NCBI GenBank assembly: GCA_944322755.1
Contig: CALUPY010000028.1
Location: 1 to 33,129 of the forward strand
From: Candidatus Gastranaerophilales bacterium
Lineage (GTDB): Bacteria > Cyanobacteriota > Vampirovibrionia > Gastranaerophilales > Gastranaerophilaceae
Reading direction: 5' to 3'
DNA: 33,129 nucleotides
In this document: in pieces, positions 1-33,129 of the stretch
Position numbering within the stretch: position 1 is the stretch's first letter
Layout of the letters: each line of letters opens with the position of its first letter
Notes under the pieces: generated by a model
Told to the model about the DNA's origin: nothing
The model's input: only the letters and a program-made list of their open reading frames with translations
Databases searched by the model: none
Program-made: the position numbers and the translations under genes

Positions 1-267
1 GACAGGGGGACACCCCCCGTACCCCCCATTTTAAAAACTCTGTTTTTTACTTTTTACATAATAAATATTATCAATATACACTATAGCGAGGCTGTGCAAA
101 AAACCAATTGAACTTGGGATTTTATACTCACACTGCGAGCTTGCCCTACTCAGCTCACACTGAGCAACATTGCATGAAAAATTAGTATTGTTAGAACAAT
201 GGAATACAAACAGTCTACACCCCACACGAGAATAGAATAAACAGAGTTTCAGGATTAGAGTAAAATT
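1..267. repeat. Non-coding left edge with G/C tracts and short palindromes
   Basis: No convincing gene lies here. Bases 5-27 hold a run of five G, then two runs of six C (13-18 and 22-27); the G run and the first C run can form a hairpin with a 3-nt loop. Around 127-165 the nonamer CTCACACTG occurs twice, 27 bp apart, and GCTCA/TGAGC (153-157, 161-165) forms a small hairpin. On the minus strand an ATG at 29 opens a frame reading MGGTGGVPL that runs off the window, but it has no ribosome binding site. Probably an intergenic repeat or palindromic element of unknown function. Confidence 0.35.
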
Positions 268-828
268 ATGAACCTTCTCATAGTAAACGGACACAAATAT
301 TATCCATATTCACAAGGCCGGCTGAACATGACTCTGTTCAATGAAATAGTGAGCCTTCTGGAACAGAAGCACAATCTGCAGACCACAATTGTAGAAAACG
401 GATACATAATCGAAGAAGAAATACAAAAATACCAAAACGCCGACGTAATAATCTACCAAACCCCGGTAAACTGGTTTTCCGTTCCCTGGAGCTTAAAGAA
501 ATATTATGATGAAGTATTTATGCACGGCATTTTTTACGGTTCGTCTGAAATATACGGGGCTGGAGGTATGTTTAATGAAAAAAAATATATGTATTCTCTT
601 ACCTGGAACTCACCAGAGGAGGCATTCTTCTGCGGAAAGTTCTATGACGGCAGAAGTGTTGATGACATTTTGATTGCACTGCACAAATTACATGAATACT
701 GCGGTATGAAAAAAATAAGAACGTTTTCTTTGCATGATGTAGTGAAACATCCTGACATACCGGAGTATGTAAAAAAATTAAAAGAACATTTAAATAAATA
801 TATTAATCATCATCAAACGCAGGCATAG
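268..828 (+). CDS. MdaB-like NAD(P)H quinone oxidoreductase (flavodoxin-like fold)
   Basis: A 186-residue soluble protein of the Flavodoxin_2 (NQO1/MdaB) family, expected to bind FAD and to reduce quinones by two electrons, which protects against oxidative stress. The N-terminus MNLLIVNGHKYYPYSQGRLN is the first beta strand and flavin phosphate loop; YQTPVNWFSVPWSLKKYYDEV (residues about 64-84) matches the family core, where MdaB has a similar P-x-x-W-x-x-x-P-W-x-x-K-x-Y-x-D-E-V; YSLTWNSPEEAF (about 109-120) is the MdaB-type loop. The length matches MdaB (about 190). No good Shine-Dalgarno is visible; TAGAGT six bases before the ATG could be a weak -10. Its last 26 bp overlap the convergent gene ending at 803. 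Family assignment is firm; physiological substrate is inferred. Confidence 0.82.
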   Translation: MNLLIVNGHKYYPYSQGRLNMTLFNEIVSLLEQKHNLQTTIVENGYIIEEEIQKYQNADVIIYQTPVNWFSVPWSLKKYYDEVFMHGIFYGSSEIYGAGGMFNEKKYMYSLTWNSPEEAFFCGKFYDGRSVDDILIALHKLHEYCGMKKIRTFSLHDVVKHPDIPEYVKKLKEHLNKYINHHQTQA

Positions 829-1228
829 TTTCAATAATTGTTTTCTTTACCAGCTCCTGCAGACCTATTTTGTCTTTTAATACGGCCTTCATTGCAAAAT
901 TCGTACCCTTAGCTGCAATCATTGCGCAGGATTTATCATCTTCATAGATAGATGTAATCACTGTCAGTTTTCTTGTTCTGCTGTCTCTGACAGATGGTTC
1001 CAATTGAAGTCTGACATTTTTTATTGATGTATCATCAAAAGGACTTTCTATATCAACAAAAACAGGTGAAAAGTTACCGCATTCCGGAATATTAGCTTTT
1101 TTATCAGGGAATGCCTTCTCCAAAAGTTCATCAACAGCCTTGTTAAAAGCCTTATCGACATCTTCCTGCTTTCTTGCACCGAAGGATGTTTTTAAGTTTT
1201 GTCGGATTGAATTAAAACCAATTTCCAT
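803..1228 (-). CDS. Hypothetical protein downstream of Rel-like synthetase
   Basis: A 141-residue acidic protein that I do not recognise. It has no signal peptide, membrane segment or cysteine-rich motif. The first 18 residues (MEIGFNSIRQNLKTSFGA) look like a distinct N-terminal tag, followed by a helical stretch (to about 45), a beta-rich centre (VFVDIESPFDD, VRLQLEP, KLTVITSIYED) and a DDD C-terminus. AGGAG lies nine bases before the ATG. It starts 20 bp after the stop of the RelA/SpoT-like gene on the same strand, so the two are almost certainly cotranscribed. It could be a partner, immunity protein or antitoxin of that enzyme, but nothing in the sequence proves this. Its 3' end overlaps the MdaB gene by 26 bp. 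Confidence 0.7.
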   Translation of the reverse strand: MEIGFNSIRQNLKTSFGARKQEDVDKAFNKAVDELLEKAFPDKKANIPECGNFSPVFVDIESPFDDTSIKNVRLQLEPSVRDSRTRKLTVITSIYEDDKSCAMIAAKGTNFAMKAVLKDKIGLQELVKKTIIETMPAFDDD

Positions 1229-1248
1229 TATATGATGCTCCTATGTTG

Positions 1249-2634
1249 TTAACCAAAAATATCGGGATGTCTTTTTTGTATTTCTTTTACTTCATCTGCC
1301 ATTTTGCAGAGATTTTCAAGACTCAGTATTTCAAATTTTTCATCAATGTAATTTGACAGGACAGGCATAGGGTATTCGGCACCGAGCGCTGTATCTCTGG
1401 TCTTTTTATAAGAATCTTTTATGTATGTCATATAGCTGTTAAAAGTAACCGGATTTTCTTTTAATTCACGAACAAGCCCAAAAACTCCGGCATTTTCATA
1501 GTATTCTTTCAGCTCCTGAACACCTTTGGTAATATCCTTATTTTCCAGAAGGTCATAGAATGTATGCTCACCGTTACATACGATATTCATTTTCCGGCTT
1601 CTCATCTGAAATTCTCCGGGAAATCCGTTTTTGAAAATAATATTCATCTGAAAAGTCGTATATCCGTTGTCTTTTGACTTGTTATAATTTACAAGAGCAG
1701 GAATACGGTGGTCAAGCTCCTGCCAGCCTGCTATTCTTTTATTGTCCACATAAGGCTTTATACCGTCTTTTGAATAGTTGCTTACTCTTGTTACGGTCAA
1801 TTTTTGTCCGCTTATAGCTTTTTCTATTATATCCGTAACTTCTGCGGTTTCCTTTTTTGTCCCCGTAGGCAGAAGCAGCCTGAGACCAATCTGGTCTTTA
1901 ACAAGCTCCTTAGAATTTTTCAGCTCATGTTTTGAGATTGAAAATATTTTTGCGAGTCTTTTCCATTGACCTTCTTCGAGCTGCAGTTTTCCGCTCATAA
2001 TAGAGTCAAAAAATTTCTGCTTATCTGCATCTGACGCCTTTTTGTAATTGCCTTTGAAATGCTCTTTATATAATTCGTCTCTGAATTTATCTACATCTTC
2101 ACGGACATGATTTACAAGTTTATCAAATGTAGATTCTTTGCTTTTTGCACGGTGTTCAAAACAGTCTTTGTATTTTGCAGGGAAAAGGGCTTTGATTTCG
2201 TTCACCGCATCTTTTTCAGCACGTTTAGCATCATCAGCAAGCTTTGTTGCTATAGTTCTCAGCTTATTTACTTTTTTTAATGCCGCAGAAATTACGTTTC
2301 TTTGTAATTTATTATAAAGAAGTTCCCCGCCATCATTGCGGTTTCTGGTAAGAAAGGCAAGAATTTCTTTGTTGAACAGATTCTTTTCACCTAATTCAGT
2401 AAGAGTCTGTGTCAACTGTTTATCAGCAAAAGACAGGAGGTTTTCTGAGATACTCGGTGTTTTTTTTGCAGTCTGGGCAGATTTTGTTTTTTGTACGCCT
2501 GCTATCTCAACAACATCCTGTTTCAGTGTTTGAAGCGGAGATTTTACAACTTCAAATTTTGTGACAGTAGATTTAACAGCTGTTGCTGCAGTTTGAAACA
2601 CTTGTTTTACTTGACTTGGTCCGATTTTTACCAT
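1249..2634 (-). CDS. RelA/SpoT-fold alarmone-synthetase-like protein with N-terminal extension
   Basis: A 461-residue protein whose residues about 155-365 align by eye with the (p)ppGpp synthetase fold. The ATP-site motif is HRAKSKESTFDKL (R162, K164, S168, K172), the metal-binding Asp is D247 in KDQIGLRL, the G-loop is NGYTTFQ (Y325), the second metal ligand is E341 in GEFQMRS, and GEHTFYD (H357, Y360) matches the EHxxxYK end of small alarmone synthetases. There is no HD hydrolase, TGS or ACT domain. Unusual are a lysine-rich helical N-terminus of about 150 residues and about 75 residues between K172 and D247, against roughly 13 in canonical enzymes; the usual H of NGYxSLH is Q329. AAGGAAG precedes the start. 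It heads a two-gene unit with the 141-residue protein. It may make an alarmone, modify another acceptor (as toxic SAS enzymes do), or be inactive. Confidence 0.68.
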   Translation of the reverse strand: MVKIGPSQVKQVFQTAATAVKSTVTKFEVVKSPLQTLKQDVVEIAGVQKTKSAQTAKKTPSISENLLSFADKQLTQTLTELGEKNLFNKEILAFLTRNRNDGGELLYNKLQRNVISAALKKVNKLRTIATKLADDAKRAEKDAVNEIKALFPAKYKDCFEHRAKSKESTFDKLVNHVREDVDKFRDELYKEHFKGNYKKASDADKQKFFDSIMSGKLQLEEGQWKRLAKIFSISKHELKNSKELVKDQIGLRLLLPTGTKKETAEVTDIIEKAISGQKLTVTRVSNYSKDGIKPYVDNKRIAGWQELDHRIPALVNYNKSKDNGYTTFQMNIIFKNGFPGEFQMRSRKMNIVCNGEHTFYDLLENKDITKGVQELKEYYENAGVFGLVRELKENPVTFNSYMTYIKDSYKKTRDTALGAEYPMPVLSNYIDEKFEILSLENLCKMADEVKEIQKRHPDIFG

Positions 2635-2789
2635 TTTTTTTACTTCCTTAGTGCCGTGTAATCACAAGACACAATTATAATACAGTAAAGTTAAAAAGAA
2701 AAATAAATTGACAAAATATCAAATTTAAATACTTTTCTTGAAATAATTTGTTACATATTTCAGAAATTTTAGAATTGCCTGCTGCTTCA

Positions 2790-2805
2790 TGCTAAAATCT
2801 TTTTA
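2790..2805 (+). promoter_or_regulatory. Extended -10 promoter, leaderless lptC
   Basis: TGC followed by TAAAAT (2793-2798) is an extended -10 element. The hexamer is six bases upstream of the lptC ATG, so a transcript starting seven bases after the -10 would begin with the A of the start codon. No Shine-Dalgarno could fit in between. Confidence 0.5.
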
Positions 2806-3386
2806 TGCAAAAAAGAAAAATAGCATACATTGTAATATTATCTTTGATAGTAATAGGCTGTGTATGGGCGTTTATAGCAGCAGGAGTAATTACAAAGAAC
2901 TTCAAAAAAGAAGTTCTTAAAAACGCCGGCGAACAGCAAGAACTCAATATCAAAAATTTAATCATTACCGAGACAAAAAATGATTCAAAATATTGGGAGC
3001 TGTATGCAGAATCAGGCTATTATGACAACAAAAATAAAGTCGCTATTCTTTATGATTTAGTCGGGAATTTTTACGACAAAGGCGAAGTAGTGCTGAGTAT
3101 GGTTTCGACTAAAGGTACATTTGAAGAAGATACAAAAAAAGTTATCTTATACGACGATACATATTTTCTCTATAAAGACGGAACAGAGGTAAAAGCTGAC
3201 AGATTCGTCTGGAAAGGAAAAGATGAAGATATAACAGCACAGGGCGATGTCATGATTAGAAGAATGGGAGAAATAAAAACCTTCAGTGACAAAGCTATTC
3301 TGACTAACAACATGAAAACTTTAAAAATCATAGGACGCTCAAAAACCGAATTATACAGCAAGGGGAATTTTGATGGAAAACTTTAA
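2805..3386 (+). CDS. lptC: LPS export protein LptC
   Basis: A 193-residue bitopic protein. Residues about 7-28 (IAYIVILSLIVIGCVWAFIAAG) are a membrane anchor; the rest is periplasmic and beta-rich. LptC receives LPS from the LptB2FG transporter and passes it to LptA. The family pattern is visible: NLIITETKNDSKYWELYAESGYYD (residues about 49-72) matches the LptC start of the beta-jellyroll, with W at about 62, and a second OstA-like strand set follows at EVKADRFVWKGKDEDITAQGDV. It overlaps the next gene, lptA, by 14 bp, as expected for lptC-lptA. Transcription is likely from an extended -10 that leaves no leader. lptB is not in the window. Confidence 0.85.
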   Translation: MQKRKIAYIVILSLIVIGCVWAFIAAGVITKNFKKEVLKNAGEQQELNIKNLIITETKNDSKYWELYAESGYYDNKNKVAILYDLVGNFYDKGEVVLSMVSTKGTFEEDTKKVILYDDTYFLYKDGTEVKADRFVWKGKDEDITAQGDVMIRRMGEIKTFSDKAILTNNMKTLKIIGRSKTELYSKGNFDGKL

Positions 3387-4380
3387 TAAAAAGTTGTGGA
3401 AGTATTTAAAAAAAGAAAATATTCGTTTATACATACTTACGGCTATTTTGCTTATCCTCGGATCGGCACTTGTATATGCAGGTGATTTGCAAATACAGGC
3501 GGACAAACAGTCTTTCAAAATGGAAGAAAACAAAGCCAAGTTTGAAGGAAATGTTAAAGTCCAATATGAAGACCTAAAAGTCATGGGCAAACGGGCAGAA
3601 GTCAATATTGACCCAAAATCTAAAAAACTGAAAGATGCAACATTTTTTGACCAGCCCTATGTTATTCAGGTAAAAAAAGGAAAAACAAATGAAATAAAAG
3701 CCAACATCATAAAAATGTCATTAATCGGCAAAAAGGTCAGGGCAGAAGGCAATACACAAACAACAGTCACAGAAAATGCACAGCCTACTGCTATTATTAC
3801 AGCAGATGCACAGGAATACGACTCTAATACTAAAGTTTTGACTGCTAACGGCAGTGTAATTATATACTACAAAGACGTAGAGACCTTTTCGGACAATGCT
3901 GTTGCAAATATGAACAAAGAGGGCGATTTGCAAAAAATTACCCTGACAGGTCATGGCAGATTAAAACAAAAAGACAGCATTATAGTAGCGGATAAATTTA
4001 TCTATGACGCAATAACAGAAGAAGCTTTCGGCATTGGGAATGCATACAGCGACGTTAGTATGGATGACACACGTATTCAAGTCTGGTCAAGCCGACAGCA
4101 GTATGACAAAAAGACGAATGTAATGATGGCCTCCGGAAATGTTCATGTTATTTACAAAGACTATGATGCACGCGGTCCCAAGGCCAGCGTTTATCCGGAT
4201 CCTAAAACAAATAAACCCAATAAAGTCGTTTTTGTCGGACGCTCTAAAATTACAAATGAAGGCAGAACTATAGAAGCTGACAGAATCGAAATGCTTATTG
4301 AGCCGAAGAATTTCTTTGCAGAAGGAAATGTAAAAACATTTATACCTAACGTTCAAAACTCTAAGCAGGGTGACTTATAG
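3373..4380 (+). CDS. lptA: LptA/OstA-family periplasmic LPS transport protein, extended
   Basis: A 335-residue exported protein. An N-terminal hydrophobic segment (about 19-36, ending in ...GSALVYA) is a signal peptide or anchor, with cleavage likely before GDLQIQADKQ. The mature part is built of repeated OstA-like units: ADKQSFKMEENKAKFEGNV, ADAQEYDSNTKVLTANGSV, ADKFIYDAITEEAFGIGNA, SRQQYDKKTNVMMASGNV and EADRIEMLIEPKNFFAEGNV. LptA of E. coli is about 185 residues with one such jellyroll, so this one is roughly twice as long and could span more of the periplasm by itself. I start it at the ATG at 3373, with AAGGGG about nine bases upstream, rather than the TTG one codon earlier. It overlaps lptC by 14 bp. 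Role in LPS bridge formation is inferred from the family. Confidence 0.82.
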   Translation: MENFNKKLWKYLKKENIRLYILTAILLILGSALVYAGDLQIQADKQSFKMEENKAKFEGNVKVQYEDLKVMGKRAEVNIDPKSKKLKDATFFDQPYVIQVKKGKTNEIKANIIKMSLIGKKVRAEGNTQTTVTENAQPTAIITADAQEYDSNTKVLTANGSVIIYYKDVETFSDNAVANMNKEGDLQKITLTGHGRLKQKDSIIVADKFIYDAITEEAFGIGNAYSDVSMDDTRIQVWSSRQQYDKKTNVMMASGNVHVIYKDYDARGPKASVYPDPKTNKPNKVVFVGRSKITNEGRTIEADRIEMLIEPKNFFAEGNVKTFIPNVQNSKQGDL

Positions 4381-4457
4381 CCGGAAATTTTCCGTTCCAT
4401 GCAAAACCGTTTTACAATCAGTTAGAGTCAATAAACCGGATTAAAACAAAACGGAGA
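4381..4457. terminator. Possible convergent terminator between lptA and mutS2
   Basis: CGGAA/TTCCG forms a small hairpin at 4382-4394 just after the lptA stop. CCGTTTT (4407-4413) and AAAACGG (4448-4454) form a wider inverted repeat which, read on the minus strand, is followed by TTTTG. Either could end transcription, but neither has a classical U-tract, so support is weak. Confidence 0.3.
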
Positions 4458-6845
4458 TTAATTGATATCTACGATAGTCACCCCGTTACCGCCTTCAGAG
4501 TCTTCTCCGGGTCTGTATTTTGCGACATAAGGTGAATCAGAGAGATAGTCTCTTATTGCCTGCCTCAGCTGACCCGTGCCATGCCCGTGAACAATTTCAA
4601 CCGGCGACATGTTTATCATACTGGCCTTGTCCAGAAAAGTTTCCAAATCCTGCAGAGCATCGGCTACTTTATAGCCTCTGAGGTCAATTTTCGGCGACAT
4701 TGTCAGACGTTCAGCAATATATTTTGTCGACGTGGAAAGAATTATTTTTCTTTTAATTATATCTTTTTTCTGTTTTAGCGCTTTTGCAAGTTTTTTAATA
4801 TTCACTGTTGACTTTAGCTGGCCAACCATAACCTGAAGATTTCCGTTTTTGTCAGGCATAGATGCTATAGTAACGTCAGTATCAAGGTCTTTTATTATAG
4901 CTTTTTTACCTATTTGTATATCTTCCGGTTTTAGTTCGGTATATTTTACATTGACTTCGTCAAATTCCCTGTTTACTCTCTCTGCTGTTTTTGCTCCTCT
5001 TTCTGATAGTTTTTTATAGGATTTTATTGCGTTTTCCTTTGTTTTGTTATGGTTAAGATTTTCAAGAATTTTTTTAACCTGAGATTTTGCATCCTGCAAA
5101 TTGTCTTCATATCTGCGTTTGAAGTCTTTTATAGTTTTTCTTTTATGGGAATTTATTTCTTCAAATAGTTTATTGTATTCGTTAAATTTTTCCTCCGACT
5201 GCGATTTTAAAGTCTGTGCTTCTTCCGTAAGCCTGTTTAATTCAGAATATTTTGCCTGTAAAGACTCCAGAATTTTCGCTTCGTCGGTAATCCTCGATTC
5301 GTAATACATACCGGCTTTTTGGACAATATCATCTGAAATTCCGAAATTCTTTGCTATTGCAAAAGCATTTGAAGACCCGGGAACTCCGAGCCTGAGCTTG
5401 TATGTAGGCTTTAAAGTTTCAACATCAAAATCGACTGATGCATTTTGAAACTTTGTGTTGTTAAAAGGAAGGGATTTTAATTCGCTAAAGTGTGTCGAAA
5501 TTACAGAAAAAGCTCCGCACTCGACAAATTTTTCCATAACAGCACGTGCAAGACAAGCGCCCTCTCTCGGGTCAGTTCCTGCAGCAATTTCATCTATTAC
5601 AATAAAAGTTTCATCATCAGCATTGTCCAGTATATTTTTAAGATTTTTTACATGAGACGAAAAAGTAGAAAGACTCTGTATAATGTTCTGATCATCGCCG
5701 ATTTCCGCAAAAACTTTTTTGAAGGGATAGATTTTTGCACTAAAACAGGGGATATGCATTCCTGTTTTTGCCATTAAAATTGAAAGCGCAACCGTTTTGA
5801 GCGTTACAGTTTTTCCTCCGGCATTTGAGCCGGTTATTATTATAGAAGTATAGGGAGAACCTATGGAAAAATCGTTCTCTACAACCTTATCCAGTACAGA
5901 CAGAAGAACAGGATTTTTCATTGATTTTAATTCAACAATCCGCTTTTCGCTAATTTCCGGTTCACAAGCATCAATTGATACTGCGTATTTAGCCCTTGCA
6001 AAGACAAAATCCAGTTCTATTAGAGTTTTAAAAGAGGAGTACAGTTCCTCTGAGATGTCTGCAAAATCGTTCGAGAGGAACTTTAATATTTTTGCGATTT
6101 CGGCCTCTATAGCAGATTCAGCTTCTCTGATACGGTTATTCAAATCCACAATTTCCCGCGGTTCTATGTAAAAAGTCTGACCTGACTGAGAAACATCATG
6201 AACAATACCATGAATTTTATTTTTCGCCTCTGCCTTTACCTGAAAAACGATTCGGCCGTCTCTTAATGTATAAATCTGTTCCTGTAAATACTGTGAAAAG
6301 GATGTGTTATTCAAAAGAGACGCAACCGTATCTTTTAAATTATCCTGTAAACTCCTTTTGGATTGAAACAGAGATTTTAATTCAGGTGTTGCGGATTCTC
6401 TGATATTAAAATTTTCATCAAAAACCGCTTCTACTTTTTCTTCCATCTCTTTTGATGGGAAAAGCATTTCTGTGTAAGAATAGAGTTCAGCAGAGTCTTT
6501 TGCATATTTATTCAAAAAGGCAGACATATATCTGGTCGTTCGAATAATATCATAAAGATTTTTCAATTCTTCTACAGATACAGTAAGTCTGTTTTTCAGT
6601 TTTTTAGATGTTTCTTCAATATTTGAAATATTTGTCAGCGGAATGGAATTTCCGGAAAGTCTGTAAGCATCGCAGGCTTGTGTCGTGATTTTTAGATTTT
6701 TTACTATTTCAACAACATCATCTGAAGGTCCCGCCAAAAGACACCGTTCCTTCCCGAGTGCACTGACAGCAAATTTTCCCAACTGCTCTAGCACCTTATC
6801 AAATTCTGTTATTTTTAGTATTTTATCAATATCGGCAACTTTCAT
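4458..6845 (-). CDS. mutS2: MutS2 ATPase/endonuclease (RqcU-type)
   Basis: A 795-residue MutS2 of full length (family about 780). In order: MutS core and lever region to about residue 330, ATPase with Walker A GSNAGGKT (339-346) and Walker B FIVIDEIAAGTDP (414-426), a long coiled coil (about 515-640), a KOW-like linker (640-690), and a C-terminal Smr domain with DLRG (721-724) and HGHGTG (753-758). It lacks the N-terminal mismatch-binding domains of MutS1. In Bacillus, MutS2 limits recombination and also acts on collided ribosomes; the Smr domain carries the nuclease activity. All catalytic motifs are intact. There is no Shine-Dalgarno: TGT-TATAAT lies seven bases before the ATG, so translation may be leaderless. 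It is convergent with lptA. Confidence 0.95.
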   Translation of the reverse strand: MKVADIDKILKITEFDKVLEQLGKFAVSALGKERCLLAGPSDDVVEIVKNLKITTQACDAYRLSGNSIPLTNISNIEETSKKLKNRLTVSVEELKNLYDIIRTTRYMSAFLNKYAKDSAELYSYTEMLFPSKEMEEKVEAVFDENFNIRESATPELKSLFQSKRSLQDNLKDTVASLLNNTSFSQYLQEQIYTLRDGRIVFQVKAEAKNKIHGIVHDVSQSGQTFYIEPREIVDLNNRIREAESAIEAEIAKILKFLSNDFADISEELYSSFKTLIELDFVFARAKYAVSIDACEPEISEKRIVELKSMKNPVLLSVLDKVVENDFSIGSPYTSIIITGSNAGGKTVTLKTVALSILMAKTGMHIPCFSAKIYPFKKVFAEIGDDQNIIQSLSTFSSHVKNLKNILDNADDETFIVIDEIAAGTDPREGACLARAVMEKFVECGAFSVISTHFSELKSLPFNNTKFQNASVDFDVETLKPTYKLRLGVPGSSNAFAIAKNFGISDDIVQKAGMYYESRITDEAKILESLQAKYSELNRLTEEAQTLKSQSEEKFNEYNKLFEEINSHKRKTIKDFKRRYEDNLQDAKSQVKKILENLNHNKTKENAIKSYKKLSERGAKTAERVNREFDEVNVKYTELKPEDIQIGKKAIIKDLDTDVTIASMPDKNGNLQVMVGQLKSTVNIKKLAKALKQKKDIIKRKIILSTSTKYIAERLTMSPKIDLRGYKVADALQDLETFLDKASMINMSPVEIVHGHGTGQLRQAIRDYLSDSPYVAKYRPGEDSEGGNGVTIVDIN

Positions 6846-6861
6846 AGTGATAATTATAACA
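6843..6861 (-). promoter_or_regulatory. Extended -10 promoter, near-leaderless mutS2
   Basis: On the minus strand TGT-TATAAT is followed by seven bases and then the mutS2 ATG. The +1 would fall at or one base before the start codon. No Shine-Dalgarno is present. Confidence 0.5.
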
Positions 6862-6997
6862 GAAGAATAAAACGATAAAGAACATGGTGAAGAAAAATTT
6901 AAAGAGTTTTGTTGGTTAGAGCAGAAACATTACGATAACTTTTGTAAGCTTTTAAAGCAATGGCATTCAGGCTGGTAAACCTATTTTTTAATAAAAG

Positions 6998-7025
6998 GAG
7001 GTTAGAATCACTCTCTTTTTTCTCC
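6998..7025 (-). terminator. Possible terminator after the secreted repeat protein gene
   Basis: On the minus strand AAAAGAGAG and CTCCTTTT pair over eight base pairs with a single bulged A and a 10-nt loop, followed by ATTAAAAAAT. The U-tract is poor. It lies in the 222-bp space between the upstream gene stop and mutS2, which otherwise shows only the mutS2 promoter. Confidence 0.3.
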
Positions 7026-7067
7026 GGTAACAAATTCTTTCATACACGGTCAACATATAAAATAGAC

Positions 7068-8126
7068 TTAGTCAAGTATTTTAACGGTCGAGCCGTTGCC
7101 CATATTTCTGTTATTATAGTACCCGCCGCGGTTTCCCATATAATAATCCTGTATTCCGCTTGCATCCTGAAAATTATCAAAAGGAGAAAATACAGGAGGA
7201 GTATAACCGGTCATTGCCCCGGCCCCAAACCCTGTTGACATCATGTCAAAGATAAAGCTTAAAATATTTCTTCTGGGTTTTCTGTAATTATTATACATTG
7301 TGTAATTGTTTTGAGGCGTACCTCCTGCGGTATAGGCAGGAAAAGCATTGTAGTGGCGGGCAGCACTTTTTACCACTTCATATCGCTGTTTTATATTTCC
7401 GCCCTGCATTGCCCCGAGCATTTCTTTTTCCAGTCTGGTTATTCGTTCATCTATCGATTCATACTCAAAGCTTCTTCCTAAAATTTTATTCTCTATTTTT
7501 GCAAGCTCTTTTTGATTTATATTATAAACAATAGCAGGATCAACGTTATTCAAAATATTATCCATCCTGTCAGAAAGAGCCATATTATCAAATGTACGTC
7601 TGAAAAGTTTCTTTTCCAGCCTTTTCAGCCTTGCATAAATATCCTGATTTTCATAGGTTTTATGAAAGATAGTATTTTCCAAAGCGGTAATTTTCGGATA
7701 ATTTTCTGCAGATGAATAAGAAGCAGCAATACTATTCTGCTCAGTTTCAGGCTGAAACACAGTGGATTCGTTTTGTACCGGCTGCAGAGGCGCAATTGAA
7801 GGTATTCTGGTTTCTGTTGGATGAATAGCAGTAGTTCTTTGTATATTAGTTTGTGAAGGCAAATAAGATGCAGTTCCGGCAGACGGCAAAAGCGGAGGGA
7901 CAATAGTCCTCGTCAACTGGGGACTAACAACTGGCGATACAGGTACAATCCTTCGAGGTCGTCTGAAATGTTTTCTTGTGTACGGCATCATCATAGGATT
8001 CATGACCGGGCCATAGCCATAATACGGAGGAAGAGTCTGCACAGGTGTGTACGTTTGAACTTTATAAGCAAAGGCTGGTACCCCGGCAATAATTAAAACG
8101 CAAAAAACTATCAGCTTTTTCAGCAT
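7068..8126 (-). CDS. Exported hypothetical protein with RLxxLE-type repeats
   Basis: A 352-residue protein with a clear signal peptide (MLKKLIVFCVLIIAGVPAFA, cleavage after A20). Residues 21-140 are low-complexity, rich in Pro, Tyr and Gln. Residues 146-240 hold related helical units: ITALENTIFHKTYENQDIYARLKRLEKKLF, then RRTFDNMALSDRM, and LAKIENKILGRSFEYESIDERITRLEKEML, with the shared pattern LE-x-x-I/L-x-x-x-x-x(4-6)-R-L/I-x-x-LE. The C-terminus (about 285-350) is Gly/Tyr/Asn-rich. I do not recognise a function; an envelope or surface protein is likely. AAGGG sits about ten bases before the ATG. It stands between rplI and mutS2 on the same strand and is separated from rplI by a terminator. 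Confidence 0.75.
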   Translation of the reverse strand: MLKKLIVFCVLIIAGVPAFAYKVQTYTPVQTLPPYYGYGPVMNPMMMPYTRKHFRRPRRIVPVSPVVSPQLTRTIVPPLLPSAGTASYLPSQTNIQRTTAIHPTETRIPSIAPLQPVQNESTVFQPETEQNSIAASYSSAENYPKITALENTIFHKTYENQDIYARLKRLEKKLFRRTFDNMALSDRMDNILNNVDPAIVYNINQKELAKIENKILGRSFEYESIDERITRLEKEMLGAMQGGNIKQRYEVVKSAARHYNAFPAYTAGGTPQNNYTMYNNYRKPRRNILSFIFDMMSTGFGAGAMTGYTPPVFSPFDNFQDASGIQDYYMGNRGGYYNNRNMGNGSTVKILD

Positions 8127-8249
8127 ATCTCTAACCCTTCTTGTCTAACAAAAAAAACAATATAAGATTTTACAAAAAATTCCATCAGCCTCTTATTCAC
8201 CAAGAAGGATAATTCGAATGAACGTACAAATTCAACAACAGCAAAGCAG

Positions 8250-8279
8250 AAAAAAGGCCGGCCAAATGACCGGTCTTTT
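8250..8279 (-). terminator. Rho-independent terminator of rplI
   Basis: Read on the minus strand, CCGGTC-ATTT-GGCCGG forms a six-pair stem, extended by AAAG/CTTT outside one mismatch, and ends in a run of T. It lies about 35 bp after the rplI stop. The A-rich other side could also allow it to act on the plus strand. Confidence 0.75.
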
Positions 8280-8313
8280 CGTGTTTTTTAATTTTAAAAT
8301 TTTAACAGTTGTA

Positions 8314-8814
8314 TTATTCTGCAGAAGTTTCTTCTGTTTCTTCAGCAATTTCTTCTTTTATAACTTCAGAAGCCGTAACATTGACAGGGAGTTCTGTTTT
8401 CACTTTTGAAGTCAGTTTAATGAGCATTGTGTAGCTGCCGAGTTTGTTAATAGCAGCATCGAGAGAAATATTTTTTCTGTCGATTTCAACGCCAAGTTTA
8501 GCATGAAGTTCTTCTGCCAATTTTTTAGTGGTGATTGTACCGAAAAGTTTTCCGCTTTCACCTGCTTTTGCAGAAAGTTCAATAGTTCCGAGTTCTTCAA
8601 TTTTCTTAGCCAGTTCAAGAGCTTCCTGATGGAGTTTTTCCTGTTTAGCTTTGATTCTCTGAATGTTTTGTTCTCTGTTTTGCAAAGCGCCTTTAGTGGC
8701 AACTTCTGCTAAATTCTGGGGGATTAAAAAGTTTCTTGCATAGCCGTCTTTAACGTTTACAACATCACCGGCTTCGCCCAAATTCTGGACATCTTTTCTT
8801 AAAATTACTTGCAT
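8314..8814 (-). CDS. rplI: Large ribosomal subunit protein bL9
   Basis: A 166-residue bL9. The N-terminal 23S-rRNA-binding domain is textbook: MQVILRKDVQNLGEAGDVVNVKDGYARNFLIP, with the GxxGxxVxVKxGYARNFLIP signature at residues about 13-32. A long connecting helix follows (about 41-76), then the C-terminal domain with GKLFGTITTKKLAEEL (about 87-102). The acidic tail (about 148-166, EEIAEETEETSAE) extends slightly beyond the usual 148-150 residues. AAGGAG is placed six bases before the ATG, a strong ribosome binding site that contrasts with leaderless neighbours. A terminator follows, so the gene appears to be monocistronic here, without rpsF/rpsR next to it. Confidence 0.97.
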   Translation of the reverse strand: MQVILRKDVQNLGEAGDVVNVKDGYARNFLIPQNLAEVATKGALQNREQNIQRIKAKQEKLHQEALELAKKIEELGTIELSAKAGESGKLFGTITTKKLAEELHAKLGVEIDRKNISLDAAINKLGSYTMLIKLTSKVKTELPVNVTASEVIKEEIAEETEETSAE

Positions 8815-8894
8815 ATTTTTCTCCTTGATTAATTGTCGTTTACTTCATCGTAATAAAAACATAAAAAAATGTCACCTGTTTTCAGCTATTAATG

Positions 8895-8909
8895 TATAAT
8901 TTTGTAATG
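8895..8909 (+). promoter_or_regulatory. -10 promoter element, leaderless U32 gene
   Basis: A perfect TATAAT (8895-8900) is followed by six bases and the ATG at 8907. This -10 overlaps the alternative upstream ATG at 8892, which makes that longer start unlikely. No Shine-Dalgarno is present. Confidence 0.5.
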
Positions 8910-10679
8910 AACAGTATTGAATTATTAGCTCCGGCGAAAAATAAAGAATGTGCATTTGCAGCCATAAATGCGGGTACAGACGCATTGTATATAGGTGCAG
9001 AATCATTTGGTGCAAGAAAAAAAGCAGGTAACTCTCTATCAGATTTGAAAGAAATAACAGATTATGCACATAAGTTTCTTGTGAAAGTTTATGTTACAGT
9101 AAACACGCTCATATATGACAATGAAATTTCTGCTGTTGAAAAACTTATCCGGGATTTGTATGACATCGGTGTAGATGCAATAATTTTTCAGGACTTTTCT
9201 ATACTGAACATGAATCTGCCTCCGATTGCTCTTCATGCAAGCACACAGTGCAATAATGATTCTTTAGAAAAAATTCAATTTCTTAAAGACTGCAATATTC
9301 AGAGAGTCGTCCTCCCAAGAGAATTTTCAATTGAAGAAATAAAAAATGTGACCAAAAACATCGATATAGAAACAGAGGTTTTTGTTCATGGTGCACTTTG
9401 TGTCTGCTACAGCGGTCAATGTTATTTTAGCAATTACATAGGAGGAAGAAGTGCAAACAGAGGAGAATGTGCACAGCCATGCCGTAAAAAGTATTCTCTG
9501 ATTGATGGGACAGGCAAAGAAATCTTAAAACCGCAGTATTTATTATCAATGAAGGACAACAATCTCTCTTGCCATCTAAAAGAACTGCTCGATGCCGGAG
9601 TTACCTCTTTAAAAATCGAAGGCAGATTAAAAGACGCGGATTATGTAAAAAATGTTGTTTCTTTTTACAGGCAGGAACTTGATAAAATATCAAAACGAAC
9701 TTCCTTAGGCATCACAAAAACAGACTTTTCACCCGACATAAACAAAACTTTTAACAGAGGATATACAAATTTTTATTTTGATGGAAAAAGAAAAGTTTTT
9801 ATTAACCCGCAGACTCCTAAATTCACAGGAGAATATGCAGGGCAAATTATTGAAATAAAAGGAAACAGAGTCAAAATAGACCCCAAAATCAGCATCGTTG
9901 CAGGTGATAGGATTTCATATTTCGACCGGCGAGGAGAACTGACCGGCACAACAGTAATGCTTGCGGATAAAAACCTTCTTACACTCAGAGATATAAATGA
10001 TTTGCAAACAGGCGTAAAAATATACAGAAATTTTGACGCTGAGTTCAATAAAAAACTGGAAAAATCAGAATTTATCAGAAAAATTCCTGTGCATATTGAA
10101 ATAACAGGCAAAAATATAAAATTTGCCACTTACAATAATATTTATGCCGAATATAAATTTACAAGTACGCAAAAGGCGAAAAACATAGAAAAGGCTGTTC
10201 AAACATTTGAAAAACAAATTTCAAAACTGGGAGACAGCGAGTTTTTTGCCAAAAACATTAAAATTAGCAAAGATTTTGACCTGTTTTTGCCTGTTTCTGA
10301 AATTAATGAAATAAGAAGAAATCTTGTTGCAAATCTGCAAAAAATTTGTGCAGAGAATTATGAATACCAGCGGCGAAACACAACATTTACAATACCGGAA
10401 TATCCATACAAAGAGCTGGATTATACATTCAATGTGTCAAATAAATCAGCCAAGGAATTCTTTGAAAAAGCTGGATGTAATGTTAATGAATACGCACCTG
10501 AATGTACACAAAAAGAACATATCACTTTAATGAAAACAAAACACTGTTTGAGAGACTTTGCAGGCATGTGTCTAAAAAAATATCCGGATAAAAAACAGCT
10601 TTATCTTGTCGATGAATTAGGAAAAAAATATAAACTGGAGTTTGACTGCAAGAATTGTGTTATGAAAATTTATGTATAA
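8907..10679 (+). CDS. Peptidase U32 family protein, RlhA/YdcP-like
   Basis: A 590-residue U32-family protein. It opens with IELLAPAKNKECAFAAINAGTD, the standard TIM-barrel start, followed by the U32 signature at about residues 159-192 (EVFVHGALC...GQC...NRGECAQPC), in which C165, C172, C188 and C192 match the cysteines that bind an iron-sulfur cluster in this family. A second module extends to residue 590, which fits the long YdcP/RlhA type (E. coli RlhA about 650) rather than the 330-450 residue TrhP type. RlhA hydroxylates C2501 of 23S rRNA using prephenate-derived hydroxyl chemistry; whether this protein targets 23S rRNA or tRNA cannot be read from sequence. I choose the ATG at 8907 because it starts the conserved barrel and because a TATAAT ends six bases earlier. 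Confidence 0.85.
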   Translation: MNSIELLAPAKNKECAFAAINAGTDALYIGAESFGARKKAGNSLSDLKEITDYAHKFLVKVYVTVNTLIYDNEISAVEKLIRDLYDIGVDAIIFQDFSILNMNLPPIALHASTQCNNDSLEKIQFLKDCNIQRVVLPREFSIEEIKNVTKNIDIETEVFVHGALCVCYSGQCYFSNYIGGRSANRGECAQPCRKKYSLIDGTGKEILKPQYLLSMKDNNLSCHLKELLDAGVTSLKIEGRLKDADYVKNVVSFYRQELDKISKRTSLGITKTDFSPDINKTFNRGYTNFYFDGKRKVFINPQTPKFTGEYAGQIIEIKGNRVKIDPKISIVAGDRISYFDRRGELTGTTVMLADKNLLTLRDINDLQTGVKIYRNFDAEFNKKLEKSEFIRKIPVHIEITGKNIKFATYNNIYAEYKFTSTQKAKNIEKAVQTFEKQISKLGDSEFFAKNIKISKDFDLFLPVSEINEIRRNLVANLQKICAENYEYQRRNTTFTIPEYPYKELDYTFNVSNKSAKEFFEKAGCNVNEYAPECTQKEHITLMKTKHCLRDFAGMCLKKYPDKKQLYLVDELGKKYKLEFDCKNCVMKIYV

Positions 10680-10715
10680 AAAAACAGATAAGTATCGCAG
10701 TAAATTCAAGAATAT

Positions 10716-10751
10716 ATAAAAAGAAAAATGCCCGCGGCAACACCCGCGAGC
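10716..10751 (-). terminator. Rho-independent terminator of the tandem-repeat membrane protein gene
   Basis: On the minus strand GCTCGCGG-GTGTTG-CCGCGGGC gives an eight-pair GC-rich stem (10730-10751, one G-T pair) followed by ATTTTTCTTTTTATA. It lies 65 bp after the stop of the gene at 10816. On the plus strand the hairpin has no T-tract, so it mainly serves the minus strand. Confidence 0.85.
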
Positions 10752-10815
10752 GTATAGTTCGGTTAAGTTAATAGGTTATATGTTATTTACTTGATTTTAA
10801 ACTTTCACTTTGCAA

Positions 10816-12186
10816 TTACGGCATTTCATATACTTTGCCGGAAGACGGCAGTTCAGATGCTGCAGCCTGTTTGTCCAGTGCTGCTTGCATTTTTGATGAA
10901 TACTGCGGCAGTGCAGCGGCAGGCTGTTCTGGCTGAGGAAGAGCCTTTCTGTATACCGGTCTGTTATCAATATACGGATGTAAATATCGTTCCGGAATTG
11001 AACCTTCTTTTACAAACGATGACGGATTATTTCCTGTTATAACTTTGTCTATTGACGGAAGAGTAACACCGTTATATGGCGTTGTATACACCTGTCCTGA
11101 GGACGGCAGGTTCATTGCTGCTGCCTGTTTGTCCAAGGCTGCCTGCATTCTCTGGCTGTATTGGGGAAGTGCCGGCTGGCTATACGGCGTTGTATATACC
11201 AGTCCAGAAGACGGTAAATTCATTGCTGCTGCTTGTTTGTGCAGGGCTGCCTGCATTCTCTGACTGTATTGGGGAAGTGCCGGCTGGCTATACGGCGTTG
11301 TATATACCTGTCCCGAGGATGGCAGGTTCATTGCTGCTGCTTGTTTGTCCAGGGCTGCCTGCATTCTCTGACTGTATTGGGGAAGTGCCGGCTGGCTATA
11401 TGGCGTTGTATACACCTGTCCCGAGGATGGCAGGTTCATTGCTGCTGCTTGTTTGTTTAGTGCATATTGCCATCTTGCACTTTGTGTATGAGGAGGAAGA
11501 GCAAGCGAGGGAGCGGCTGACGGTGCTGAGGCCGGTGCTTGCGGAGCTGCTCCTGTTGTTGTACCTGTTTGGAAATTTGTACTTGCACCCTGTGCAACAC
11601 CGGACGTCGGATTTTGTCCTGCTCCGGTTGGAGCGCTGCCTGCCGGATTTATTCCTGAAGAAGGATTTGCACCTGTGGCAGGGTTTTGTCCGGTCGTCGG
11701 ATTAGTAGCGGTGCGGGTACCTGTAGTCCCTTGAGTATTAAAATTCGTTGCATTGCGCGTACCTCCGCCCGGATTTACATGAGAGGAAGCCGGGTTCACC
11801 CTGGGTGCAGTTTTTGGCAGCTTGCCTTTTCTCAATGCTGCAAGCAGAGCCAGTGCACTCACACCGGTTGCAATAGCGCCGAGTATTGTGCCGGTATTGT
11901 CTTCTTTTATATGAGGAGCAATCGGTCTTGCATAATAATCATTGTTGTCCTTGTCATGTTTCAACAATGCTTCCTGTGTCATTTGATTTGCTAAAGGGTC
12001 GTAAAATCCTGAGTAGAAATTATTTGAAATATTTGTATTCATACCCGGATAACCTGCGCCGTAAGCTCCGGCTGCGCCATTCAGACCTGCACCCGGATTA
12101 AGATACGAATAGTTTGATTGCACAATACCCATAGGCGAATACAAACTTTGGAAACTTGTACCATAATTGTCATAACCTAATGTCAT
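10816..12186 (-). CDS. Membrane protein with 36-residue tandem repeats
   Basis: A 456-residue protein of unknown function. Residues 1-98 are rich in Gly, Tyr and Asn with no signal peptide; residues about 99-118 (GTILGAIATGVSALALLAAL) form a single membrane segment, followed by basic RKGKLPK, suggesting the C-terminus may face the cytoplasm, though topology is uncertain. A Pro/Gly/Thr/Asn-rich linker (about 126-233, many NPxxG units) leads to a repeat block: three complete 36-residue units (236-271, 272-307, 308-343), a partial unit (344-371) and a further diverged copy at the C-terminus (430-456), each with the core KQAAAxxLPSSGxVY. GGAG stands nine bases before the ATG. It is divergent from pgi and ends at a strong terminator. 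A structural or scaffolding protein is plausible; no enzyme motif is seen. Confidence 0.72.
   Translation of the reverse strand: MTLGYDNYGTSFQSLYSPMGIVQSNYSYLNPGAGLNGAAGAYGAGYPGMNTNISNNFYSGFYDPLANQMTQEALLKHDKDNNDYYARPIAPHIKEDNTGTILGAIATGVSALALLAALRKGKLPKTAPRVNPASSHVNPGGGTRNATNFNTQGTTGTRTATNPTTGQNPATGANPSSGINPAGSAPTGAGQNPTSGVAQGASTNFQTGTTTGAAPQAPASAPSAAPSLALPPHTQSARWQYALNKQAAAMNLPSSGQVYTTPYSQPALPQYSQRMQAALDKQAAAMNLPSSGQVYTTPYSQPALPQYSQRMQAALHKQAAAMNLPSSGLVYTTPYSQPALPQYSQRMQAALDKQAAAMNLPSSGQVYTTPYNGVTLPSIDKVITGNNPSSFVKEGSIPERYLHPYIDNRPVYRKALPQPEQPAAALPQYSSKMQAALDKQAAASELPSSGKVYEMP
11074..11481. repeat. Tandem 108-bp repeats, 3.8 copies
   Basis: Near-identical 108-bp units run head to tail inside the membrane-protein gene; each encodes 36 residues. 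Units 2 to 4 differ in only a few codons (for example LDKQ versus LHKQ, SGQV versus SGLV), which points to recent duplication or gene conversion. A diverged partial copy lies at 10819-10899. The repeats also create long antisense open frames, which are artefacts. Confidence 0.92.
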
Positions 12187-12404
12187 AACCGTAACTCCAA
12201 ACTAACTTTAAACTACCATATCTTAATAAAAACATTTACATGTATTAAATTGCGCAAGTTTAAGAAGTTGTAACAAAATATTAAGTGTAAAATAATTTCA
12301 AATTCGTGTGAAATCAAGGTTTATCACAAGACGTAACAAATCCGGATATGAATTTACAATTAGATACTATATTTTTTGGTGTCAGCAAGTACAATTAAAA
12401 AAGG

Positions 12405-12439
12405 TATACTTTGTATATATAAATTTAGAGGAGAAAAGC
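12405..12439 (+). promoter_or_regulatory. pgi promoter and ribosome binding site
   Basis: TATACT (12405-12410) is a good -10. Transcription would start near 12417, giving a leader of about 23 nt with GAGGAG (12429-12434) six bases before the ATG at 12440. No strong -35 is seen. This is the leadered promoter type of the window. Confidence 0.5.
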
Positions 12440-13828
12440 ATGCTAGAATTTGACTACAGGAATGTAACAACGGAGGTTATTGGCGAAGAAAACGGTCTCC
12501 ACATTGAGGAGGAATTTCAGAAGTACAATGACACTGTTGCAAAAATCATTGCTGATTTAAATTCTAGAAAAGACAAACCCGGTCAATGGCTCCAATGGAT
12601 GAATCTCGGATATAATGAAGAAACAGTCTGGCTTGTAAAAGAATATGCCGCAATGGTTCAGGGCAGATTTGACAATGTTCTAGTGCTCGGTATAGGCGGC
12701 TCTGCGCTGGGAGGTATGGCTGTTTGTGAAGCGCTTCTGAAACCTTACTGGAATGTACTAACACCCGAACAGCGAAACAATTTTCCGCGCATATTTTTCC
12801 TCGACAATATCGATCCCGATCAAATTAACGGACTGCTTGATATTCTGGATTTAAAGAAAACCCTTGTGAATGTAATCACAAAATCCGGTTCCACTGCAGA
12901 AACAATGTCACAGTTTATGATTGTAAAAAGCAGACTCGAAGCAGAACTCGGAGAAGAATACAGAAAAAATATTGTCGCAACAACAGATAAAAATATAGGA
13001 ATACTCAGACAGATTTCTAACGAAGAGGGGTATAAAACATTTGTTATTCCTGACGACGTAGGCGGACGTTTTTCGGTCTTTTCAGCAGTCGGACTTTTGC
13101 CTTTTGCACTTGTCGGCATAGAAATTGAAGATATTATGCAGGGCATAAAAGATATAGATTTAGCCCTGAAAAATACAGATATACATCACAATATAGCGGC
13201 ACAAAATGCACTAATTCATTATCTGATGGATACACAAAAGCACAAAAACCTGTCTGTCATGATGCCTTATTCCAGCAGACTAAAATACGTATCAGACTGG
13301 TATGTACAGCTTTGGGCAGAAAGTCTCGGTAAAAATAGAGACAATAACGGAAATAATGTAAATATAGGCCCGACTCCGATAAAAGCCCTGGGAGCAACAG
13401 ACCAGCATTCACAGATTCAGCTTTATAATGAAGGGCCTAATGATAAAATTATCAATTTTATAAGAGTTAAAGAATTTGATACGACGCTTGATATACCAAA
13501 GATTTTTGAGTTTACGGGCATTGGCTATCTCGGAGGAAAAAGCATCAATGAACTGATAAACGCGGAAGCTGACGCAACAAAAGTTGCGCTTATCGATTAT
13601 CAGAGACCTAATGTTACTATCACACTGCCCAGCATAAACGGCTACTATATGGGACAGCTTTTGTATATGCTTGAAATACAAACTGCAATCATAGGCGAGC
13701 TATACAATATAAATACATTTAACCAGCCCGGTGTGGAACAGGCTAAAAATTACACCTACGCTCTAATGGGGAGAGCGGGATATGAAGAATCCGCAGCTGT
13801 TTTGAAGGAAAAAATGGCGGTTGTTTAG
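12440..13828 (+). CDS. pgi: Glucose-6-phosphate isomerase
   Basis: A 462-residue phosphoglucose isomerase, converting glucose 6-phosphate and fructose 6-phosphate in glycolysis and gluconeogenesis. Sugar-phosphate site motifs are GIGGSALGG (84-92) and KSGSTAET (148-155); the PGI signature VGGRFSVFSAVGLLP follows at about 208-222, then QLWAESLGKN (about 293-302), GATDQHSQ with the catalytic His (about 318-325) and FNQPGVEQAK near the C-terminus. The length fits the short bacterial type (about 450, as in Bacillus), not the 550-residue proteobacterial one. The open frame extends upstream to 12308, but GAGGAG six bases before the ATG at 12440 and the start of homology both fix this start. Confidence 0.96.
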   Translation: MLEFDYRNVTTEVIGEENGLHIEEEFQKYNDTVAKIIADLNSRKDKPGQWLQWMNLGYNEETVWLVKEYAAMVQGRFDNVLVLGIGGSALGGMAVCEALLKPYWNVLTPEQRNNFPRIFFLDNIDPDQINGLLDILDLKKTLVNVITKSGSTAETMSQFMIVKSRLEAELGEEYRKNIVATTDKNIGILRQISNEEGYKTFVIPDDVGGRFSVFSAVGLLPFALVGIEIEDIMQGIKDIDLALKNTDIHHNIAAQNALIHYLMDTQKHKNLSVMMPYSSRLKYVSDWYVQLWAESLGKNRDNNGNNVNIGPTPIKALGATDQHSQIQLYNEGPNDKIINFIRVKEFDTTLDIPKIFEFTGIGYLGGKSINELINAEADATKVALIDYQRPNVTITLPSINGYYMGQLLYMLEIQTAIIGELYNINTFNQPGVEQAKNYTYALMGRAGYEESAAVLKEKMAVV

Positions 13829-13889
13829 TTCTGTATTCAAAGACGGGACGTAACATTAATTTACATACTACTACATGTACAGACATGTT

Positions 13890-13898
13890 TGTTAAAAT
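13890..13898 (+). promoter_or_regulatory. Extended -10 upstream of coiled-coil gene
   Basis: TGT-TAAAAT is an extended -10 element; transcription would begin near 13905 and give a leader of about 30 nt before the ATG at 13936, with a weak GAGAG ribosome binding site. Confidence 0.4.
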
Positions 13899-13935
13899 AG
13901 AAGTTGGAGAATTTTAATTAGAGAGCAATCTTTTG

Positions 13936-16900
13936 ATGACAGATTTAAATTACTTTGAAATTATAAAAAATAAACTCGACGCACTGGTCGACAAAATAGT
14001 CCAGAAAGAAAATTCTGATGAGAGTTTTCGTATTACTTATGCCCAAATTCTTGAAAAAATCAATACAAAAATGGATGTTTTCTCCAGCCGCAGCGTTGAT
14101 GAAGCTCTTGAAAACCTGAATTATGAAGTTAAAAATTTAATAAATGAAAAAAATGATGTTGTCATATCCAGGTTCGATGCAGTTAAGGGTGAATTTGAAC
14201 ATCTGAACACTGTTCTTTCTAATACAATTAAATCAGAAGAAATAGCAGAAGCTTTTCAAAATGTACACAAACAGCTGCAGGTCTTCTCAGAGGAACAAGA
14301 AAACCAGCACTCTGCAATAGGTGCAATGATTTCACATATTGAAAACATAGGCACAGTAGAACAGACTAATGCTATTCTCGACAGAAAATTCGATGTAATT
14401 AAAGCCCAAAATACAGACCTGCACGAAACCCTCACGGAACAAATAGCTTTTTCTGCAGAAAGAAACAAAGAACTCCTCTCAAAAATCGCAGAGATTTATG
14501 AACAATCCAACGAATTTGATGCAAAATTTATTGATCTTATATCAAATGTAGAAAGAGAATTAAACAGCATAACCGAACTAGGCACAACACTTGCCAACAA
14601 AGAAGATTTCACAACAATCTCTGAGAAGGTCGAAGACATAGCCGCCGAGCTTTCTAATACATCAGAGGTCGTAAGCTGCTTCGGTAACAATTTGACAAAA
14701 CTGATTGAATCAATTGATACACAGTTCAATGTTGAAAAATTCGATAATATAAATAACAATATTTCCCAGATATTTTTGAATATTACTTTTCTCTCTGAAG
14801 CAATAAAAGCCCTTGAGCCGGAACTGTTAACTGAGAGAATAAAAGATAAAACAAAAATTGAACTCGAAAAAACAAGAGACGATATTGTAAAAATTTTAGA
14901 AGAAAAAATCTCTGAAAAACTGAGTATTGATGAACTAAAAGAAATAAAAAGCTACAGCGAAAAACTCTTCTATCAGGGTACAGAAGTTCTTAAAGAAGAA
15001 ATCTGGAACATCAAAGACAGTCTTGTAAATAAAGAGACTTTTAACACAAAAGTAGACAACGCAAAAGACGAAATTATTGATGCAATTTCAGAAGAAAGTG
15101 TTGCATCTGCTGGTGAAAGAAATAAAATATCTGAAAATATCACAGCAGCAAAAGACGAGATTATCGATGCAATTTCGGCTGAGAGCGTTGCTTCCTCAGG
15201 TTCAAGAACCAAAATATCCGAACAAATATTTGAAAATATCTCAGGCGCAAAAGATGAAATAATTGACGCAATTTCCGCAGAAAGCGTTGCATCTGCCGGT
15301 CAAAGAACCAATATATCTGAAAATATTACCGGTATAAAAAATGAAATTATTGATGTAATTTCAGAAGAAAGTGTTACAGCTGCTGACGAAAGAAAACAAA
15401 TATCCCAAAATCTTTTAAAAATTAAAAACGAAATTGTGGATATTATCTCAAAAGATACAGAAATATCATCGCTAAAAACCGGTATAACAGAAATTCTTTC
15501 AGCAGAAAAAGAAGCCAGTACAAACAGATTTGCAACAATTGAAGCAGCACTGAACGGTCTTAAGGAAAAGGCTGACAGCAATGCCAGTTCAATAAAAAAT
15601 GCACTGTCCAGGGATAATGAAATTATTACAGCTAACCTGAAAGCACTTGAAGAAAAAATTGCACAGAGCAAAAATGAGATTTCTGACATATTTTTCTCTG
15701 ACGGAGTCCGCACAAATACACAGATTCAGGCAATCGCAGAAACAATAGAAAGTCTAAAATCAGAACTTATCAACGTAAAACTCTCTTCCCAAACCGGAGA
15801 GAACGGACAAACGCCTGATAAGATCAAAGAAATTGTGAATGAATCACTTGATTCAATTCAGAAGAAATTCGTGTCACAAATCATTCAAATTGCAGACAAT
15901 ATCTCCTTTGCTGATGAAGCGGAAGATCTTCATGCGCATTTAGACGAACAGTTTGACGAATTTAAAGAAAAAATCACAAAAGACATATCAGACATAAAAG
16001 AAGAACTTTTATCCTCTAATGAAACATCGGATACAAATGACAGAATCGTTGAACTTCTTGAAACAATAAATTACAGCCTTAACCAGCCGCAAGAAGACGA
16101 AACTCTTACGAATCTTGTTAGAGAAATACATATTCTTACAACAGGCACGGCAGAAGGAGAAAAAGAGAATTACGCATATACAATGCCGGATATTGAATCA
16201 GATTTGTCTAAAATCAGACTTGATTTGAGCAATATCAGCAAAACACTCTCCTCATCAGAACTTTTGGATGGAGATGACATATATTCAAACCTGTCCGAAC
16301 TGAAAAAATCTGTTGAAAAAATTGAGAATAATCCCATAAATACCGAGATAACAGAAGTTAAAAACCTTTTCGACACATTGAATGAAGACATTTCAAGCAT
16401 AAGCAAAAGGACAAACAAACTCATAATCTCCTCTGATGAAGTCAACAAAACGCTCCAGGATCATATAAATGAATTCACAAAAATAGTCGGAGATTTTGAA
16501 AGAAATACGAAAAAATTCCAGGAATCAAACTATGTAATCAACTTGTCAAACAAAATTGACTACCTGACAAAACTCTGCGGCTCTATACTCAGTACTGACA
16601 AAGTTCTGAATGAAGCATTTATGTATATGGCAGAGTGGATTGACAACGCAAGTGATTCATTTAACCAGATGAAAACCGACTTAAGTGTAATAAATGACAC
16701 AATAGTAAAATCTGAAGCGACGGAGGATATTCTCTCCAACATAGACAGACTGGCTGCAAAAATCGAAAAACAGCAGAAAAATATTCTTGCTGTAGAAGAC
16801 AAAATTGAAGAAGTAGCTGCAAAAAGAACTGAAAATCCTGAAACAAAAGCTATGATAGAGTTCATTGCTTCCCAGATAAATGCGGTCAATGAAAAACTCA

Positions 16901-17010
16901 GCGACAATGACAAAATTACCCAAAAACTTGAAAGCATGGAAAAACAAATAAAGAAAATTGAAAAAAATGTCAACATGCTCGCTGCTTATGTTGAAGAAGA
17001 CGATGCCTAG
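13936..17010 (+). CDS. Giant coiled-coil protein with 29-residue repeats
   Basis: A 1024-residue, acidic, almost wholly alpha-helical protein, rich in Glu, Lys, Ile, Asn and Ser, with heptad-like spacing along nearly its full length. There is no signal peptide, membrane segment, Walker motif or globular domain. Residues about 376-512 are a run of related units beginning AKDEIIDAIS or IKNEIIDVIS; four units are 29 residues apart and one is 33, and each carries ESVASAGxRxxIS. No proline or tryptophan breaks most of the helices. The start is the ATG at 13936 (a TTG one codon earlier is less likely). Such proteins are usually cytoskeletal, polar-scaffold or chromosome-associated; I cannot assign a function. 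It has its own promoter and ends 4 bp into the convergent gene at 17007. Confidence 0.8.
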   Translation: MTDLNYFEIIKNKLDALVDKIVQKENSDESFRITYAQILEKINTKMDVFSSRSVDEALENLNYEVKNLINEKNDVVISRFDAVKGEFEHLNTVLSNTIKSEEIAEAFQNVHKQLQVFSEEQENQHSAIGAMISHIENIGTVEQTNAILDRKFDVIKAQNTDLHETLTEQIAFSAERNKELLSKIAEIYEQSNEFDAKFIDLISNVERELNSITELGTTLANKEDFTTISEKVEDIAAELSNTSEVVSCFGNNLTKLIESIDTQFNVEKFDNINNNISQIFLNITFLSEAIKALEPELLTERIKDKTKIELEKTRDDIVKILEEKISEKLSIDELKEIKSYSEKLFYQGTEVLKEEIWNIKDSLVNKETFNTKVDNAKDEIIDAISEESVASAGERNKISENITAAKDEIIDAISAESVASSGSRTKISEQIFENISGAKDEIIDAISAESVASAGQRTNISENITGIKNEIIDVISEESVTAADERKQISQNLLKIKNEIVDIISKDTEISSLKTGITEILSAEKEASTNRFATIEAALNGLKEKADSNASSIKNALSRDNEIITANLKALEEKIAQSKNEISDIFFSDGVRTNTQIQAIAETIESLKSELINVKLSSQTGENGQTPDKIKEIVNESLDSIQKKFVSQIIQIADNISFADEAEDLHAHLDEQFDEFKEKITKDISDIKEELLSSNETSDTNDRIVELLETINYSLNQPQEDETLTNLVREIHILTTGTAEGEKENYAYTMPDIESDLSKIRLDLSNISKTLSSSELLDGDDIYSNLSELKKSVEKIENNPINTEITEVKNLFDTLNEDISSISKRTNKLIISSDEVNKTLQDHINEFTKIVGDFERNTKKFQESNYVINLSNKIDYLTKLCGSILSTDKVLNEAFMYMAEWIDNASDSFNQMKTDLSVINDTIVKSEATEDILSNIDRLAAKIEKQQKNILAVEDKIEEVAAKRTENPETKAMIEFIASQINAVNEKLSDNDKITQKLESMEKQIKKIEKNVNMLAAYVEEDDA
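15061..15471 (+). repeat. Internal 87-bp repeats in the coiled-coil gene
   Basis: Five diverged units start at 15061, 15148, 15247, 15334 and 15421; spacings are 87, 99, 87 and 87 bp, so the second unit carries a 12-bp insertion in frame. Unit consensus at protein level begins AKDEIIDAISxESVASAG. DNA copies differ at many third positions, so the duplication is old and has been kept under selection for the protein. Confidence 0.85.
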
Positions 17011-17210
17011 TTGTTGCTAAGTACAAGTTTCAATGTTGAAAGGTTTTTGTATCCAAAAACTCTGTGCTGGATGTTCTGCTTTGCATTTATATTAAAAATT
17101 CTGACTATACGTTCAATTTCTTCACGATTTTTTCTTGAAGACAAATCATAAACGTTTTTAATAGGATCGGATACAACACCCATAATAGTATTTAATTCTT
17201 GTTCTTTCAT
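17007..17210 (-). CDS. Small hypothetical protein
   Basis: A 67-residue basic protein that I do not recognise, predicted mostly helical (MKEQELNTIMGVVSDPIKNVYDLSSRKNREEIERIV...), without signal peptide or cysteines. Support for it being real: AGAGGA lies seven bases before the ATG, and TATTAT (about 13 bases before the ATG on the minus strand) can serve as a -10. Its stop overlaps the convergent coiled-coil gene by 4 bp. Could be a small regulator. Confidence 0.6.
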   Translation of the reverse strand: MKEQELNTIMGVVSDPIKNVYDLSSRKNREEIERIVRIFNINAKQNIQHRVFGYKNLSTLKLVLSNN

Positions 17211-17409
17211 TTCGCATTCCTCTATAATACTTTTATACTTCTATAAAGTAATTTTTTCTCCGGAAATTGCCAAAATAAAAAAAGAATATGAACTTTTGTA
17301 AACAAAAAACTTTATATGCACGTATGACTAAATATACAGCTTTATTCTGGATTCGATATATTTGTTCTGATATATTTCTATGTTCAAATAGTATATATAA
17401 ATCAAATGG

Positions 17410-17440
17410 TTGAACTAAAATAAGGATATTCGTATATAAT
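17410..17440 (+). promoter_or_regulatory. Promoter of the small gene at 17473
   Basis: TTGAAC (17410-17415) and TATAAT (17435-17440) are separated by 19 bp. The +1 would fall near 17447. The leader then carries AAAGGAGA before a TTG start. A 12-codon frame starts with ATG exactly at 17447 but is more likely chance. Confidence 0.5.
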
Positions 17441-17472
17441 AAAGGTATGTGGTGCACAAAAGGAGAGATTCA

Positions 17473-17727
17473 TTGCTACCGATAATTACAGAAGAACAAG
17501 CCAGTCTGGCCTTTGCAGAAATTTTTCAGGATGTACACGCCTGGCGTAAAAAAATGATTCACTATATAAAAGACGAAAATCCTGAAATAAATTCTGCAAT
17601 AATCGAAGCAGCAAACAATACCGATCTGGATCCAAAGGCAGTCGCTTTAGGTGCGTATATGACCTATATTTTAATAGAAATGGCTGCAAAAGAAGAAGCA
17701 GGTATGGATGTAGATTATACAGAATAA
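17473..17727 (+). CDS. Small acidic hypothetical protein
   Basis: An 84-residue acidic, helical protein of unknown function. I choose the TTG at 17473 as start because AAAGGAGA (17458-17465) is seven bases upstream; the GTG at 17449 would sit on the transcription start. The sequence has no signal peptide or recognisable domain; two helices around residues 10-28 (LAFAEIFQDVHAWRKKMIHY) and 50-73 (DPKAVALGAYMTYILIEMAAKEE) suggest a small helical bundle. It stops 5 bp before the convergent gene ending at 17733. Confidence 0.65.
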   Translation: MLPIITEEQASLAFAEIFQDVHAWRKKMIHYIKDENPEINSAIIEAANNTDLDPKAVALGAYMTYILIEMAAKEEAGMDVDYTE

Positions 17728-17732
17728 ATAAT

Positions 17733-18086
17733 TTATTCTGATATTTTTATTTTAAAATTCTGAACAGCCTTGCCTGTCATTAACTTTTCCTGGTTTTCCA
17801 GCGTATTTTTTATAGCAAAAATCCATCCGGTCTTTGGATTTACAAACAGATAAAAAGCAGCCTGACTTTCCAGCAGTCTTTGCCGGCTGTCTATCATAAG
17901 TTCGCCTTTATCAGAAAGTTCAAATACGGTAAAGGACAACGGCCTTGACGCTGAACTTTCAATAAAAGCATCGAATTTTGTATTATTCAGTCCGGTTGTA
18001 TCCTTTATGGCATCCTGATTTCGATAAGTCCGGCACCACTGATAAAGCTTTGTTATTATATTTTCAACTGTCTCGCTTGGTCGCAT
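17733..18086 (-). CDS. Hypothetical protein coupled to the GGDEF protein
   Basis: A 117-residue mixed alpha/beta protein with no recognised domain. Its start codon lies inside the end of the upstream GGDEF gene (23-bp overlap, same strand, other frame), so translation is probably coupled and the two products may act together. The N-terminus (MRPSETVENIITKLYQWCRTYRNQDAI) is helical and the middle (RPLSFTVFELSDKGELMIDSRQRLLESQAAFYLFVNPKTGWIFAIKN) is beta-rich, resembling a small ligand-binding or sensory fold, but that is only impression. Confidence 0.65.
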   Translation of the reverse strand: MRPSETVENIITKLYQWCRTYRNQDAIKDTTGLNNTKFDAFIESSASRPLSFTVFELSDKGELMIDSRQRLLESQAAFYLFVNPKTGWIFAIKNTLENQEKLMTGKAVQNFKIKISE

Positions 18087-19968
18087 TAATCATACCCACA
18101 AATTCATCAACAAGTTCTTTTTTCCATTTTTTACCGGAATCACGTTTTATATTTTCAATAGCAGCATCATCGCTCAATGCAGGTCTGTAAGCACGCTCAT
18201 GAGTCATTGCCGTATATGCATCCACAAGAAGTATAATCTGAGACAATAACGGTATATCAGCTCCGCTTATTTGTCTTGGATATCCACTGCCATCCCAGTT
18301 TTCATGATGGTTTTCAATAATAGGAATTATATCAGTTACAGACGAAATAGGCTGCAATATTTCTTTTGCAGCAAGAAGAGGATGCTGATGGATTTTTGAC
18401 TTATCTTCCTCTGACAGCGGAGTCGTTTTCGTCATAATATCTTCCGGAATCAGTGCATTGCCTATATCATACAAAAGAACGGAAATCTTTAATTTATCTA
18501 TATCTTCTTTGGGAAGAGCCATTTTTTGCGCAAGTTTTGTTGCCAAATCAATTTTTTGTCTGGTCAAACCTGCAACCGCATTTGGATTGTACAATTTTGA
18601 TATCATATCGACAACTGAAAACAGAGAATCTTTCGACATAGACTCTTTGGTGGCATTGATTTTTTCATTTATCTCACCGAGCATGTTTTCAGGCACAGGA
18701 ATGCGTTTTTTGTTCACAATATCAGCAAATGCACCTATTGCAACTTCCTGCCACTCATTATCCTCAGTTTTCGATACAAGCGTAACCCTGTTTCTGCCGT
18801 TGATTTTAGACTTGTACATTGCCTGGTCGGTAAGCTCTAGCAGCTCATCAAGATTCTTTGAATGTTCCGGATAGGTGCCCACACCGATACTTGCTGTAAT
18901 ATGTCCCACTGTCTCTATCGGACACGCTTCAATCGAAGCCCGTATCCTTTCCGCAGCAACAAGAGCACCGTTCGAATCAATACCCGGCAGAAGAATACAG
19001 AACTCTTCACCGCCCAGTCTTGCCGGTATATCAATAGAACGTGCATTCTTTTTCATTATATCAGCGACAGTACTAATAGCCATATCGCCGAAAGAATGCC
19101 CGTACATATCGTTAATTTTTTTCAAAAAGTCTAAATCAAGGCTGATTACAGAAAAAGACTGGTGCAATCTCTGAGCACGCTCGAGTTCTTTGTGAATTGA
19201 ATCATTAAAGTAGCGTCTGTTGTACAGTCCTGTCAATCCGTCTGTCACAGCCTCTTTTCTGATAGTTTCAAACAAATTGGCAATAGTGATAGCCATTTCA
19301 ACCTGATTTGCAAAAAGGCTCAAAAAATTCACTTCTTTGTCTGAAATATCCTCACGCGGTGAAAATACAAGCATTACGCCAAAAACTGTCTGACTTGTTA
19401 TTAAAGGAATAATAATAAGATTTTTACTTATCCCGAGCCTGTTTACTGCTTCCAGCTGCTCCTGAGACAAATCTGTCAAAAGACTGTTTATTACGCCCAA
19501 ATAATCCTTTGTACAGATAATTTTCTTTTCATTAATAGCTCTAACCATAGGAGATGATATATCAAAAGGCAACTTGTATTCGGACAAAGGACGATATAGA
19601 AACTTGTTCAACAGTCTGTATATCTGGCTGTCTGAATATGCTCTAATCTGAAAATACTTCATATTATCAATTTCATGAAGCTGCAAAATGGTGCTGTTTA
19701 TATATCCCATCTCGCCATGAAGAGAATTCACGAGCGTTTCCAGAACATTTGCCAATGGTTCCGAAGAATTCATAAGCTCCCAGACATGCTTCAGTGTAAG
19801 AAAGGCTTTATTAGCCTGATCAAGCTCCTGGGTACGTTCAATTATTTCCTGTTCAAGCGCAAGATTACGCTCATATATTTCCAAGAACTCTTTTTTGTTG
19901 TTGGAAATGCTGTACTCTATTTCATTTATCTGGCGTGCGTATTCTTTGAGTTTTTTGAATATATCCAT
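18064..19968 (-). CDS. GAF-GGDEF-degenerate HD-GYP cyclic-di-GMP signalling protein
   Basis: A 634-residue cytosolic protein. An N-terminal coiled coil (1-60) precedes a GAF-like sensor (about 65-230), then a GGDEF diguanylate cyclase (about 240-398) with DGLTGLYNRRYF, active-site GGEEF (319-323) and the inhibitory I-site RSID (310-313) five residues before it. The last third (about 445-630) is HD-GYP-like: LLYDIGNALIPEDIM (498-512), NHHENWDGSGYP (553-564) and LVDAYTAMTHERAYRP (581-596). The HD dyad His is Tyr (Y500-D501), the K of HDIGK is Asn, and no His appears at the first metal position, so the phosphodiesterase is probably inactive or a sensor. It should make c-di-GMP. No Shine-Dalgarno; TATTAT ends seven bases before the ATG. 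Confidence 0.9.
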   Translation of the reverse strand: MDIFKKLKEYARQINEIEYSISNNKKEFLEIYERNLALEQEIIERTQELDQANKAFLTLKHVWELMNSSEPLANVLETLVNSLHGEMGYINSTILQLHEIDNMKYFQIRAYSDSQIYRLLNKFLYRPLSEYKLPFDISSPMVRAINEKKIICTKDYLGVINSLLTDLSQEQLEAVNRLGISKNLIIIPLITSQTVFGVMLVFSPREDISDKEVNFLSLFANQVEMAITIANLFETIRKEAVTDGLTGLYNRRYFNDSIHKELERAQRLHQSFSVISLDLDFLKKINDMYGHSFGDMAISTVADIMKKNARSIDIPARLGGEEFCILLPGIDSNGALVAAERIRASIEACPIETVGHITASIGVGTYPEHSKNLDELLELTDQAMYKSKINGRNRVTLVSKTEDNEWQEVAIGAFADIVNKKRIPVPENMLGEINEKINATKESMSKDSLFSVVDMISKLYNPNAVAGLTRQKIDLATKLAQKMALPKEDIDKLKISVLLYDIGNALIPEDIMTKTTPLSEEDKSKIHQHPLLAAKEILQPISSVTDIIPIIENHHENWDGSGYPRQISGADIPLLSQIILLVDAYTAMTHERAYRPALSDDAAIENIKRDSGKKWKKELVDEFVGMINATKRDS

Positions 19969-19994
19969 TGGAACTATAATAGAACTATAATAAC
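19966..19994 (-). promoter_or_regulatory. Possible leaderless promoter of the GGDEF gene
   Basis: On the minus strand TATTAT is followed by seven bases and the ATG. The stretch is a direct repeat of CTATTATAGTT in tandem, so a second TATTAT lies 12 bp upstream. No Shine-Dalgarno is present. Confidence 0.4.
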
Positions 19995-20029
19995 TGACTG
20001 AATAAGTTTTATGCTATTATACAACTTTT

Positions 20030-21082
20030 TTAGTCAGAATGTAAGATATCTTTAAGAAGTTTGACGATTTTTTCAGCAGCAACAGAGCTTTGGCATATGT
20101 TTTTTCCCGATTTAAGCCTGCATTTTCTTTTCATGCAGGGATAGCAGGGAATTTCAGGGTAAAAAGCAGCACAATTCGGCCCGAACGGCGCATTTCTGCC
20201 GGCAGCTGTCGCAGTGAAAATTGTTATCACAAAAGGCTTTTCCACTGCCCATGCAATATGTGCACTTCCAGAATCAGGCGAAATCACAACATCAGCATGT
20301 CTAAAAACTTCCGCCAGTTCCTCTAGATTCGTTTGTCCGGCCAACACAAATGAATCACTTACTCCTTCTGAAATCCGTTTTATCAAAGCTAAATCATTTT
20401 CAGTGCCCGTAAAAATAAGATTTACTTTACCATTCAAATATGCAAGCAGGCTCTGCCAGGATTTTTCATCCCAGTGCTTGTTTTCCCAGGTCGTAGCAGG
20501 GCATATTACCACGTTTTTTCTATCGGGTTTTACTGTAGACAAAAGAGAACGGACTTTGTTAATTACCTCCGTATGCGGCAAAGACAGGTCAAATTCAATT
20601 CTACCAGAATCCGCACCCAGATATTCAGCAAGTTCCAAATTCCTTTTAACAACGTGATATTCCGTATCAAAAAGCTCATGAGAGGCTTTTACGATTTCAT
20701 TTGAGAAAAATCCGGAAAATTCACGCCCTCCAGTGAGTGTTATTTTTCTTTTTATGTTCAGAAACGGAAGCAGCATTGCTGACTTAAACAGCTGCTGTGT
20801 ATCCAAAACGATGTCATAGTGCTCATCATTGATTTTTTTAATAATTTTGCTGAATTCTTTAATGTTTTCAAGACAAATCCCTCGTTTTTTCCAGGTTTTT
20901 CTAGGTATAACGTAACAGCTGTCAACATTCTTGTGCTCTTTTACAAAAAGTGCAGCCTTATCCTCAACAACCCACCCGATATGGCACTGTGGATATTTTG
21001 CCTTCAATGCATTCACCAAAGGAAGCGTATGAATAGTATCACCTATTGCGCTAAGACGCAGAATCAGTATTTTTTTAAACAT
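20030..21082 (-). CDS. Glycosyltransferase family 9, LPS heptosyltransferase-like
   Basis: A 350-residue GT9 enzyme, like ADP-heptose:LPS heptosyltransferases WaaC/WaaF, which add heptose to the LPS core at the inner face of the membrane. Visible: N-terminal KILILRLSAIGDTIHTLPLVNALK (family signature with the acceptor-site Asp), the interdomain VVICPATTWENKHWDEKSW (about 198-216), and the nucleotide-sugar motif VVISPDSGSAHIAWAVEKPFVITIFTATAAGRNAPFG (about 272-308), where DSGxxHIA is diagnostic. CYPCMKRKCR near the C-terminus is a Cys-rich stretch also found in this family. An ATG at 21103 opens the frame, but the TATAAT of a promoter lies inside that extension, six bases before the ATG at 21082, so 21082 is the start. 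Fits with lptC/lptA in the window. Confidence 0.9.
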   Translation of the reverse strand: MFKKILILRLSAIGDTIHTLPLVNALKAKYPQCHIGWVVEDKAALFVKEHKNVDSCYVIPRKTWKKRGICLENIKEFSKIIKKINDEHYDIVLDTQQLFKSAMLLPFLNIKRKITLTGGREFSGFFSNEIVKASHELFDTEYHVVKRNLELAEYLGADSGRIEFDLSLPHTEVINKVRSLLSTVKPDRKNVVICPATTWENKHWDEKSWQSLLAYLNGKVNLIFTGTENDLALIKRISEGVSDSFVLAGQTNLEELAEVFRHADVVISPDSGSAHIAWAVEKPFVITIFTATAAGRNAPFGPNCAAFYPEIPCYPCMKRKCRLKSGKNICQSSVAAEKIVKLLKDILHSD

Positions 21083-21097
21083 ATGTACATTATACCA
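21080..21097 (-). promoter_or_regulatory. Extended -10 promoter, leaderless heptosyltransferase
   Basis: On the minus strand TGG-TATAAT, an extended -10 with a perfect hexamer, is followed by six bases and the ATG at 21082. This both sets the start codon and predicts an mRNA that begins with it. Confidence 0.55.
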
Positions 21098-21190
21098 CGC
21101 CAAAAATCATACTATATATTTACTTTTCTTAATCTAATTTAGACTTTTTGGTGGAATGAATTTTTAGATATATTTATTATCATAAAAATG

Positions 21191-21236
21191 TTGAAAATCG
21201 TCGTTATCTAAATAATACAAAAAGGAATGACCCATA
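21191..21236 (+). promoter_or_regulatory. Promoter and ribosome binding site of small gene at 21237
   Basis: TTGAAA (21191-21196) and TAATAC (21213-21218) are spaced by 16 bp. AAAAGGA follows within the leader, about ten bases before the ATG. Confidence 0.4.
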
Positions 21237-21476
21237 ATGACCAATGATAAAGCTTCAAGGCTTAGACAGACAATTTTAATGTGTAATACAGAACTGACGA
21301 AGCTTAAACCGAAACTCGAAGATTCTGAAGAACTCAACGAAAAATACAACAAAGTTTTAATAAAAAAAGCAATTTGCCGCCAAAAATTGAAGGCAATGAA
21401 CAAACCTCTGCTCTCAAAAATTTTTGGTCTTTTTAAAAACAGAAACGAAAAGCTAATCTGTGATTATTTTAAATAA
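21237..21476 (+). CDS. Small basic helical hypothetical protein
   Basis: A 79-residue, strongly basic, lysine- and leucine-rich protein (MTNDKASRLRQTILMCNTELTKLKPKLEDSEELNE...). It looks like two long helices forming a coiled coil or hairpin, with a short hydrophobic stretch near 60-66 (LLSKIFGLF) that may touch the membrane. Function unknown. Reality is supported by AAAAGGA upstream, a promoter-like pair and compact packing: it ends 3 bp before the convergent thymidine kinase stop. Confidence 0.6.
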   Translation: MTNDKASRLRQTILMCNTELTKLKPKLEDSEELNEKYNKVLIKKAICRQKLKAMNKPLLSKIFGLFKNRNEKLICDYFK

Positions 21477-21479
21477 AAA

Positions 21480-22094
21480 TTATCTTTCAAAACTTAAGAG
21501 CTTAAAGCCTCTTTTTCTTGTCTCTGATTTTACATCCGGCAGCTCATAACACTGAATACACCTTGCTTCATAGGTTTCATCCCCGCCTATCATAATCAGT
21601 GGCGAACTTTTGTCCGCAGGCATGCCGTTTATAAGTCTCTGTGTTCTTGTCGCTTTGTCTGAACCGCATTTCATACAGACTGCAGAGAGTTTGTCTACCT
21701 TATCGGCAATACATAAAAGCTCAGGCATATACCCGAAAGGTTCTCCTTTAAAATCGAGGTCAAGACCCGAGGCTATTACCCTTTTGCCATCTTTTACCAT
21801 GCTTAACACAACATCCACAATTTCTCGGTCAAAAAACTGAAGCTCATCAATTGCAACAACTTCATCATCAGGCGAAATATGCACAAGAATTTCTTTAGCG
21901 TCCTTGACTGTAATTGCATCAAGCCAGAGACCGTTTCTTGACTCAATATAATCCCCTTTTGTACGTGTATCAATATCAGGAGAAAAAACCTTAACTTTTT
22001 TCTGTGCAATTATACATCTTCTGACTCTTCTCAAAAGCTCTTCTGTTTTGCCACAGCTCATAGGCCCGGTAATAACCTCAAAACTATGCCCCAT
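21480..22094 (-). CDS. tdk: Thymidine kinase, type II
   Basis: A 204-residue thymidine kinase, phosphorylating deoxythymidine with ATP in pyrimidine salvage. The P-loop is GPMSCGKT (10-17), with the phosphate-binding K16-T17; the DEQ-box is AIDELQFFD (81-89), with E84 as the catalytic base; the lasso domain carries the zinc ligands C140, C143, C179 and C182. The length matches type II enzymes (about 190-205). AGAGGAGAAAA directly precedes the ATG. It lies alone between convergent and divergent neighbours, with a 237-bp space upstream that holds no gene beyond the promoter region of hydE. Confidence 0.96.
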   Translation of the reverse strand: MGHSFEVITGPMSCGKTEELLRRVRRCIIAQKKVKVFSPDIDTRTKGDYIESRNGLWLDAITVKDAKEILVHISPDDEVVAIDELQFFDREIVDVVLSMVKDGKRVIASGLDLDFKGEPFGYMPELLCIADKVDKLSAVCMKCGSDKATRTQRLINGMPADKSSPLIMIGGDETYEARCIQCYELPDVKSETRKRGFKLLSFER

Positions 22095-22319
22095 TTTTCT
22101 CCTCTTTCAATCCTCAAAAAATATTTCAGGTACATATTCATGTAAGCAGGTTATTGAAATTTTGTCCAGAACTTTATTTTTATTTATAAGAAGCAGACGG
22201 ATGCGGGTGTGCAACAAACTTAATTATTCTTCAAATTGTAATATCGTTTTCGAAAGACTTTACAAAAACAGACGCAATAATCTCAGACATATTCTATCGC
22301 AAAATTTTCAAAAACATCC

Positions 22320-22334
22320 TATAATCAAAATATG
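22320..22334 (+). promoter_or_regulatory. -10 promoter element, leaderless hydE
   Basis: A perfect TATAAT (22320-22325) is followed by six bases and the hydE ATG. There is no Shine-Dalgarno and no clear -35 (TCGCAA at 22297 is a poor match). Confidence 0.5.
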
Positions 22335-23360
22335 AAAAGAAATATAGACAAAGCTGCTGAAAATCATTTTATTGAAAAATCAGACATAGTGAAAATACTG
22401 GAGACAAACGAATTTGATGAATATCTCTTTCACACTGCCGATGCAGTCAGAAAAGAATACAAAGGTGATACCGTTCATATAAGAGGCATAATTGAATTTT
22501 CTAACATATGCAAACAGAACTGCAAATACTGCGGTATCAGGAAAGACAATCCGCTTACAGAAAGATACAGGCTATCATCTGATGAAATATTACTATTTGC
22601 AAAACATGCTGCAGATAAGGGCTTCAAAACAATAGTACTGCAGTCAGGAGAAGACGGATTTTTTTCTGCAGGCAACATGACAGAAATTATCAAAAACATA
22701 AAAAGGCTCGATATTGCAATCACTCTGAGCATAGGAGAAAAAAACACAGAGGAATACAGAGCATATAAAGAGGCGGGCGCTGACAGATACCTTCTGAGAA
22801 TCGAAACAACCGACAAAAATTTATACAAAAGTCTTCATCCCAATATGAGTTTTGAAAACAGACTGCGCTGCCTGAATGACCTTAAAGAGCTCGGTTATGA
22901 AGCAGGGACAGGTATACTTGTCGGATTGCCGAACCAGAGTTTGGACTCGATTGCAGAAGATATTTTATTTTTTAAAAAATTTGATGCAGATATGATAGGA
23001 CTGGGGCCGTTTATACCAGCCCCGAACACGCCTCTTGCTGATGAAAAAGGCGGAAGTCTTACTTTGGCCTTAAAAGTAATGGCTCTCACGAGAATACTTT
23101 TGCCTGACATAAATATACCGGCTACCACGGCAATGGAGGCACTGCACCCAAATGGCCGGATTATGGCACTAAATAGCGGAGCAAATGTAATCATGCCGAA
23201 TGTGACAGAGGGCACCTACAAAGAAAAATATCTTTTATATCCCGGTAAAATATCCGTAAATACCTCGGCCAATCAAAATTATGAAACAACAGTAAAATTA
23301 ATCGAATCCATCGGACGGCATGCTGGAATAACACACGGATTTCGTAAAGACTGCAAATAA
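22332..23360 (+). CDS. hydE: [FeFe]-hydrogenase maturase HydE (radical SAM)
   Basis: A 342-residue radical SAM protein. The cluster motif is CKQNCKYC (C60, C64, C67) followed by GIR; then the HydE-type IVLQSGED, LSIGEKN, YLLRIETTDKNLYKSLHP, GTGILVGLPNQ, MIGLGPFIPAPNTPL, and the C-terminal NVIMPNVTEGTYKEKYLLYPGK. HydE acts with HydF and HydG in building the diiron subcluster of the H-cluster, so the cell should have an [FeFe] hydrogenase and evolve or use H2. The extra C-terminal cysteines that hold a second, dispensable cluster in some HydE are not seen here. hydF, hydG and the hydrogenase are not adjacent in this window. The gene closes at an inverted repeat shared with clpC. Confidence 0.9.
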   Translation: MKRNIDKAAENHFIEKSDIVKILETNEFDEYLFHTADAVRKEYKGDTVHIRGIIEFSNICKQNCKYCGIRKDNPLTERYRLSSDEILLFAKHAADKGFKTIVLQSGEDGFFSAGNMTEIIKNIKRLDIAITLSIGEKNTEEYRAYKEAGADRYLLRIETTDKNLYKSLHPNMSFENRLRCLNDLKELGYEAGTGILVGLPNQSLDSIAEDILFFKKFDADMIGLGPFIPAPNTPLADEKGGSLTLALKVMALTRILLPDINIPATTAMEALHPNGRIMALNSGANVIMPNVTEGTYKEKYLLYPGKISVNTSANQNYETTVKLIESIGRHAGITHGFRKDCK

Positions 23361-23362
23361 GA

Positions 23363-23399
23363 AAGTGTCAATGCTTTAAAATTCATAGCATTGACACTT
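23363..23399. terminator. Bidirectional terminator between hydE and clpC
   Basis: A perfect 13-bp inverted repeat (AAGTGTCAATGCT at 23363-23375 and its complement at 23387-23399) with an 11-nt loop sits between the convergent hydE and clpC stops. The minus-strand side continues TTTCTTATTTG and the plus-strand side is not T-rich, so it is better as a clpC terminator. Confidence 0.7.
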
Positions 23400-23422
23400 A
23401 CAACGTTTATACCTGATATATT

Positions 23423-25897
23423 TTAGTTAGCCTGTGCAGCTGCTTCCTGTGGTTCATTATGTCCAACTTTCTCAAAGACAATTTTCTGATCCTCGAGTTT
23501 TGCTGCAATAACGTCACCTTCCTGATATTTCCCGTTAAGGATTTCTTCAGCAAGAGTATCCTCGATTTTCTTCTGAATAACGCGTCTGAGCGGTCTTGCA
23601 CCATAGGCTTCTGAATAGCCCTCGTCAGCAAGATAATCCTTAACTTCATCACTAATTTCAATGCTGAAATGATGTGATTCAATACGCTTCAATAGGTCTT
23701 TAAACATAAGTTCAACAATCTCTCTGATTTCAGGTTTGCTAAGGTGAGAGAATACGATAATATCATCGATTCTGTTAAGGAATTCGGGTCTGAAAGCCTT
23801 TTTCATTTCTTCCATAACTGTATCTTTGAGGTGTTCGTATTTGTCTTTGCTTTCATCATTTGAAACAGAGAAACCGAGTTTTGAGGTGGTAGCGATTGTG
23901 CTTGCACCAACGTTACTCGTCATTATAATAATCGTATTTTTAAAGTTTATATGTCTGCCTTTTGCGTCAGTCAAACGACCGTCATCAAGTATCTGCAGCA
24001 TAATATTAAAGACATCCGGATGAGCCTTTTCGATTTCATCGAAAAGAACTACAGAATACGGTTTTTTACGGATAGTTTCAGTCAGATGACCGCCATCATC
24101 ATATCCGACATATCCCGGAGGCGAACCAATAAGTTTTGCTGTCGAATGTTTTTCCATAAATTCTGACATATCAACTCTGACCATATTGTTTTCAGAGCCA
24201 AAAACAGCTTCAGCAAGCGCTTTAGCGAGTTCAGTTTTACCAACACCGGTCGGACCTGCAAAAATAAAGCTTCCGATTGGTCTATTTGGACTTTTCAGAC
24301 CGACTCTGGCTCTTCTGATTGCCTTTGCAATTGAAACAACAGCCTGATCCTGACCGATAACCCTGTTGTGGAGGGTTTCTTCGAGTTTCAAAAGTCTTTC
24401 GCTTTCACCTTCGGTAATCTTTGTAGTAGGAATACCGGTCATTGTGCTGACAACTTCTGCAACATTTTCCGCTGTAACAACAGGCTTGTTGGCGTCATGC
24501 TCGTCTTTCCATTTCTGGGAAAGTTCGCGAATCTTGTCTTTTAGGTCAGCTTCTTTGTCTCTGAGATTTGAAGCATGCTCAAATTCCTGATTTCTGATTG
24601 CATCTTCTTTTTGTTTAATGATATTTTTCAGCTCTTTTTCAAGCTCTTTGCCCTCTGGAGGAAGAGAGCTGACATTCAGACGAACTTTTGAGCTTGCTTC
24701 ATCGATAATATCAATCGCTTTATCCGGCAGGAATCTGTCAGTAATATATTTATCAGAAAGGGCAACAGCTGCAATAATAGCTTCATCAGAAATTTTAAGC
24801 CTGTGGTGTTCTTCATATTTGGGTTTCAGTCCCCTCAATATTTCAATAGACTCGTTAACCGACGGCTGTTCTATTATAATAGGCTGAAAACGTCTTTCAA
24901 GCGCTGAATCTTTTTCAACATGCTTTCTGTATTCATCTAGTGTCGTCGCACCTATAACCTGAATTTCACCTCTTGAGAGAGCGGGTTTCAGTATATTTGC
25001 CGCGTCAATCGCGCCTTCTGCAGCTCCGGCACCAATCAATGTATGCATCTCATCGATAACAAGGATGATATTACCAGCCTGTCTGATTTCATCCATAATT
25101 TTTTTCAGACGTTCTTCAAATTCGCCTCTGTATTTTGTTCCGGCGACAAGAAGCCCCATATCAAGCTGGATAACTTTTTTTCCTTCAAGGATATCCGGAA
25201 CATCCGAATTAACAATTCTAGTGGCAAGACCTTCTGCGACAGCTGTTTTACCGACACCGGGTTCGCCTATCAAAACGGGATTATTTTTGGTTCTTCTTGC
25301 AAGAATCTGAATAACACGTTCAATCTCTTTTTCTCTGCCGACAACAGGATCCAGTCTCTGTTCCTGGGCAGCAAGTGTCAAGTCTGTACCGAATTCGTCA
25401 AGACTCGGAGTTTTTGTTTTTCCGCCTGTTGCTCCGGCAGAAGCAGTTGCAGGGGCAGGTTTTGTTTCACCAAGCATTTTTATAATGTTGCTTCTGACTT
25501 TATTAAGGTCAACTCCAAGATTTTCCAGAACTCTAGCAGCAACACCCTCGCCCTCTCTTATAAGCCCTAAGAGAAGATGCTCTGTCCCTATATAATTGTG
25601 TCCCAGTTGTCTTGCTTCATCCCAGGAAAGCTCGAGCACACGTTTTGCACGAGGCGTAAATGGTATCTCTACAGCAACAAAACCGGAACCCCTTCCTATG
25701 ATTTTTTCAACTTCAGCTCTCGCATCTTTCAGGGTAATACCCATAGATTTAAGAGTTTTTGATGCGACACCGGTACCTTCGCCGATAAGCCCTAACAGAA
25801 CCTGTTCCGTACCGACAAAATTATGTCCGAGCCTTCTTGCCTCTTCCTGGGCAAGCATTATTACCTTAATCGCCTTTTCGGTAAAACGTTCAAACAT
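23423..25897 (-). CDS. clpC: ClpC ATPase, chaperone of the Clp protease
   Basis: An 824-residue ClpC. Order: two Clp_N repeats (about 2-145; [25 protein letters not shown]... and [32 protein letters not shown]), first AAA+ with Walker A GEPGVGKT (211-218) and Walker B ILVIDE (about 278-283), a middle helical UVR-type region (about 415-460), second AAA+ with Walker A GPTGVGKT (548-555), and a C-terminal D2-small domain ([15 protein letters not shown]). The length and order fit ClpC rather than ClpB (no long coiled-coil M-domain) or ClpA (has UVR). It unfolds proteins for ClpP, working with adaptors such as MecA. AGGAG lies seven bases before the ATG. It is 61 bp downstream of the TPR gene on the same strand and may be in that operon. 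Confidence 0.97.
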
Positions 25898-25958
25898 TAT
25901 TTGCTCCTATTGATTATTTCTATCCTGCATGTATTTTACATCATAATATACTAATGTT

Positions 25959-26639
25959 TCAAGCCAAATTTATCTCATCAAGCAGTTTTTTTGCCGGGTA
26001 ATACCCAAAACCCTTGTCAATAGCTATTTTTAGAGATTTTACAGCCTGTTTTTTATCGTTTCTAAATAAACTGCATTTTGCGCACAGAAAATGCACCTCC
26101 GGATCAACATAACATACTGCTTTTGCTTTTTCCAGAAATACCTCGGCTAATTTATGGTAATTATTGTTCACAAGAACTCTGGCAATAAATTTATAGCTTT
26201 CAGAATTTGCTTTGGCATATAAATCTGCACCATTAATCACATTTTCTGCAAATTTTATCTGATTTGCACAAAGAAGAGCATCCAAATCCATCTCCAAAAA
26301 ACTTCTTATTTGAAAAAAAGTCGGTATATGTATAACATACATTTCTATAAATTCTATTAAAGAAATACCCCACAAAACAGCAGGAGAGTCTTGAGGCAAT
26401 GAGTTCCATAATGCTTTAGCTTTTTCTAGTTTTCCAAGCAGCAAAAGACATCTGCCGTACTCATAAAGTTTATCTGTAGATTTAAATAATTCACCTGCTT
26501 TTTGGTAGTTATCTTCTTTCATATATATTCTTGCCAGAAAATATTTATCAAGAATATCATCTGAATCGGAAAGCACTGATTTCAGAAACTCATAATTATG
26601 TTTTTGGTGAAATTGAACTAGCAGGTCTTGATTTTTCAT
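25959..26639 (-). CDS. TPR-like helical repeat protein, coupled to csrA
   Basis: A 226-residue protein of helix-turn-helix repeats with TPR-like spacing: DKYFLARIYMKEDNYQKAGELF, YEYGRCLLLLGKLEKAKALW, YKFIARVLVNNNYHKLAEVFLEKAKAV, VHFLCAKCSLFRNDKKQAVKSLKIAIDKG. There is no signal peptide. Its ATG overlaps the csrA stop by 4 bp (ATGA), so it is translated with csrA. TPR proteins are usually protein-protein scaffolds; a link to CsrA/FliW or ClpC is a reasonable inference from position only. Confidence 0.75.
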   Translation of the reverse strand: MKNQDLLVQFHQKHNYEFLKSVLSDSDDILDKYFLARIYMKEDNYQKAGELFKSTDKLYEYGRCLLLLGKLEKAKALWNSLPQDSPAVLWGISLIEFIEMYVIHIPTFFQIRSFLEMDLDALLCANQIKFAENVINGADLYAKANSESYKFIARVLVNNNYHKLAEVFLEKAKAVCYVDPEVHFLCAKCSLFRNDKKQAVKSLKIAIDKGFGYYPAKKLLDEINLA

Positions 26640-26920
26640 TTTTTAATTTTTGCAGTCAGATTTGCGAATTTTGGATTTGCAAATACAGCAGGAGTAACCG
26701 GCATAAGGCCCTGCAGTGCATTAAGTGCATCAGCCGAGGCATTATTACTGCTGATATTAGCTGATTTTATTTCACGATAAAGCTCTTCGCGGTATACAGA
26801 TACTGATTTTGGAGCATTTACACCAATTCTTACTGTATTTTGATTTGCATCAAGAACAATAATCTCTATATCATCATTTACAATTATTTTTTCACCGATT
26901 TTTCTTGCCAGTACCAGCAT
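26636..26920 (-). CDS. csrA: CsrA RNA-binding regulator with C-terminal extension
   Basis: A 94-residue CsrA. Residues 1-50 are the canonical core: MLVLARKIGEKIIVNDDIEI, LDANQNTVRIGVNAPKSVSVYREELYREI, with L4, R6, the RIGVxAP beta strand and R44 of VYREE retained, the residues that contact GGA loops of target RNA. CsrA is normally 60-75 residues; the extra tail (about 55-94, ending ANLTAKIKK) is unusual. CsrA acts as a dimer, blocking or stabilising mRNAs; FliW, encoded just upstream, sequesters it. AGGAG lies six bases before the ATG, and that GGA could itself be a CsrA site for autoregulation. 15 bp separate it from fliW; 4 bp overlap with the next TPR gene. Confidence 0.95.
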   Translation of the reverse strand: MLVLARKIGEKIIVNDDIEIIVLDANQNTVRIGVNAPKSVSVYREELYREIKSANISSNNASADALNALQGLMPVTPAVFANPKFANLTAKIKK

Positions 26921-26935
26921 ATAAATCTCCTAATC

Positions 26936-27385
26936 TTAACTGTTTACCGGAGTCTGTTCATCCTTGAACAGAGGACATCTTACAGGATAATTTGAATTCG
27001 AAAGAATAAACTGCATTCCATGTTTATTAGCAGCATTAATAATAATCGGCGCTAACAGATTTATGGTAGACTTACGGGGATTCGCTGCCGGAATCGTAAC
27101 TATATTTAGAGACAGCAGTGTATCAACAGACGTCAAATCCAGTTTTTGTGCAGTTTCTGTCGGTATTTCAAACTGATATTCTATATCAAAAAAGGCAGGA
27201 GATGTGACAGGGAATGCCAAATCAGGATCCTCAACCGACTGCAGCCATTTAAACAACGAATTCACATTGTGCTCCACGAGTACATACTGCCTAAGATGTT
27301 CATACCCGATAATCGGATCCACAAATGTGAATATCGTATCATCACTTACTTCTATTTCGCCAAATTTAGTTGTATTTATTCTCAT
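26936..27385 (-). CDS. fliW: FliW, CsrA-binding flagellar assembly factor
   Basis: A 149-residue FliW (usual length about 140-155). The start MRINTTKFGEIEVSDDTIFTFVDPIIGYEHLRQYVLVEH matches the family's core (FGxIEVxxxxIxxFxxGIxGFExxxxYxL), followed by FKWLQSVEDPDLAFPVTSP, and the STINLLAPIIIN motif of the C-terminal half. FliW binds CsrA and, in flagellated bacteria, flagellin; it relieves CsrA repression when flagellin is secreted. No flagellin or flagellar gene is in this window. GACGAGG lies about nine bases before the ATG. It is preceded by a TPR gene 30 bp upstream and followed by csrA after 15 bp, a conserved fliW-csrA pair. Confidence 0.95.
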   Translation of the reverse strand: MRINTTKFGEIEVSDDTIFTFVDPIIGYEHLRQYVLVEHNVNSLFKWLQSVEDPDLAFPVTSPAFFDIEYQFEIPTETAQKLDLTSVDTLLSLNIVTIPAANPRKSTINLLAPIIINAANKHGMQFILSNSNYPVRCPLFKDEQTPVNS

Positions 27386-27415
27386 TGTATTTAACCTCGT
27401 CCCAAGGGCAGAAAC

Positions 27416-28216
27416 TTAATATGTTTGACCACCCATACCGAAAGAAGAATTCATTGAGGACATCATCATAGTCTGAATCAATTCAGGAGACAACTTTTGC
27501 TGTCCGTTTTGGCTCATTAATAACATGGGAAGAAGATTGTTCTGGCCGTTGTTATTATTACCCATAAGCATATTAAGCTGTGCAAGCTCATTTGACTGTT
27601 CCATCATTCGGGTATAAGCAGCAGGATCAAAATTGGTATTGTTATTAGTGTTCAACCCTAACGGATTAAACCCGACTTTTGCCAGTGTTTTCACAGCCTG
27701 CGCAATTTCTGCGTCCGTAGGTTCGGATGCATCTGATTTCAGCTGCTCATTTATTGCATCTTTTTTTCTTTCGAGTTTTTTCTTGTTTACTTCTTTTTGA
27801 ACTGATTTGCTGTAAAATTTATCTGATTTTATGAATCTGTCGAGCTCATCTTCCGTACTCGGTTTTTCCGGTTCTTTACAACCTTCGGCATCGGCACCTT
27901 TCAGACACGCAATGCCCCTTGTTGCATTGGAGACAAGAGCATCATTTGTATTTAAATCAATAACTTTATTATAAGCTTCCTCTGCCTCAGAGACTTTGCC
28001 GAGCTGCGCATATGAGAGAGCCTGGTAATAATAAGCGGCAGCATCTGACGGATCATCTTTTATTATAGCGTCAACGTCCTGCAGGCAGCCCATATAATTT
28101 TTAGCTTTATATTTAGCTATTGCAGATTTTATAGCTGCATTATTTGCATTAGCTATACCTGCACACAATGTTGTTGCTACTGCGATAAGAACAAAATTAA
28201 CAAATAACTTTTTCAA
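27416..28216 (-). CDS. Exported TPR protein
   Basis: A 266-residue protein with a signal peptide (MKKLFVNFVLIAVATTLCAGIANA, cleavage near A24) and TPR units at about 26-100 (AIAKYKAKNYMGCLQDVDAIIKDDPSDAAAYYYQALSYAQLGKVSEAEEAYNKVIDL). A charged middle (113-160, Lys/Glu-rich) and an Asn/Gln/Met-rich C-terminus (about 190-266) follow. The start is TTG at 28216, with AGAGG/AGGA upstream. It is the first gene of the unit leading to fliW-csrA. The paralogue-like second TPR gene at 25959 lacks a signal peptide. Function unknown; probably envelope-associated. Confidence 0.75.
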   Translation of the reverse strand: MKKLFVNFVLIAVATTLCAGIANANNAAIKSAIAKYKAKNYMGCLQDVDAIIKDDPSDAAAYYYQALSYAQLGKVSEAEEAYNKVIDLNTNDALVSNATRGIACLKGADAEGCKEPEKPSTEDELDRFIKSDKFYSKSVQKEVNKKKLERKKDAINEQLKSDASEPTDAEIAQAVKTLAKVGFNPLGLNTNNNTNFDPAAYTRMMEQSNELAQLNMLMGNNNNGQNNLLPMLLMSQNGQQKLSPELIQTMMMSSMNSSFGMGGQTY

Positions 28217-28341
28217 TTTCCTATACCTCTATAATCTTTTGTATAATACTTTTTAATACTATTTATAAAAAAGTCAACATACCTAACATTTTATTATTAT
28301 ATATTATTATTTTTAATTCTGCCTAATGTATTTGAACTATT

Positions 28342-29700
28342 CTAGTGATTGTATATTTCATTCACAATTGAATCCTCTAATTTTTTTGCTTCAATTGCAT
28401 CTCCGGTATAGTTCTGAATAAGTATAGCAAAACTGTATTTTTCTTTTGATTTTGCATCAACATAACCGGTAAGTACACTTACTCCGCTGATAGTTCCTGT
28501 TTTTGCCCGTACATTCTGGCTGATATTAAGGAGTCTGTCGCTTAATGTGCCTTCTACAGGTTTCGCCATTAATTTCTCAAAACTTTCAAAATTATTGCTG
28601 CAGTATATTTTATTTAGAGCTTCAGTCATCCAGTCTGCAGTAATCAAATCGTTTCTGGAAGCCCCCCCGCCGTCGACTATAACAGGTTTTGTATCTGTTT
28701 TTAAATCATTATAAAAACTGTTAAAAAAGTCTATTCCGGCAGAAGTCGTTCCTTGTCCGTCAATGAATTTTGCTCCGGAGGTTTTGAATATCATTTCCGC
28801 GTACAGATTATTGCTCTCTTTCAAAACTTTAGCAATCATTGTATCCAAAGATTTGCTGACATGTTCCAGAATAAGCTCGGTATGCCCCTGCATAGGTGCA
28901 ACTTTTATTGAACCTTTCGGGCTGACATTTGCTGATTTCAAAGCTGATTGAAGATTTATTATAAAATTTCTCTCAAGCTGGTTAACCGGAAGCTGAATTG
29001 TGACAGGAGTTTTCACCGTTCCTTTTAAATAAGTCATGTCACTTTGAACCCACGGCTGGCGCACAACCTGTACATTATTTTTATCACCGTTTTTCAGCAT
29101 ATTTACAAGCGTTATTTGATAATTTGACTTGTTTTTTATCTCCGGCATTGCATTATTTTTAGACGGTTTTACAGAAATATTGACGACATTTCCGTTTATT
29201 GTAAAAGGAGAATATTTCGGCAAATACTTGCTTGTGTCATCATCCCACATCCAGCCTGTTCCCCACTGGGTGCTGTCAAACACTGTCGGGTCAACCACAA
29301 CATCTTTGACCTGAAATTTGTATTTTGTGCGGAGTTCTTTGAACAATTTCGTTAAATCACCTGTTGTCAAAGTCGGATCACCGCTTAGTTTTATATAAAC
29401 ATTGTTATTTTTGTCTTTAAACAACTGGGTTCTGTATTGATAGTCTCCGCCAAGTTGATCATACACTGCTGCCATTGAAAAAAGCTTCAATGAAGACGCC
29501 GGATGCAGGTATTTGTTTTCATTATATTCATAAAGAATCTTGCCGTTTTTTGCATTTTTCACGGACACAGACACAGTAGATGTCTCATCAAGTTTTGATT
29601 TTTTAATAATCGAGTCAAAGTCCTTTGCAAAAACGCCCTGCAGTGAAAGCAGAGAAAATACAGCAATAAAAATTGTTAAAAACTTTGTTAATTTATTCAT
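28342..29700 (-). CDS. dacB: D-alanyl-D-alanine carboxypeptidase/endopeptidase, PBP4 type (S13)
   Basis: A 452-residue exported penicillin-binding protein of peptidase family S13. A signal peptide covers about 1-25 (cleavage after GVFA). The active-site motifs are SSLK (S69, K72), SNN (296-298) and KTG (400-402); the S13-type DGxGxSRxN motif appears as VDGGGASRND (342-351). It trims pentapeptide and cleaves cross-links in the periplasm. AAGGAGA is eight bases before the ATG. Its start overlaps the stop of the nitrilase gene by 8 bp, so the two are transcribed together with mtaB. Confidence 0.93.
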   Translation of the reverse strand: MNKLTKFLTIFIAVFSLLSLQGVFAKDFDSIIKKSKLDETSTVSVSVKNAKNGKILYEYNENKYLHPASSLKLFSMAAVYDQLGGDYQYRTQLFKDKNNNVYIKLSGDPTLTTGDLTKLFKELRTKYKFQVKDVVVDPTVFDSTQWGTGWMWDDDTSKYLPKYSPFTINGNVVNISVKPSKNNAMPEIKNKSNYQITLVNMLKNGDKNNVQVVRQPWVQSDMTYLKGTVKTPVTIQLPVNQLERNFIINLQSALKSANVSPKGSIKVAPMQGHTELILEHVSKSLDTMIAKVLKESNNLYAEMIFKTSGAKFIDGQGTTSAGIDFFNSFYNDLKTDTKPVIVDGGGASRNDLITADWMTEALNKIYCSNNFESFEKLMAKPVEGTLSDRLLNISQNVRAKTGTISGVSVLTGYVDAKSKEKYSFAILIQNYTGDAIEAKKLEDSIVNEIYNH

Positions 29701-30523
29701 AAAGTTTTATCTCCTTTATTTTGAATGATGAAAAATCTTTGTCACGTCTGTCTTTGAGCAATGGAAAGTCCTGCCGCAGCTTATTAAGCTTTTCAATATC
29801 CAGCGCAAATTCAAGACACCCCTCCTGCTCGCCGAGAGAATACAGAACATCGCCCCATCCGTCAGCAACAAGAGAATGTCCGAGATTGTATTCATTCTCG
29901 GCAATTTTGCCGCACTGATCCGCAACTATCATATAGCACTGATTCTCAATTGCCCTTGCACGATGCATAATAAGCCAGTGCTCAAGTTTTGTTCTGTTCC
30001 ATGCAGCCGAGTTTATAAATATTTGGACACCTTGTTTTGAATATGCACGATATATTTCAGGATAACGGATATCATAACAAATACTTAATCCAATTTTTAC
30101 ATTGCCTGTGTTTATTACAACAAGGTAGTCCCCGGGGGTAATATACCTGTTTTCTTCCGAACCTTTATGTGAAAAAAGATGCATTTTGTCATAGCATGCC
30201 GAAATCCGGCCGTTTTTATCCACTACAGGACAGGTATTTCTGTAATCTGATTCTGAAACTTTTCTTATAAAAGAACCGCCCAAAACTGTGGTTTTAAAAT
30301 CCAGTGCAACATTTTTGAGGAAATTCACAGTCTCGCTGTTTTCAAGATTTTCAGCTGCAAGTTTAAAGTTTTTACAGCTCCATCCGCAAGACCAAACCTC
30401 AGGAAATGTAATAAAATCAAACGTCTTTCCTCTATATGGTTCCAGCAGTTTTTCAACATTATTAAATGTTGCCTGTCTATTCCCTATAATTGCATTGTTT
30501 TGTACAAGTAAACCCTTAATCAT
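29693..30523 (-). CDS. Carbon-nitrogen hydrolase (omega-amidase/YafV-like)
   Basis: A 276-residue nitrilase-superfamily protein. The catalytic triad is visible: E42 in FPEVWSCGW, K113 in YDKMHLF, and C149 in SICYDIRYPE. The signature CYDIRYPE, the ICYDIR-type neighbourhood and GHSLVADGWGDVL near the end match omega-amidase (Nit2/YafV), which removes amide from 2-oxosuccinamate or 2-oxoglutaramate, or Nit1-type deaminated glutathione amidase. The W-rich FPEVWSCGW favours Nit2/YafV. Its ATG overlaps the mtaB stop by 4 bp, its end overlaps dacB by 8 bp. Confidence 0.88.
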   Translation of the reverse strand: MIKGLLVQNNAIIGNRQATFNNVEKLLEPYRGKTFDFITFPEVWSCGWSCKNFKLAAENLENSETVNFLKNVALDFKTTVLGGSFIRKVSESDYRNTCPVVDKNGRISACYDKMHLFSHKGSEENRYITPGDYLVVINTGNVKIGLSICYDIRYPEIYRAYSKQGVQIFINSAAWNRTKLEHWLIMHRARAIENQCYMIVADQCGKIAENEYNLGHSLVADGWGDVLYSLGEQEGCLEFALDIEKLNKLRQDFPLLKDRRDKDFSSFKIKEIKLYE

Positions 30524-31806
30524 CCCTCTATTATATTACAAAATAAATTATCTGCCTCAAACTTAACAATTTTGACTTTTTGAATTGTATTACAAAGAGA
30601 AGTATCTTTTGTATCCAAAAGCACATTGAGGTAATTTCTTGTTACTCCTTTTAAAAGTCCGGTATTTTTATCCGGTCGTTTCTCTACTAATATTTCGGAT
30701 TCCTGATTTATGTTTTTTTGAACAAAATTGCTGAACTTTTCACCGGCCAAAGCATGCAAAACATCCGCCCTGTGCCGCTTTACATTCATTTCTATCTGAA
30801 CGGGCATCTCCGCAGCTTTTGTGTTTTTTCGAACAGAATAAGGGAAAACATGAATCGCTGACAATTCTGTTTTTCTAAGGTTTTCAACTGTAATTAAGAA
30901 ATCCTCCTCTGTTTCTCCCGGAAAACCGACTATTACATCACTTCCTATAAACGGATTTTTGAACCTGCTGTTTATTTTTTCAACAAGTTCAATACAGCTT
31001 TCAGCGGTGTAGTGTCGATTCATTGCAGTCAAAATTTTCGTATTCATTGACTGAAGTGAAAGATGAAAGTGAGGACAAAATTTTTCGGAACAAGAAAGAA
31101 ATTCAAGAAGTTCATCAGTAATCTCAAGAGTGTTCAATGAACCAAGACGATAACGTTTTATATCTGTCTTTTCAATTGCTCTGAGAAGGGTTTCCAGCTT
31201 ATATTCTTTACTCAAATCACTTCCCCACTGCCCTATGTGAATACCAGTCAGAACAGCTTCTTTTATTCCATTTTCTATGTATATATCGATCTGTTTTATT
31301 ATATTTTCTATTGAGTTGCTGCGGCTGTTTCCTCTTGCGAGAGGAATCGTACAATATGAGCAATAATTATTACAACCGTCCTGGATTTTTAAATAACCGC
31401 GTGTTTTTGAATATTCATGCACAAACTGATTATTAAACACCTTAACTGAAAAAATGTCCGTCACTTTATTCTTTCGTGTTTTAAGAATTTCGACTATATC
31501 AAATTTGTCGTTATTGCCAAGAATAATATCAACATAATCAAGTTTTTCGATTTCTTTAAACCCGAGCTGCGCTGAACATCCTGTCAAAACAGTCACCACT
31601 GAAGGGTACTTTGTTTTTACATGTCGCAAAAGTCTCAGCGCCTCAATATCCGCATTCCCGGTTACACTGCAGGAATTTAAAATATAAAAATCAGCATCAT
31701 CCGGATTTTTAGCAGGAACAAACCCCGCTTTGTTCAGTTTTTCGGATATTATTGCGGATTCAAGCTGATTAGTTTTGCAACCCTGGGTTTTTATAAAATA
31801 TTTCAT
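30520..31806 (-). CDS. mtaB: tRNA ms2t6A37 methylthiotransferase MtaB
   Basis: A 428-residue MiaB/MtaB-family enzyme, adding a methylthio group to t6A at position 37 of tRNAs reading ANN codons. It has the N-terminal auxiliary cluster cysteines C10, C46 and C77, the radical SAM C145-x3-C149-x2-C152, then LARGNSRS, ILTGIHIGQWG-like strand, HFHLSLQS, and SDVIVGFPGETEEDF, and a C-terminal TRAM-like region. TQGCKTNQ is close to the TLGCKxNQ start of MtaB, and HFHLSLQS is the MtaB form. An ATG at 31842 opens the frame, but homology starts at the ATG at 31806, which has TGT-TAATTT seven bases before it and no Shine-Dalgarno. First gene of the mtaB-nitrilase-dacB operon. Confidence 0.93.
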   Translation of the reverse strand: MKYFIKTQGCKTNQLESAIISEKLNKAGFVPAKNPDDADFYILNSCSVTGNADIEALRLLRHVKTKYPSVVTVLTGCSAQLGFKEIEKLDYVDIILGNNDKFDIVEILKTRKNKVTDIFSVKVFNNQFVHEYSKTRGYLKIQDGCNNYCSYCTIPLARGNSRSNSIENIIKQIDIYIENGIKEAVLTGIHIGQWGSDLSKEYKLETLLRAIEKTDIKRYRLGSLNTLEITDELLEFLSCSEKFCPHFHLSLQSMNTKILTAMNRHYTAESCIELVEKINSRFKNPFIGSDVIVGFPGETEEDFLITVENLRKTELSAIHVFPYSVRKNTKAAEMPVQIEMNVKRHRADVLHALAGEKFSNFVQKNINQESEILVEKRPDKNTGLLKGVTRNYLNVLLDTKDTSLCNTIQKVKIVKFEADNLFCNIIEG

Positions 31807-31823
31807 GTAAAAAAAATTAACAT
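31804..31823 (-). promoter_or_regulatory. Extended -10 promoter, leaderless mtaB
   Basis: On the minus strand TGT-TAATTT is an extended -10 with a weaker hexamer; seven bases separate it from the ATG at 31806. It supports the shorter start, but the stretch is T-rich so chance is possible. Confidence 0.35.
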
Positions 31824-31858
31824 AAAAAACAAAAGTTAACAAAATATTTTTTTTGCTG

Positions 31859-31864
31859 TATAAT
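31859..31864 (+). promoter_or_regulatory. -10 element of the gene at 31888
   Basis: TATAAT is followed by a predicted start near 31871 and a 17-nt leader with AGGGA ten bases before the ATG at 31888. Confidence 0.4.
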
Positions 31865-31887
31865 AAAAATGTAGGGAATAAATTGGC

Positions 31888-32691
31888 ATGCTCATTTCAA
31901 AAATAAACAAAAATTATTTTCTGAATGCACCTCACCAAAAAGCGAGCGGGTTTGGGCATAGCTTGAAAAAGGATTATGATATTCAAAATCCTCCTGAAAC
32001 TGACAAAACATTCGTAAACATGTCAGACAAAGATTTGTATAAGGCGGCGTCTATCCTGCCTAATGAAAAATTTAACAGAATCAGAAATAATGCAGCCGGC
32101 ACTTTGTTTGTCGGCGTTCCTGTGTTTGATATAGTTGCCCATGGGGGTGTCAAACAGGGCGCAGTTGCATCAAAAATGAAAGCAATGGCGCAGAGAAGCG
32201 GCTTATGGGGACTTATGTTCGCAACAGTCCTGTCGCTTATGCTGGTAAAAAACAAAGCTAACAAAAATTCCGTAGCTCTGGATAACATAGAAAAACACCA
32301 TCCTGTTATGCATTTTGGTATGGATGCAACATATATTACCGGTGTTTGGATTGCAGCAAATGCGATAAAAGAAAATACCGGAAAATTTATAAGCAAAAAA
32401 TATGGAGCTGTAATCGAAAAGATTAAAGCCCCGGTTAGAAAAGTTTTAAACAACTCTGTTATTAACAAAAGGATTATTGCACCGTTAGACAAAGAAATTA
32501 CCAAAATAGCAAAAGGCAACAGAGCCCCGCTGAATATTGCTGCTGAATTTGTTGCGCCTACTGTTATGACGGCGATATTAATCAGATGCGTTCAGGAATC
32601 AAAAGCCAGAAATAAAAATATACAAGAAAATTATACGGCATTAAAAAGTCTCCAAACAGGATTAAGAGAATACGATAGAAAAAATATATAA
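31888..32691 (+). CDS. Hypothetical multi-pass membrane protein
   Basis: A 267-residue protein of unknown function. The first 30 residues (MLISKINKNYFLNAPHQKASGFGHSLKKD) form a polar leader with an FG dipeptide, similar in kind to that of the 803-1228 protein. Hydrophobic segments are seen at about 73-90 (TLFVGVPVFDIVAHGG), 111-127 (LWGLMFATVLSLMLVKN), 148-166 (FGMDATYITGVWIAANAI) and 217-237 (NIAAEFVAPTVMTAILIRCV); a basic C-terminus follows. The first is interrupted by D and H, so there may be three to four helices. I recognise no domain. It has its own promoter, divergent from mtaB. Confidence 0.7.
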   Translation: MLISKINKNYFLNAPHQKASGFGHSLKKDYDIQNPPETDKTFVNMSDKDLYKAASILPNEKFNRIRNNAAGTLFVGVPVFDIVAHGGVKQGAVASKMKAMAQRSGLWGLMFATVLSLMLVKNKANKNSVALDNIEKHHPVMHFGMDATYITGVWIAANAIKENTGKFISKKYGAVIEKIKAPVRKVLNNSVINKRIIAPLDKEITKIAKGNRAPLNIAAEFVAPTVMTAILIRCVQESKARNKNIQENYTALKSLQTGLREYDRKNI

Positions 32692-32991
32692 ATTAGACTT
32701 GACCATGCCAGTTGTTAATGGTATTTTAATTATGCGGTGATTATTGCCGTACTTGAAAACTTAAAAAGCCACGGGCCTGTGGCACTCTGCCGGAGGATTT
32801 TGGCAAGTGCGGAGTCGAGTTCACGACAGTGAACGAGCGAGCACGTCTAGCGGCAGCGTTCGAAGCGAATACTGTTTTAATAAATAAAACAGATGAGCGA
32901 CAGAACGCAGAGCTGCCAAGAATCCGACGAATATGAGGTAGGTAGCGCAGCTACCGCAATCAAACAGGTCAGTGGGAAATTTAACTGCCAC
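32692..32991. other. Structured intergenic region with decayed tRNA-like pieces
   Basis: No open frame of note. The 16-mer GCCACGGGCCTGTGGC at 32768-32783 is repeated exactly at 32987-33002, where it covers the start of the real tRNA. GGTAGCGCAG (32941-32950) equals tRNA bases at 33008-33017, and the following AATC-x5-GGTC-x-GTGGG (about 32958-32976) resembles the tRNA's AATCCCTTGGTCGTGGG. Between these, 32784-32940 is full of palindromes: GTTCAC/GTGAAC (32819-32834), CTGTTTTA/TAAAACAG (32872-32892), GGCAGC/GCTGCC (32852-32857, 32912-32917), GGATTTTGGCA/TGCCAAGAATCC (32795-32805, 32914-32925), and then GGTAGC/GCTACC (32941-32955). It may be a decayed tRNA copy with a palindromic insertion, or a structured RNA. 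Confidence 0.45.
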
Positions 32992-33063
<72 letters not shown>

Positions 33064-33069
33064 GTTTTT

Positions 33070-33091
33070 AAACTCCTTCGGGAGTTTTTTT
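33070..33091 (+). terminator. Rho-independent terminator of the tRNA
   Basis: AAACTCC-TTCG-GGAGTTT is a seven-pair stem closed by a TTCG tetraloop, followed by TTTT. It begins six bases after the tRNA discriminator. Confidence 0.93.
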
Positions 33092-33129
33092 GTTAGGGAT
33101 TCGAACCCGGTATTTTACTCCCTTGTCGT

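Follow-up and report, generated by a model that had tools for sequence, protein, structure and literature searches.

A divergent RelA/SpoT-fold protein and its small neighbour in Gastranaerophilales as a candidate toxin and neutraliser pair

Introduction

Alarmone-type synthetases acting as toxins have recently been shown to be widespread. In toxSAS operons, a single SYNTH domain is encoded together with an adjacent small gene, and the antitoxins block the donor or acceptor sites of the enzyme (PMC11782079), CapRel being a known comparator (PMC9712102). Meanwhile, the exported alarmone synthetases (EAS), which include SaEAS, VpEAS and AaEAS, comprise some members with a downstream immunity gene. 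The 2025 survey describing them halted its search early, and neither Cyanobacteria nor Melainabacteria is matched anywhere in its main text (PMC12691689).

Here, we analyzed a stretch of 33,129 nucleotides from a Candidatus Gastranaerophilales bacterium (contig CALUPY010000028.1), referred to as the window, in which a sequence-only reading had raised the possibility of a new RelA/SpoT subfamily of single-domain proteins, acting as alarmone producer or toxin and partnered by the gene downstream. Fold, active site and partnership each found support in the present analysis.

The window protein resembles EAS and the T6SS effector Tas1/Apk1 in having a SYNTH domain without a hydrolase, its model matching SaEAS (8vx3) with a Z of 10.8 and Tas1 (6ox6) with a Z of 7.9, and its gene has a small neighbour where AaEAS and Tas1 have a small immunity gene. 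In contrast to these systems, it carries no Sec signal or known export domain, its genus has none of the three secretion markers searched, its family has a lengthened acceptor loop, and its partner shows no detectable relation to their immunity proteins. The toxSAS systems (FaRel2/ATfaRel2, PhRel, CapRel) likewise combine a compact SYNTH enzyme with an adjacent small gene, and CapRel (7ztb) is the top fold match of the window model (Z 10.9); unlike in toxSAS, however, no relationship of the partner to the pseudo-zinc-finger, Tis1 or Panacea families is detectable, the enzyme family also occurs inside giant proteins, and the locus is vertically inherited.

RelP/RelQ (SAS2/SAS1) share the fold, with a Z of about 10 over 165-179 residues, and the donor-site and catalytic residues, whereas the window protein adds a lineage-specific 75-residue insertion, a His to Gln replacement, a basic N-terminal extension, a partner, and an acceptor loop of 38 residues compared with about 9 (the 9 being counted from the genome's own Rel). 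Canonical long RSH enzymes (Rel) have the same SYNTH catalytic motifs but differ by their HD, TGS and ACT/ZFD regions, which the window protein lacks.

Results

The gene pair and its genomic context

Both ORFs lie on the minus strand where the sequence-only reading had placed them, separated by a gap of 20 bp and each preceded by a Shine-Dalgarno-like sequence (Table 1). In this pair, the enzyme has a pI of 9.3 and the partner a pI of 5.3; opposite charge was nevertheless rejected as general evidence, since the family medians are 6.4 for the enzyme and 8.5 for the partner. The 3' end of the partner gene overlaps by 26 bp (803-828) that of a convergent Flavodoxin_2 gene, the product of which resembles NAD(P)H quinone reductases. 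The Rfam search matched no element, and the promoter scan gave no signal above chance.

All four genomes sampled from the window's genus have the enzyme, and the standalone pair adjoins lptC/lptA, confirmed by Pfam, in genera g1 and g14. A canonical Rel of 740 aa is encoded elsewhere in the window's genome (G000:C32), so the 461-aa protein is not the housekeeping enzyme. PADLOC returned no relevant defence match, and its LeoA match (E=2e-4), confined to the helical region 104-217, was taken as chance helical similarity.

Table 1. Location of the gene pair, of the parts and motifs of the 461-aa protein, and of a recurrent N-terminal motif; positions are those of the window unless a locus is given.
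Feature	Position	Strand	Remark
Divergent RelA/SpoT-fold (SYNTH) protein, 461 aa	1249..2634	(-)	
Small partner gene, 141 aa	803..1228	(-)	predicted alpha-4beta-2alpha
N-terminal extension, residues 1-105	2320..2634	(-)	lysine-rich, low model confidence, fastest evolving part
SYNTH core, residues 118-420	1375..2283	(-)	superposes on RelP/SAS1/SaEAS
Pyrophosphate-donor (ATP) motif R162-x-K164 ... S168 ... K172	2119..2151	(-)	
Helical insertion, residues 173-240	1915..2118	(-)	lineage-specific; absent or short in most relatives
Catalytic D247-QIGL-R252	1879..1896	(-)	D247 and R252 invariant, n=58 sequences
Family motif S-N-Y...P-Y, residues 285-295	1750..1782	(-)	lengthened acceptor-side loop begins here
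G-loop N323-G-Y325-T-T-F-Q329	1648..1668	(-)	Q replaces canonical His
Catalytic E341-F-Q343-M-R345	1600..1614	(-)	
EHxxYD motif, residues 356-361	1552..1569	(-)	
C-terminal helix motif YxxYxxxxYxxxR	1396..1434	(-)	conserved; Y401, Y404, Y409, R413
AAGGAAG, Shine-Dalgarno-like	2643..2649	(-)	8 bp ahead of the start codon of the 461-aa gene; read from sequence
AGGAG, Shine-Dalgarno-like	1238..1242	(-)	ahead of partner gene, within the 20-bp gap; read from sequence
D-T-V-S-F-x-G motif	L070, L071, L194-L204 (N-termini); L089:6417-7001, L177:956-2512, L197:3668-4999		

Fold and active site of the 461-aa protein

No meaningful Pfam or NCBIfam match was obtained for the window protein, which those libraries alone therefore leave nameless, and the Pfam search found no HD, TGS or ACT domain, in agreement with the earlier reading. 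PF04607 was matched in 17 of the 21 aligned relatives (best E=3.6e-8), though the window protein gave no such match, and the relatives' profile retrieved GTP pyrophosphokinases from the PDB (best E=6.6e-6), while a pairwise profile comparison between the window protein and its genome's own Rel was marginal (51 columns, E=0.015). The AlphaFold model (pLDDT 89, pTM 0.82) yielded RSH synthetases as all of its best 13 structural matches in VIA-align (Z 9.2-10.9), with CapRel (10.9), SaEAS (10.8) and RelP (10.7) tied at the head and polymerases, at Z 7.0, as the first unrelated fold. Foldseek alone gave weak scores, with no match at E<0.001, so that the fold claim rests on VIA-align and sequence.

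In the model, R162/K164 sit on the first core strand or next to it, D247 shortly before the following one and E341/Q343 on the last, which is the strand order of SYNTH domains and brings R162/K164, D247 and E341 onto neighbouring strands of one SYNTH-type sheet. Neither of the two outcomes that would have counted against the sequence-only reading, one concerning this placement and the other profile searches for PF04607, was observed. All donor-site and catalytic residues of the SYNTH fold are kept, with R162, K164, K172, D247, Y325, E341 and the EHxxxY end at the positions already read from the sequence; R162 and K164 are retained in 56/56 relatives aligned at those positions, and D247, R252, Y325, E341 and Q343 in 58/58 sequences. 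By sequence and predicted structure, the 461-aa protein is a RelA/SpoT SYNTH fold with an intact active site and a predicted pyrophosphotransferase.

The distance from K172 to D247, given earlier as about 75 residues against about 13 in canonical enzymes, is indeed 75 residues, compared with 13 in the genome's own Rel. Most relatives, however, have 18-28 residues there, so the big insertion is lineage-specific, and stretches of about 60-77 residues are largely restricted to the standalone proteins of two genera of the family, the window's own and one other; the insertion was accordingly dropped as the defining novelty. The loop between SNY and GYT, which had escaped the sequence-only reading, measures at least 38 residues family-wide versus 9 in the own Rel. 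The window protein lacks the His at the end of the G-loop (GYxSLH), which is common in the SYNTH superfamily without defining it, and the Gln found in its place is conserved in 55/58 relatives, with Asn or the canonical His in other clades. Across the aligned sequences, then, the order-wide peculiarity is the lengthened acceptor loop together with Gln replacing the canonical His. In RelSeq, this His presumably lines the GDP site, and acceptor choice in the Q-bearing family may thus differ from that of canonical enzymes.

The lysine-rich N-terminal extension proved to be the least conserved and least confidently modelled part of the protein, and its residues 38-47 (LKQDVVEIAG) are a degenerate form of the N-terminal motif of relatives. 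At the other end, Y401 and Y404 were considered as a CapRel-like autoinhibitory YxxY motif; since their helix belongs to the region superposing on RelP, that role is not claimed.

Distribution and architecture of relatives

SYNTH relatives were found in 83/146 genomes of the order by single-sequence search and in 225/382 sampled genomes of the class by profile search, mostly in metagenome-assembled Candidatus Gastranaerophilales. In the phylum-wide sample, only the window's own family appeared among the matches listed; one distant relative lies on a contig labelled Deltaproteobacteria GWA2_38_16, and none was found in the viral contigs searched. Chance or artefact was rejected as the source of the 461-aa ORF, which is conserved in more than 200 genomes under purifying selection.

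The SYNTH domain constitutes the whole protein, the C-terminus of a 2,517-aa protein or the middle of giants of up to 4,355 aa. The giants contain hydrophobic stretches and match HD, GNAT, calpain-like or LysM domains, in some cases weakly; in these metagenome-assembled genomes, contig ends sometimes interrupt a giant. One giant (L082:8630-13999) has a calpain-family peptidase match at E=6e-6. The second member in the window's genome (G000:C31, L046:10960-18513), the protein of 2,517 aa, combines GNAT with a C-terminal SYNTH domain, is followed by its own 142-aa partner and adjoins dprA. On the Deltaproteobacteria-labelled contig, a 2310-aa protein (L121:1-6933) bears a Ppx/GppA domain (E=2e-23) and a C-terminal SYNTH domain. 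The Ppx/GppA phosphatase trims pppGpp in other bacteria, and this fusion suggests alarmone chemistry within one polypeptide.

A clade of SYNTH proteins of 307-371 aa (L186-L193, L199) has Asn at the G-loop His position and a divergent downstream ORF of 119-126 aa, two of which weakly match the partner profile. A more distant clade with the canonical His has no downstream partner, so the SYNTH fold here is not always neutralised in cis. Besides, 13 of 1226 ORFs bear a D-T-V-S-F-x-G motif within their first 90 residues, in many cases preceded by P-L-x-x; ORF interiors have none. Partner-less SYNTH proteins and unrelated proteins alike carry the motif, which may serve as a tag for sorting or tethering specific to the lineage. 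The first pattern tested, 'FxG' near the N-terminus, was rejected as an export signal, as it is not enriched and occurs also in regulators and partners.

The partner family

From gene neighbourhoods and profile searches, the partner family emerges as the stronger finding of this analysis, a near-obligate neighbour within the clade. A member of this family of about 140 aa (range 137-178 aa) directly follows 83/93 distinct SYNTH relatives in Candidatus Gastranaerophilales, at no more than 100 bp from the SYNTH ORF at 80 loci, and does so alike for standalone, C-terminal and mid-giant SYNTH domains; it is missing at contig ends, in the partner-less clade and from a few distant members. Searched independently, the partner profile matched 68 places in 63/117 genomes, and in the window's genome only the two SYNTH loci.

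Once the coordinates of these places had been compared by hand with those of the SYNTH hits and the retrieved loci, a single true orphan remained. In genome G041, an intact partner ORF (L175:4651-5046), 42% identical to its counterpart in L049, stands among collinear flanking genes that are 61-95% identical to those of G049 and G044 (L048, L049), with the giant SYNTH gene cleanly missing. The small gene kept without the enzyme is as expected for immunity and is not predicted by a chaperone or regulator role, in this one case, which could also be a decaying remnant.

Distances among SYNTH domains and among partners correlate (r=0.90), as vertical descent alone would also produce. More telling, at the level of sequence, is that two very different partners appear to be maintained in one genome: those of the two pairs within the window's genome are 18% identical, and each pair has its own type. 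The predicted partner fold, alpha-4beta-2alpha (pLDDT 84), gave only weak matches in fold searches, with no clear known relative; a Pur-alpha/Whirly-like fold was rejected, its Z of about 6 lying below the tool's meaningful level, and no sequence match was found to the toxSAS antitoxin families pseudo-ZFD, Tis1 and Panacea.

Evolution of the locus

Between genera g1 and g14, identity is 66-76% for LptC, 26-31% for the SYNTH protein and about 28-37% for the partner; the three values rise to 93-96%, 68-76% and 74-84% within g1. dN/dS within g1 is about 0.08-0.2 for the enzyme (0.23-0.42 in the N-terminus, near 0.07-0.14 in the core), 0.04-0.11 for the partner and 0.015-0.05 for lptC, values that are rough because dS is near saturation. 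The low partner values give no sign of positive selection within the genus. By these sequence comparisons, enzyme and partner evolve much faster than the syntenic lptC/lptA, yet under purifying selection, and the window locus is inherited vertically, which sets it apart from most mobile toxin-antitoxin modules.

Discussion

The near-constant small neighbour looks like an antidote, and the enzyme is thus probably a growth-stopping weapon or switch. Our preferred reading, to which we assign a probability of about 0.58, is that the pair consists of a growth-inhibiting pyrophosphotransferase and its cognate neutraliser, akin to toxSAS and exported alarmone synthetases. The enzyme would transfer pyrophosphate, with ATP as donor, onto the 3'-hydroxyl of an acceptor, candidates being guanine or adenine nucleotides and the tRNA CCA end, and this transfer would stop the growth of the cell holding the enzyme. 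The 141-aa protein would bind the SYNTH domain and keep it off in the producer, so that producers, and relatives with the small gene alone, would be protected. Substrate, neutralisation and delivery route are all parts of this reading that we infer.

Two alternatives share the synthetase but assign the small protein or the setting differently, and we hold each of them to be unlikely. The enzyme could be a second alarmone synthetase, non-toxic and functioning as a small alarmone synthetase, with the small protein as a regulator rather than an antidote; an intact active site under purifying selection, vertical inheritance with presence in all four sampled genomes of the genus, relatives without a partner, and the distant giant in which a Ppx/GppA phosphatase domain precedes SYNTH are all in keeping with it. 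However, the genome already has a canonical Rel, the pair diverges much faster than its neighbours, the domain also occurs fused to unrelated enzyme domains in giants as long as 4,355 aa, and an orphan partner is retained without the enzyme.

Equally, an intracellular antiphage toxin-antitoxin module like CapRel/FaRel2, released when the partner senses infection, has a rather small chance of being correct. CapRel shares the tied top rank of the structural matches (Z 10.9), and the arrangement of a single SYNTH domain with an adjacent small gene is that of toxSAS operons (PMC11782079), but PADLOC has no relevant match, viral contigs contain no copy, the partner is unlike any known toxSAS antitoxin detectable here, and the stable chromosomal place beside lptC and the giant fusions are unusual for such modules.

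That the small protein is instead a secretion chaperone, guiding or unfolding an effector SYNTH protein for export without protecting the cell, appears quite improbable: its fixed place directly downstream, its size of 137-178 aa and the hydrophobic stretches of giants would fit, but it tracks the SYNTH domain wherever this is placed in a protein, its profile finds only two SYNTH loci in the own genome, an orphan survives without a client, and none of the three secretion markers was found in the genus.

Within the toxin and neutraliser reading, the giant versions contain hydrophobic stretches and further enzyme domains, which suggests that they are delivered to other cells as effectors with immunity, while the window's standalone form might be a short effector or an intracellular derivative of toxin-antitoxin type. 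We regard an effector and immunity pair as somewhat more likely than a purely intracellular module. The three markers searched in the own genus, T4SS VirB4, contractile sheath and T6SS VipA, were all absent, and the 461-aa protein has no Pfam export domain and, by hydropathy, no obvious signal peptide or transmembrane segment. Vampirovibrio, a cousin lineage, is predicted to use a T4SS (PMC4451040), which makes the negative result for secretion markers informative for this group. A search for Gastranaerophilales and ppGpp found no paper in the literature library covered.

A bolder extension, which we consider doubtful though worth stating, is that Gastranaerophilales possess an order-wide, previously undescribed SYNTH arsenal of gut Melainabacteria, deployed alone and in giant multi-enzyme proteins, with an acceptor site remodelled by the long SNY-PY loop and by His to Gln or Asn in partner-bearing clades, an acceptor other than GDP/GTP, a new immunity fold and a delivery route new to the lineage.

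More than half of the 382 sampled genomes of the class carry this SYNTH domain, with a dedicated partner family foreign to the libraries searched. The window pair is a ready test case for how a SYNTH enzyme gets neutralised, and the natural series of Gln, Asn and His at one G-loop position, with and without a partner, bears on what sets acceptor choice. The pair also opens a way to study the interactions of an uncultured gut group with other cells.
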